A stretch of DNA of 41,696 nt from a virus. The position numbers and the translations under genes were made by a program. The DNA lies in IMG/VR virus record IMGVR_UViG_3300046804_002027, positions 1 to 41,696 of that record. The stretch is one strand, 5' to 3'. The notes beneath the pieces are model-generated. The model saw only the letters and a list, made by a program, of their open reading frames with translations, was not told the DNA's origin and made no database searches. Positions 1 to 41,696 of the stretch are shown in pieces. Numbering within the stretch: the first letter of the stretch is position 1; each line of letters begins with the position of its first letter.

Positions 1-1699
1 TCTTGATGAGACCGATTCTCGCAGCCTCGTCCATATCCACACCCACCACAGGTATGCGATCATCAGAGCCAGGAGCAGAACGGGTTTCCATTGGTGCGTA
101 TTTAAAAATAGGATCTTTACTAGTGACGACACCAGCAGCATGGATGCCAGTGCCCCTAATACGACCACGTAATTGATCTCCATATATTTCCACTTCAGGA
201 TATTTTTCTCTAAACCATGCAGATGTTTTTGATGTACAAAACTCATCCCATGTGTCTACAGTTTTTAGAACTTTATTAACATCAGTCAATGGAATATTTA
301 AAACTCTAGAAACATCTCTTACAACACCTTTATCTTTAAACTGCAAGAATGTAGCAATAGATGCAACATGTCTATATTGTTTTACTAAGTATTCCTTAAC
401 CTCATCCCGCCTAGAATCCTGAATATCTGTATCAATATCTGGAAAATCATTTCTTTCAGGATTAATAAAGCGGAAAAACAATAAACCGTGTTTAATTGGA
501 TCAATATCTGTAATACCCAACACATAACAAAGTAATGAGCCTGCAGAAGAACCACGTCCAGGTCCTACCATAATTCCTTCTTTTTTGGCCCAGTTAATCA
601 TATTCATAACAACAAGAAAGTATGGTGCGAACTTTTTATCACTGATTATTTGCATCTCTTCTGCAAATCTATCAACATAAATTGGTTCTTTATCTAAACC
701 CTTTTGCTTAAGTCCTTCATATGCTAAATCGTGTAATTCTTGGTCTGGATTCTTATACTGTACTGGCAAAAGATTAAGGTCTTCTTTAATATCATAGTCT
801 TCTACTTTGTCTGCAATTTCTAAAGTATTTACAAACATATCTTCTCTAAACTTAAGTTCTTTTGTCATAGCAGACTTCATTTCATCATATGAAAGAAGAT
901 GGATATCAAATCTATTAAATGACATCATCCTATCCTTACCATAAAGATAGTCTAGTCTATCTATCATGTCATCATATTTTTTAGACTTGTCATACTTAAC
1001 ATCTTTTTCAAGTTTTGCATGTGTATTTAGAATTAACATCATCTCTTGAATAACTTTTTGGTCTATATCAGAATGATGACAATCTGGTGTTACAACTATC
1101 TTTACACCAAACTCATCTGCTAACTGCATTAAATTTAAATTAATCTCAGGTGGGTTATGTGGCATAACCTCAATATAAAAATCATCATTAAATGTTTTTT
1201 TAAACCATTCAATATGTTGTTTTGCTATAGCAAATTCTCCAACCTCAATTGCTTTTGCAATTAGACCACTGAGACATGCAGATAAAACAATAAGCCCATC
1301 TTTATATTTTTCTAATACTGCAAAATCAATTCTTGGTTTTTTATAAAAACCTTCAGTCCAAGCAATTTCATTTAATTTATTTAGATTTTCTAAGCCTTGT
1401 TGATTCTTGGCAAGAATTACTATATGATTGTAGATAAGATCAAGTGGAGTAGTGCGCTCTGATTTATCACGATGATCAAATCTATCCGAAGCAATATATC
1501 CTTCTATACCAAGAATCGGCTTTATCCCTGCTGCTTTTGCAGCACGATACATTTCACGATGGCCTGACAATGTGCCGTGATCAGTTATAGCCAATGCTGG
1601 CATACCTAGTTTAACAGCACGATCAACATACTCTTGTGGCGTAGCCACACCATCCATTAATGAGTAATGAGTATGTACATGTAGTCCAACGTAATTCAC
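1..1699 (-). CDS. dnaE: DNA polymerase III alpha subunit (DnaE-type), partial: C-terminus beyond window start
   Basis: This is the replicative C-family DNA polymerase of the phage. About 566 codons are visible from the N-terminus. The reading frame opens with a PHP domain (HVHTHYSLMDG near residue 8, then LAITDHGTLSG and PDCHHSD). It continues into the polymerase palm with GPGRGSSAGSLL and the catalytic aspartate motif FPDIDTDIQD near 427-446, followed by RGTGIHAAGVV. These are hallmark DnaE motifs. The start is a GTG at 1699, chosen because the PHP motif begins within eight codons and the preceding ssDNA-binding protein gene stops only a few bases upstream. The gene is cut at position 1, so the fingers and C-terminal region cannot be judged. 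No A- or B-family polymerase is seen, so this enzyme probably replicates the phage genome with the helicase and primase encoded nearby. Confidence 0.95.
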   Translation of the reverse strand, partial: MNYVGLHVHTHYSLMDGVATPQEYVDRAVKLGMPALAITDHGTLSGHREMYRAAKAAGIKPILGIEGYIASDRFDHRDKSERTTPLDLIYNHIVILAKNQQGLENLNKLNEIAWTEGFYKKPRIDFAVLEKYKDGLIVLSACLSGLIAKAIEVGEFAIAKQHIEWFKKTFNDDFYIEVMPHNPPEINLNLMQLADEFGVKIVVTPDCHHSDIDQKVIQEMMLILNTHAKLEKDVKYDKSKKYDDMIDRLDYLYGKDRMMSFNRFDIHLLSYDEMKSAMTKELKFREDMFVNTLEIADKVEDYDIKEDLNLLPVQYKNPDQELHDLAYEGLKQKGLDKEPIYVDRFAEEMQIISDKKFAPYFLVVMNMINWAKKEGIMVGPGRGSSAGSLLCYVLGITDIDPIKHGLLFFRFINPERNDFPDIDTDIQDSRRDEVKEYLVKQYRHVASIATFLQFKDKGVVRDVSRVLNIPLTDVNKVLKTVDTWDEFCTSKTSAWFREKYPEVEIYGDQLRGRIRGTGIHAAGVVTSKDPIFKYAPMETRSAPGSDDRIPVVGVDMDEAARIGLIK

Positions 1700-1702
1700 A
1701 AA

Positions 1703-2356
1703 TTACCACTCAATATTGGTAGATGTGACAGATGGTGTATCAAAACCAAAATAGAACGACTCTTGTTCTGGATAAGGAACTTCACGTACCACCTTATCAA
1801 GATTGTGGTATTCAAAATTTCCCCACTCAAATGGTTCACTATCTGGCTTACTTGGAATCAAGGTGTAGTTTGTTTCTGTACCTTGTCCATTACGCTTTAA
1901 CTTCCATTGAAGATTTGAAATGCTTCCAGTCTCCAAGGCATATTCACGAATTGTATTAAATGCTGATTGCTTACTAATTCCTTGTGACCATACCGCAATA
2001 TATGGATCTTCTAGGCCATCATCAACAAGAACATTGCAATAAAAACGCATACGTGCCTTCCAGCCACTCTTTGGTTCTTTTCTAGCCATTTCGCAACCAA
2101 AGCAACGACCTTCTGTATCTTGAGTACATGCAGCCTTACGCTTATAATCTTTTGGATTTGTATGCTCGGCAACAACTACAGCCAAGCCTCTTGATTCATT
2201 ATAACTTGCAGAGTCTTCATCTAACTCTTCTACAAAACGGATCTTTGCTGCCTGTCCATCAGCCAACTTAACCCATCTTACTTTAATTGCATTGCTATCA
2301 TATTTTGGTTTGTCGAGCAGGGCATTAATGTTTTTGAGTCCCTTTACTACGCTCAT
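1703..2356 (-). CDS. gp32-like single-stranded DNA-binding protein
   Basis: This 217-residue protein is probably the replication ssDNA-binding protein. It contains a putative zinc site formed by H65, C77, C85 and C88 (CTQDTEGRCFGC), whose order and spacing closely resemble the His-Cys-Cys-Cys zinc ligands of T4 gp32. The later segment WKLKRNGQGTETNYTLIP fits an OB-fold strand region of the same family. The C-terminus has acidic residues but lacks the long acidic tail of T4 gp32. The ATG at 2356 is preceded by a good Shine-Dalgarno sequence (AAGGAG, about 7 bases upstream). The gene lies directly upstream of the polymerase gene, with four bases between them, which fits a joint role at the fork. 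Overall family assignment is strong; DNA binding is inferred from the family. Confidence 0.85.
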   Translation of the reverse strand: MSVVKGLKNINALLDKPKYDSNAIKVRWVKLADGQAAKIRFVEELDEDSASYNESRGLAVVVAEHTNPKDYKRKAACTQDTEGRCFGCEMARKEPKSGWKARMRFYCNVLVDDGLEDPYIAVWSQGISKQSAFNTIREYALETGSISNLQWKLKRNGQGTETNYTLIPSKPDSEPFEWGNFEYHNLDKVVREVPYPEQESFYFGFDTPSVTSTNIEW

Positions 2357-2357
2357 A

Positions 2358-3827
2358 TTATTCTCCTTTGTTTTTTATTTTTTGTAAAAATTCAATATGA
2401 TCAATTCCATTATTGCTGGATAACTGCTTTATTGCTTTTACACTTTTATTATACTCCTCAATCTCAGTTATGTCAAGTTCAATACAATTTTTATGCATTT
2501 TGTTTCCAGCATAAAGAGACATCCAACTATAATTAGGCCATTTTAAAATTTCATAGTCTAAAACATCAAATATATTTTTATCTATAGTATTTGTATTCAT
2601 AATATTTTCAAAATCGTTTATTTTTTTTGGAGATGTATATTTACCATTAAATAATTTCCAAAATTCAGTATCAATTTTATTTGTTTTATAATGAAAATGT
2701 AAAAATGAGGCAAGGCTAATTTGGCTTAAAACAAAATTTTTATTATATAAATCTTGTATATTATTATCTATATTTTTAATATATTTAGGAAAAAAATAAA
2801 TTAAAAAATAATACATTTGGCTAATTGCTGTAGATATTGATGTGGCTTCTATTGGTTCAAAAAATGATGATGAAAGTCCATTTGAAAAACAATTTTTAAT
2901 CCAGGGTTGTTTTAAAAATCCTGGATCATAAGAAAAATTTCCAATAAACTGAATTTCATTTCCATATAGTTTAATTAATTCATCTTTTGCTTCCTGTTCT
3001 GTTATATAGTTTCCATCATAAACATATCCACATCCATACCTATGCTGTAGTGGTATTTTCCATGACCATCCATATTTCATTGCTGTTGCATCAGTATATG
3101 GATAATATTTATCATCACTTGGTAAAAATGCTGTTAAAGAATTTGTTGCTGGCAAAAGATGCGACATTGACTGCCATTCTGCGTTATAATGTTTTTTTAT
3201 TATAATTTTATTAAATCCGCTACAATCTACAACAAAGTCACAATCAATAGTAGAATTATCTAAAAGAATAATTTTAGATATATTTTCTTTATTATCTTTT
3301 TCTATATCTAAAACTTTTGCATCAATAATTTTAATATTATTTTTTAATGCAATGTCTTCTAAAAATAATACAAGTTTTTTTGCATCTATATGAAACCCAT
3401 AATTTATTGGATCACTTATATCTATTTTTTTATTTTTAACTAAATGATATAAATAGTTTATATCATTTAAATTTGTTTTTAAATTAACTGCTACTTTATA
3501 TAAATTTAAAACATTATTATCAATTGTATGATTTTTATCTTTATAAAAATCATAAAAACCGTGAAACCAACTAGAGTTTTCTAAATCCCAATTATTAAAC
3601 ATTACTCCATGTTTAATTGTTGCCCCTGTGTTTTCTATAAAATCTTCAATTGATATATCTAAATCTTTTAAAAAAGAATTAATTGCTGGAGTAAGTCCTT
3701 CTCCAGGTCCAAGCACACCTATTTCTTTACTTCTTATAACTGTTATATCTATATCTGGAAACTTCTTTTTAAATAATAAAGCAGATATACATCCTGCGGT
3801 TCCTCCACCTATAACAACTACGTTCAT
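2358..3827 (-). CDS. flavin-dependent (tryptophan-type) halogenase
   Basis: This 489-residue protein belongs to the FADH2-dependent halogenases, which use O2 and halide to halogenate aromatic substrates. The N-terminus has the FAD-binding GGGTAG motif (residues 7-12) and a GPGEGLTP segment. K72 in GATIKHG aligns with the conserved catalytic lysine that carries hypohalous acid. WSWKIP at 254-259 is the diagnostic WxWxIP motif. FFEPIEATS (322-330) aligns with the region carrying the active-site glutamate, although the serine usually following that glutamate is alanine here. The gene overlaps the preceding membrane-protein gene by ATGA and lies between primase and ssDNA-binding protein genes. 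It is visibly richer in A/T than its neighbours, hinting at separate acquisition. No flavin reductase is in the window, so FADH2 would come from the host. The substrate is unknown. Confidence 0.9.
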   Translation of the reverse strand: MNVVVIGGGTAGCISALLFKKKFPDIDITVIRSKEIGVLGPGEGLTPAINSFLKDLDISIEDFIENTGATIKHGVMFNNWDLENSSWFHGFYDFYKDKNHTIDNNVLNLYKVAVNLKTNLNDINYLYHLVKNKKIDISDPINYGFHIDAKKLVLFLEDIALKNNIKIIDAKVLDIEKDNKENISKIILLDNSTIDCDFVVDCSGFNKIIIKKHYNAEWQSMSHLLPATNSLTAFLPSDDKYYPYTDATAMKYGWSWKIPLQHRYGCGYVYDGNYITEQEAKDELIKLYGNEIQFIGNFSYDPGFLKQPWIKNCFSNGLSSSFFEPIEATSISTAISQMYYFLIYFFPKYIKNIDNNIQDLYNKNFVLSQISLASFLHFHYKTNKIDTEFWKLFNGKYTSPKKINDFENIMNTNTIDKNIFDVLDYEILKWPNYSWMSLYAGNKMHKNCIELDITEIEEYNKSVKAIKQLSSNNGIDHIEFLQKIKNKGE

Positions 3828-4117
3828 AAAATTAATCCAAAATATTTAGCAATATATGCAACCGCTAAAATTGACCACAAAATGTTAAACCAAATTAAAG
3901 TAGGTATAGTTTTTACAGTAGAAGACCAAATTAATCCTAAACTTGAAACTAATGCAAAAATATAAAACCACCAGACACTGATGTCAAATAATAAACCAGG
4001 AATAATAATTGTTCCTTTTGCAACAAACGCAAAAAATTCAACAGTATTTGCTTTAGTCCAGTAGGATCTTTTTGTCATTGTTTTTAATGCATGATACCAC
4101 TGTAAATGTTTTCTCAT
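3824..4117 (-). CDS. small three-helix membrane protein, unknown function
   Basis: This 97-residue protein has a basic, polar N-terminus (about 30 residues) followed by three hydrophobic stretches: roughly residues 31-49, 50-68 and 74-95, rich in W, F, I and L. It therefore looks like a small integral membrane protein with three transmembrane helices. I do not recognise a family. Its start overlaps the primase stop (ATGA) and its stop overlaps the halogenase start (ATGA), so it is translationally coupled to both. A weak Shine-Dalgarno sequence (AGGAAA) precedes the ATG. The tight coupling to the halogenase makes a shared acquisition or a shared role possible, for example tethering or transport, but nothing in the sequence proves that. 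It is not an obvious holin: the gene lies in a replication operon with no endolysin beside it. Confidence 0.7.
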   Translation of the reverse strand: MRKHLQWYHALKTMTKRSYWTKANTVEFFAFVAKGTIIIPGLLFDISVWWFYIFALVSSLGLIWSSTVKTIPTLIWFNILWSILAVAYIAKYFGLIL

Positions 4118-5058
4118 AGGTTTCCTATAATGCTAGATATTGTTTTTGTATTCAATGTATTAAGTATATCATTATCCATCATATCTCCAATATCTTTATA
4201 CTTTTTGTCTAATTGTATTTTAGATACCCTGGAGCCAAGTTTATCAATAAGTTTATTTGCCATATTATTTCCAGCATCGTCATTATCAGATATAATGTAA
4301 ATATCATTAAAATATTTTTTTAATAGTTCTATTTGAGAACTAGAAACATTTGCTCCAAGAGTTGCAACTGCTGGAAGACCAACCTGGTCTATTCTTATGG
4401 CATCAAAAGATGATTCAACAACATAAACTTTATTTGATTGTTTTACTCTATGAAGATTAAACAATATTTTACTTTTAGGAAGGCCTGGAGTATTTTTAAA
4501 TTCTTTCCCTTCAATAGTTCTTGCTACAAACCCAATAGTCATTCCATCTGGAGATTGAACTGGTATCGTAACCATATCTTGTTTTTCTGAAAATCCAAGA
4601 CTAAATTTTTCAATAGATTGTTTTGTTATTCTTCTGCCTTCAAAATATCTAATTGCTCTTGGAGAATCTACCGCTTGATTGGTTAATCTTTTAATTAATA
4701 ACTCATCATATTGAATAAATTCTTTTGGTTTATACAATTTTTTATTTACTAAATCTTCTATATTTGATTCTTTTTCTTTGCTTTTAATAAAACGAATAGA
4801 TTCAAAGTATGATCTTCCAGTTGTTTTCATAATTAACTCTTGCAACTCTGAAGTTTGCTGGCAACCAAAGCAAAAAAATAATCCAGACTCTTTAGAAACT
4901 TCTCCTGCTGGAGTTCTTGTATTATTGTGATATGGACAAAATATTATAAAGTCCGAGCCTACCTCTGACTCAATGGTGATTCCTGATCCGATGAGAACTC
5001 TTTTAATTTGTTCTTCTGTAAAGATATTGGTTTGCTTCCGTCTACTGCGATTATCCAT
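4114..5058 (-). CDS. DnaG-type DNA primase
   Basis: This 314-residue protein would make RNA primers at the fork. An N-terminal CHC2-type zinc finger is formed by C41, H44, C63 and C66 (CPYHNN ... FFCFGC). A Toprim catalytic domain follows, with VVESSFDAI (E215 as the catalytic glutamate) and ISDNDDAG (D258 and D260 as metal ligands). It is shorter than bacterial DnaG (about 580-600 residues) because the C-terminal helicase-interacting domain is absent, which is common in phage primases. The ATG at 5058 has AGGGAG about 11 bases upstream and no in-frame alternative start precedes the zinc finger. This forces an unusual 100-base overlap with the upstream 113-residue reading frame. It sits directly downstream of the helicase in the same operon. 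Confidence 0.9.
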   Translation of the reverse strand: MDNRSRRKQTNIFTEEQIKRVLIGSGITIESEVGSDFIIFCPYHNNTRTPAGEVSKESGLFFCFGCQQTSELQELIMKTTGRSYFESIRFIKSKEKESNIEDLVNKKLYKPKEFIQYDELLIKRLTNQAVDSPRAIRYFEGRRITKQSIEKFSLGFSEKQDMVTIPVQSPDGMTIGFVARTIEGKEFKNTPGLPKSKILFNLHRVKQSNKVYVVESSFDAIRIDQVGLPAVATLGANVSSSQIELLKKYFNDIYIISDNDDAGNNMANKLIDKLGSRVSKIQLDKKYKDIGDMMDNDILNTLNTKTISSIIGNL

Positions 5059-5300
5059 TCTGTCTTTTTTCTCCCTACAAATATTCCATATATTGTCAAT
5101 TTAAAATTAAAAGATTCTTTCTCACTATTATAGTCTAGCGTAAAACTGGGTTCTATGTCAATTCTTGGAACATATCCAGTTTCCCGCATCTGAACAATTA
5201 ATAGTCTTATATATTCTTCTTTAAGTCTTGGAACAGTAGCCTCATCTTTAATGGCCCCATCGACCATAAAATTTTTAATCGGCTTATGATTAAAGAACAT
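4959..5300 (-). CDS. conserved-looking phage hypothetical protein (113 aa)
   Basis: I do not recognise a domain in this 113-residue protein. Its N-terminus is basic and helical (EATVPRLKEEYIRLLIVQMRE), and the middle is strongly beta-like (SFTLDYN, FNFKLTIYGIFVG, EWIIAVDG). This alternation of helix and strands looks like a genuine small folded protein. Its last 33 codons overlap the start of the primase gene in another frame, an overlap far longer than the ATGA junctions elsewhere. No Shine-Dalgarno sequence precedes the ATG; a TATAAT lies five bases upstream, so a promoter with a very short leader is possible. Its position between helicase and primase suggests a replication accessory role, which is inference only. 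Confidence 0.65.
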   Translation of the reverse strand: MFFNHKPIKNFMVDGAIKDEATVPRLKEEYIRLLIVQMRETGYVPRIDIEPSFTLDYNSEKESFNFKLTIYGIFVGRKKTEWIIAVDGSKPISLQKNKLKEFSSDQESPLSQR

Positions 5301-5306
5301 ACCATA

Positions 5307-6533
5307 TTATAACTGCTTATCTTCATAGTCTTTATAACGATAGTATCCTTTATCAAAGTCTACCTGAACCAAAAATTCTCCCATAAATCCATTACGATTC
5401 TTTCTAAAAGCACACTCTATAATGTCTGAATTAGTTGCTCTACCCAAAGCCATAACCCAGTCAGCATCATAGGCAATCTGTCTAGACCATGCAGTTTGAC
5501 CAAGTGTAGGAACACTGCTAAGATCATTTACATCATCTGGTGTAGCAGATGAAATAGCAATAATTGGTACTTCTTCAGAAATAGCCATCAACTTAAGTTC
5601 ACGAGAAAGATTTTTCATTCTTACAGTTTCATTATCAGACTTTTGGTTTGGTGTCATAAGTTGTAGGTAATCTACAATAACAAAGTCTGGCTTATATTGG
5701 TCAATCTTTCCACGAAGAACTGATGGACTAATTTCTCCACCTTGATCGTTTGAGATAATATGAAATGGATTTTTACCAGCAAGATGGCGTTTATGCCATT
5801 CTTTAAGAGTTTCCATCTCAATATTTCCTTGACTTATTTTACGATGAGACCATAGACCTTCACCCATAATTGTAAATACACGATTACGAACTTCTGTTTC
5901 AGACATCTCAAGGCTAATTACTAAAGGAGTCTTTCCTTGTTTCCAAGCCTGTACCGCAAAATAAAGCGCAAGCCACGACTTTCCAATTCCTGGATATGCA
6001 AGAAATACTCCTAGTTGTCCAGCAGTAATTCCTGACGGAAGATAGTTATCAAATCCTGGCAATCCAGTTTTAATTCCAACGTTTCCTGCTGCTTCCATTG
6101 CTTTAAGATGTTCAAAGTATGCAATAGCAGAATCTAAATCAATAACATCGATATCACGAACTGCTGATGTATTCTTTTTTAGTTCTGATGTTTTAGTAAT
6201 AAGATTTGTTAATGCCTCTGCACCTTTATCATTTTGTACTTCTGTTGCAGCAGATCTTAAAATATCTTTAAGGCTATCATTTAGATATTCATGTTGTAGT
6301 TCTTCAAGATGATGCTTTGTTGCACCAACATCATCAATAACCTCAAAGTCTCTAAATCTTTCTACAACCAATGAAGATGGTGGAACAGAACTATTATGTT
6401 CAAAATAGTTTCTAACAAAGTTCCAAATATCAGAATGTGTTCTAAGAATATTATCTATATTTGCTTGCAAAAGAACATGTATTTGTTTATCTTTTAAAAC
6501 AGCATTTATTACTTTTGCTTCAGTATTATTCAC
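5307..6533 (-). CDS. dnaB: DnaB-family replicative DNA helicase
   Basis: This 408-residue hexameric-type helicase would unwind DNA at the phage fork. The N-terminal 120 residues are helical, as in the DnaB N-domain. The RecA-like core follows with Walker A YPGIGKS (about 180-186), ISLEMSE (206-212, the typical H1a-like segment), and Walker B FVIVDYLQLM (284-293). A later QTAWSRQIAYDADWVMAL segment and a C-terminal FRKNRNG arginine-finger-like segment also fit the family. Start is GTG at 6533 with AAGGA about 9 bases upstream; this overlaps the preceding 102-residue gene by 8 bases. It forms one operon with the primase downstream. Length is slightly below bacterial DnaB (about 450-470). Confidence 0.93.
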   Translation of the reverse strand: MNNTEAKVINAVLKDKQIHVLLQANIDNILRTHSDIWNFVRNYFEHNSSVPPSSLVVERFRDFEVIDDVGATKHHLEELQHEYLNDSLKDILRSAATEVQNDKGAEALTNLITKTSELKKNTSAVRDIDVIDLDSAIAYFEHLKAMEAAGNVGIKTGLPGFDNYLPSGITAGQLGVFLAYPGIGKSWLALYFAVQAWKQGKTPLVISLEMSETEVRNRVFTIMGEGLWSHRKISQGNIEMETLKEWHKRHLAGKNPFHIISNDQGGEISPSVLRGKIDQYKPDFVIVDYLQLMTPNQKSDNETVRMKNLSRELKLMAISEEVPIIAISSATPDDVNDLSSVPTLGQTAWSRQIAYDADWVMALGRATNSDIIECAFRKNRNGFMGEFLVQVDFDKGYYRYKDYEDKQL

Positions 6534-6834
6534 TTAGCCATTCCTTTGCTTTTTTACGTCTTTCTAATCTTTCCATATCATCTTGCTCTTTGTCAAGTTT
6601 AGCCTTTAATATCTTTTCTGCATTGTATGCAAAATAATTCCAAGCAGGCTCTTGTGCAACTTTAAAATAGTACTCTAGCAGGTCATAGCATAAAGACATT
6701 CCATATGATTCTATCAGGGCATCGGAAGCCCACTGCTCTACGTTTAAATTTAATGTTGGCTTTGCTTCATATCTTTCTTTATGATGTTTTGAATAACGAC
6801 TTAGCAAAGCCATTCGGTCTTTGCGCTCTGCCAT
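6526..6834 (-). CDS. small helical protein upstream of helicase, unknown (possible loader)
   Basis: This 102-residue protein is predicted mostly alpha-helical by eye, with a basic N-terminus, a central aromatic-rich segment (CYDLLEYYFKVAQEPAWNYFAYN) and a charged C-terminal helix dominated by K, E, D and R. No family is recognised. It starts with ATG at 6834 overlapping the stop of the 69-residue gene (TAATG), and it overlaps the helicase start by 8 bases. Many phages encode a helicase loader next to their DnaB-type helicase, so that is a reasonable guess for its function, but no ATPase motif is present and no sequence feature confirms it. Confidence 0.7.
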   Translation of the reverse strand: MAERKDRMALLSRYSKHHKERYEAKPTLNLNVEQWASDALIESYGMSLCYDLLEYYFKVAQEPAWNYFAYNAEKILKAKLDKEQDDMERLERRKKAKEWLSE

Positions 6835-7043
6835 TACTCTGAAATTTCTGCCTTAGCCTCATTGATCTTTTCAGTCAATTTAGCCTCTACAAAGCCATAT
6901 ACACGCTCCATTGCATCATTTGTAGTCTCACCATCACGCTTTGAGTCTACTACTCCTAAATCAAGCCTGAGCGATTGAAAATTACCAAGGTTTAATGTAT
7001 ATCCTAATGTAACAGAGACCTTTGTCTCTTCGTTCTTTTCCAT
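6834..7043 (-). CDS. small phage protein (69 aa), unknown function
   Basis: This 69-residue acidic protein has a beta-strand-rich first half (VSVTLGYTLNLGNFQSLRLDLGVV) followed by a helical second half (ERVYGFVEAKLTEKINEAKAEISE). The pattern, with an alternating GYTLNLGNFQS segment, reminds me of small conserved proteins found in the replication regions of actinobacteriophages, but I cannot name a function. The ATG at 7043 has a strong GGAGGG three bases upstream, within a short hairpin-like ACCCT-TGG-AGGGT element. The gene is coupled to the next one by a TAATG overlap. Confidence 0.7.
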   Translation of the reverse strand: MEKNEETKVSVTLGYTLNLGNFQSLRLDLGVVDSKRDGETTNDAMERVYGFVEAKLTEKINEAKAEISE

Positions 7044-7058
7044 CTACCCTCCAAGGGT

Positions 7059-7604
7059 CTAGTTAATGCTCTCATTCCAAATTGGAATATATCTACCATC
7101 TTCAGTTTTCGTATAAGTAAGTATACCATCACCCATTCTACGAGTCAACTCTTGCTTTGTTGGAGTTCTATTATTAGTTACTAATCCATCTTTTCTTGGC
7201 TGGCCAATATGAATAGATGATAATATGTCCCTTATTTCCTTTATGTGGCTTTCAGAATAATATGCCCTTTTTTGAAATTTTCTTTCGCCACCAACTGTGC
7301 TTCCAATTGGTGGTGGAATTACACCTCTCTTTATTAAACTAGGTAAATACTTTTTGTGCCTATTTATTAATATTGCTGTTTCACCCATTGTGTAGGCTTT
7401 TTCTCTTTTCTTTTTAAACTCATGTGTAAAACATATTTCTACACGATCTTTATTTATATTATATAAAGCAACAGTACCATTAGATCTACTACTGTGCTTT
7501 ACACGTACAAGATCACCATTTAAAAACCAAACAGTTTTATTCCCACTAATTACAGGGGACTCATTGTACTCTTCGCTCTCAATACTTCCTTTGCGAAAAC
7601 CCAT
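7059..7604 (-). CDS. DNA-binding protein with MerR/excisionase-like helix-turn-helix
   Basis: This 181-residue protein has a beta-rich N-terminal part (WFLNGDLVRVKHSS, GTVALYNIN) and a central segment from about residue 68 to 130 that reads like a MerR-type or excisionase-type winged helix-turn-helix: YTMGETAILINRHKKYLPSLIKRGVIPPP followed by a basic wing and YYSESHIKEIRDIL, the pattern of proline-rich MerR-like domains in phages. The C-terminus is basic and lacks an effector domain. It may be a transcriptional regulator or a recombination-directionality-like factor; no integrase is in view. Its start lies 55 bases inside the preceding zinc-ribbon gene, with GAGGGA as Shine-Dalgarno. It sits at the junction between tail and replication modules, where a regulator would make sense. 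Confidence 0.7.
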   Translation of the reverse strand: MGFRKGSIESEEYNESPVISGNKTVWFLNGDLVRVKHSSRSNGTVALYNINKDRVEICFTHEFKKKREKAYTMGETAILINRHKKYLPSLIKRGVIPPPIGSTVGGERKFQKRAYYSESHIKEIRDILSSIHIGQPRKDGLVTNNRTPTKQELTRRMGDGILTYTKTEDGRYIPIWNESIN

Positions 7605-7738
7605 CTTCCCTCTTTTGTTGAATCTGGTGGATGAAAAAATTTTCTACTACCACATATAACACAATAGACCTCTATATGACCAACAGTTGTATATTGTCTA
7701 TCTATAAATACTCTACCACTACACTTTATACATTTCAA
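7550..7738 (-). CDS. zinc-ribbon mini-protein
   Basis: This 62-residue protein carries two CxxC knuckles, CIKC at residues 3-6 and CVIC at 26-29, separated by strands (GRVFIDRQYTT, HIEVYCVICG). This is a classical zinc-ribbon layout, followed by a basic tail. The start is TTG at 7738, overlapping the TGA stop of the preceding tail protein gene (TTGA); initiation therefore probably depends on translational coupling. The last 55 bases overlap the next gene. Its function is unknown; small zinc ribbons in phages often bind nucleic acid or modulate host proteins. Confidence 0.7.
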   Translation of the reverse strand: MKCIKCSGRVFIDRQYTTVGHIEVYCVICGSRKFFHPPDSTKEGRWVFAKEVLRAKSTMSPL

Positions 7739-8172
7739 TTTGGAATTCCGATAATCAATACATTAACATCTACTGTTGCTGCACCACCTGCTGAAAATTT
7801 TGCTACTAAAGTTGCTTTTGATGTTGTAACATTATTAATAAATACAGAAACATTTTTTCCAGAATCAGTATTTCCTTTGTTCCAAGGTGTTGCAACAACA
7901 ATTGGAGGATACTTAAAACTAAAATCAATATCAAAAGATTTTTCTTCACCTGCTGTTACTGTTGCAGAATTTGCAATATTTTTTACTACGCCTAAGATTG
8001 ACGATTGTGATGTTGGTACAGAATTTGGTATTTCACCAACTCTTTCTATCTTAGTTATATTAGATGCTGTTGGAGAAACTTGTTTAACAAGATCATTAAT
8101 TGTTGTAACAATGCTATTAATATAAGCAACATCTAGTGGCTGGCCTCTTTGAGGGATTGGTAGTTGTGGCAT
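7735..8172 (-). CDS. minor tail / tail-tip protein with C-terminal beta-sandwich
   Basis: This 145-residue protein begins with PQLPIPQRGQPLDVAYINSI and a short helix (VTTINDLVKQV), a layout I associate with small tail-tip or fibre-associated proteins. The C-terminal 80 residues are strand-rich (EKSFDIDFSFKYPPIVVATPW, VSVFINNVTTSKATLVAKFS, VDVNVLIIGIPN) and resemble the H-type-lectin-like sandwich seen in phage receptor-binding proteins. It is the last structural gene before the replication module. There is no Shine-Dalgarno sequence; instead TGCTATAAT ends 8 bases before the ATG, suggesting a leaderless transcript starting at this gene. Receptor binding is inference. Confidence 0.65.
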   Translation of the reverse strand: MPQLPIPQRGQPLDVAYINSIVTTINDLVKQVSPTASNITKIERVGEIPNSVPTSQSSILGVVKNIANSATVTAGEEKSFDIDFSFKYPPIVVATPWNKGNTDSGKNVSVFINNVTTSKATLVAKFSAGGAATVDVNVLIIGIPN

Positions 8173-8180
8173 AATATATA

Positions 8181-8189
8181 ATTATAGCA
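8181..8189 (-). promoter_or_regulatory. extended -10 promoter (leaderless candidate) for last tail gene
   Basis: TGCTATAAT on the minus strand ends eight bases before the ATG at 8172, and no Shine-Dalgarno sequence is present. Transcription from it would start at or next to the start codon. No convincing -35 is seen. Confidence 0.6.
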
Positions 8190-8667
8190 CATGCTTAGCA
8201 GTTTTGATAAGTATATGATTTGAATTAATAATACGATCATACGTTGGTGAATGAATAATAATACTAAAATTATCAGTAGTATCGTCATCTAAATAAACAG
8301 AAAAAGATGGAGAAAATACTCTTCCATAATACTCATAATCGGATATTGTTGGTTCACCAGTAACTTTATTCAAAGCAAGGTAAACATCATAATAATTAAA
8401 TAGATAAGAGTTATTTGGAGTCCACCATAGATTAACAACATGTATTTTTTTTCCACCTGGCTGACTTATTTCTTCTACAATAGATTGATAGGCGGTTGTA
8501 GTAAGTTGTGTAACACTTGGTACTATAATTTCATGAATATCAGACCAATGAGAAATTCTATTTCTATCATTTGAAATAATTCTATATCTTAATTTATATT
8601 TTCCAGTTTCACCACTAAACTCTGGCAATGGGTCTATAATTGATTTTTTAATATTAGAATCTGCCAT
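8182..8667 (-). CDS. minor tail protein with fibronectin-III-like fold (probable)
   Basis: This 161-residue protein follows directly on the 374-residue tail protein with a TAATG overlap. Its sequence reads like one beta-sandwich: YKLRYRIISNDRNRISHWSD is typical of fibronectin-III strands describing an interaction surface, followed by VVNLWWTPNN, YYDVYLAL and FSIIIHSP strands. A Shine-Dalgarno sequence AGGTG precedes the ATG. It is likely an accessory protein of the tail tip or fibre, based on neighbours and fold. No enzyme motif is present. Confidence 0.65.
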   Translation of the reverse strand: MADSNIKKSIIDPLPEFSGETGKYKLRYRIISNDRNRISHWSDIHEIIVPSVTQLTTTAYQSIVEEISQPGGKKIHVVNLWWTPNNSYLFNYYDVYLALNKVTGEPTISDYEYYGRVFSPSFSVYLDDDTTDNFSIIIHSPTYDRIINSNHILIKTAKHVL

Positions 8668-9791
8668 TATTGAACACCTAATGCCATCCTAAATTCAATA
8701 TAATTATTTGTATTTGATGCTTTTAAAATTGGTTGTTCTGTTGAATTTTTAACTGTTGTATATGCAACTAATCCATAAAGTGGATTTTGTGTAGTTATAT
8801 TATCAACACGTATTGCATCTAAACCAACATAATAATCAGATGATAAAACTCCACCATCTACAACACACGAATAAATTTTTATTGATGTTACATCTTGCCA
8901 TGAAAATCCGCTATCTTGAACAGCATCTGAAAGACTTTTTTCAATAATATAATATCTATTTGATTTAAAATCAACACCATCATCATCTTTATTTACCTCA
9001 CAAACTAGTCTTGCTTTTTTGGTAGATGTATTAATAAAATCAACAATAATCTTAACTTTGTCAGTATCATCATACGTTGGATCTAATGTTAAACTTGCAG
9101 TTTTGTTAATTAATGAAAATCCAATTTTAATCTTATCTGATAGTGAGTTTTGTGATAAATTAAGAGAAAGTCCAGTCTTTAAAATATGATATACAGAAGA
9201 AAGATTTGTTGATGCAGTTGCATCTTTTATACTAGAAAAATCTCCAGCAATAATAACCATATTATTAAAAAATCTACATCTTTCATGATAATCATTTCTA
9301 TTTGATCTATAAAAAGTTCTATTATCTGAGTTGGCTTGAAAAACATCATATGCTACATCAATAACATTATCATCTTGAGAGTCTAATGGGGTTGTGATTT
9401 GAGGAATATTTGCTGGAGTTGTAGTAACATATTGCCAATTTTCTTCAGTTGAAAATAAAACAATATTACGACTATCAAAACCAGATGCTGCTGGATTTGA
9501 GCCTGCAGAGTATATTCCAATTTCTGTTATTTCGTATTTTTCTTGACTTGGAAGTTCTGCTGTAAAAACTAATTTATTAGTATTATTTTCATATACATAT
9601 CCTCTAGAAGAAATTGGAACTCTAAACATTTCAAAATCTAAAACTTCTTTTTGTGAGTATCCAACAAAATCATGAGCATCTAATGTTCCTAAAGGTTTTG
9701 CTCCACATCCAAATGCCATATAGGATGCATATGCTGGCGCTGTACCAAGCATGTACTTGGCAACTATCTCTTTTCCAGTATTAGTTATCAT
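8667..9791 (-). CDS. tail-tip / baseplate-associated protein
   Basis: This 374-residue protein starts with ITNTGKEIVAKYMLGTAPAYASYMAFGCG, followed by LVFTAELPSQEKYEITEIGIYSAGS. This pattern (a protein asserting an N-terminal attachment domain with 'EIGIY') is seen in phage tail-fibre and baseplate-attachment proteins. The remainder, about residues 150-374, is strand-rich and could be a carbohydrate-binding-like sandwich (GLSLNLS, IKIGFSLINKTASLTLD, KVKIIVDFIN, TSIKIYSCVV, YVGLDAIRVDN). The ATG at 9791 overlaps the preceding gene by ATGA and has GAGGAG 8 bases upstream. It probably docks or decorates the distal tail. Confidence 0.7.
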   Translation of the reverse strand: MITNTGKEIVAKYMLGTAPAYASYMAFGCGAKPLGTLDAHDFVGYSQKEVLDFEMFRVPISSRGYVYENNTNKLVFTAELPSQEKYEITEIGIYSAGSNPAASGFDSRNIVLFSTEENWQYVTTTPANIPQITTPLDSQDDNVIDVAYDVFQANSDNRTFYRSNRNDYHERCRFFNNMVIIAGDFSSIKDATASTNLSSVYHILKTGLSLNLSQNSLSDKIKIGFSLINKTASLTLDPTYDDTDKVKIIVDFINTSTKKARLVCEVNKDDDGVDFKSNRYYIIEKSLSDAVQDSGFSWQDVTSIKIYSCVVDGGVLSSDYYVGLDAIRVDNITTQNPLYGLVAYTTVKNSTEQPILKASNTNNYIEFRMALGVQ

Positions 9792-10558
9792 GACGTATAC
9801 TCCTCAATTAAGTCTGTATATATTGTACCACCAGAAAGAATCTGAATTTCAATATTTTCATCATTTTCCATATCTTTAGTTTCAATAACTATTCTTGCAT
9901 AACGGTTATAGTATGTTACTACTGCAGTATATATAAGATCAGTTCTTGGTGTTGTTGCAATATAAACATTTTTTCCATTTGTGCTTTCTGTTGTTGGAAC
10001 ATCTGGAATTTTATTATTTAACTTTATAGGAAAATTTAAAAAGTATGTATCTGATGTATCTTGAAGTGCTATTATTTTTTTAGGGTCATAGTTTGTTTTA
10101 AAATTAGAAATATTGACTATTGGCTGATAAACAATATTTTCTGGATTAACAAAATTGGTATTACTTAACAACAATAACTGTTGACCATTTATTTGTTCAA
10201 AAAATAAATATTTAATTTCATCCTGACCTATTGGATTTAGTGATGCTTCGTCAAAATCAACATATTGTGGAGTTGCTATTTTTACTGGAGACTTAACTGT
10301 AACTGAAGATACTGAAGGACTATAAGTAATACTACCACCACTGTTTGTTGATATTGAAGGCGATGGCGGAGTTGGTTCAACATAGGTAGATGGATTTGTT
10401 TGATTATTTGGAATTTGAAATCCTGGAACACCCATATAATCATCAGAAAAATTATTATTATATGAACCATTATTTGTACCAATTGGATTTATATTCGTAT
10501 ATGTTGATGTTGTTCCAGGTGCTATTAATCCAGGAACTCCCATATAATCATCTGACAT
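9788..10558 (-). CDS. tail protein with duplicated SDDYMGVPG motif
   Basis: This 256-residue protein is part of the distal tail operon. The N-terminal third is low-complexity, rich in N, P, S and T, and contains the motif SDDYMGVPG twice (at the start and about 38 residues later), suggesting a short attachment peptide that has been duplicated. The C-terminal part is beta-rich (DLIYTAVVTYYNRYARIVIETKDM, IEIQILSGGTIYTD). An upstream GTG at 10570 is open in frame, but I chose the ATG at 10558 because GAGG lies 6 bases upstream and the first motif copy begins there. The product is not assigned to a named family. Confidence 0.65.
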   Translation of the reverse strand: MSDDYMGVPGLIAPGTTSTYTNINPIGTNNGSYNNNFSDDYMGVPGFQIPNNQTNPSTYVEPTPPSPSISTNSGGSITYSPSVSSVTVKSPVKIATPQYVDFDEASLNPIGQDEIKYLFFEQINGQQLLLLSNTNFVNPENIVYQPIVNISNFKTNYDPKKIIALQDTSDTYFLNFPIKLNNKIPDVPTTESTNGKNVYIATTPRTDLIYTAVVTYYNRYARIVIETKDMENDENIEIQILSGGTIYTDLIEEYTS

Positions 10559-10559
10559 A

Positions 10560-13500
10560 TTACACCTCACTCAAATAAACTGTCATTTGTGGACCACGAT
10601 TATTTCTACTATATTCCATATTATAAATAATAAATCTAGAAGTTTCTGATGTAACTAAATTTATACCTTCTTGATTTTTATAATCAATTGAAACTAGATC
10701 TCCTAGTTGTAAGATTGGGGTAGCAAATATATTTACACCAATTGCTTTTTTAGGTGTCATAAGTTTGCTTATTATCCAGCCCATTAAACTTTCTGCATCG
10801 TCTGAATTTTGAATATAATCACTTTCTATAGAAAATTCATTTTTTCCATATGTCATTCTACTTATTTTAATATTATCATATTGTTGTTTTTCAATCAGTG
10901 GAGAATAGACTATAGTATCTCCTTTTAACTCTGGATCTGAAAAACTTGATCGTTTTTTGAAATAATCATCTACCGTTAATTCTGCTGATCCATCTTGTGT
11001 AAATGCAATTCCATTAATATTTACAAAATTATATGACTCTGTACCCAATCCAAGTATTGAATCAGTTGCATTGAAAATTAAAAATTCTGCACCATACGCA
11101 TCTGCCTGAAATCCTGAAACAATATATTCTTTTACTTTATCTGGCATTTTAATAATTTGTGCTGAAAGTGCTGGATATGCATTATCAAATCTAATATTAA
11201 AATATGCACACTCTCTCATAATTGTTCCAAACTCTTCAAAATAAACCTTAAATTTATTTGGCTCTGCTGGACTTATTCCAGATAAATATGTTTGTTGAAA
11301 TATTCCACTTAAAGCATACTTATTTAATGATTGATTAGATGCAACAAGATCTCCTCCAAAAACTGATGCCATTGGCTCAGTAATAGACTCTCCAGTATTT
11401 TGAGAATAATTTTCTGTCATTGCAAAAACATTTTCAAACATGCATTTTGATGCACCACGAGTAAATAAAGCAATGTCATTATATTTTGGTAAAGGATTTT
11501 TATCATCTACTGTTGCAATTAAAACATTATTAAGATATAAGAAAAACCTTCTTGAATTTGTACTTAACACATTATCTAAATATTCAACAGATAAATCATA
11601 TACTGTTGGATTTTGTTCTTGATATTTTCTAGATACTCCAACAAAGTTTCCAGAATCTGATAAAATATTTCCAGTACCGCTCCAAAGTAATTCTGGTATA
11701 GCATTTGAAGATGATGAATCTTTATTTATTTTATAAAATATAATATTAGCATTATCCTTTGTTCCACCATCTAAAGAAATTATTTCAAAATAATATCCAT
11801 TATTTGTTTCTGAGTTTAGCAAAACTGCAATGCCACCAGAGTTTCCAGAAACATTAGTACTTTGATTTGGAGAACTAGAATTTGATTGATAGTATGTTGT
11901 TCCATCTAGGGTAGTTACTTTTGTATAAATTTTATTATTTTCATCTTTAGATTGTCCAATATTTGCACCAATAATTCTAATTCTAGTTCCAAAATGTTTA
12001 AATCTATCTTCTAATGTTTTATAAACATAACTAATATGATTTAATTGTTTTGGATCAGTTGTTGTAAAATTTGGTCCTTTAATAACTAAAGCAGAAGATT
12101 GTACAATTCCTTTGTTTTTACTTGGATCAATTTTATTAATTTTTAATATTTCAGATTCTGTTAATGCTGTTTGAGATAAATATCTTTTAACAATTCCATT
12201 AACTGTTCCTCTTTTTGCTAAATCATTACTTACTCCTGCTGCTCCAGTAGTAACTGATCCATCAAATGTTGTTGAACCAAACAAGTATTGCGATTGCATT
12301 TCACAACCTCTTCTATTTGTTTGATCTGTCCAATAAGGTTGTAATCCAGAATAATGAGAAGTCACCTGAGTTCCAAATTGACCCCTACCATGTTTTGCTA
12401 CTGCTCCATTTTGCATTCTAGTTACATTATTTACTATTTCATAATATGGCTCTGCAAAAATTCTAACACGTCCAGTATGATATATTTTTCCATTATATGG
12501 TAAATTATTTAAATAATACTTGTACTCTGAGTCACTACTAATCCATACATTACCAGTTCCATCAACATTATATTCGACTGCATCATATTTAATAACTTCT
12601 CCATTAGCATATAAATATCCTTGATGTCTTACCATTAAATAAGTGCTTTCACCAAAATCAATTGTATTATTTATTAAAATATTATTTTCTACAGTTGGTA
12701 AACTACTAGATAATTCTTGATTAAGTGTAAGTGCTGCAAGACTATACCCAGTTGTTTTTCCTTCTTTTTGCAATTCTTGTATATCTACTATTTCCCATAA
12801 TTTAGATGGTTTATATACCCAGTTTTTATTTTCTGCACTTAATGCAGTTTCTTCTCCTAATGCAGTATATGTTTTATCAATATACCTTGACTTATATGTT
12901 ATCTTACCATCATTATAAATTCTTTTATCTTGAGATGCTATTGAAACAATATTTGGAAGATTGTTTGATGTTATTTTTTTATTTTTAGTTATATTTTCTT
13001 TCATATGTGTTGGAGAACCAATAAGTTTATAAGTAGAAGATCTTTCTGATGCATTTGGCATTAAGTAATTTTTGCTCATTACAACAAAATTATTATATTC
13101 ATCAAAAAACATTGAAGTTTGTGTTGATACTGCTAAATCATTTAATACTTCAGCAAGATTTCTATCTGGACCAACAAAAAAATATGGAATTACTGGATCT
13201 TTTTCTCCAAAATTTCTTTTATAAACATAATTGCTAAAACCAATATAATCTAATAACAATGATATTGCATAACTTAAAGAAACATTGGTTATAAAAAGTT
13301 GTGGTGCTGGCATCGATTCAAAATGAAAATAAAGATCTCTTAACTCAATTGATATTGTTCCACCAGTTATATCTGCTTGTGGAAAACCTTCTGAATATAA
13401 ACTCTTAATTGGAACTGTATAATCATAACCATTAACATTAACAATAGTTTCATAAAATGTAAATTTAATATTTTTTCTTAAATAATCTTTAATAATACTA

Positions 13501-14909
13501 TTTTGATTACTTTCATTAAATGCCTGTTGATCATCAAAAATATTAATAGATCCAGTTGATGCTAATAGTTGGCCAATTGGCAATGCTCCAGAACCAAGAT
13601 CTCCTAAAGATTTTGTAACTTTAAAATCAATAACATTTGATGAAATGTCTACTAACAATCTTGGGGAAAATTCAATTAAATCAAATGTTGATTCTGATTT
13701 ATTCATAGTGTCAACCACAATCCTAATGCCACGAATATAATCAAACTCTCTATATTTTATTCTGTTAGTTGCTGGCTCTATAAATGAATTTGGAGAAGTA
13801 AGATCTGTTACAAAATGTTTTGTTTGATCTAAAGAATCATCTGCTAAAAACCATGTATACTCTGGAACAAATAAATCATATTCATCAGTTGTTTCATTCC
13901 AGACATGATAGGTTCCTTTTTCTGTTAAGTTTGAAATAACTAAATATGCATATCCGTCTACTGATTTTTCAGGCAGTAATGTAGTAGAACTTAAAACCTC
14001 TGCATGTATAAAACGACCTTGAAATTGTGTTGGAATTTTTAAACCATAGGAAAGTTCTACATATCCGTCTTCTTTAATAACTGCAGTTCCATCTGCTCTT
14101 GTAGAAGTAGCATTAAATTCTTGAACAGTTACCCATTGGTTTCCTATAAGAGTTTGTATCTTCCAATTTTTTGGAGTTGTTTTATTAATATCTCCATAAA
14201 AAACATCAGGAAAATTTTTTGTTGGAGTTATAGAAGTTCCAAGATCTACGCTACCAACATTTGTTTGCATTTTAATAATAATTCTATTTGCTGGCAATGT
14301 ATTTTTATAAACAACAAATGGTGCAGCATCATCAATATAGTACATTGTTCCAACTGGTCTGTTTGCTATACCTCTTTCTGTGGTATTTGCTGAACTCACA
14401 GATTCTCTTTCTGTTCTATAGGATGTCCAATATCTGAATTGATCATTTCTTGTTGGCATGTAATATCTTGGACGTTGTGTAAAATATATTCCTTGATTAT
14501 TTAAAGCATCTGTAGTATAGTATGGAACATATTTACTATTTAAAAGTAACATTTTATTTATTCCAGACCTTGGTCTAAATGGTTTAAGACAATCTTCTAA
14601 AGAATAGTAAAGATTATACTTTTCTTTTATTGAAGTATATAAAATTGGAGTATCTTGATTGTCATATCCCCCATCAACTACAATATCAGCATCTGTAGCA
14701 CCAGTATAAAAATTTCCAGAATCGTATTGATCAAAAGTTGATTGTATTGTTGTATACCTTGTGTCTGAACTTTGTGGTCTGTATCTATAATTTCCAACTT
14801 TAAAAATATTATCAGGCATATTCATATTCCACTCAGCAATTATTTTAGATTTTAATCTAATTGTTGGTGAATTTAAAAAATGATTTTTTAAAGTATCATT
14901 TTGAAACAT
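10560..14909 (-). CDS. large tail hub / tail-associated protein with ConA-like insert
   Basis: This 1,449-residue protein is the largest distal tail component. It starts with MFQNDTLKNHF at 14909; a longer frame is open, but GGAAG lies just upstream of this ATG and it overlaps the preceding stop as TAATG. Residues about 1-420 are strand-rich. The region around 420-800 resembles baseplate-hub proteins of Gram-positive siphoviruses. Residues about 960-1160 look like a concanavalin-A-like jellyroll (GYYFEIISLDGG, YDLSVEYLDN, RRFFLYLNNVLIATVDD, ALFTRGASKCMFEN). The C-terminus (ILQLGDLVSIDYKNQEG ... GPQMTVYLSEV) is a typical ending of tail hub proteins of phages. It probably forms the tail tip with carbohydrate-binding capacity; the exact hub assignment is inferred. 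Confidence 0.75.
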   Translation of the reverse strand: MFQNDTLKNHFLNSPTIRLKSKIIAEWNMNMPDNIFKVGNYRYRPQSSDTRYTTIQSTFDQYDSGNFYTGATDADIVVDGGYDNQDTPILYTSIKEKYNLYYSLEDCLKPFRPRSGINKMLLLNSKYVPYYTTDALNNQGIYFTQRPRYYMPTRNDQFRYWTSYRTERESVSSANTTERGIANRPVGTMYYIDDAAPFVVYKNTLPANRIIIKMQTNVGSVDLGTSITPTKNFPDVFYGDINKTTPKNWKIQTLIGNQWVTVQEFNATSTRADGTAVIKEDGYVELSYGLKIPTQFQGRFIHAEVLSSTTLLPEKSVDGYAYLVISNLTEKGTYHVWNETTDEYDLFVPEYTWFLADDSLDQTKHFVTDLTSPNSFIEPATNRIKYREFDYIRGIRIVVDTMNKSESTFDLIEFSPRLLVDISSNVIDFKVTKSLGDLGSGALPIGQLLASTGSINIFDDQQAFNESNQNSIIKDYLRKNIKFTFYETIVNVNGYDYTVPIKSLYSEGFPQADITGGTISIELRDLYFHFESMPAPQLFITNVSLSYAISLLLDYIGFSNYVYKRNFGEKDPVIPYFFVGPDRNLAEVLNDLAVSTQTSMFFDEYNNFVVMSKNYLMPNASERSSTYKLIGSPTHMKENITKNKKITSNNLPNIVSIASQDKRIYNDGKITYKSRYIDKTYTALGEETALSAENKNWVYKPSKLWEIVDIQELQKEGKTTGYSLAALTLNQELSSSLPTVENNILINNTIDFGESTYLMVRHQGYLYANGEVIKYDAVEYNVDGTGNVWISSDSEYKYYLNNLPYNGKIYHTGRVRIFAEPYYEIVNNVTRMQNGAVAKHGRGQFGTQVTSHYSGLQPYWTDQTNRRGCEMQSQYLFGSTTFDGSVTTGAAGVSNDLAKRGTVNGIVKRYLSQTALTESEILKINKIDPSKNKGIVQSSALVIKGPNFTTTDPKQLNHISYVYKTLEDRFKHFGTRIRIIGANIGQSKDENNKIYTKVTTLDGTTYYQSNSSSPNQSTNVSGNSGGIAVLLNSETNNGYYFEIISLDGGTKDNANIIFYKINKDSSSSNAIPELLWSGTGNILSDSGNFVGVSRKYQEQNPTVYDLSVEYLDNVLSTNSRRFFLYLNNVLIATVDDKNPLPKYNDIALFTRGASKCMFENVFAMTENYSQNTGESITEPMASVFGGDLVASNQSLNKYALSGIFQQTYLSGISPAEPNKFKVYFEEFGTIMRECAYFNIRFDNAYPALSAQIIKMPDKVKEYIVSGFQADAYGAEFLIFNATDSILGLGTESYNFVNINGIAFTQDGSAELTVDDYFKKRSSFSDPELKGDTIVYSPLIEKQQYDNIKISRMTYGKNEFSIESDYIQNSDDAESLMGWIISKLMTPKKAIGVNIFATPILQLGDLVSIDYKNQEGINLVTSETSRFIIYNMEYSRNNRGPQMTVYLSEV

Positions 14910-15529
14910 TATACTTCTTCCAATGATACAGACACATTCCATAAGTCATGATTTGTTCTACCTCTTTTTTCAACACTATAACTAAAATCATTAAAGTATA
15001 CTTGAACAATCTCATTATATCCAGTTAAGTGTTGAAATGCTGCATCATTTTTTCCAAAGTTATTATACTTATCATATGCTAAAAACATCCAAAATGGACC
15101 TTTATGGTTTTCATACCAATCAAGAAGTTCTACTCCACCTGCACCACCGTCTGCAGTATATTCTGTAGTTTGATCTGCAACACCAACGGCATCAAACTCA
15201 GCAACATTTGGATATGCTCTTGATGGTAAATTTTGCCATGAAAAAGAAATTGTTAGTTTATCTGCAATATGATATGACCTCATATTTCCATTAATCATTC
15301 TTTCTCTTTGTTCAATTCTATTAGGTTTAAAATCAAGTGCTGATCTATTGTGGTCAGATAAAATAATAAATTGATTTATACCACCAGTAGTTAAAGATAA
15401 GTCAGCACCAACCTCTTGTCCAGTAGGAACATAAAGACCATCTATAAGAGTTCCAGCATTTTCAGACCACAAAACTCCTTGTGGCCGTGTATGTCTTTTT
15501 CTTCCTACTAAATATGCTGATGTTGCCAT
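14909..15529 (-). CDS. distal tail-like minor tail protein
   Basis: This 206-residue protein follows the tape measure directly (TAATG overlap, with AGGGG as Shine-Dalgarno). In siphoviruses the gene after the tape measure usually encodes the distal tail protein that caps the tube and connects to the hub. The sequence is strand-rich (TISFSWQNLPSR, NHDLWNVSVSLEEV) and includes FWMFLAYDKYNNFG, consistent with a tube-like or distal-tail-like fold, but I cannot confirm the family from residues alone. The call rests mainly on gene order. Confidence 0.65.
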   Translation of the reverse strand: MATSAYLVGRKRHTRPQGVLWSENAGTLIDGLYVPTGQEVGADLSLTTGGINQFIILSDHNRSALDFKPNRIEQRERMINGNMRSYHIADKLTISFSWQNLPSRAYPNVAEFDAVGVADQTTEYTADGGAGGVELLDWYENHKGPFWMFLAYDKYNNFGKNDAAFQHLTGYNEIVQVYFNDFSYSVEKRGRTNHDLWNVSVSLEEV

Positions 15530-18500
15530 TATCTATTACCCCTAATTCTTTGTGCATCAACCTGTCTAATTTGATTAATTACAGTTCTTGCAATATCGTT
15601 TGGATTAGCATTGCTGTTAGATACATTAACACTAAGGTTATAATTATACAACGAATTGCTGCTATTTGGTAATTGACCTTTATTAATTCTATCCATATTG
15701 TCAATACCTATTGTATCTACTGCTTTTTTCTTTACAACATATTCTCCAGCAGATAGCATTGCAGGAATTTTATCCATTCCTTTTGCATATCCACCACCTG
15801 CAAAGTAATTTATAAAGCCACCATTTTTAATCTTAAAAATACCATCTTCATCCATAATATTATTTGTAGGCTTGTTTATTTTTCTAGATCTTCCTATTCT
15901 CTGAATAAGATTTGCAATTTCTCCAGGTGCTTTTGATCCTGGCTTTACTAGTGATGGATCATATTTCATAGATCTAGTTACATATCCACTGCCAGACTGA
16001 ACAAGTTGAACCGCTTTCAACTTAAATCCTTTATCTGATCCTGGTAACCAATTTGTTGTATAACTATTGTCTTTTATACCAATATATCCTTGATTCATTA
16101 AACTTTGTATATTAGAAAATATTTCTGGGCTTTGTTTTCCTCCTGCAGGAAATGCACCTGTTGCTCCAATTTCTGATAAACGTAAACCAGTCGTGCCTTG
16201 CACATCACTATAATTTAAAAATCCTTTAGATTGTAAAATTTTAAACTGTGTTAATGGGTTTAATTTTGGCTTATATGTATTTGGTCCATAATAATTGCTA
16301 TCCAATTTTCTTGTGCTAAGTTTATCAAAATACATTCCTGGACCCATACTTCTTCCAGTAAGAATTGAAACTTGATCCATTGGTTTAATTTTATCAATAA
16401 TTTCTTGACTAGAATGTGTGCTACCTTTAATTGTAGACAGTGCTTTTGCTCCTGGACCAGTTGCAAGTTTTCCAGCAACTCTACCTGCTGGAATTGGTGC
16501 AACAGAAAGTGCTGCAGAAATATTATCTCCATATGAAGATTTTGTATTCATTCCAAGAATTTGTTTTGCTTGAAGAATGCCGACTGATATTGGATTAAAC
16601 CCACCAAGAGGAGCAAGATCTTGTAATGTTCTTCCTATTTGAGGCAATCCAAAAAAGTTAGCAGTTTGTTCCCAATTTTCTTTTTGCAATATTGGAGGGG
16701 TTTTCTTTGAGTTAGTTGTAATTCTTTCCTGCCACGCCCCACCGCCACTTGCTAATTTCTTGGCATTAAGCATCTCAAATAAATCAACACCATATTTTCT
16801 TACACTTGATGCATTTACAACATATTCTCCATTTGAAAGCATTGCTGGTATAGAGTCAGATGTTGATGTTCCTGGCCCACGAACTTTTCCTCCATAATTA
16901 AATCCAAACCTATCTCGTAAGTAATCCGCAGCATCTTGCCTTAATGTTCCAGCAACTGGAGCAGATGGTAAAAATGGATTATTCTTTTGAGTAAATCTAT
17001 CTAATGTAGCACCAGTTCTTTGACCAGTTTGTAGTTCAGATTTTGGCTGAGGAGCAATAACTTTATTCTTTGCCTCTACATATGCTTCTGCTGCCTTAAC
17101 CATCTTTTCAATTTCAAGAACACTTAGACCAATTGACTCTCTAAGGTTATTTACTTTTGTAACATAAGTTTCAAATGTTTCTCTTGCTTCTTTAATAGAT
17201 GCCTTTAGTGCTCCAGCATCTCCAACTACACCTCGTAAAACATTCTTTATATATGTTTCTGAGTTAGTATTTACCCCTGCATTTTTTGCTAAGTCTAAAC
17301 CTTCTAGAGCATTATCAATTTCTTTTCTTGTTAATCCCATTTGTTCTGTAGTTAGTTGTCTAACAGTTTTAAGCATATCTATTTCTTTTTTACGTAATTC
17401 ATCTTTTTGATTTTCAAATTCAATCTCTTCACGAAGTCTACCTTTATAAGTTACATTATTAATATCTTGTTCTTTTCTTTGTTCTAAGATTCCCCTCTTA
17501 CGTTCCATTTGAGATTGTGCTTCAAGTTCACGAATAGATTGTATTGCAGATGCTGCTCCAGACATGTCTCCTTCTGAAAGAGCCTTGGCCAATGAGAATC
17601 GTCCTTGTTGTAATTTATTAATTTCTTCTTGTCTCTTTTGAATATCATCAAGGTACTTTATTTGATCATCATAATATTTTGTAATAGCATCTTCTTGCTC
17701 TTGAATTCTAGCAAGAGCATAATCATTTTCTACGTTTCTTCTTTCTTGTAATGCTAACTCTTGCTCAAATTGTAAATCATATACATACTGGTTATAATCA
17801 AGAATATTTCTTGCTCTTTCTAACTGTTCTTTAAACAATTCTCCTATTGGTTTTACTGCGCTTTGAACAAGTTCTAGTTCTTTTGCTTTTGCAGTTAGTT
17901 GTTCCATTAACAAAACTGCTTCTTTTAAATTTTTAGCATTTGCTATTGCTTTTGCTGCATCTGGATTATTTACAATATCTAAAGCAGTGGCTGCTTCTAC
18001 TCCAGCCTTTGCTAATCTCTTAAGAGCCTTAACCTGATTATCTCTTAGTGCAATTTCTTCTTTTAGATATTTTATTAAATCAAATTTATCTTTACCATCG
18101 CCAGATAAATCTATATACTTTTTAAACTCTTTAGCAAGTTCAGCATATGTTTTCTTAATATTATCTAATCTATCTTTAGATTGATTTTGTACTGCAACTA
18201 ATCCAATTTCTGCTCTTATTGCTGCTACAGTATTTTCACCATAAGTTTTTACTGCAGCATTTCTTCTTTCTATTGCAGTAGCATATGCTTGAGTTTGATC
18301 AATTAACCCAAAACTTACTAATTGCAACATCAATGTTTTTTGACCTGCATCACCCAAGTTTTTAACAAATTTTGCTAATTCTGGATTATCTTTCTTTAAT
18401 GCCTTATCAAGCATTAATGTAGTTGCAAGTTCTCTTACATTTGGATTTAATGAACTTATTACAGAGTCAAGAGAAGCCCATGCAGCATCATATTGTTTAA

Positions 18501-21500
18501 TATCTATAACACCTTGTTGTAATAATGTTGCTATAGAATTAAGGTTTTGACTTAAAATATCTGTTGTAGTTTTAAGTTTTGCTGATACTTCTGTTCCAAG
18601 TCTATTTGGATCTATTCTATTTAGTGGATTTCCTCCTGGACCAAAGAAATCTTCTCTTGTTGTTCCTCTTGGAGCATATTGAGTTTGATATGTTTTTTCT
18701 AATTCTGCTATTTGTTTTTGAATTTCAGCACCAACACTTATATTTAAATCATTGGTTAAACCAACAGCACTCTTTCTAAATCCTTTAAGTGCTCTTTCAG
18801 TAAATTTAATTTTTGTAAAGTCAAGAACAACATCTGTTCTTCCAGTTTCTTCTTTAAGCGCTGTTAAAATTGCTTGAACTTGTTCTTCTGCAAATCCTCT
18901 TGCTCTTAAGTCTAATCCTTTAGAAATAATTGCACTCATTAATTCTTCTTTGCTAAGTTTTTTCCAAGCCTTTATTGTTTTTTCTTCATTTTTCATGAAA
19001 TCTTCATTAGATTTAATTTTATCAATCTGAGATCTAAAATCTTGTCTTGCAACAGTTGGATTTGTTGTTTCTGATAACAGTTTATTAGGAACTACTCCAA
19101 ACATATTTGCATATGTATCCAATGCTTCTTTTGAGTTTGTTGCAGCAATTGATAATGCATTTAATGCTTCTGCTGCTGCCTCTTGTCTTTCTTTATATTT
19201 AGTAAATGCAATTCCTGCTAATGTAACTATTCCTGCAGCCACGCCAAGTGGTCCAATAAACTTAAACAGACCTAGGCCTGCTCTTCCTATTGCTGGAAGA
19301 AATCCTGCAACTCCTTTTCTTCCTTTTAGCATTCCTTCACCAAGTTTTGCTGCACTCATAGCGCTTGATGCAGTTGCTACTTTATCTGACAATATTCTAG
19401 TAAATGATTCTTTTGTCATTAATTGAGTCACTTGTTGTAATGCAAATAATGCGCTTGATAACATAAATGCTTTTTGAGATAAATCACCAATTGTTCCACC
19501 AAACATCATTCCAGCAGAAGAAAGTGCAGATAATCCAAATGATGCTTTCATTAATTTAGAATCGTATGCCTTAAATGACTGTTCAGATTTCTTTTGAGTT
19601 TCAGTAAAGTCAACTGTAGAATCAGACGCATCATTTAAAGATTCTTGCAACAAAGTACTTTCTCTAATAACCGAAGGTGCAGCAACTGGTGGAACATATG
19701 GAGCACCAGCAGCGATTGTTGTTACTGGCTGTCCAGGAGTTACGTTTCCAACTGTTGATACTCCTCTTCTTCCACGCCTTGTTCCAGCAACTGCAGTATC
19801 TCCAAGACCGCTTGCAACCCTAGCGACATCATCTTGTCTATTTTGCATTCCAACTTCAAGGCCACGAGCAATGTCTTCTCCAATTGGAATAGTACGTTTT
19901 GATGGTGACTGTGTTTGTGCAGCGATTGCAGTTGCTGTAATTGCTGAGTCAGCATTATCTTTTGCACTTTTCTTTATTTTTTTTGCTTCTTCTCTTAATT
20001 GTGCTTGTGTTTTAAGATTTTCAGATTGTTCTGGTGTTTTAGAAAAATGTTCTTGTGAAGATGCAAGTTTATATGCTAATGATTGTGGATCTGTTGTTTT
20101 AGGAATCATGAATCTTGGAATTCCATACCTAGAAATACCAGTAGTCCCACCTAACATAGATGCTGAGGCTTGTCTTGCTTTACCAATAGAAGAATAATTT
20201 CCAGGAGTTGCCATTCCCTGAGCAACTATATTATTTGGTAGTTCTTGAGCCAAACGAGTAGCATCTGCTGCATTTTTTAAATTAAGTCCTAACTCTTTTG
20301 CTTTTGCTTGTGCTTCTACTAAATCCTGTTGTAACCTTGGCATTTCAATTTTTGCTGTTTCAACAAATTTGCTTGTTGCTCCACCAATATCCACCATGTC
20401 TTTATTAAATTTATCAACTATTGGTCCAAAGGCTGTTTCAACATCTACACCCTGATTTACTAAGTCTGTAGCATTTGTAATTGCTTCAAGATTTTGTGTT
20501 TTCCATCTATTAATTTCTCTTGTAATTTCCGCAATAGAAGTTTCTGCAACTTTGGCAATTTCTTTAGTATAAATACTAGTTAAATCAACAATGTCTCCTG
20601 GATTAATATTTAAAAAATCAACTGCCCCACCAGTTGAAGAGACATTTTCAATATATGGTATTGGAACAGTTATTCCAGATTTTCCAATTCTGCCAGATGC
20701 TCCAGAACCAATTCGATCAGATGATCCTGAAATAACATTACTTTTTCTAAAACCTGGAATATTGTCAGCAACAATGCCTTGTATCAACGTTCCATATTTT
20801 TGTGTTTGTTTTGCTGGAATAACTGCTTCTCCTGGAGAAAGCATTGCTGGAATAATATCTCCAGCACCCTTTGGTCCAGGAACCGAAACTATTCCATCTG
20901 CAAAACCTTTTACTGGTGTAGTCATTGAGCCAGGATTTCTTGCTGCAAAATTTAGTCCTGCTTTATTAGCACGTTCATATACTGTAGCCAAAGATGCTAA
21001 TGCAGACGCTTCAATATTAAATGTTTGAATTAATTGTGCATGTGTTTGATCTAATGAGTGTGCAACTGCTGCTGCTTGTGCTTGTGCTTCTGTTAAATAT
21101 TGAGTTTGTTCTGCAAGAATATTACTTTGTCCAGTTATTCTTTGGAATCCCATTCTTAAAGTTAAAAATAGTTTAATAATATTAGCAATACCGTTTGCTA
21201 ACAAACCAAAAGTCATTAAGAATACAGGACCAATTGCACCAACAAGACCAACTATAATTGTAATTATTCTTTTTGATCTGTCTGATAAGTTATTAAACTT
21301 ATCTGCAATATTGCCAAAAAATTCTACAATTGGTGTTACTGCCTTTAAAAACTCCTCTCCGACTGGAGCAATAGAAACCTTTAAACTTTCAATTGCTGCT
21401 TTAAATTTTGTAGATGCTGATTGCTCAATAAGTCCTAACTCAGAATCTGCTGTTGCAGCAAGATCTTCCATTGATGTAGAAGCAATACCCAATACCCTAG

Positions 21501-22893
21501 ATGCCTGACTTCCATCCTTAGCAATATTTGCAAATAAGGCAGAAACTCTCGCTAACTGGAATCTACCAAATAGTTGTTCTAATGCTTGTGCTCTATTTAA
21601 TGGATCAAGATCGTCTAATGCTGATGCAAATGACTGTATAGTTCCTTTAAGATCACCTTTATTTTTTAACACAATGTCTTGAATATTAATATTTAATTTT
21701 TCAAACATTGCTGTTGCTTTATCAGTAGGATTAATTATTGCTGAAAGTCCAGATTTTAATGCGTTGGCTCCTTCTGCAGCATTAATACCACCCTCTTTCA
21801 TTGCTGTAATAAAATAAGCAAGATCTTCTACGTTTCCACCAAGTTGTTGAATAACTGGTGCAACTCTTGGTATTGCTTGAGTAATATCATCAAGAGATGT
21901 TACAGTTTGATTTTCTACCGCATTTAAAAAGTTAATTTTTGATGATAATTCATCACTTGATAAACCAAAAGCGTTTTGAAGTGCTATCGTAGTCTTTAGT
22001 GCTTGTTGTCTATCAATTTCACCAAGAACAGAAAGTCTTGTTGCTTCTCTTGTTTGACGCATTAAATCTGTGCCTTGGAAACCTGCTGCTGCAGCCTCTG
22101 CTGCTAATCCCATTGTGTCTGAAACAGCAACACCATATCTAGTAAATACTCTTCCTAATTCTCTTATGTCATCTAATGCTCTCTGTGTTTCTGCTGCTGG
22201 AGTAAATAAGTCACCATATACCTTTTTAAATTTTAATGCCTGTGCTTCCATTTCCATAAAAACTTTTGAAGCAGTTGATCCAAGAAGCGTAAGTGGAATT
22301 GTAAAACCAACCATAAGTTGGCGACCTGCCCATTGGGTGTTCTTACCAAAATTTAAAAGGTTAGTAGATCCTTGTTTCATTAATTGATTAAAAAGTGCTT
22401 GTTTTTGTGCTGCCAAGGCTGTTTTAGTTCCATAATCTTGCATATCTAAAGCAAGCGGTCTAACTGCAATTGACTGAAGAGCACCATTAGCATCTCTGCC
22501 TAATTTAATATATTGTGTTTGTAAAGTTTTTACTCTTTCTTCTGCAACTTTACTTATTGTGTCAAATTCTGACTTAAATAATCTGCCAAAAGTTTTTGTG
22601 GATGCTCCAGCATACCTAAAATACTCACGCATTGAAAATTTATTTTTTTCAAGCGAATCAGTAAAAGATTCTGCGCTTGTCTTGATTTTTGTTATAGATG
22701 CAGCAAATTTACCAGTTGCATTTATATCATCGATTAATGATTTTTGTAAATCTTGTTGTGCACGTGCTGCTGTTGTAGTAGATTTTGCAACACTTGTATG
22801 AAAGAGCGATATCTGTCTTTGTAATGCTTTAAGTTGACTTAACGCAGCAGACGTATCAATACTAATAGATATATTAGCATTGGCATCGCTCAT
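15529..22893 (-). CDS. tail tape measure protein
   Basis: At 2,454 residues this is the longest gene and sets tail length; at roughly 1.5 angstrom per residue it implies a long flexible tail. The N-terminus is coiled-coil-like. A TP901-type tape-measure domain occupies about residues 210-520 (GVAVSDTMGLAAEAAAAGFQ; MKEGGINAAEGANALKSGLS). Hydrophobic segments lie near residues 540-570 and 1210-1232. A long charged coiled coil covers about 1680-1950. The motif IPAMLSxGExVv occurs three times (near residues 676, 2009 and 2371), each followed by KYG or similar, as in other tape measures. Residues about 2150-2330 contain GSTHSS and GPGMYF segments reminiscent of ADP-ribosyltransferases. ATG at 22893 has AGGTGG about 8 bases upstream. 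Confidence 0.93.
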   Translation of the reverse strand: MSDANANISISIDTSAALSQLKALQRQISLFHTSVAKSTTTAARAQQDLQKSLIDDINATGKFAASITKIKTSAESFTDSLEKNKFSMREYFRYAGASTKTFGRLFKSEFDTISKVAEERVKTLQTQYIKLGRDANGALQSIAVRPLALDMQDYGTKTALAAQKQALFNQLMKQGSTNLLNFGKNTQWAGRQLMVGFTIPLTLLGSTASKVFMEMEAQALKFKKVYGDLFTPAAETQRALDDIRELGRVFTRYGVAVSDTMGLAAEAAAAGFQGTDLMRQTREATRLSVLGEIDRQQALKTTIALQNAFGLSSDELSSKINFLNAVENQTVTSLDDITQAIPRVAPVIQQLGGNVEDLAYFITAMKEGGINAAEGANALKSGLSAIINPTDKATAMFEKLNINIQDIVLKNKGDLKGTIQSFASALDDLDPLNRAQALEQLFGRFQLARVSALFANIAKDGSQASRVLGIASTSMEDLAATADSELGLIEQSASTKFKAAIESLKVSIAPVGEEFLKAVTPIVEFFGNIADKFNNLSDRSKRIITIIVGLVGAIGPVFLMTFGLLANGIANIIKLFLTLRMGFQRITGQSNILAEQTQYLTEAQAQAAAVAHSLDQTHAQLIQTFNIEASALASLATVYERANKAGLNFAARNPGSMTTPVKGFADGIVSVPGPKGAGDIIPAMLSPGEAVIPAKQTQKYGTLIQGIVADNIPGFRKSNVISGSSDRIGSGASGRIGKSGITVPIPYIENVSSTGGAVDFLNINPGDIVDLTSIYTKEIAKVAETSIAEITREINRWKTQNLEAITNATDLVNQGVDVETAFGPIVDKFNKDMVDIGGATSKFVETAKIEMPRLQQDLVEAQAKAKELGLNLKNAADATRLAQELPNNIVAQGMATPGNYSSIGKARQASASMLGGTTGISRYGIPRFMIPKTTDPQSLAYKLASSQEHFSKTPEQSENLKTQAQLREEAKKIKKSAKDNADSAITATAIAAQTQSPSKRTIPIGEDIARGLEVGMQNRQDDVARVASGLGDTAVAGTRRGRRGVSTVGNVTPGQPVTTIAAGAPYVPPVAAPSVIRESTLLQESLNDASDSTVDFTETQKKSEQSFKAYDSKLMKASFGLSALSSAGMMFGGTIGDLSQKAFMLSSALFALQQVTQLMTKESFTRILSDKVATASSAMSAAKLGEGMLKGRKGVAGFLPAIGRAGLGLFKFIGPLGVAAGIVTLAGIAFTKYKERQEAAAEALNALSIAATNSKEALDTYANMFGVVPNKLLSETTNPTVARQDFRSQIDKIKSNEDFMKNEEKTIKAWKKLSKEELMSAIISKGLDLRARGFAEEQVQAILTALKEETGRTDVVLDFTKIKFTERALKGFRKSAVGLTNDLNISVGAEIQKQIAELEKTYQTQYAPRGTTREDFFGPGGNPLNRIDPNRLGTEVSAKLKTTTDILSQNLNSIATLLQQGVIDIKQYDAAWASLDSVISSLNPNVRELATTLMLDKALKKDNPELAKFVKNLGDAGQKTLMLQLVSFGLIDQTQAYATAIERRNAAVKTYGENTVAAIRAEIGLVAVQNQSKDRLDNIKKTYAELAKEFKKYIDLSGDGKDKFDLIKYLKEEIALRDNQVKALKRLAKAGVEAATALDIVNNPDAAKAIANAKNLKEAVLLMEQLTAKAKELELVQSAVKPIGELFKEQLERARNILDYNQYVYDLQFEQELALQERRNVENDYALARIQEQEDAITKYYDDQIKYLDDIQKRQEEINKLQQGRFSLAKALSEGDMSGAASAIQSIRELEAQSQMERKRGILEQRKEQDINNVTYKGRLREEIEFENQKDELRKKEIDMLKTVRQLTTEQMGLTRKEIDNALEGLDLAKNAGVNTNSETYIKNVLRGVVGDAGALKASIKEARETFETYVTKVNNLRESIGLSVLEIEKMVKAAEAYVEAKNKVIAPQPKSELQTGQRTGATLDRFTQKNNPFLPSAPVAGTLRQDAADYLRDRFGFNYGGKVRGPGTSTSDSIPAMLSNGEYVVNASSVRKYGVDLFEMLNAKKLASGGGAWQERITTNSKKTPPILQKENWEQTANFFGLPQIGRTLQDLAPLGGFNPISVGILQAKQILGMNTKSSYGDNISAALSVAPIPAGRVAGKLATGPGAKALSTIKGSTHSSQEIIDKIKPMDQVSILTGRSMGPGMYFDKLSTRKLDSNYYGPNTYKPKLNPLTQFKILQSKGFLNYSDVQGTTGLRLSEIGATGAFPAGGKQSPEIFSNIQSLMNQGYIGIKDNSYTTNWLPGSDKGFKLKAVQLVQSGSGYVTRSMKYDPSLVKPGSKAPGEIANLIQRIGRSRKINKPTNNIMDEDGIFKIKNGGFINYFAGGGYAKGMDKIPAMLSAGEYVVKKKAVDTIGIDNMDRINKGQLPNSSNSLYNYNLSVNVSNSNANPNDIARTVINQIRQVDAQRIRGNR

Positions 22894-22916
22894 TCATAAC
22901 ACCACCTATTTATTTA

Positions 22917-23240
22917 TTATGCTTTTAGTGCAGAAGCAAGTACGTCAGCAGCGTCATTAAGTTTAACTCCCGATGCTGCTTCTACAATCTTATATACAGT
23001 TGGAAGATCAAGCAAATCTTCTAACTTTTCTGAATCTTTTGCAAGTTCAGGCTTATACTGTTCCATTGCAATAGCAACACAATCTAGCAACAATGTCATA
23101 GACTTATCATTATCATTTGCAACTTCTGCGATCTTCTCAAACTTTGCCATAAATGGTCTTAGCAATGAGATTTTTAGAGGTCTTACCTCAATTGTGGTAC
23201 CGTCAATAAGGGTTACAACATCCTTATCATTTTTTGCCAT
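22917..23240 (-). CDS. tail assembly chaperone, short paralogue (G-like)
   Basis: This 107-residue protein is the second of two tandem tail assembly chaperones, which coat the tape measure during tail polymerisation. It aligns along its whole length with the N-terminal domain of the upstream 226-residue protein: VTLIDGTTIEVRPLKISLLRPFM, IAMEQYKPEL, DLLDLPTVYKIVEAASGVKLND match VKTITLLNNTSFDASPLKIKYLRSFM, IAMQQYMPHL and DFIDLDILYDIIGQAAGIKIND. It lacks the C-terminal extension. ATG at 23240 is chosen over an upstream TTG because AGGAGG sits just before it. It has its own extended -10 promoter and immediately precedes the tape measure gene. Confidence 0.8.
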   Translation of the reverse strand: MAKNDKDVVTLIDGTTIEVRPLKISLLRPFMAKFEKIAEVANDNDKSMTLLLDCVAIAMEQYKPELAKDSEKLEDLLDLPTVYKIVEAASGVKLNDAADVLASALKA

Positions 23241-23266
23241 TATTCCTCCTGTAGTAGGTATGATCA

Positions 23267-23275
23267 ATTATAGCA
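23267..23275 (-). promoter_or_regulatory. extended -10 promoter upstream of short tail chaperone
   Basis: TGCTATAAT lies between the two chaperone genes and is followed by a roughly 20-base leader with AGGAGG before the ATG at 23240. A TTAACA hexamer 19 bases upstream could serve as a weak -35. The promoter would drive the short chaperone and the tape measure. Confidence 0.55.
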
Positions 23276-23282
23276 TAAATCG

Positions 23283-23963
23283 CTAATTTTTTGTTAAATC
23301 TTCGTAGTCTAGTCCAAATCCAATTCCAAATCCTGCCTTTTTTGCAGTTGCACCTTGTAATGCTAAAACATCATTTCCATCATTTGTTTTTCCTTTACTA
23401 AACACTCTAGCCTTTAAATTTTCCCATTCATTTTGTTTGTTTGCACCCTTATCTATATCAACACCTTGTATTGCTGCTAAAAATTTTTTTTCTTCATAAT
23501 CAAGTTCTCTTTTTGATCCAATAACAGCCATTAATTCTGGTATAGAAAGACTACTCTCTAACTCTTCATAGTTTTTCCAAATACCAAGCATGAAAGCCTC
23601 TGACTCCAACTTAGCCAAATCTAAATCAAACCAACTTTGACCTTTTTCCTCTGTCTGCTCTTTTACTGTTTTTTCAGATTTATCATTTATCTTAATCCCT
23701 GCTGCTTGACCAATAATGTCATATAAAATATCTAAATCAATAAAATCTTCAATAGTTTCTGATAGGTGTGGCATATATTGCTGCATGGCAATTTTAGTAC
23801 ATTCTGATAAAACCTCTATTGCCTCTACATCATTTTTTACATTATCCATCAAAATAAACTTGTTCATAAAAGATCTTAAATATTTTATTTTTAATGGAGA
23901 AGCATCAAAAGATGTATTATTAAGTAATGTTATTGTTTTAACTGAATAAACTTCTGTAGCCAT
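23283..23963 (-). CDS. tail assembly chaperone, long form (fused G-T-like)
   Basis: This 226-residue protein has an N-terminal chaperone domain (about residues 1-95) homologous to the following 107-residue gene, a linker, and a C-terminal extension with GIWKNYEELESSLSIPELMAVIG and KKFLAAIQGVDIDKG, the segment found in the frameshifted T part of siphovirus chaperones. In most phages this extension is made by a programmed frameshift; here it is encoded in one continuous frame. There is no Shine-Dalgarno sequence; TGATAAAAT ends nine bases before the ATG, suggesting a leaderless mRNA. It follows the tail tube gene, after a terminator. Confidence 0.8.
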   Translation of the reverse strand: MATEVYSVKTITLLNNTSFDASPLKIKYLRSFMNKFILMDNVKNDVEAIEVLSECTKIAMQQYMPHLSETIEDFIDLDILYDIIGQAAGIKINDKSEKTVKEQTEEKGQSWFDLDLAKLESEAFMLGIWKNYEELESSLSIPELMAVIGSKRELDYEEKKFLAAIQGVDIDKGANKQNEWENLKARVFSKGKTNDGNDVLALQGATAKKAGFGIGFGLDYEDLTKN

Positions 23964-23972
23964 TGTTTAATA

Positions 23973-23981
23973 ATTTTATCA
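23973..23981 (-). promoter_or_regulatory. extended -10 promoter (leaderless candidate) upstream of long tail chaperone
   Basis: TGATAAAAT sits directly after the tail-tube terminator and ends nine bases before the ATG at 23963, a gene with no Shine-Dalgarno sequence. The -10 is one base from the TATAAT consensus. Confidence 0.5.
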
Positions 23982-23982
23982 C

Positions 23983-24019
23983 AAAAGACAAAGACCCACC
24001 TAAAAAGATGGGCCTTGTC
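23983..24019 (-). terminator. intrinsic terminator after the tail tube gene
   Basis: Reading the minus strand, GACAAGGCCCA pairs with TGGGTCTTTGTC (one bulge, one G-T pair) across a ten-base loop, followed by TTTT. It begins 17 bases after the major tail protein stop and would limit read-through into the chaperone genes. Confidence 0.75.
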
Positions 24020-24035
24020 CACTAAACAACTAAGA

Positions 24036-24677
24036 TTATGATGCAGTGTGAGTGCGATCAACAATCTTGCCGTATGTTGCTGTCAAATCATCTGGAAGAA
24101 GACGGAAAGAAACTTCGAACATTGAAGCCTCATCACGCTTTGCAGACACAGTAACATTTTCAATGGAAAGAGCGCGATATGCAATATATACACGCTCAAC
24201 ATTTCCAGAATCTTCACAGTCACCAGTTCCTGGACCTACTGCAACGATACCACGCTCAACTGGACATTCTCCAATGTCTCCTGCGGAGAGATTGAGAACT
24301 TGTCCTCCTGAAGTGTTCTTTGAACCTGATAGGTCAGAATCCTGTCCTGCTGTGGCAAGAAGTAGGTTCTCAAGAGTTGCCTCTGCAAATGTAGTAGCAA
24401 GATTTACTTGCATTCCTTGCTTGTAGAGTTTTGCAACGTCAAGAACTTGATCAACTTGTACCTCACCAAAGTCTGGCTGGAATTGAAGTTCAATACCGTT
24501 CATTGTATAACCAACGTTTGTATAGTCTGGGTCTGACGAAAGTGTAGACTTGTACGACTCTGTGCTTACGAATGAAGGCACTGCGTTAGTTGTGGTATTG
24601 AGTGTTGAGTCAGCAACGAAAAGGGCTGCTGCACCAACGATAATGTTAGTGGACGTACCACGAGAATATGCTGGCAT
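24036..24677 (-). CDS. major tail (tube) protein
   Basis: This 213-residue protein is the likely tail tube subunit. It lies in the canonical place, between neck genes and chaperones. It is strand-rich and includes a segment GYTMNGIELQFQPDFGEVQVDQVLDVAKLYKQG typical of tube proteins, and a late VTVSAKRDEASMFEVSFRLLPDD strand pair. Its codon choice is visibly more GC-rich and regular than that of most neighbours, as in the major capsid gene, which fits very high expression. It has its own promoter (TGTTATACT), a roughly 70-base leader with AGAGGTGA before the ATG, and an intrinsic terminator right after the stop. Fold assignment is inferred from order and expression features. Confidence 0.85.
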   Translation of the reverse strand: MPAYSRGTSTNIIVGAAALFVADSTLNTTTNAVPSFVSTESYKSTLSSDPDYTNVGYTMNGIELQFQPDFGEVQVDQVLDVAKLYKQGMQVNLATTFAEATLENLLLATAGQDSDLSGSKNTSGGQVLNLSAGDIGECPVERGIVAVGPGTGDCEDSGNVERVYIAYRALSIENVTVSAKRDEASMFEVSFRLLPDDLTATYGKIVDRTHTAS

Positions 24678-24749
24678 ATTTAATTCACCTCTATCTTAAA
24701 TTTTGTATTTAGTTGTTAAACGGCAAACAGGCGATGTTTCCTCTATATA

Positions 24750-24758
24750 AGTATAACA
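24750..24758 (-). promoter_or_regulatory. extended -10 promoter of the major tail protein
   Basis: TGTTATACT lies in the 87-base gap upstream of the tail tube gene and leaves a leader of about 65-70 bases containing AGAGGTGA before the ATG. No clear -35 is seen. Confidence 0.6.
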
Positions 24759-24764
24759 GCGTTT

Positions 24765-25328
24765 TTATCTATATCTGTCTTCTGGTGCCCCTACAGGCTC
24801 TTTAACATGGTAGTCATACTCTATAATCAATTTATTAAGAGTAAGTCCTCTGATTGCCCCTAGTTCACCTAAATCCCTGGCCTCTTCTAACTGATAAACT
24901 TTTATATCATGAAAATATACATTATATGGAATTGGCACCGCAGTATCCAATATTGGAGAACTTCCAGACTGTTTTGCTGCTGCCCATCTATTTAAATCTT
25001 CTGCTGCTGCATCTGATCTATCTAAAAGTTGAGAAATGATAATCATAGCATCATATATTTTTTCAGCCTGTGTACTATAAACATAATAAAGCAGTTGCTC
25101 ACATTTCATTGGATAAAATGGAGTTCTTCGTAGTCTAAATAATCTATCATATTGTATTGCAAGATCTGGATATGAACCAGTTGTATTTTTATAAACATCA
25201 TCAATTGCAGATGGAGTTGATGGCAAAGTAATAATATTATTAAAATCATATTTTAGTAATTCTTCTTTAATATACTGATTAACCCAAATTGGTGGATATG
25301 GTAGTTGTCTTATATCTCCGTCACCCAT
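24765..25328 (-). CDS. neck / tail terminator-type protein
   Basis: This 187-residue protein is the last neck gene before the tail tube gene. It contains long polar segments and two helices (EKIYDAMIIISQLLDRSDAAAEDLNRWAAA) framed by strands (VYFHDIKVYQLEEAR, LNKLIIEYDYHV). The position, immediately upstream of the major tail gene, matches tail terminator or tail-completion proteins in siphoviruses. The ATG at 25328 overlaps the previous stop as TAATG and has GGAGG seven bases upstream. I see no signature that would distinguish a terminator from another neck component. Confidence 0.65.
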   Translation of the reverse strand: MGDGDIRQLPYPPIWVNQYIKEELLKYDFNNIITLPSTPSAIDDVYKNTTGSYPDLAIQYDRLFRLRRTPFYPMKCEQLLYYVYSTQAEKIYDAMIIISQLLDRSDAAAEDLNRWAAAKQSGSSPILDTAVPIPYNVYFHDIKVYQLEEARDLGELGAIRGLTLNKLIIEYDYHVKEPVGAPEDRYR

Positions 25329-26008
25329 TACTCAACCTCCCCAACTGTTGCATTTGCCATCCAAGACATTCCAGTAGAAACTCCGATGGATCTACCTATT
25401 TTAGCACCTGCTTTAATGTTTTTCTTAAATACTGTTGGATTTTCTAAATAATTAAACAAACCACTTGCTTTTAAAAATGATTGCTTAAAGTATCTATTAA
25501 AAAATGCATCAACTGTTTTTTCAAACTGTCCTTGTACATTACCACCAGGATTTTCTATAACTACTGGATTTTTTGTAAAAACTTCCTCTCCATCTACTTC
25601 AAATGCTAATACTTGTGCTTTTTTTGGTTTAATTATAATTGGACTTCCATCTTCCATTATTCTTGCTTTATTATAAAACGGAACAGTTGATCCTTTTGGT
25701 ATAGAAGTAGACTGTCTAAATGTAGATTTAAAAGATATTCCATTACTATTAACAGAGTAAACAAAATCATATAGTCTTGCGTTTGGACTTCCAGTTTGAT
25801 ACCATTCATAAACATGGTGTAGCGCCCTTTGATTTAATCTTGCATTTACATCAATATATTGTTTTAAAACTTGTATTGTTTCTTTTCCTAAAGATTCTAA
25901 AAAAACTTTTTTTCCTCTATTAACACCATCAATAAAACCAAAAGAATAGTCAACTATATTATTCATAGTTTTTGTAAAATATTTTGTGTCTATTTTTGTT
26001 GTTATCAA
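25328..26008 (-). CDS. neck / tail-completion protein (HK97 gp10-like by position)
   Basis: This 226-residue protein has a helical N-terminus with repeated aromatic and basic residues, a segment GKETIQVLKQYIDVNARLNQRALHHVYEWYQTG, strand segments with VYSVNSNGISFKSTFR, and a short C-terminal helical tail. Such a mixture is typical of head-tail joining proteins of the gp10 type. The start is TTG at 26008, overlapping the previous TGA stop (TTGA), with AAGGTG seven bases upstream. It is therefore translationally coupled in the neck operon. The assignment rests on gene order more than on motifs. Confidence 0.6.
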   Translation of the reverse strand: MITTKIDTKYFTKTMNNIVDYSFGFIDGVNRGKKVFLESLGKETIQVLKQYIDVNARLNQRALHHVYEWYQTGSPNARLYDFVYSVNSNGISFKSTFRQSTSIPKGSTVPFYNKARIMEDGSPIIIKPKKAQVLAFEVDGEEVFTKNPVVIENPGGNVQGQFEKTVDAFFNRYFKQSFLKASGLFNYLENPTVFKKNIKAGAKIGRSIGVSTGMSWMANATVGEVE

Positions 26009-26451
26009 TTTTCAACACCTTGATTTTCTGTTCTTCTTATCACTAACTTATAATAAGATGTATCTCCAAATGGATCAATAAATGGATCTTGTGTTGCAAT
26101 TTCATATATTGTTCCTCTTCCAGTTCTTTCTCCAGAAGTTTCTAAATAAACAAGTTCATCTGATTTATTTCTAATATTTGTAATAAGAACATTGCTTAAT
26201 GAGTTGTTATCTCCATTTTTAGAAATTCTAATATCACATCTTGCTCTGCCAACAAGCATATTTTCTAATTTAACAAATGTTTTTGCTTTAAGATCTTCAT
26301 CCATTGCACTTCCTGCTGGTGCAAACGAAATTGCAATACTCCTATCATAAACCCATTGTTTTTTTATTTGACCATAAACATTTTGATCAACTATTGGATG
26401 GTATACATCTGCAAGAAGTGGATACATAAAATCTAGTGTGTCGCATGACAT
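26005..26451 (-). CDS. head closure / head-tail connector protein
   Basis: This 148-residue protein is beta-rich, with segments IAISFAPAGS, CDIRISKNGDNNSLSNVLITNIRN, and YYKLVIRRTENQ. Head-closure proteins are small beta-barrels located between the adaptor and the tail-completion genes, exactly this position. ATG at 26451 overlaps the previous stop as TAATG with GGAG upstream. No motif separates closure from another connector, so the specific role is inferred from order. Confidence 0.65.
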   Translation of the reverse strand: MSCDTLDFMYPLLADVYHPIVDQNVYGQIKKQWVYDRSIAISFAPAGSAMDEDLKAKTFVKLENMLVGRARCDIRISKNGDNNSLSNVLITNIRNKSDELVYLETSGERTGRGTIYEIATQDPFIDPFGDTSYYKLVIRRTENQGVEN

Positions 26452-27365
26452 TATAAAACTCCAGGAATAACCAGTGTGCTTGTATATCTTTCTAGTATTT
26501 TATCAACTAACAAATTTCCTGTACCATCAAATAATCTTTTATCAAAACCAATTCTAAATTGATCAGTATTATATGATGATGTATATCGTTTGAAATAATC
26601 TAACTTACCACACTCAATATCATTAATTAACATAAGAGTTGCCTCTTGAATATCTAGTGGTACTACTTTGTATCCGCTTTCAACAATAAATGTAAAGTCT
26701 GCGCCTCTAGAGAATGTTGTTCCCCAACCAATTGGACCTAACCAGTCTGATTGTGCTGTTGGCATAAATATTGGTGCCTGATCTGCTCTGTTATATGCAC
26801 CTTCAATTTCTTGAACAATAGCAGTTTTATTATCGCTTAATTTATAAGTAACTCCATAAATTGCTGGAGTTTCTAAGGATGAATCATACCAAAGTACATT
26901 ATTTTGATAAACTTTTAAAATCTTTCTTGCTTTAATTTTTAGTGGAGCATAGTCTGTGCCTAAACCAGTTTGCTCAACAGTTTCTCTTGTGTAGTAAAAT
27001 CCATTAGTAATTGAATCAATAATAATTCTTGCAAGTAGTTCATTTGTTTGTTTAGTAGCAATTTCAGATGCCGTTGTTCCTAATGTATTTGGGTCCACAT
27101 ATGGTCTTGAAATATCAAGTGTATCTTCTACAACAATATCATCGTCTGAGTCTTGAATTCTTAGTGCATATGTATCGTCATATAAATGCCAATCATCTGT
27201 TTCAAATGTATAGTTAAGTTTTTTACCTACAGTAGATGTAATTTGTTCTTCTAATAATACAGCATGTGTATCTGACTCTTCAATAATCAAAGTATAGGCA
27301 GTAGATGCTGCTGGAACATCATAAGAAATACTTAAAGGATACGGAGGAATTCTTAATAATTTCAT
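26451..27365 (-). CDS. head-tail adaptor with N-terminal beta domain
   Basis: This 304-residue protein appears to be a fusion. Residues about 1-90 form a beta-sandwich-like region (YPLSISYDVPAASTAYTLIIEES, YTFETDDWHLYDDTYALRIQ). A middle region (about 105-225) contains VYQNNVLWYDSS and DFTFIVESGYKVVPLD strands. The C-terminal 70 residues (PLDIQEATLMLINDIECGKLDYFKRY ... LVDKILERY) resemble the helical adaptor (gp6/gp15-like) that binds the portal. Most adaptors are about 100-150 residues, so the extra domain is unusual; it may act as a head or neck decoration. ATGA overlap with the previous gene. Confidence 0.65.
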   Translation of the reverse strand: MKLLRIPPYPLSISYDVPAASTAYTLIIEESDTHAVLLEEQITSTVGKKLNYTFETDDWHLYDDTYALRIQDSDDDIVVEDTLDISRPYVDPNTLGTTASEIATKQTNELLARIIIDSITNGFYYTRETVEQTGLGTDYAPLKIKARKILKVYQNNVLWYDSSLETPAIYGVTYKLSDNKTAIVQEIEGAYNRADQAPIFMPTAQSDWLGPIGWGTTFSRGADFTFIVESGYKVVPLDIQEATLMLINDIECGKLDYFKRYTSSYNTDQFRIGFDKRLFDGTGNLLVDKILERYTSTLVIPGVL

Positions 27366-27583
27366 TTATCCTTGCCGTAATGTTTTGCTAATTCAACGGC
27401 ACTAACCTCTCTTACGGCTTTGGATTGTAAAAATATATCTAAATTCTCTTTTTTAATTACAGAAAATCCTTTGTCAATATGACCATATCCTTCAAAATAT
27501 AAGTTTTTGTCAGAATAAATGACTGTTTGATCAATCGCATCTTTTTGTGGATTTGATACTGCTGCTTTTTTTACTGGTGGCAT
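27362..27583 (-). CDS. small head-associated protein (73 aa), unknown function
   Basis: This 73-residue basic protein starts with PPVKKAAVSNPQKDA, then strands (QTVIYSDKNLYFEGYGHIDKGFSVIKK) and a short helix ending KHYGKDK. I do not recognise a named family. It follows the major capsid gene after an intrinsic terminator and has its own promoter (TGTTATAAT at 27608-27616) and a good AAGGAG. It heads the neck operon, coupled by ATGA to the adaptor. A head or neck accessory role is inferred from position. Confidence 0.65.
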   Translation of the reverse strand: MPPVKKAAVSNPQKDAIDQTVIYSDKNLYFEGYGHIDKGFSVIKKENLDIFLQSKAVREVSAVELAKHYGKDK

Positions 27584-27607
27584 TATTGCTCCTTTTAATT
27601 ACATCTT

Positions 27608-27616
27608 ATTATAACA
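27608..27616 (-). promoter_or_regulatory. extended -10 promoter of the neck operon
   Basis: TGTTATAAT lies immediately downstream of the capsid-gene terminator and about 25 bases before the ATG at 27583, with AAGGAG in between. The -35 region would fall in the terminator stem and T-tract, so it probably relies on the extended -10. Confidence 0.65.
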
Positions 27617-27623
27617 GATTGTT

Positions 27624-27652
27624 AAAAAGGGCAGAGGACGAATCCCCTGCCC
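27624..27652 (-). terminator. intrinsic terminator after the major capsid gene (UUCG loop)
   Basis: A ten-base-pair stem (GGGCAGGGGA with TCCTCTGCCC, one G-T pair) closes a TTCG tetraloop and is followed by TTTTT on the minus strand. UUCG loops are exceptionally stable. It would insulate capsid expression from the neck genes, which restart from the promoter just downstream. Confidence 0.88.
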
Positions 27653-27671
27653 AGTTTAATTACCTTAATGA

Positions 27672-28793
27672 TTAGGAAGCAGCAATGTCCTTATAGGCAA
27701 TTGCATCTTCTTCTTCAATCTGGATACCGAAACGGACAAATACTGTATATTCGATAGTATCTTTCTTTGGTTGATACTGACGATTAACAGTGATGTCGCG
27801 CTGGAAGCCCCAGATGCGGTTTGCAGGGAATGTCAAGTCGACATAATCTGCTGGATAGTAAGGAACTTCCATTACGTCAACGCCGAGTACACGAGTGGTA
27901 CGGGCACCGCCAAATGTTTGTCCTTGACCATCAAGGTATGCTTGACGGTTTGCTTGAGTGCTACCAATTCGGCTTGAGAAAGCCTCAGAAATAGCATCGG
28001 CAAGTGTACCGTTGTTACGGACAATGCTTTGGAACACATCTGTACCAGCATAGAACTTAAGATTGTTCTTAAGGGCACGATACTTACGTGGCATTGCATT
28101 GATGATACCTTGCATAACTGGAGTTGTCCAGTTATCTGATGTAACCGCAGGAAGAACTGCATCGTGTGCATCTCCATTGGTTGTAATCATGTGGTGGAAA
28201 CCATCCATAATTGAAAGGAAGTTTCCTGTGGATCCATCTCCGTTGATAGCCAAGTCTTCGATATCATTACCGAATGCATTGGTCATCAAGCGAACAAGAT
28301 GGTCTTCAAGAGCAGCACCTTCAACATTGTCTTCAAGTGCTTCAGTAGTTACTTCCCAATCAAGACGAATCTTTTTTGTTGTAAGTTCTACCTTTGTAAA
28401 TGTGGCTCCAGTGTTTGTGTAAGCACCATCGCCTTGTGCAGCAGCGCGAAGTACACGCTCACCAACGTTAACTTTTTCAAGTTCCATTGTGTTGGCTCGC
28501 ATTGTGACTCTACGGCCATCCTTAGCGAGAACTGTAGCATCCCAGACATAATCAATAAATTGACGTGCCTGTTCAGGTCGTAGAATTCCACTAGCAGCAG
28601 ATCCCGAAGGATTTACAGCATTTGGTCCAGTTGTAACACCAAAAGCAGCAGTTGGGATATTACCCAAAGTGTCTGCGCCTGGTGAGGAAACTCCACCAAT
28701 GCCTCCAGAAGCGAAGCCACCATCTGCGTTAAATAACCCAGAATCTGATGCGCCACCACTACCTGGTTGGTTCTTTATAATTTCTTCCGACAT
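27672..28793 (-). CDS. major capsid protein, HK97 fold
   Basis: This 373-residue protein is the shell subunit. The first 75 residues are glycine-rich and disordered; from about 78 it shows a typical HK97-like sequence: ARQFIDYVWDATVLAKDGRRVTM, LTTKKIRLDWEVTTEALEDN, LEDHLVRLMTNAFGNDIEDLAINGDG, a P-domain and a C-terminal MEVPYYP/DITVNRQYQPKKDTIEYTVFVRFG stretch. ATG at 28793 has a perfect AGGAGG eight bases upstream; a GTG nine bases further upstream overlaps that Shine-Dalgarno sequence and is rejected. Codon choice is more GC-rich than most neighbours, fitting high expression. The gene follows the protease-scaffold gene and is closed by a UUCG-loop terminator. Confidence 0.93.
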   Translation of the reverse strand: MSEEIIKNQPGSGGASDSGLFNADGGFASGGIGGVSSPGADTLGNIPTAAFGVTTGPNAVNPSGSAASGILRPEQARQFIDYVWDATVLAKDGRRVTMRANTMELEKVNVGERVLRAAAQGDGAYTNTGATFTKVELTTKKIRLDWEVTTEALEDNVEGAALEDHLVRLMTNAFGNDIEDLAINGDGSTGNFLSIMDGFHHMITTNGDAHDAVLPAVTSDNWTTPVMQGIINAMPRKYRALKNNLKFYAGTDVFQSIVRNNGTLADAISEAFSSRIGSTQANRQAYLDGQGQTFGGARTTRVLGVDVMEVPYYPADYVDLTFPANRIWGFQRDITVNRQYQPKKDTIEYTVFVRFGIQIEEEDAIAYKDIAAS

Positions 28794-28819
28794 ATTGTTC
28801 ACCTCCTAGTGAATTTACC

Positions 28820-29362
28820 TTATCTGAATAGGTCGGTTGCGAGGAAACGACCGCCCCATAGGGATTTTTGAACCATTTCTGATTCCTGTACGATCTCGCC
28901 TAGATCGCCAGACTTGCGGAAAGCGGTGTCTTGCTCAACGGCATCGACTCTCTTTCCAAACTCATTGTAAGCATCCTTAACTCCCTTAACTTCAGAGGAG
29001 ACGGCTTGAATAGACTTACTTAGTTCAGCAACTTGACCTTGAAACATTTTAATTGTTTCCTCATTCAAGGACTTAATGGTTGCTGCTAGATCGCCAAAGG
29101 CATTTTCAAGAGTATTCTTGATCTCGGCAACTGCTTCAACTGCTGCAGCCTCTGCTGACTTAGTAATTTCTTCTGCTGGTGTTTCTACCGCAGTCTCAAC
29201 TACTTCTTCAGACTTTGCTACTTCAGTTTCAACAACTGCCTCAACTGCATTTTCTACTACTGTTTCAGCAACAGTTTCGTCAGCACTCTTGGTAACAGTG
29301 GTATCTGTTGCCTCTGGAGCGACCTCAACATTGTCAACAACTTTTGTTGTATCTTCTGTCAT
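28820..29362 (-). CDS. nested scaffold protein from internal in-frame start
   Basis: The second half of the protease gene appears to be expressed separately as a 180-residue scaffold. At 29362 an in-frame ATG (residue 255 of the long protein, MTEDTTK) is preceded by AAGGAGGT with eight bases between AGGAGG and the ATG, a stronger ribosome-binding site than that of the long protein. The predicted product is exactly the acidic coiled-coil scaffold region. This is the arrangement of lambda C/Nu3, where scaffold is made in excess from an in-frame start in the protease gene. The sequence shows the site; separate synthesis is inferred. Confidence 0.7.
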   Translation of the reverse strand: MTEDTTKVVDNVEVAPEATDTTVTKSADETVAETVVENAVEAVVETEVAKSEEVVETAVETPAEEITKSAEAAAVEAVAEIKNTLENAFGDLAATIKSLNEETIKMFQGQVAELSKSIQAVSSEVKGVKDAYNEFGKRVDAVEQDTAFRKSGDLGEIVQESEMVQKSLWGGRFLATDLFR

Positions 29363-30124
29363 AGGACTTACCTCCTTTTGAATCTCAGTTGTACTAATAC
29401 CTTTGGCACTATCAACTAAGAACTTTATCATGTCAACCTTGTCAGTATCTGACTTTTCAACAAAACCTATATTTTTCATTTGCTTTCCAGTTGTTGGGCT
29501 AATCTCAGAGTCATTTTCTGAAACCATTACTAAACCAGAATCTTTATCCCAAAATACATTTTCTACAACAACATCTAAAATTTCGCCTTTTACTACATCT
29601 ACTCCATCTACCTTTTCAATAGAAAGAATACTTGCAAATTGATTTGCTGGATTATCTACTAAAGATAGTTCAACTAAATCATATTCTTTAATAATTCTAA
29701 TTGGCTTATCTGCTTTTTCATCATATCCATCGTCCCACTTGTTCATTCTACCGCCAATTGAAAAACCTGTATATGTTCCATCTAATACTTTCTCCCACGC
29801 ATTTTGTGCGCCTTTTGAAACATATGCTGAAACAAAAACACCAGAATAAAATTTCTTTGTGTCTGGATCAAAATACTTATCTTCTTTAAATGAAACCATC
29901 TTTCCTACTGCAGATGGTTGATGCATTTCACGGATATTACCACGAAATTTTGAAAATGCTTTTAAACTAGCCTCAGTTAAAACAATGTCGTTTTGTCTAT
30001 CAAGATTATCAAGGGTCGCAAAACCTGATACAATTCTACGTTCCTTGTCTACTTTAGCAAAGGGCATTGATAGGCGAACATTTTCACCCTCTGTTGACCA
30101 ATGCGATTTAGAAATGATACTCAT
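28820..30124 (-). CDS. prohead protease fused to scaffold domain
   Basis: This 434-residue protein combines a serine protease with a scaffold. Residues about 15-165 have the prohead-protease pattern: H68 in REMHQPSAVGKM, S122 in YTGFSIGGRM, and E152 in KEYDLVELSLVDNPAN, as expected for the His-Ser-acid catalytic set of HK97-type and XkdF-type enzymes. From about residue 255 the protein becomes acidic, rich in A, E, T and V, with a long coiled-coil helix (AAAVEAVAEIKNTLENAF ... QVAELSKSIQAVSSEVKGV), as in scaffolds. An in-frame internal ATG with perfect Shine-Dalgarno lies exactly at this boundary. No good Shine-Dalgarno precedes the gene start; TGATATAAT ends nine bases before it. It lies between portal and major capsid genes. 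Confidence 0.9.
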   Translation of the reverse strand: MSIISKSHWSTEGENVRLSMPFAKVDKERRIVSGFATLDNLDRQNDIVLTEASLKAFSKFRGNIREMHQPSAVGKMVSFKEDKYFDPDTKKFYSGVFVSAYVSKGAQNAWEKVLDGTYTGFSIGGRMNKWDDGYDEKADKPIRIIKEYDLVELSLVDNPANQFASILSIEKVDGVDVVKGEILDVVVENVFWDKDSGLVMVSENDSEISPTTGKQMKNIGFVEKSDTDKVDMIKFLVDSAKGISTTEIQKEVSPMTEDTTKVVDNVEVAPEATDTTVTKSADETVAETVVENAVEAVVETEVAKSEEVVETAVETPAEEITKSAEAAAVEAVAEIKNTLENAFGDLAATIKSLNEETIKMFQGQVAELSKSIQAVSSEVKGVKDAYNEFGKRVDAVEQDTAFRKSGDLGEIVQESEMVQKSLWGGRFLATDLFR

Positions 30125-30133
30125 ATCACATCC

Positions 30134-30142
30134 ATTATATCA
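30134..30142 (-). promoter_or_regulatory. extended -10 promoter (leaderless candidate) upstream of protease-scaffold gene
   Basis: TGATATAAT ends nine bases before the ATG at 30124. It overlaps one arm of a nine-base perfect inverted repeat. Only a weak GGATG resembles a Shine-Dalgarno sequence. Confidence 0.55.
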
Positions 30143-30166
30143 ACATTTTTATTACTTTGTTGATAT
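30137..30166. repeat. 9-bp perfect inverted repeat overlapping promoter
   Basis: The arms ATATCAACA and TGTTGATAT (30137-30145 and 30158-30166) are separated by 12 bases. They fill most of the gap between portal and protease genes and overlap the extended -10. It could be an operator or an RNA hairpin; it has no T-tract and so is not a clear terminator. Confidence 0.75.
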
Positions 30167-31761
30167 TATGTGGATGACCTACCTTCCCCTTGTGGATTTC
30201 TTCCAGAAACTGTGGAAGGAGAGTCAGAGTTATTGTTTGTTCTTTCTGCGTCTCGTTGTCTATTGCCTGCAAGATTTGCTCTGGAATCTGTTGCTTGTCT
30301 TGGAGACATAACAAATGGAGTATCACCTTCTGGATGTTGTGGAAGACCTAACTTTTCACGAGCCTCGTTTGGCATCATAACTTGTGTCTTTACATATCTT
30401 TCAAGAATCTGAGACTGTGCAATTTCATCAGTAAGCGTAAGTTCGTTAAACTTGAGTTCAAGAATATCAGTTTTTTCACGAACAACCTTATTAATAAGTT
30501 TTTCAAGTTCTTGTTGTGCTGGTCTTGCGACTTGCTCTTTAAATGTACGGTCTTGTGCCAAAGCAGATGCAATTGATCCGCTATCAGAACCACCAAGTTT
30601 TGAAATTGGAACTTGATGTGCAACCAAAATATCATCACGATTTCTTACTCTATATTCATTAAACGATGCCTCTTGAATTCCATTCTCAATTGGTTCCATC
30701 TTAAACTCAACCTTGTTTGTATCAGAATCTCCTGGAAGTGGAATAAACAAAGTTCTATGTGATTGTGATTTTAGACCTGTTTGTAAAAATCTAAACATTT
30801 TATCTTCTGCATCAGCACTTAGTTTTGCACCCTTAAGTGTAATGATATATCTTGGAACCGCTTTGTTTTCAAAATAATCAATATTATATTGACCAGCAAG
30901 TTGATCTCCAATTAAAGATGGAAGTGCTGCAATAATATCTGGAATTCCATAATAAGTGTTTAGTGGAGAATACTGCTTAAAATGAATAATCTCGTTTGGT
31001 CTTGTATCAGTTGTAATTGGATTTGGATTTTTTGCTCCAAAGTTTCTAAAATAAATAACTGATGGGCCAATAATCTGAACATATCCATCCCTTAGTCTAC
31101 GAACACGCATTGTTGTTGAAGGTATGTGACCAATATATCCAATTTCTCCAGTAACAGTTCTGCCGATTTCCATATAACCATTACCAGTTGCCTGCATATC
31201 TACATAAATTTTTTCCATTGTTTTTGTAAAACTATCATCATCATTTAGGCTTTCTAGCCAATCACGCATTTCAATTTTTGCACGTTCAATACGCTTTCTA
31301 GCACGTCCTAATGCCATTTCATCTTCAACATTCTCAAGTTTAAGCATTGTTCGTGATCCAACTACAAAGTCATAACCAAGACCAACAACATTCTCTACCT
31401 TTGCATCAATAGCAGCATGGTTTGCAAAAGATGTATCATAATAGTTTGCTAATTCATAAAGATTGTATGGTGGTGTAATTACATCAAATAGTCCGTAACC
31501 ATTTCTAATGACAGCACCTGGATTAATTGCTTTTGATTTAGCATTGTCAATTCCTGTAGGGCTAGAGTTTGCACTGTTTAAATAATTTTGAGTTGTATCA
31601 ACTTTATTTAAATTTCTTGCAGTACGGCGTTTAAAGTTTTGATCTAAATTTACTAATCCTTTAAGTTCATCCCAAGATTTATTAAATGGATCATTTTTCT
31701 TAAACTCATCTGCTTTTTCTACTGCATCACTAATTGATGCTCCTACAATATAGTCTTCCAT
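30166..31761 (-). CDS. portal protein
   Basis: This 531-residue protein would form the dodecameric portal at the DNA-entry vertex. It has the sequence character of PBSX/SPP1-type portals: ITPPYNLYELANYYDTSF, WLESLNDDDSFTKTMEKIYVDMQATGNGYMEIGR, IIHFKQYSPLNTYYGIPDIIAALPSLIG, NIDYFENKAVPRYIITLKGAKLS, and the QEASFNEYRVRNRDDILVAHQVP segment before a helical GSIASALAQDRTFKEQVARPAQQELEKLI stem. The C-terminus is polar and disordered. ATG at 31761 overlaps the previous stop as TAATG. It lies directly upstream of the protease gene, the usual order. Confidence 0.92.
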   Translation of the reverse strand: MEDYIVGASISDAVEKADEFKKNDPFNKSWDELKGLVNLDQNFKRRTARNLNKVDTTQNYLNSANSSPTGIDNAKSKAINPGAVIRNGYGLFDVITPPYNLYELANYYDTSFANHAAIDAKVENVVGLGYDFVVGSRTMLKLENVEDEMALGRARKRIERAKIEMRDWLESLNDDDSFTKTMEKIYVDMQATGNGYMEIGRTVTGEIGYIGHIPSTTMRVRRLRDGYVQIIGPSVIYFRNFGAKNPNPITTDTRPNEIIHFKQYSPLNTYYGIPDIIAALPSLIGDQLAGQYNIDYFENKAVPRYIITLKGAKLSADAEDKMFRFLQTGLKSQSHRTLFIPLPGDSDTNKVEFKMEPIENGIQEASFNEYRVRNRDDILVAHQVPISKLGGSDSGSIASALAQDRTFKEQVARPAQQELEKLINKVVREKTDILELKFNELTLTDEIAQSQILERYVKTQVMMPNEAREKLGLPQHPEGDTPFVMSPRQATDSRANLAGNRQRDAERTNNNSDSPSTVSGRNPQGEGRSST

Positions 31762-32126
31762 TATTCTTCTCCGTGTACCTTTAATGTTTGTTGTGCGTCA
31801 TAAACAGCACCAAGATCGTTCATATTTGGAATTAATCCTTCACGCATTCTAGACAATTGCTCTGTATATTCCATTTCGCTAACTCTTTTAATGCCTGGAT
31901 GAAATTGAGCATGACCACCTTCACATCCATAATACTCTGCTGCTCTTTTTAATTCAGCCATTTTTTGTAGATCGCCTTTACGAGATGGAATGTTTAGAAG
32001 GTTTCCGTGACCATCGCCAAACGCTTTTCCATTTGGCTTTATCCATATATACATACCCCAGTCGTAGCCTTTTTCTATCAACTTCATCTTAGACTTGCCG
32101 ACTTTTTCTTTTTTAGGCTGATTCAT
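31761..32126 (-). CDS. conserved-looking small protein upstream of portal (121 aa)
   Basis: This 121-residue protein is basic at its N-terminus (NQPKKEKVGKSKMK) and contains YDWGMYIWIKPNGKAFGDGHGNLLNIPSRKGDLQKMAEL, a compact beta-loop segment, then helices with GYY-type aromatic residues and a short acidic end. I do not recognise a function. A GTG six bases upstream is open in frame, but I chose the ATG at 32126 because TGGTATACT ends seven bases before it and no Shine-Dalgarno sequence is present, as expected for a leaderless message. It is coupled to the portal gene by TAATG, so a role near packaging or portal assembly is possible but unproved. Confidence 0.65.
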   Translation of the reverse strand: MNQPKKEKVGKSKMKLIEKGYDWGMYIWIKPNGKAFGDGHGNLLNIPSRKGDLQKMAELKRAAEYYGCEGGHAQFHPGIKRVSEMEYTEQLSRMREGLIPNMNDLGAVYDAQQTLKVHGEE

Positions 32127-32133
32127 AACCACA

Positions 32134-32142
32134 AGTATACCA
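32134..32142 (-). promoter_or_regulatory. extended -10 promoter (leaderless candidate) upstream of pre-portal gene
   Basis: TGGTATACT ends seven bases before the ATG at 32126, and no Shine-Dalgarno sequence is present. This spacing places the transcription start at the start codon, and it argues for ATG 32126 rather than the GTG six bases upstream. Confidence 0.6.
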
Positions 32143-32144
32143 TA

Positions 32145-35100
32145 TTATGCTGGAGTGATTAAATATGTCTGCCAAGAAGCAGCAGTATATGCTCTAATAC
32201 TATCAGAAACTATGTTTAATTCATCACTTTCATCATCTATAATAATTTTATTTGTTCCTATGTAGGATTTATAAATTTCTGATGGATTTACAATATATCT
32301 GGAGTCTCTAGATTTAATATATACATTATTCCAATCTCCTCCACTTGACCAATCTTGCCAATCATTCCCATCTTCTACCTCATTCCAAGATCTTAAAATA
32401 ACTCTTTGAACTACCTGTAAAGATGTTCCTTGATACATAGAGATATTATTAAACATCATTAAATATTTTAAATTTAACTTACCAGCATAATTATTAAAGT
32501 TTAAAGCATTGTTAAATGAAATACCAAGAGAATACCACTGCTGTATATTGATTACTGGCTCTCTAACAATTTTTCCATTTAAATAATATCCTAGTCCAGT
32601 AAAGTTGCTTCCAGTTGATCTTAGTCTAGCAAAAATAACACCTCTTTTTGCAGTTGATGAATTAGCCTTAATGTAAAAGTCTAAAATATCATCTTTATAA
32701 TCAATTTCAAAAATTTTAACTGGATTTTCTGGGAAAGCATAAAGATCGCATCTAGTAAACATTTGAATTGCGCTGAGAGAATAAAGATTAGTTCCAGTAG
32801 ATGAAATTGGTATAGAAATTCCTCTTTCTATATCATTTATTCCGTTTCTTAGTTCTATTCCGCTTTTTCTAGTTAAATATAGATATGGTGTATTTTCTTT
32901 ATCAATAAAAATTGGATTTTTACCTTTATAATCATTATAAAATCCTACCTTTTTAAATGGATAAATATCAATTCCATACTTTGTTCCTATTGGATTATTT
33001 AAATTATAATTTAAAGATTTTGATGAAAATTCTAGTTTTCTTAAAAATGCTTTTTTCTTTAAAATACTTTTTACTTTAAAATTAATAAAACAAATTAAAG
33101 AAATATTAGAAATATTAACATTTTTATCTGGATAAATTAAATAATTATCTACTATTTCAAATCTTTTATCGGTCCAAGGAGTATTATTTAGATCTAAAAT
33201 TTTTGAATAATTTGCAGCGATATCAGTGTATTCATCATCTGCTTTTGCAACTCCGTTAGATGTATAGTCAAATGCAACATAAGACCTAATTGCAGAGTTA
33301 TCGGTGTCATAAGTATTTGATAAAGATGAATTAGTCCAGTACGTTTGTCCTGTTAGTGCAGAGTCTGATAATGCTGGATAATCTATATTAAACTGAATAA
33401 AGTCTAAATCTTCTATTAAATTATTATTAACATTATATATTTGAGAAGTTAAAGATGAAAGAGGGATATAGTCTCTCCAATATCCAGCAACCGAAATATC
33501 AATATAAAATTTTCCATATTCTTTAAATGGTAACAAAGTATAACTAGCAATGTGTGGAGTTAATGAAGAATACGCATTTACTAAAGCCAAACCATTTGAT
33601 GAAAAATGATTATCAATCTCTAAAGAGTTTTTAATGGTTGAAATGCCAAAAGAATAAATTCTTCCAGTAAATTTTTTATTATCTATGTCATTTCCTACAT
33701 ACATTTTTAATAATGATCTATTTGCAAAAAATTCTGAAAGTCCAAAAATAGTTGTATTGCTTAATAACTTATCTATGCTAATACCTGCAACAAATTCATG
33801 TAATTGAACAGACACTGATCCTATGGTTGTTGTTGTTCCATTGTAACAAAAAATATAATTAATGTTGCTATTTCCAGCAAGCCTTCTTATTTTTAAATAA
33901 TTATTATTATCTTTAAATAAAAGAATAAGTGTTTGATCTGTTAAAGAGTCAGTAAATTCAAACACACCGTATATGGAATTAATTGTAGATGGTATAAAAG
34001 AAAAATTATTAAAATAAATTGATGAATTAGTTGAGTTCCATGTTGAGTTTGGATTTAATGAAAAAAATAATTCTCCGTCATCTTGTATTGCAGAAGAATC
34101 ATTTTCTAAATCAGCAAATGTTTTATCTCCTAAATTAAAAGTTGGTAAAGAATAATCTGGAGTTTTTAAAACATTATCAGAAGCAAAAAGATTATCTATA
34201 TCTGCTTGTAACCAAGACAAGTTTGATGGATATGACTTATTATTGTTATATTTAGAAACAGAGTAATCTATCTCTACTGAAGATCCTCCATAATAACTAT
34301 CAATAATTTCTGAAGAATTTGGAACACCTTGACCATAAATATAATGAGCCTTAGCAACTAATGTTGACATTGCATATGAAAATATAGAAAAAGAACCTAA
34401 TAAAATTGGATCTACAACATTGTTTTTATATGCATAAAATCCAAGCCAGTCATTACTTTTGTTTTCTTCTGTTAACTCTGCTGGCAATGACATTGTTGCA
34501 GTATTAAAAGCCAACTGACCAACTTCTTCTCCATTTACCAATAAAGATGCTTGATCTTTAATTAGTCTTATGTGGATAAGCATTGGTCTAAACCATTCTC
34601 CTACATAATGTGAAACAAAATTATTATCAATTACTAAAGTAAGCAAACCATTTTCAACATATAAACCATCTGTTGAATTTATTGGACCAAAAACTCTTTT
34701 TGGAGATGTAGCATTAGAGTCAAGACTAAGCCAAAATTCTACAGTATAAGATTGATTCCTTCCAGACTCATTTAAAAATCCAAAACCTGGAAAAATCATA
34801 GATGGCTTAGCATTAATAATTAAGTCTGCCTGATCTTGAAACTCATATACACTTTGCCAAGTACCATCATCCCAATATGACCATAATTCTTCATCTACAT
34901 ATGACCATGGACGAACTGTAACTACCTCTTCATGTGGAATAAGTTCAATAGACCCACTTGATCCATATGTTAGTGGTATTGCTCCATCTTTTGAAACTAA
35001 ATAATTATTTTCAACTATATAATATCCATTTATATTTGACAATCCATAGGCATCTGCAGCAACTACACCATCTACAGATAAATTAATTGATGATGGAAGA

Positions 35101-35744
35101 GTACTTTTTGTTTTTCCTAAAGATTCTGCATGATATTCTTCACAAAGTTGTCCAACTGTTATACCTTGAAAGTAAAACTCATAGTCCATTTCATTAATAC
35201 TTGAATTATCTGCATCAATTTTAATTATTACTTTAAGTCTATCGCTTTCAGTAACTCCTGTTGGTATATTAAAAGTGCCAGATATAAAAAACCACTGATC
35301 TTTTGTTGAAGTTATAAATTCACTATAAACTGGACTAGCCAATCCATCATATGTATAACCAATAGAAACTTTTTCTAATAAAGCACTTGTTGTATAAACC
35401 CAACATCCCAATGTAAAAGTTGATAACTCTTGATTAAAATTAACAAAATATTCTAAATTGCTAGATGTTATTGTTTCACTGTTCGTTGCATCTGCTAATC
35501 TACAATAACTTAAGCCTGCATCAGAAAATTCATACGGTAGAGGAGATATTGCGCTAATGTTACCATCAACTTCTGCATCATAAATAACAGTATTAGCGCT
35601 TGCAGTCCAAGGGTTTACAGAATCAAAATTTCTTTGATTATCATTGATTAAAGAAATATAGTATGCTTCATCATCTAAATGCCATGTAGCAATGGGATGT
35701 TCTGAATATATTCGTTCAGTGTATAAGTTTGAGGCAGTAGCCAT
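32145..35744 (-). CDS. giant LamG/jellyroll-like structural protein
   Basis: This 1,199-residue protein looks like a virion surface protein. It starts with ERIYSEHPIATWHLDDEA, a typical opening of LamG or concanavalin-A-like domains in phages. Later segments such as SYTVEFWLSLDSNA, PMLIHIRLIKDQASLLVNGEEVGQ and LGSFSIFSYAMS (about residues 330-450) repeat that pattern, and another comes near SIYGVFEFTDSLTDQTLILLFKDNNNYLKIRR. At least three jellyroll-like units are likely. No catalytic motif is visible. The start has CAGGAG five bases upstream and its own promoter. The position between RNR and portal is odd for a tail adhesin. It could decorate the capsid or the tail; a carbohydrate-binding role is inferred. 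Confidence 0.75.
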   Translation of the reverse strand: MATASNLYTERIYSEHPIATWHLDDEAYYISLINDNQRNFDSVNPWTASANTVIYDAEVDGNISAISPLPYEFSDAGLSYCRLADATNSETITSSNLEYFVNFNQELSTFTLGCWVYTTSALLEKVSIGYTYDGLASPVYSEFITSTKDQWFFISGTFNIPTGVTESDRLKVIIKIDADNSSINEMDYEFYFQGITVGQLCEEYHAESLGKTKSTLPSSINLSVDGVVAADAYGLSNINGYYIVENNYLVSKDGAIPLTYGSSGSIELIPHEEVVTVRPWSYVDEELWSYWDDGTWQSVYEFQDQADLIINAKPSMIFPGFGFLNESGRNQSYTVEFWLSLDSNATSPKRVFGPINSTDGLYVENGLLTLVIDNNFVSHYVGEWFRPMLIHIRLIKDQASLLVNGEEVGQLAFNTATMSLPAELTEENKSNDWLGFYAYKNNVVDPILLGSFSIFSYAMSTLVAKAHYIYGQGVPNSSEIIDSYYGGSSVEIDYSVSKYNNNKSYPSNLSWLQADIDNLFASDNVLKTPDYSLPTFNLGDKTFADLENDSSAIQDDGELFFSLNPNSTWNSTNSSIYFNNFSFIPSTINSIYGVFEFTDSLTDQTLILLFKDNNNYLKIRRLAGNSNINYIFCYNGTTTTIGSVSVQLHEFVAGISIDKLLSNTTIFGLSEFFANRSLLKMYVGNDIDNKKFTGRIYSFGISTIKNSLEIDNHFSSNGLALVNAYSSLTPHIASYTLLPFKEYGKFYIDISVAGYWRDYIPLSSLTSQIYNVNNNLIEDLDFIQFNIDYPALSDSALTGQTYWTNSSLSNTYDTDNSAIRSYVAFDYTSNGVAKADDEYTDIAANYSKILDLNNTPWTDKRFEIVDNYLIYPDKNVNISNISLICFINFKVKSILKKKAFLRKLEFSSKSLNYNLNNPIGTKYGIDIYPFKKVGFYNDYKGKNPIFIDKENTPYLYLTRKSGIELRNGINDIERGISIPISSTGTNLYSLSAIQMFTRCDLYAFPENPVKIFEIDYKDDILDFYIKANSSTAKRGVIFARLRSTGSNFTGLGYYLNGKIVREPVINIQQWYSLGISFNNALNFNNYAGKLNLKYLMMFNNISMYQGTSLQVVQRVILRSWNEVEDGNDWQDWSSGGDWNNVYIKSRDSRYIVNPSEIYKSYIGTNKIIIDDESDELNIVSDSIRAYTAASWQTYLITPA

Positions 35745-35750
35745 ATCATC

Positions 35751-35773
35751 TCCTGACTCTTATTATATCAGGA
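35751..35773. repeat. inverted repeat spanning promoter and Shine-Dalgarno sequence
   Basis: TCCTGA and TCAGGA arms (35751-35756 and 35768-35773) flank the -10 of the LamG-like gene. One arm includes part of its Shine-Dalgarno sequence and the other the reductase stop codon. Confidence 0.5.
35762..35770 (-). promoter_or_regulatory. extended -10 promoter upstream of LamG-like protein gene
   Basis: TGATATAAT overlaps the stop codon of the reductase gene and lies between the arms of an inverted repeat that includes the downstream Shine-Dalgarno sequence. The leader would be about 10 bases. Confidence 0.55.
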
Positions 35774-37801
35774 ACCAGTCTTAATCTCACAATAATCTGT
35801 TGTACAATACATTTCACCGATAGAGTCTAGATTCTCTACACCATCATAAATTGCAGACCAATCAATTTTTGCAATTTGTCCAACATAACTATCATATTCT
35901 TCTTGTGTAATTTGTTGATATGGCTGTTGAGGATAAATTGTATTTCCCATTGGCAAAAATGAAACAGCCTTTAGTTGACCTTCATACATATGAAGTGCTG
36001 GAGCAATATTTTTTGTTTCTGATTCTTTATCAAAAGATAATGTTACAGAAACACCATTATCAGACCAATATTTTTGTGTTGTTGCAGCAAGTCCAATTTT
36101 TTCAAACAAGGTTACATCTTTTTCTGACCTTGGATGTCCAGAGTGTACTGGGAAATAAACAACCATTGTGTTGGCTGAAACCAAGTCTGGTTCAGTCTTA
36201 TACCCTGCTGCTTTAAATAAATGCATCATCGGATCTTGATCGCTAAACCTAATTGCACGAAGGAAGTATTCTCCTCCAACTGGCCAGTGAACTCCTGGAG
36301 ATGCTCCAGAAAGTAATGATACAGAACCTGATGGCTTAACTGTTGTTACACGAATTGATTCACGAACACAAAGCCATTCTGAATACTGTTTATCATATTT
36401 ACGAATTGTTTGATATCCTTCATCCATCCAATCACGAGTTGCTGGAAGTCCATGAGCGTCTGCAAAAGATGCAATGCCAGTCAAAGATGTTCCAATTCTA
36501 CGATTGCGTTGCATAATTCCATTTGTAATCTGCCAGTGTGTTGGAACGAGAGTTACTGTCTTTCCATAAAGATATGCAAACTTTAAAGTACGTAAAAAGT
36601 CTTCTTTATCTGTATGACGATTTAAGTGAACCTCAACAAGTGTGCAAAGTTCGTATGACTCTAATGGTTGTTCTGCACATGGATTAAAGCCCATTACACG
36701 ATAATCTTTTCCATCTGCAGGATCTGCAAGACGACCATAATTTCTTGCAACATCTAGCCAAATAAATCCTGGCTCTCCATTGTTAGAAATTAAATCTACA
36801 TAATCTTCATACTTTGTTCCAACAGTTGCTGCAATAGAGTTATTGCTCATCCATGCCCAACCTGGATTTTCTAAATCAAATGAATTTCTTTCTGGAAACA
36901 CTTCAGAATTTTTTAAATTAATAAAATCATCGTCTCCAGCAGAACCAAGCGCAAGCGTTGCTGATCTTCTTACATTTCCAGAAACAACACAAGTTCCAAT
37001 TAAGTTTACAACATCAACTATTGCTCTTGAATCTAGGGTCTCTCCGACTCTAGAGCCAATAACTTTTCTTATCCTTTGATGTAGATCAATCAATGGTTGT
37101 GGACCGCTAGAAACGCCTCCAAAGCCTTTAATAGGTGCTCCTAGTGGTCTTATCAAGTCATACTTAAACTCTTGTATATTTTGATTTGGTCTTAACATAG
37201 AGTTAATCAATAATCTTACAGATTCTACCCAACCTTCACGAGTATCTGGAATTTCATAAATAACAACGGGTTCTGTAGGACCATAGATTAACATTTCTTT
37301 ATCTTGACCAATTGTGTCAAATCCAACTCCAACTCCAAGCATTAATGCATCCATTACCCAAGCAAATAATGCTCCTGGATCGTTTCTATCGATATCTCTT
37401 GTTGATACCATTGCACAGTTTTGAAGAGCAGCAGAGTTACGCTTTTCCATAGTCATTGGTGTTCCAAATGCCCATAGACCTCTTCCTGGCGGGGTCCACT
37501 TAAGATTAAACATACGATCAAAGGCTTCTTGTGCAGATTTTTGAGCCTTATAATCATTCCAAGGTAGTCTGTTTTCCTTAGCATGATTCTTTTGTACTGA
37601 ATACATACCTTCAATTACTCTTTTACAAACCTCATGCCATCTTTCTTTCTTGCCGTCTTCTTTTACTCTTGAGTATGTACGAATAAAAGTGATCTCTCCA
37701 AGTGAGTTAAGACCAGCATCCTTAAAGCCAAATGGTGGCTCAATTCCTACATATTTGTTAACAAATTCATCTGAAAGACGAAAAGAAAAAACATCTGACA
37801 T
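35768..37801 (-). CDS. nrdJ: adenosylcobalamin-dependent ribonucleoside-triphosphate reductase (class II)
   Basis: This 677-residue enzyme reduces ribonucleotides to deoxyribonucleotides using adenosylcobalamin, supplying DNA precursors. It is of the monomeric Lactobacillus leichmannii type. FNPCAEQ gives the thiyl cysteine C375 and catalytic E377; C129 (in LQNCAMVS) and C386 form the active-site disulfide pair, and the spacing from C375 to C386 (11) equals that in the Lactobacillus enzyme. The C-terminal YCTTDYC gives the redox-relay pair C666/C671. VTTVKPSGSVSLLSGASPG is the phosphate-binding region. The length is slightly below the 739 residues of the Lactobacillus enzyme. ATG at 37801 has AGGAG 10 bases upstream and a promoter TTTACA-17-TACAAT. 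Its place among structural genes is unusual. Confidence 0.95.
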   Translation of the reverse strand: MSDVFSFRLSDEFVNKYVGIEPPFGFKDAGLNSLGEITFIRTYSRVKEDGKKERWHEVCKRVIEGMYSVQKNHAKENRLPWNDYKAQKSAQEAFDRMFNLKWTPPGRGLWAFGTPMTMEKRNSAALQNCAMVSTRDIDRNDPGALFAWVMDALMLGVGVGFDTIGQDKEMLIYGPTEPVVIYEIPDTREGWVESVRLLINSMLRPNQNIQEFKYDLIRPLGAPIKGFGGVSSGPQPLIDLHQRIRKVIGSRVGETLDSRAIVDVVNLIGTCVVSGNVRRSATLALGSAGDDDFINLKNSEVFPERNSFDLENPGWAWMSNNSIAATVGTKYEDYVDLISNNGEPGFIWLDVARNYGRLADPADGKDYRVMGFNPCAEQPLESYELCTLVEVHLNRHTDKEDFLRTLKFAYLYGKTVTLVPTHWQITNGIMQRNRRIGTSLTGIASFADAHGLPATRDWMDEGYQTIRKYDKQYSEWLCVRESIRVTTVKPSGSVSLLSGASPGVHWPVGGEYFLRAIRFSDQDPMMHLFKAAGYKTEPDLVSANTMVVYFPVHSGHPRSEKDVTLFEKIGLAATTQKYWSDNGVSVTLSFDKESETKNIAPALHMYEGQLKAVSFLPMGNTIYPQQPYQQITQEEYDSYVGQIAKIDWSAIYDGVENLDSIGEMYCTTDYCEIKTGS

Positions 37802-37842
37802 AATAATAAATCTCCTAGTAAATTGAATTTAAATGATATCTA

Positions 37843-37871
37843 ATTGTAGCAGAGTTTTTATTTTTTGTAAA
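37843..37871 (-). promoter_or_regulatory. promoter of the ribonucleotide reductase gene
   Basis: TTTACA (37866-37871) and TACAAT (37843-37848) are separated by 17 bases, with TG one base upstream of the -10. This is a well-formed vegetative-type promoter. The leader is about 35 bases with AGGAG. A palindrome overlaps the upstream edge of the -35. Confidence 0.65.
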
Positions 37872-37899
37872 CTCTATATCTATAGATTAGGTAGAGTTT
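37869..37899. repeat. palindrome upstream of ribonucleotide reductase promoter
   Basis: AAACTCTA (37869-37876) and TAGAGTTT (37892-37899) form an eight-base inverted repeat around an ATCTATAGAT core. The downstream arm touches the -35 of the reductase promoter. It fills much of the longest gap in the window (37802-37915), and an operator role is possible. It lacks a T-tract in the direction of transcription. Confidence 0.55.
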
Positions 37900-37915
37900 T
37901 ATATTTTAAAAAACA

Positions 37916-38647
37916 CTATTTATACTCTTTTTTATTCCAAAAAAATTTTTTATATCCATTAGAAAACATACTTCTTACTTTAAAACGTTGATATCTTAAA
38001 CCAGAAATTGGATCAAACTTTTTATTAATTGAAGATTCCCAATTATCTCTTTTAAATGGAACTACTTGAACTAATGGTGTACCCATTTTTAATATTCCCT
38101 TAAAATTTTTTTGAACAAAAAAAGAAAAATTTCCATCTGATTGAAATACATCAGTATCTATAATTGCTGAAACTGTTCTTAGGGGGCTTCTATCTTTGTG
38201 CTGTGGATCTATAAATAAAGAACTATGTCCTTTTTCTGTTGATACAAGCCAAACCATGTTTATTCTTATAACATAATCTATTTCATTATCTTTATCAATT
38301 GGATAATGAGACACTTGTTCTGATGAATGAAAAGACATTATAGGATATTTTAAATTTGCAAATTGTGGTGGAATATCAAATTTTGGTGGACTAACAGTTG
38401 TATCTATAAAAATATCAATAGGACATTTTAAAATATATCCACAAGACATAATATCAAATATTGCTGGACATTTTTTTACAGTTATTTTTTGAAAACCATT
38501 ATAAACAGTTTTATCATTATTAAAATAAACTGGCTGCTCTTTAAACCAGTCTGGTAAGTTTTTAGAAATTGCCTCTGGTTCTGGAAAAATATCAACTAGT
38601 TTTGGATATACGTTATTAAATTTTATTTTTTTGTTTTTTTTAAACAT
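37916..38647 (-). CDS. uncharacterised phage protein, possibly DUF6065-like
   Basis: This 243-residue protein contains a conserved-looking core: KITVKKCPAIFDIMSCGYIL, an IDIFIDTTVSPPKFDIP segment, INMVWLVSTEKGHSSLF, and GTPLVQVVPFKRDNWE near the end. I recall related proteins in marine and freshwater phages, and the pattern of a CP segment followed by a GYIL and a final VPFKRDxW resembles DUF6065-type proteins of unknown function, perhaps a beta-barrel. That link is from memory and uncertain. The gene is very AT-rich, like the halogenase. It follows the fibronectin-type tail protein by six bases, with GAGG as Shine-Dalgarno. It may modify or chaperone that protein; no catalytic site is evident. 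Confidence 0.6.
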   Translation of the reverse strand: MFKKNKKIKFNNVYPKLVDIFPEPEAISKNLPDWFKEQPVYFNNDKTVYNGFQKITVKKCPAIFDIMSCGYILKCPIDIFIDTTVSPPKFDIPPQFANLKYPIMSFHSSEQVSHYPIDKDNEIDYVIRINMVWLVSTEKGHSSLFIDPQHKDRSPLRTVSAIIDTDVFQSDGNFSFFVQKNFKGILKMGTPLVQVVPFKRDNWESSINKKFDPISGLRYQRFKVRSMFSNGYKKFFWNKKEYK

Positions 38648-38653
38648 TATCCT

Positions 38654-39802
38654 CTAATCTGATAATAATACATTATTAGTAAAAAAGTTGTTATAAGGCT
38701 CACATTTAATTGAAACAGATGTCACCGATATATCTAAATTTTCTGCAGAAAAGATTGGTATAAAATCATTTTCTAAATATGAATATTTTTCATATGATGT
38801 ATCTACTTCAGAAACTGGGATAAATGATTCTATACCATTTTTTCTTACATACATTTTATAATTTGGAGTATAAACATCTCCATCAATCATAATAGCATGT
38901 TCAAAATTAATTGGATTTACAGATACTACAGTAGTTTGCTGAATAGTTTTATCATTAAGATTAAAACCAGAAACTATACTATTGATTTCTATACTATCTA
39001 TATTTATAACTTCTTCTTCTGATCCTACTGGTCTTATTGTTATTTCTGGTGCAAGTGCATTTCCTCCATCAAGCCAATACCAAGGAGAAAAGCCATAAAC
39101 TGGAGCAAAACTATAAACTGGAGCAAAACTATAAACTGGAGTAAAGCCATAAACTGGAACAAAGTTATATGGAACAAAACTAAATGGAACAAAACTAAAA
39201 GATGTAAAAGATGCAGAGTTTGCAGATGTTCCAGAGTTTCCATTAGCATTAGTTGCATATACATTATATGTTTGTGCTGTACCTGCTTCTTGTGCAACGT
39301 TTACTGATGTAGAAGCAGTAGATCCACTTTTTCCATCAGAAGAAGTCCATGTATATCCTGTTATTGCTTTTCCACCTGTTGCAGGAGCAGTCCATGTAAC
39401 AACATCAGTTGCCTGATTAGAAACGGATGATATAGTTGGAGCAGATGGTGTTGCTGGAACTGTTGTTGCAGTTATAGATGCCGAAGCAGAAGATGCTGAT
39501 GATGTTCCATAAGCATTTGTTGCCGTTACTGTAAATGTATAAGACGTATTGCTTTGAAGCCCAGTAACTGTTAGTGGTGATGATGCACCAGATGCTGTGT
39601 AGCCTCCAGGTGAAGAAGTTGCAGTATAAGAGGTAATTCCAACTGTATTTCCAGTTGTTGGAGCAGTAAATGTAACTGTAGCAGCGCCATTATTAAATGC
39701 TCTACTAGTTCCTACATCTGTTGCACTAACCCCAGTTGGTGCATCAGGAGCAATAAAGTTATCCTGTGCAGAAGATCTAATTCCTTTACCTCTAGTTGCC
39801 AT
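38654..39802 (-). CDS. fibronectin-III tail protein with aromatic repeats and degenerate Hint-like C-terminus
   Basis: This 382-residue protein has two fibronectin-III-like domains (about residues 20-112 and 115-195: PDAPTGVSATDVG ... YTATSSPGGYTASG, and PSAPTISSV ... YTWTSSDGKSG). Residues about 200-240 are a tandem aromatic/proline repeat: SFVPF, SFVPY, NFVPVY, GFTPVY, SFAPVY, SFAPVY, GFSPWY. The C-terminal 135 residues resemble a Hint (intein/hedgehog) fold: an IEINSIVSG segment, TPNYKMYV where active members usually have TxxH, and a final PYNNFFTNNVLLSD where active members end in HN. The absence of the N-terminal Cys, the His and the terminal Asn suggests an inactive Hint-like module. 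AGGGG precedes the start, with its own promoter. Confidence 0.8.
   Translation of the reverse strand: MATRGKGIRSSAQDNFIAPDAPTGVSATDVGTSRAFNNGAATVTFTAPTTGNTVGITSYTATSSPGGYTASGASSPLTVTGLQSNTSYTFTVTATNAYGTSSASSASASITATTVPATPSAPTISSVSNQATDVVTWTAPATGGKAITGYTWTSSDGKSGSTASTSVNVAQEAGTAQTYNVYATNANGNSGTSANSASFTSFSFVPFSFVPYNFVPVYGFTPVYSFAPVYSFAPVYGFSPWYWLDGGNALAPEITIRPVGSEEEVINIDSIEINSIVSGFNLNDKTIQQTTVVSVNPINFEHAIMIDGDVYTPNYKMYVRKNGIESFIPVSEVDTSYEKYSYLENDFIPIFSAENLDISVTSVSIKCEPYNNFFTNNVLLSD
39084..39204 (-). repeat. tandem 18-base (later 15-base) repeat encoding aromatic/proline motif
   Basis: Inside the fibronectin-type tail gene, copies resembling ATAAACTGGAGCAAAACT (plus strand) repeat about every 18 bases, shrinking to 15 at the higher-coordinate end. 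They encode xFxPVY-type units and end at the GFSPWYW segment. Near-identical middle copies indicate recent expansion. Confidence 0.85.
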
Positions 39803-39816
39803 TTTTACCCCTTTTT

Positions 39817-39845
39817 ATTATATCAAATTTTTATTACGCTGACAA
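39817..39845 (-). promoter_or_regulatory. promoter of the fibronectin-type tail protein gene
   Basis: TTGTCA (39840-39845, inside the end of the fibre gene) and TATAAT (39817-39822) are separated by 17 bases, with TG one base before the -10. The short leader contains AAGGGG before the ATG at 39802. Confidence 0.65.
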
Positions 39846-41696
39846 GTCGCCCATTACCACCCATGTATCAGTTGCTCGCTTTAAAAGCGTAGCAGATGAC
39901 CATTGAGCACGTAACTTCAATCCTGGTGTAGCGTTAACTGTTACACCTGAAGCACCAGCAACTGTTACTTGTCCCGCTCCAGTTTGAAGAATATCTATTG
40001 ATGTTCCTACTGGATATGCAACTGTAGCATTTGTTGGAATTGTAAGAGTTTGAGCAGTTGCCTTACCCATTTCAATTAAATTATCTCTTTCTGTTAATGA
40101 TGAAAGAGTATAAGAATCTGTTTTTTGAACAATTGTTGTTCTTGAAGGAACACCTTCTTTAGACTGTGTACCATCAGAGAATGTGATGCTTGTTGCGGTT
40201 GCTACACCTAATGTTGGTGTTACTAATGTTGGCGATGTAGCAAATACAAGAGAACCTGAACCAGTTTCATCTGTTACTGCAGAAGCCAAGTTTGAAGATG
40301 ATGGGGTTGCAAGGAATGTTGCAACTCCTGTACCAAGACCTGATATACCAGTTGATACTGGAAGACCTGTTGCATTTGTAAGTGTTCCAGAAGATGGTGT
40401 TCCAAGTGCTCCACCATTAACTACTGGGGCACCTGCAGATCCTACGTTAACAGCAAGTGCGGTTGCGACTCCTGTACCAAGACCTGAAACGCCAGTGCTT
40501 ATTGGAAGACCTGTAGCATTTGTTAAAGTAACAGATGTTGGTGTTCCAAGAATTGGAGTTACAAGCGTTGGACTTGTTGAAAGTACATTATTGCCAGAAC
40601 CAGTTGAAGTTGTTACACCAGTACCACCATTTGCTACTGGAAGAGTTCCAGAAACATCATTTGCAAGACGTACTGTAAGTGTATTATTTGCACCATTAAT
40701 TGTTTTATTTGTTAATGTTTGTGCTGTAGAAACATCTGCTGTTGTTGCAGTGTTAATACTAAATGTTGTACCAGTTAGTGTTAATCCTGTACCTGCAGAA
40801 TATGTTCCAGAACCAGAGAACTGAGTAAATGCTATTGCATCTGTTCCAATTGTTGTAATTACGTTTGTTTGTACCCAACCAGTTTTTGCGTTAACTGTAC
40901 CGCTTTCAACAAAAATAAAGTCTCCAGCATCTACTTCTGGTGTTGAGTCATAGTCTGTTGCACGTGTTGGAGCACCTGTTGCGTTGACTGTATAAACACC
41001 ATTTTGTGATTGAGTTGTTTGATTCTTAATAAGAATTCTATTTCCTGTTGCAAGTGTTACTCCATCAAGAGTGTCTCCATTTTCAACATCTGTTGCAAGA
41101 GTAATATTTGCAGTTGTTGCAGCCTTTACTGAAGCATGAACATTTAATCCCTGAGTCATTGCATCAACATATGCTTTTGTTGCTGCATCTTGATCTGCAG
41201 TTGGATCTAAAAGATTTGTAATCTTTTGACTATTCATTGAGAAAGATGAAGTTGGAGCAGTAAGGTCAGTTACCTTGGATGTTCTAACTTGTGTGTCAAA
41301 ATCTGAAATTGTACTTGCTGTTTGTGTGCCAGTATGATTTGCACGAGCAAGTGGATCTGTAGCAAGTTTACTTAATGCAATTGCTGCAGAAGAACTAATA
41401 TCTCCATTGACAATAGTTCCATCAGCAATCATTGTGCTTGTTACTGTGCCAGTATCTGCAGCAGTAATTGCGGTACCAGAAATTTTAGTCTTATCAATTG
41501 CTGCAGATGCATTAATGTCAGCATTTACAATTGTGCCATCTGCAATCATTGTTGATGTAACAGTTCCAGTATCTCCAGTTGTTACTACTGTTCCAGTTAC
41601 ATCTGGAATAGTTATTGTGCGATCTGCAGTTGGATCTGTGACTGTTAATGTAGTTTCATAAGCATCATCTGTTGCACCTTCAAATTCAATGTTTGT
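39834..41696 (-). CDS. repeat-rich tail fibre protein, partial: N-terminus beyond window end
   Basis: At least 620 residues of a fibre protein are visible; the frame remains open to position 41696, so the start lies outside. The upstream part contains a 39-residue repeat (MIADGTIVN...GTVTST) at least twice, at DNA period 117. A region NNLTDPTADQDAATKAYVD-like (KITNLLDPTADQDAATKAYVDAM) is the typical start of a knob-shaft domain in aquatic phages. Later, TLTNATGLPxSTGxSGLGTGVAT appears twice, typical of beta-solenoid shaft modules that recombine among phages. The C-terminus (ATAQTLTIPTNATVAYPVGTS, WSSATLLKRATDTWVVMGDL) looks like a tip domain. It likely recognises the host surface; the receptor is unknown. 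Confidence 0.85.
   Translation of the reverse strand, partial: TNIEFEGATDDAYETTLTVTDPTADRTITIPDVTGTVVTTGDTGTVTSTMIADGTIVNADINASAAIDKTKISGTAITAADTGTVTSTMIADGTIVNGDISSSAAIALSKLATDPLARANHTGTQTASTISDFDTQVRTSKVTDLTAPTSSFSMNSQKITNLLDPTADQDAATKAYVDAMTQGLNVHASVKAATTANITLATDVENGDTLDGVTLATGNRILIKNQTTQSQNGVYTVNATGAPTRATDYDSTPEVDAGDFIFVESGTVNAKTGWVQTNVITTIGTDAIAFTQFSGSGTYSAGTGLTLTGTTFSINTATTADVSTAQTLTNKTINGANNTLTVRLANDVSGTLPVANGGTGVTTSTGSGNNVLSTSPTLVTPILGTPTSVTLTNATGLPISTGVSGLGTGVATALAVNVGSAGAPVVNGGALGTPSSGTLTNATGLPVSTGISGLGTGVATFLATPSSSNLASAVTDETGSGSLVFATSPTLVTPTLGVATATSITFSDGTQSKEGVPSRTTIVQKTDSYTLSSLTERDNLIEMGKATAQTLTIPTNATVAYPVGTSIDILQTGAGQVTVAGASGVTVNATPGLKLRAQWSSATLLKRATDTWVVMGDLSA
41415..41650 (-). 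repeat. 117-base repeats in tail fibre gene
   Basis: CCATCxGCAATCATTGT occurs at 41419 and again at 41536, a period of 117 bases, encoding a 39-residue unit (MIADGTIVN ... GTVTST). A further partial unit lies toward the window end, so the array probably continues beyond it. Confidence 0.75.

Follow-up and report, generated by a model that had tools for sequence, protein, structure and literature searches.

Flavin-dependent halogenases (FDHs) use FADH2 supplied by a reductase to form a flavin hydroperoxide and from it a hypohalous acid (HOX), which is transferred via a lysine, with the assistance of a glutamate, in an electrophilic halogenation. Described members of the family include the tryptophan halogenases PrnA, PyrH and RebH, the enzymes BrvH and 9LUQ (Pseudoalteromonas L11) and, from a virus, the iodinating VirX1 of cyanophage Syn10 (PDB 6QGM), which we take to be the 530-aa protein AGH56623 on the basis of its length and of the source phage given in the literature. 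Homologues were found in 82 of 50,697 GenBank phage records, mostly from cyanophages, in which halogenases have been reported before (PMC2984593, PMC3037559, PMC10452541), with a frequency of 20 in 153 genomes (PMC10452541); the earlier description of phage halogenases as rare was not upheld by these figures. The role of these genes has been a standing question for more than 10 years, since prnA was seen in cyanophages. Viral halogenases are already known, and the gene described here adds another to a known enzyme family; what is new at the locus is a candidate membrane partner restricted to viruses, its replacement by an AhpD-like protein in other phages and the exchange of alleles at one site. 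Both the cassette exchange and the recurrent membrane-protein partner had been overlooked in the earlier note on this DNA.

The window, by which we mean the whole stretch of DNA analysed, is a 41,696-base IMG/VR record with all of its main genes on the minus strand. Pfam and PHROG searches identified the replication neighbours of the halogenase gene as genes for a primase, a single-strand DNA-binding protein (SSB, phrog_9721), a DnaB-type helicase and a PHP-type DNA polymerase III alpha (Table 1). Portal, head and 2454-aa tape-measure proteins are encoded elsewhere in the window, from which the virus looks like a long-tailed phage, as is a class II (B12-dependent) ribonucleotide reductase (35768-37801, minus strand) that adjoins fibre-like genes ∼30 kb from the replication genes. 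The closest named relatives are Streptomyces phages of ∼130 kb (35% for the SSB and 39% for the helicase), and these, together with WhiB genes near related cassettes, indicate that the hosts are probably actinobacteria. The window belongs to a bacterial virus of lake type, and the related cassettes are those of uncultured phages whose bacterial hosts live in lakes and rivers. A small conserved protein (phrog_17515; 4959-5300, minus strand) overlaps the start of the primase gene by 100 bases and shares 69-70% identity with its counterparts in loci L002 and L003, the adjacent helicase being 99% identical.

Table 1. Features of the halogenase cassette and its borders in the window.
Feature	Position	Strand	Evidence and remarks
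Single-strand DNA-binding protein (phrog_9721)	1703..2356	-	PHROG; downstream cassette border, alignments resume at 2383-2386 in L015-L018
Flavin-dependent halogenase, 489 aa	2358..3827	-	PF04820, phrog_2928, AF2 model
Active-site glutamate E327 codon (then A328)	2847..2849	-	Aligned with the PrnA EPLEST Glu
WSWKIP motif, residues 254-259	3051..3068	-	Translation, alignment
Catalytic lysine K72 codon (in ATIKHG)	3612..3614	-	Aligned with PrnA (GAFKAAI) and VirX1 (ATYKNSI)
GGGTAG dinucleotide (flavin) motif, residues 7-12	3792..3809	-	Translation, alignment
MEM, 97-aa membrane protein, three predicted hydrophobic helices	3824..4117	-	Hydrophobic segments; adjoins halogenases in other phages
DNA primase (CHC2 + Toprim)	4114..5058	-	Pfam/PHROG; upstream border of the optional cassette

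The halogenase reading frame exists at exactly the positions annotated before, but on the minus strand, the plus strand over 2358-3827 being full of stops, and translation and alignment recovered all motifs previously pointed out in it (GGGTAG, K72, WSWKIP and EPIEATS, the last at residues 324-330). Its assignment to the tryptophan-halogenase type of FDH rather than to generic monooxygenases was likewise borne out by the motifs, by the predicted fold and by the Pfam family Trp_halogenase PF04820 (E 1.1e-91, 308 bits against a cut-off of 21, profile positions 1-444 of 458). Further matches were obtained to phrog_2928 ‘tryptophan halogenase’ (E 6e-97) and, among PDB sequences, to PrnA (3e-47), VirX1 (7e-40), PyrH and RebH; matches of this strength greatly exceed what chance would give. 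The structure prediction and superposition proposed in the earlier note gave a concordant result, as the AlphaFold2 model built from 54 viral homologues (mean pLDDT 90.5, pTM 0.90) had only FDHs as top Foldseek matches in the PDB (PyrH, BrvH, SttH, 9LUQ, Thal, PrnA and MibH; TM 0.82-0.88), with E values of the predicted structure of ∼1e-36 to PyrH and BrvH. It is therefore very probable that the product belongs to the halogenase family and has its fold.

PrnA, PyrH and RebH share this fold, the lysine, the glutamate and WxWxIP with the window protein but are only 22-28% identical to it. BrvH and 9LUQ, the top PDB matches by fold and sequence, show 23-33% identity and differ in having an E-S pair, and 9LUQ belongs to a bacterial clade. 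VirX1 resembles the window protein as a viral FDH with K, E and WxWxIP, but shares 28% identity with it, carries an EPLEST signature, is without MEM in the GenBank phages and lies in another clade, which leaves its earlier use as the close model unsupported. In the halogenase tree, which had also been called for, the window protein was placed in a viral clade that comprises 59 rows and has no bacterial members; the Syn10 protein fell into a separate starred clade, which does not support a VirX1-type affiliation. Even the closest bacterial homologues share only 23-32% identity with the window protein along their length. The best GenBank phage match (39% over 81%), the E-A-bearing halogenase AGE60413 of Pelagibacter phage HTVC008M, is of the same family, but unlike the window gene it is located between the small and large terminase genes, adjoins a phytanoyl-CoA dioxygenase gene and is without MEM.

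The window protein is likely to be a catalytically competent halogenase. K72 corresponds to the catalytic lysine at the end of the tunnel and E327 to the active-site glutamate of indole-type FDHs; among 102 phage homologues K occupies the K72 position in 101 and E the E327 position in 94. Active FDHs have been reported to share a tunnel signature, Fx.Px.Sx.G (PMC8407142), for which the window protein has FFEPIEATS, with S replaced by A and G by S, and activity is thus not to be taken for granted. This departure, and an allele class at the same site in loci L115 and L116 in which the catalytic Lys has become R and the Glu T, could speak for a halogenase-fold flavoprotein that performs another oxidation or has lost halogenation. 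We regard such a protein as very unlikely, as the window protein and its type retain K, E and WxWxIP, the E-A pair recurs in 34 of 82 bacterial homologues as well as in the solved PDB entries 2PYX, 9LU2 and 9LTB, and the protein is not placed with monooxygenases, NCBIfam monooxygenase models giving weak matches far below their cut-offs. The signature is also not exclusive, as the three PDB entries with the E-A pair were themselves deposited as FDHs. The alanine following the glutamate, to which attention had been drawn, is indeed there, but as a peculiarity of this copy it was ruled out, A being found in 79 of the 102 phage homologues. The C-terminal tryptophan-binding motif of PrnA, YYETFDYEF, corresponds to IFDVLDYEI in the window, I-F standing in place of Y443-Y444, and is unconserved in L003, L004 and L121. 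Free tryptophan as substrate is therefore unsupported, and ‘tryptophan halogenase’ should be read as the name of a family and not of a substrate.

The gene is translationally coupled to its neighbours as previously noted: the primase stop and MEM start overlap (ATGA), as do the MEM stop and the start of the halogenase, and the SSB gene, with GGAG upstream, begins 1 nt past the halogenase stop. The reported lack of a flavin reductase was reproduced among the Pfam-scanned window proteins, the record being a fragment. The halogenase gene is, as had been observed, more AT-rich than its neighbours (24.1% GC against 29.8% for the primase and 39.3% for the SSB) and has the lowest GC of the genes compared, but its GC3 of 0.118 falls within the range of the other genes of this phage (0.09-0.28), by which low GC was ruled out as a sign of recent import. 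An assembly chimera or a recently imported bacterial gene, for which the low GC and a sharp identity drop at the gene edges in some comparisons might be quoted, is extremely improbable: it is contradicted by the same arrangement in the independent contigs L002-L004, L016, L017 and L418, by the phage-like GC3, and by the purely viral clade and low identity to bacterial homologues described above.

Comparison of 154 related loci possessing both primase and SSB, a few of which are overlapping views of one contig, revealed that the halogenase gene is an optional, exchangeable cassette. The gap between the two genes measures 29-103 bp in 132 of these loci, while 21 carry a halogenase-bearing insert of 1.8-2.1 kb and one carries MEM alone. 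Alignments break close to the primase end and, just upstream of the SSB, at window 2383-2386. Locus L015 is devoid of the cassette although its flanks share >90% DNA identity with the window, and L016 is ∼90% identical outside the cassette and 54-76% inside, the respective protein identities being 99% for the SSB, 98% for the helicase, 96% for the primase and 37% for the halogenase. At least four halogenase allele types occupy this site, namely WSWKIP (window, L003, L004), WAWKV (WAWKVP; L119, L121), W[ST]F[EQ]IP (L016, L017, L018, L102, L122) and WMFNIP, which lacks the catalytic Lys and Glu (L115, L116). The last type (L115:5777-7318, L116:6902-8443), which adjoins an intact CMD/AhpD-like gene, is possibly a decayed allele or one with a new activity. 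In the tree a single starred set comprises 17 halogenases from the site or close to it, with L402 and L115 outside, and much of the diversity thus arose inside this phage group. Between the window and L016, dS is 0.4-0.5 for flanking genes and 0.92 for the halogenase, and dN/dS between close type II halogenases is 0.10-0.25; together these values point to exchange or fast divergence and, in addition, to purifying selection. The view that the exchange was extremely recent had to be softened, as the flanking genes in the L016 comparison have already diverged at synonymous sites.

MEM, encoded between primase and halogenase, gave no match in Pfam, PHROGs or NCBIfam, and was absent from the 50,697 GenBank phage records, from 72,556 plasmids and from 397 genomes of the phylum of the Streptomyces locus L211. 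It is, on the other hand, encoded in at least 319 viral-contig stretches and defines an undescribed membrane-protein family. Of 67 distinct MEM loci, 45 have a halogenase gene no more than 1.5 kb away (in 41, no more than 100 bp). The two genes are found in either order and in several genomic contexts. The AlphaFold model of MEM was of low confidence (pLDDT 65) and too weak for a fold search. The median identity is 73% for MEM as against 35% for the adjoining halogenases (correlation 0.21), and being so much more conserved, MEM may have its main contact with a conserved host component. The other partner found in the site family is a CMD/AhpD-like protein (CMD) of 174-179 aa with a C-x2-C-x3-H motif (PF02627), which peroxidase-related NCBIfam models match below cut-off. 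The CMD protein of L119 shares 86-87% identity with its counterparts in L122, L116 and L018, the adjoining halogenases being of different types. The contig of L121 (G033) has one halogenase near MEM and a second one beside a CMD/AhpD-like gene, each with a partner of its own.

In order to assess co-occurrence, PF04820, MEM and CMD were sought in whole contigs of 84 phages including the window. The presence of a halogenase or of MEM had been the reason for choosing some of these contigs, and many of them are fragments. MEM or CMD was present in 31 of 32 halogenase-bearing contigs and in 2 of 52 halogenase-free ones (Fisher p 1.7e-19). The single exception without a partner (G066) is a 41-kb fragment, and the two halogenase-free carriers are fragments of 25 and 34 kb. 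As the contigs are related, independent contrasts were drawn on a helicase, primase and SSB tree, which yielded six pairs; on average 5.7 of them agreed in direction and none was opposed (sign test, median p 0.031; 0.031-0.22 over pairings). In a first batch, contigs in which the site held MEM alone or was empty contained a halogenase in 8 of 10 cases with MEM and in 0 of 23 without (p 3e-6); this comparison, in which the genes are unlinked, is the least biased part of the test. Among the contigs searched, nine that have MEM alone at the site (G001-G006, G009, G072, G073) carry their halogenase at a distance of 7-31 kb from it. The label ‘beside MEM’ changes at least eight times on the halogenase tree and extends to distant halogenases including VirX1 relatives, from which it follows that the association arose repeatedly. 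That halogenases in this test nearly always come with MEM or a peroxidase-like substitute points to an enzyme in need of a partner for its task.

Another family, phrog_7084, was considered as a third component and rejected: it adjoins 24 of the 102 phage halogenases, yet is common in halogenase-free relatives, and as a control its link with the halogenase was not significant (Fisher p 0.15). Its window member (37916-38647, minus strand) belongs to a family of which a related contig may contain as many as six copies, and the homologue in L330 shows a weak DUF6065 match.

These data have to be weighed against a self-sufficient soluble enzyme whose substrate would be a diffusible metabolite of the host, such as an indole or a defence molecule, with MEM and CMD as separate morons that merely share sites and lineages. 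To our knowledge all characterised FDHs (PrnA, RebH, VirX1) function without a membrane subunit, the space between primase and SSB is a hot spot for insertions, and 61 of the 102 collected phage halogenases lack an adjacent MEM or CMD; the last figure and the absence of MEM from GenBank phages imply that the FDH family as a whole is independent of MEM. We nevertheless consider separate morons unlikely for the present cassette, as MEM or CMD co-occurs with halogenases even kilobases apart, in both orders, at several sites and with distant halogenase clades, and the comparable accessory family phrog_7084 shows no such tracking. A functional partnership between halogenase and MEM is, from the gene distribution, quite likely.

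We thus favour, with a probability of about 0.5, an optional metabolic cassette composed of a PrnA-type FDH and a dedicated MEM, in which the enzyme would depend on its partner and would probably be membrane-associated. According to this proposal, FADH2 would be provided by host reductases, the halogenase would form HOX from O2 and halide close to the flavin, and HOX would pass through the tunnel to K72 so that, with E327 assisting, an electron-rich aromatic compound would be halogenated with Cl, Br or I. MEM could anchor the halogenase at the host inner membrane or give access to a substrate or product there, an action by membrane localisation that we put forward tentatively; alternatively it might supply halide or a lipid-phase substrate. 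Probably MEM would also touch something conserved in the host. The CMD/AhpD-like protein found in place of MEM in other phages perhaps clears peroxide from uncoupled flavin oxidation, and its occurrence suggests that such peroxide may be a burden relieved by the partner. As the catalytic subunit diversifies and is swapped while MEM remains nearly constant, halide or substrate specificity might be exchanged on a constant platform. The strictest form of the proposal is rather doubtful, namely a two-component halogenase whose catalytic subunit would be useless without the virus-only MEM as anchor or as feeder of halide or lipid-phase substrate, with an AhpD-like substitute in sister phages and with specificity swapped at a fixed genomic site while the membrane platform stays constant. 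If true, a halogenase system bound to the membrane would be a new type of FDH, and a small conserved protein that tracks the halogenase offers a handle on its location, partner and substrate that can be tested by co-expression. For biocatalysis, the aquatic phages hold a varied pool of halogenases, and a single site already yields alleles with motif changes.

A further alternative is that the halogenase modifies virion proteins such as tail fibres instead of a metabolite. Related phage halogenases are often located among tail-fibre, adhesin and collagen-like genes, as in DSL-LC01, that of S-SRM01 adjoins the gp37-gp38 adhesin tip, those of L356 and L254 lie among structural genes, and 2OG-Fe oxygenase genes are frequent neighbours. 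The window gene, by contrast, belongs to a replication operon, close relatives have their replication-operon copy at the same site, and a partner in the membrane would fit poorly with a virion substrate in the cytoplasm; we consider modification of virion proteins unlikely.

Two further arrangements were observed among the MEM-bearing contigs. Contig G075, to which L370 belongs, has an intact halogenase (82364-83949) adjoining MEM and a second halogenase-family reading at 111672-112811, consisting of two separate matches in one open frame. In L408 (2296-6285) and L276 (4979-7793), genes for an APS-kinase-like protein, a DUF2061 membrane protein, a halogenase and MEM follow one another in a row, with a sulfotransferase-like gene also present and WhiB close by in L408; sulfation and halogenation genes adjoin each other here in a probable actinophage.

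Follow-up and report, generated by a model that had tools for sequence, protein, structure and literature searches.

We propose that a single reading frame in this virus encodes two proteins: a protease-scaffold fusion translated from a near-leaderless start, and a 180-aa scaffold translated from an internal start that carries a Shine-Dalgarno (SD) sequence and made in excess. Judging from the sequence signals and their conservation, we put the probability of this reading at about 0.88. Both start signals are conserved at the nucleotide level, and the domain layout of the gene and its place in the gene order are established.

The virus record that we analysed, referred to here as the window, has a length of 41.7 kb and a G+C content of 33%. 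Its minus strand encodes, in order, a class II type ribonucleotide reductase, a 1199-aa protein, a small ORF, the portal protein, the protease, the major capsid protein and further structural proteins. The full-length protease-scaffold ORF (28820..30124, minus strand; 434 aa, beginning with an ATG that lacks an SD sequence) sits between the genes for the portal and the major capsid protein. The portal gene (30166..31761, minus strand; PF04860, E = 1.5e-31) lies immediately upstream. The major capsid protein (27672..28793, minus strand; PF05065) has 373 aa counted from the ATG at 28793, and this start is preceded by AGGAGG (28802..28807, minus strand; pairing energy −11.5 kcal/mol). Elsewhere, positions 2358-3827 of this phage record encode a 489-aa protein of the tryptophan-halogenase family (PF04820, E = 1.1e-91).

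The protease ORF matches two Pfam families, PF04586 (E = 2.7e-6; 28 bits against a cut-off of 21) and PF14550 (E = 1.8e-5; 25.2 bits against 24), and is thus a member of the S78/XkdF proteases. In addition, phrog_9427, annotated as ‘head maturation protease’, matches the ORF over its whole length (E = 6.7e-116). The S78/XkdF-type domain takes up residues 4 to 170 approximately (29615..30115, minus strand), with profile matches that cover residues 22-167. Residues H68 and S122 (GN.R..H and GFSIGG blocks) are invariant among 45 relatives and appear to be the conserved catalytic-type His and Ser of this family. Residues 186-223 (29456..29569, minus strand) form a linker segment that is recognizable in the alignment by conserved M, N, G and E columns. 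This segment carries a CX(n)CxxC ribbon-like motif in the Streptomyces and Rhodococcus relatives; in the window clade the cysteines are missing and the surrounding residues are kept.

The nested ORF for the putative scaffold (28820..29362, minus strand; 180 aa) consists of an acidic stretch, a coiled coil and a conserved C-terminal tail, and it matches positions 270-448 of phrog_9427 (E = 1.2e-14). Residues 255-330 are strongly acidic, with a net charge of −17 across 76 aa. The coiled coil, at residues 336 to 408 approximately (28901..29119, minus strand), is predicted from a sequence profile compared with solved structures, and the domain border of the ORF is likewise a prediction. The original prediction had placed the internal ATG exactly where the protease ends and an acidic coiled-coil domain begins. 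The acidic tail does begin at residue 255, but the protease domain ends earlier, with a linker of about 85 residues in between. In a sequence search against solved structures, generic coiled coils were all that the tail matched, in unrelated proteins that included viral spikes; we rejected these matches as relatives because they reflect composition rather than homology. The Pfam matches of the tail (Perilipin, DUF1664 and others) fell under the cut-off and were rejected as well. The C-terminal tail itself, KSLWGGRFLATDLFR (28823..28867, minus strand), is conserved in the alignment; it reads WGG-FL in Streptomyces phages and is weaker in Rhodococcus phages. We propose that it may be the capsid-binding end of the scaffold.

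The minus-strand sequence at the protease/tail junction is CAAAAGGAGGTAAGTCCTATGACAGAA. The internal SD sequence, AAGGAGGT (29370..29377, minus strand), stands out by its sequence, its energy and its conservation. It is complete in CAAAAGGAGGTAAGTCCT-ATG and lies 7 nt ahead of the in-frame ATG at 29362 (codon 255; 29360..29362, minus strand), which is an ATG or a GTG in the relatives; counted from AGGAGG, 8 nt lie in between. Its pairing with the anti-SD sequence in the 16S rRNA tail is predicted at −12.9 kcal/mol. This is the strongest SD of the starts examined in the window, where the next best reaches −12.1 and the major capsid start −11.5, and among the 231 internal in-frame ATG or GTG codons of the window genes the second-best site reaches only −7.3. 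AGGAGG occurs six times on the coding strand and precedes a start in three of these cases. The internal SD is not there by chance. These results bear out the claim that a perfect SD lies at the proper distance before an in-frame ATG.

The internal site is kept in all of the closest 80 IMG/VR loci, which are 64-100% identical. With cultured phages of Stanwilliamsviridae, Rhodococcus and Alicyclobacillus and a second viral scan, the set grew to 179 sequences, some of them incomplete, and dereplication of the complete genes at 90% nucleotide identity left 51. A site was counted as kept if the junction held an ATG or GTG with an SD energy of −8 or better. By this measure, a strong SD with an in-frame start codon is found in 50 of the 51 dereplicated relatives, which take in environmental actinophages, Stanwilliamsviridae of Streptomyces, Rhodococcus phages and one Alicyclobacillus phage. 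The 51st (locus L108, 538-1983) has AAGGAGG, with AGG in the place of the start codon, which is either a real loss or a sequencing error. The Rhodococcus phage Dorin, a later addition, keeps AAGGAG..GTG at −8.3; a GTG at its codon 307 is slightly better. The T5-like relatives of Vibrio and Serratia have neither the tail nor the internal site. No clear internal site was found in the GC-rich Haloarcula virus HHTV-2, and none at a protease/tail junction in the Gordonia phage ChisanaKitsune, which has a long capsid protein. Viral scans seeded with Trina and with the Alicyclobacillus phage yielded almost no new relatives. It had been suggested that the idea would fail if relatives kept the codons and lost the SD and ATG. 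We found the opposite: the SD and start persist, whereas the codons, the residues and the phase of the SD vary.

The start of the full-length gene is much weaker as a ribosome-binding site (−3.3 against −12.9 kcal/mol), as originally claimed. Instead, a −10 box, TATAAT (30134..30139, minus strand), occupies a conserved position and ends 9 nt ahead of the ATG at 30124. Over the whole AT-rich window TATAAT is not enriched (39 seen, 38.6 expected), so the box is convincing by its conserved position only. TANNNT lies 5-11 nt (6-10 in practice) upstream of the full-length start in 50 of the 51 relatives, and TATAAT is matched at five or more of its six positions in 41 sequences, against 1.2 expected at random positions in the same loci. 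The SD energy at this start has a median of −1.7 and reaches −8 or better in one relative alone, the phage of Alicyclobacillus (Firmicutes). In this phage the −10 box is absent, and each of the two starts is preceded by an SD (−10.8 and −11.6). Exactly six bases separate the box from the ATG in the Streptomyces phages, which is the classical leaderless geometry; the nine bases in the window predict a leader of about three. A transcript from TATAAT is thus predicted to be leaderless or near-leaderless, with a 5′ UTR of about 0-3 nt, and the description of the full gene as apparently leaderless is a fair one if the UTR is not taken to be exactly zero. The signals for a pairing of a leaderless with an SD start within one gene were also found in nearly all relatives: 50 of 51 combine TANNNT with the lack of a strong SD at the full-length start, and the internal SD is kept. 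TANNNT about 12 bp upstream of a start without an SD, the pattern seen here, is a mark of leaderless genes. Where such genes were detected, their share is about 19% of all genes for Actinobacteria and 4% for Firmicutes (PMC3160421); in M. tuberculosis, a quarter of the genes are leaderless (PMC3898074). WhiB, an actinobacterial family, is encoded in all three of the related, near-complete records longer than 100 kb that were searched, and this supports an actinobacterial host for the related viruses.

In 47 of the 51 relatives there is an A-tract ahead of the −10 box. In the window, 30134-30155 and 39817-39835 (AAAAATGTTGATATAAT, AAAAATTTGATATAAT) share an A-tract about 5-8 nt upstream of TATAAT and are candidate phage promoters. 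The starts at 8172, 5300 and 32126 lie 5-8 nt downstream of a −10 box and lack an SD; they may be leaderless too.

What selection preserves at the internal site is the nucleotide sequence. The window clade and two further loci (L169 and L173) read the SD as AAG GAG G (Lys-Glu-Val/Ala/Glu/Asp), in phase 1 and with a spacing of 8 nt. In most others, including the Streptomyces and Rhodococcus phages, it is read as (A)GGA GGT (Gly-Gly), in phase 2 and with a spacing of 7 or 10 nt. Across all relatives the spacing is 7, 8 or 10 nt (11 in one) despite the shift in phase. Fourteen phages use a GTG start, a codon that makes up 10.3% of their valine codons. Because phase, residues and spacing change between clades and the rare GTG is kept, the sequences indicate that selection acts on the nucleotides and not on the peptide; it is the cross-clade change of phase that carries this argument. 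A test of synonymous conservation is weak when taken alone: among 23 window-clade sequences no other stretch of six codons in the gene is as conserved at synonymous positions as KEVSPM, but 23 of the 167 conserved columns are codon-invariant and part of the effect seems to come from generally slow codons. It could be argued that the conserved nucleotides are a mere by-product of a conserved junction peptide, since KE(V/A/E/D)xPM is conserved within the window clade. Between clades, however, the peptide reads KEVSPM, EGGAEQV, NEGGVIV, EGGQSNM, KGDFPQM or KKEEKTTV over AGGAGG or a near form of it in different phases. The change of phase already refutes the peptide-only explanation, and we give it next to no weight. 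SD-like hexamers within genes can also slow ribosomes, and the site does lie between two domains, so that AGGAGG might serve as a translational pause that helps the protease and tail domains to fold, with no internal product. We consider this very improbable. A pause requires no start codon, yet 50 of 51 sequences retain an ATG or GTG at the distance proper to an SD; GTG occurs there despite a preference for other valine codons; and the distance to this codon is held while the hexamer changes phase.

Two further alternatives concern the fate and the function of the tail. Cleavage of the full-length protein near the junction might be the only source of the scaffold, and the internal SD would then be a relic. 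Cleavage of this kind is known from herpesvirus UL26, where the R site between protease and scaffold is cut (PMC12474303). A relic, however, would not stay near-perfect over the roughly 50% nucleotide divergence across which this SD persists, and proteolysis alone would yield protease and scaffold in a wasteful 1:1 ratio from a start without a strong SD. Proteolysis as the sole source is therefore hard to credit; proteolytic release and an internal start are nonetheless mutually compatible. It is also conceivable, if unlikely, that both products are made and that the tail is something other than a scaffold, such as an internal core or protease-regulating protein, given that it has no homologue of solved structure and resembles generic coiled coils only. 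Our assignment of a scaffold role is based on the gene order, the short capsid protein and the coiled-coil tail. The tail-coding part lies between the protease-coding part and the capsid gene, and no other scaffold candidate was found in the window from the portal to the capsid gene. With about 330-373 aa in the window and in Stanwilliamsviridae, the capsid protein is short; in the window its N-terminus is rich in Gly and Ser, and inspection of the sequence by eye revealed no long helical delta-type domain. In the T5-like relatives, the protease is a bare protein of 199-201 aa without a tail, and the capsid protein, at 465-469 aa, has an N-terminus that is charged and looks helical. A separate acidic ORF lies between the protease and capsid genes in other S78 phages (Summit, D4 and P3_CHA). 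Thus, the scaffold function seems to reside in one of three places, and here it would be in the tail of the protease.

Our model for the two-product gene is as follows. Start 1 (30124), directly behind the −10 box, would be used on transcripts with almost no leader and would give the full-length protease-scaffold without the help of an SD. Start 2 (29362), with its very strong SD, would give the 180-aa scaffold alone, and the two products would have a common C-terminus. We infer initiation at both sites and a product ratio in favour of the short form: very probably, the internal start yields the capsid scaffold alone in larger amounts than the protease. Because the start of the major capsid protein has a similarly strong SD, the free scaffold may be in excess at a level comparable to that protein. 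Through the tail that both products share, a small number of full-length molecules would join the assembly and carry the protease into the procapsid, and the protease would digest the scaffold at maturation. Transcripts from upstream promoters would likely yield scaffold and capsid protein with little protease, because start 1 on these transcripts lacks both a free 5′ end and an SD. The two modes of initiation may therefore act as a control, in which the protease requires a transcript that begins at its own start codon, and scaffold and capsid protein are made from every transcript that crosses the region; we hold this part of the model tentatively, at somewhat less than even odds. If it is true, the ratio of protease to scaffold and its timing would be set by the choice of promoter and by the capacity of the host for leaderless initiation, and the Firmicutes relative, where an SD replaces the leaderless start, would be a natural contrast.

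Nesting of this kind is known from lambda C/Nu3, Mu I/Z and herpesvirus UL26/UL26.5, whereas the pairing of leaderless and SD starts and the lineage look new. In lambda, C/Nu3 is a single frame with an N-terminal protease, an internal in-frame scaffold start and a shared C-terminus, and gpC is a protease of the ClpP/S49 type. We know of no description of a leaderless start for lambda C. The window gene resembles C/Nu3 in its nested scaffold start and in the order portal-protease/scaffold-capsid. It differs in its protease, which is of the S78/XkdF type, and the Pfam and PHROG results for the ORF held no match to S49-type proteases or the lambda C family. The gene appears to work like C/Nu3, though none of these matches places it in the lambda C family. 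A passage in PMC8508860 cites Shaw and Murialdo (1980) for the nesting of C and Nu3. What marks a nested protease/scaffold gene of the lambda C/Nu3 and Mu I/Z type, a conserved in-frame internal start with a ribosome-binding site at the junction, is present here. In the Pseudomonas phage PaMx73, comparison with Mu led to the prediction of an internal in-frame scaffold start in the protease gene, gene 27, with the SD ACGAGGA before Val177 (PMC4378225). Mu I/Z and PaMx73 gene 27 share with the window gene an internal in-frame scaffold start with an SD inside the protease gene; they differ in their hosts and in their protease family, which was not matched here. The evidence in PaMx73 comes from comparison with Mu, whereas here it comes from 51 dereplicated sequences.

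The S78 proteases and assemblin have a common protease fold, and the herpesvirus UL26.5 scaffold is made from a separate mRNA with an internal promoter. The signal for the short product therefore differs, an internal promoter in herpesviruses and an internal SD in the window. As in the window gene, a protease-scaffold fusion is accompanied by a separate scaffold that is identical to its C-terminal part: VP22a of HSV is the last 329 residues of UL26 (PMC12474303), and titles cited in that paper state that the C-terminal 25 residues are required for capsid assembly.

The capsid maturation proteases of Stanwilliamsviridae and of Rhodococcus clusters CB and CE are direct homologues that carry both signals and show no difference in kind from the window gene; those of Streptomyces phages are about 40-52% identical to the window protease. 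Strong internal SDs were also found in genes of the methanogen-virus type (L182:2270-3325, L184:1842-3062, L189 and L190). In psiM2, psiM100 and two environmental relatives, GAGGTGAT stands ahead of an in-frame ATG or GTG at the junction of an XkdF-like protease and a coil, and this is the best internal site of each of the four genes (−12.1 to −17.5). No relatives turned up when genomes were scanned with the psiM2 protein. The four sequences suggest that archaeal viruses, too, have S78/XkdF genes of the nested design. If we are correct, lambda-style nesting extends to the S78/XkdF proteases of actinophages and, probably, of methanogen viruses, in a layout like that of UL26/UL26.5, and a large family of actinobacterial viruses would have its own counterpart of the protease/scaffold gene pair of herpesviruses. 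It would also provide a natural system with leaderless and SD initiation inside one gene, in hosts (Streptomyces) that are open to existing tools.

In the annotated Stanwilliamsviridae and Rhodococcus records that we examined, the gene bears the name ‘capsid maturation protease’ or ‘head maturation protease’ and no other, and the nested product is unannotated; nesting in Stanwilliamsviridae was unreported in the open-access literature that we searched. A probable scaffold protein thus appears to be missing from the annotation of more than 100 Streptomyces phage records and of hundreds of environmental contigs. A separate matter of annotation concerns the protease family as a whole. S78/XkdF proteases are labelled ‘DNA methyltransferase’ in PHROGs (phrog_1530) and in several GenBank records, including those of Lactococcus and Pseudomonas phages, apparently a misannotation that has been propagated.
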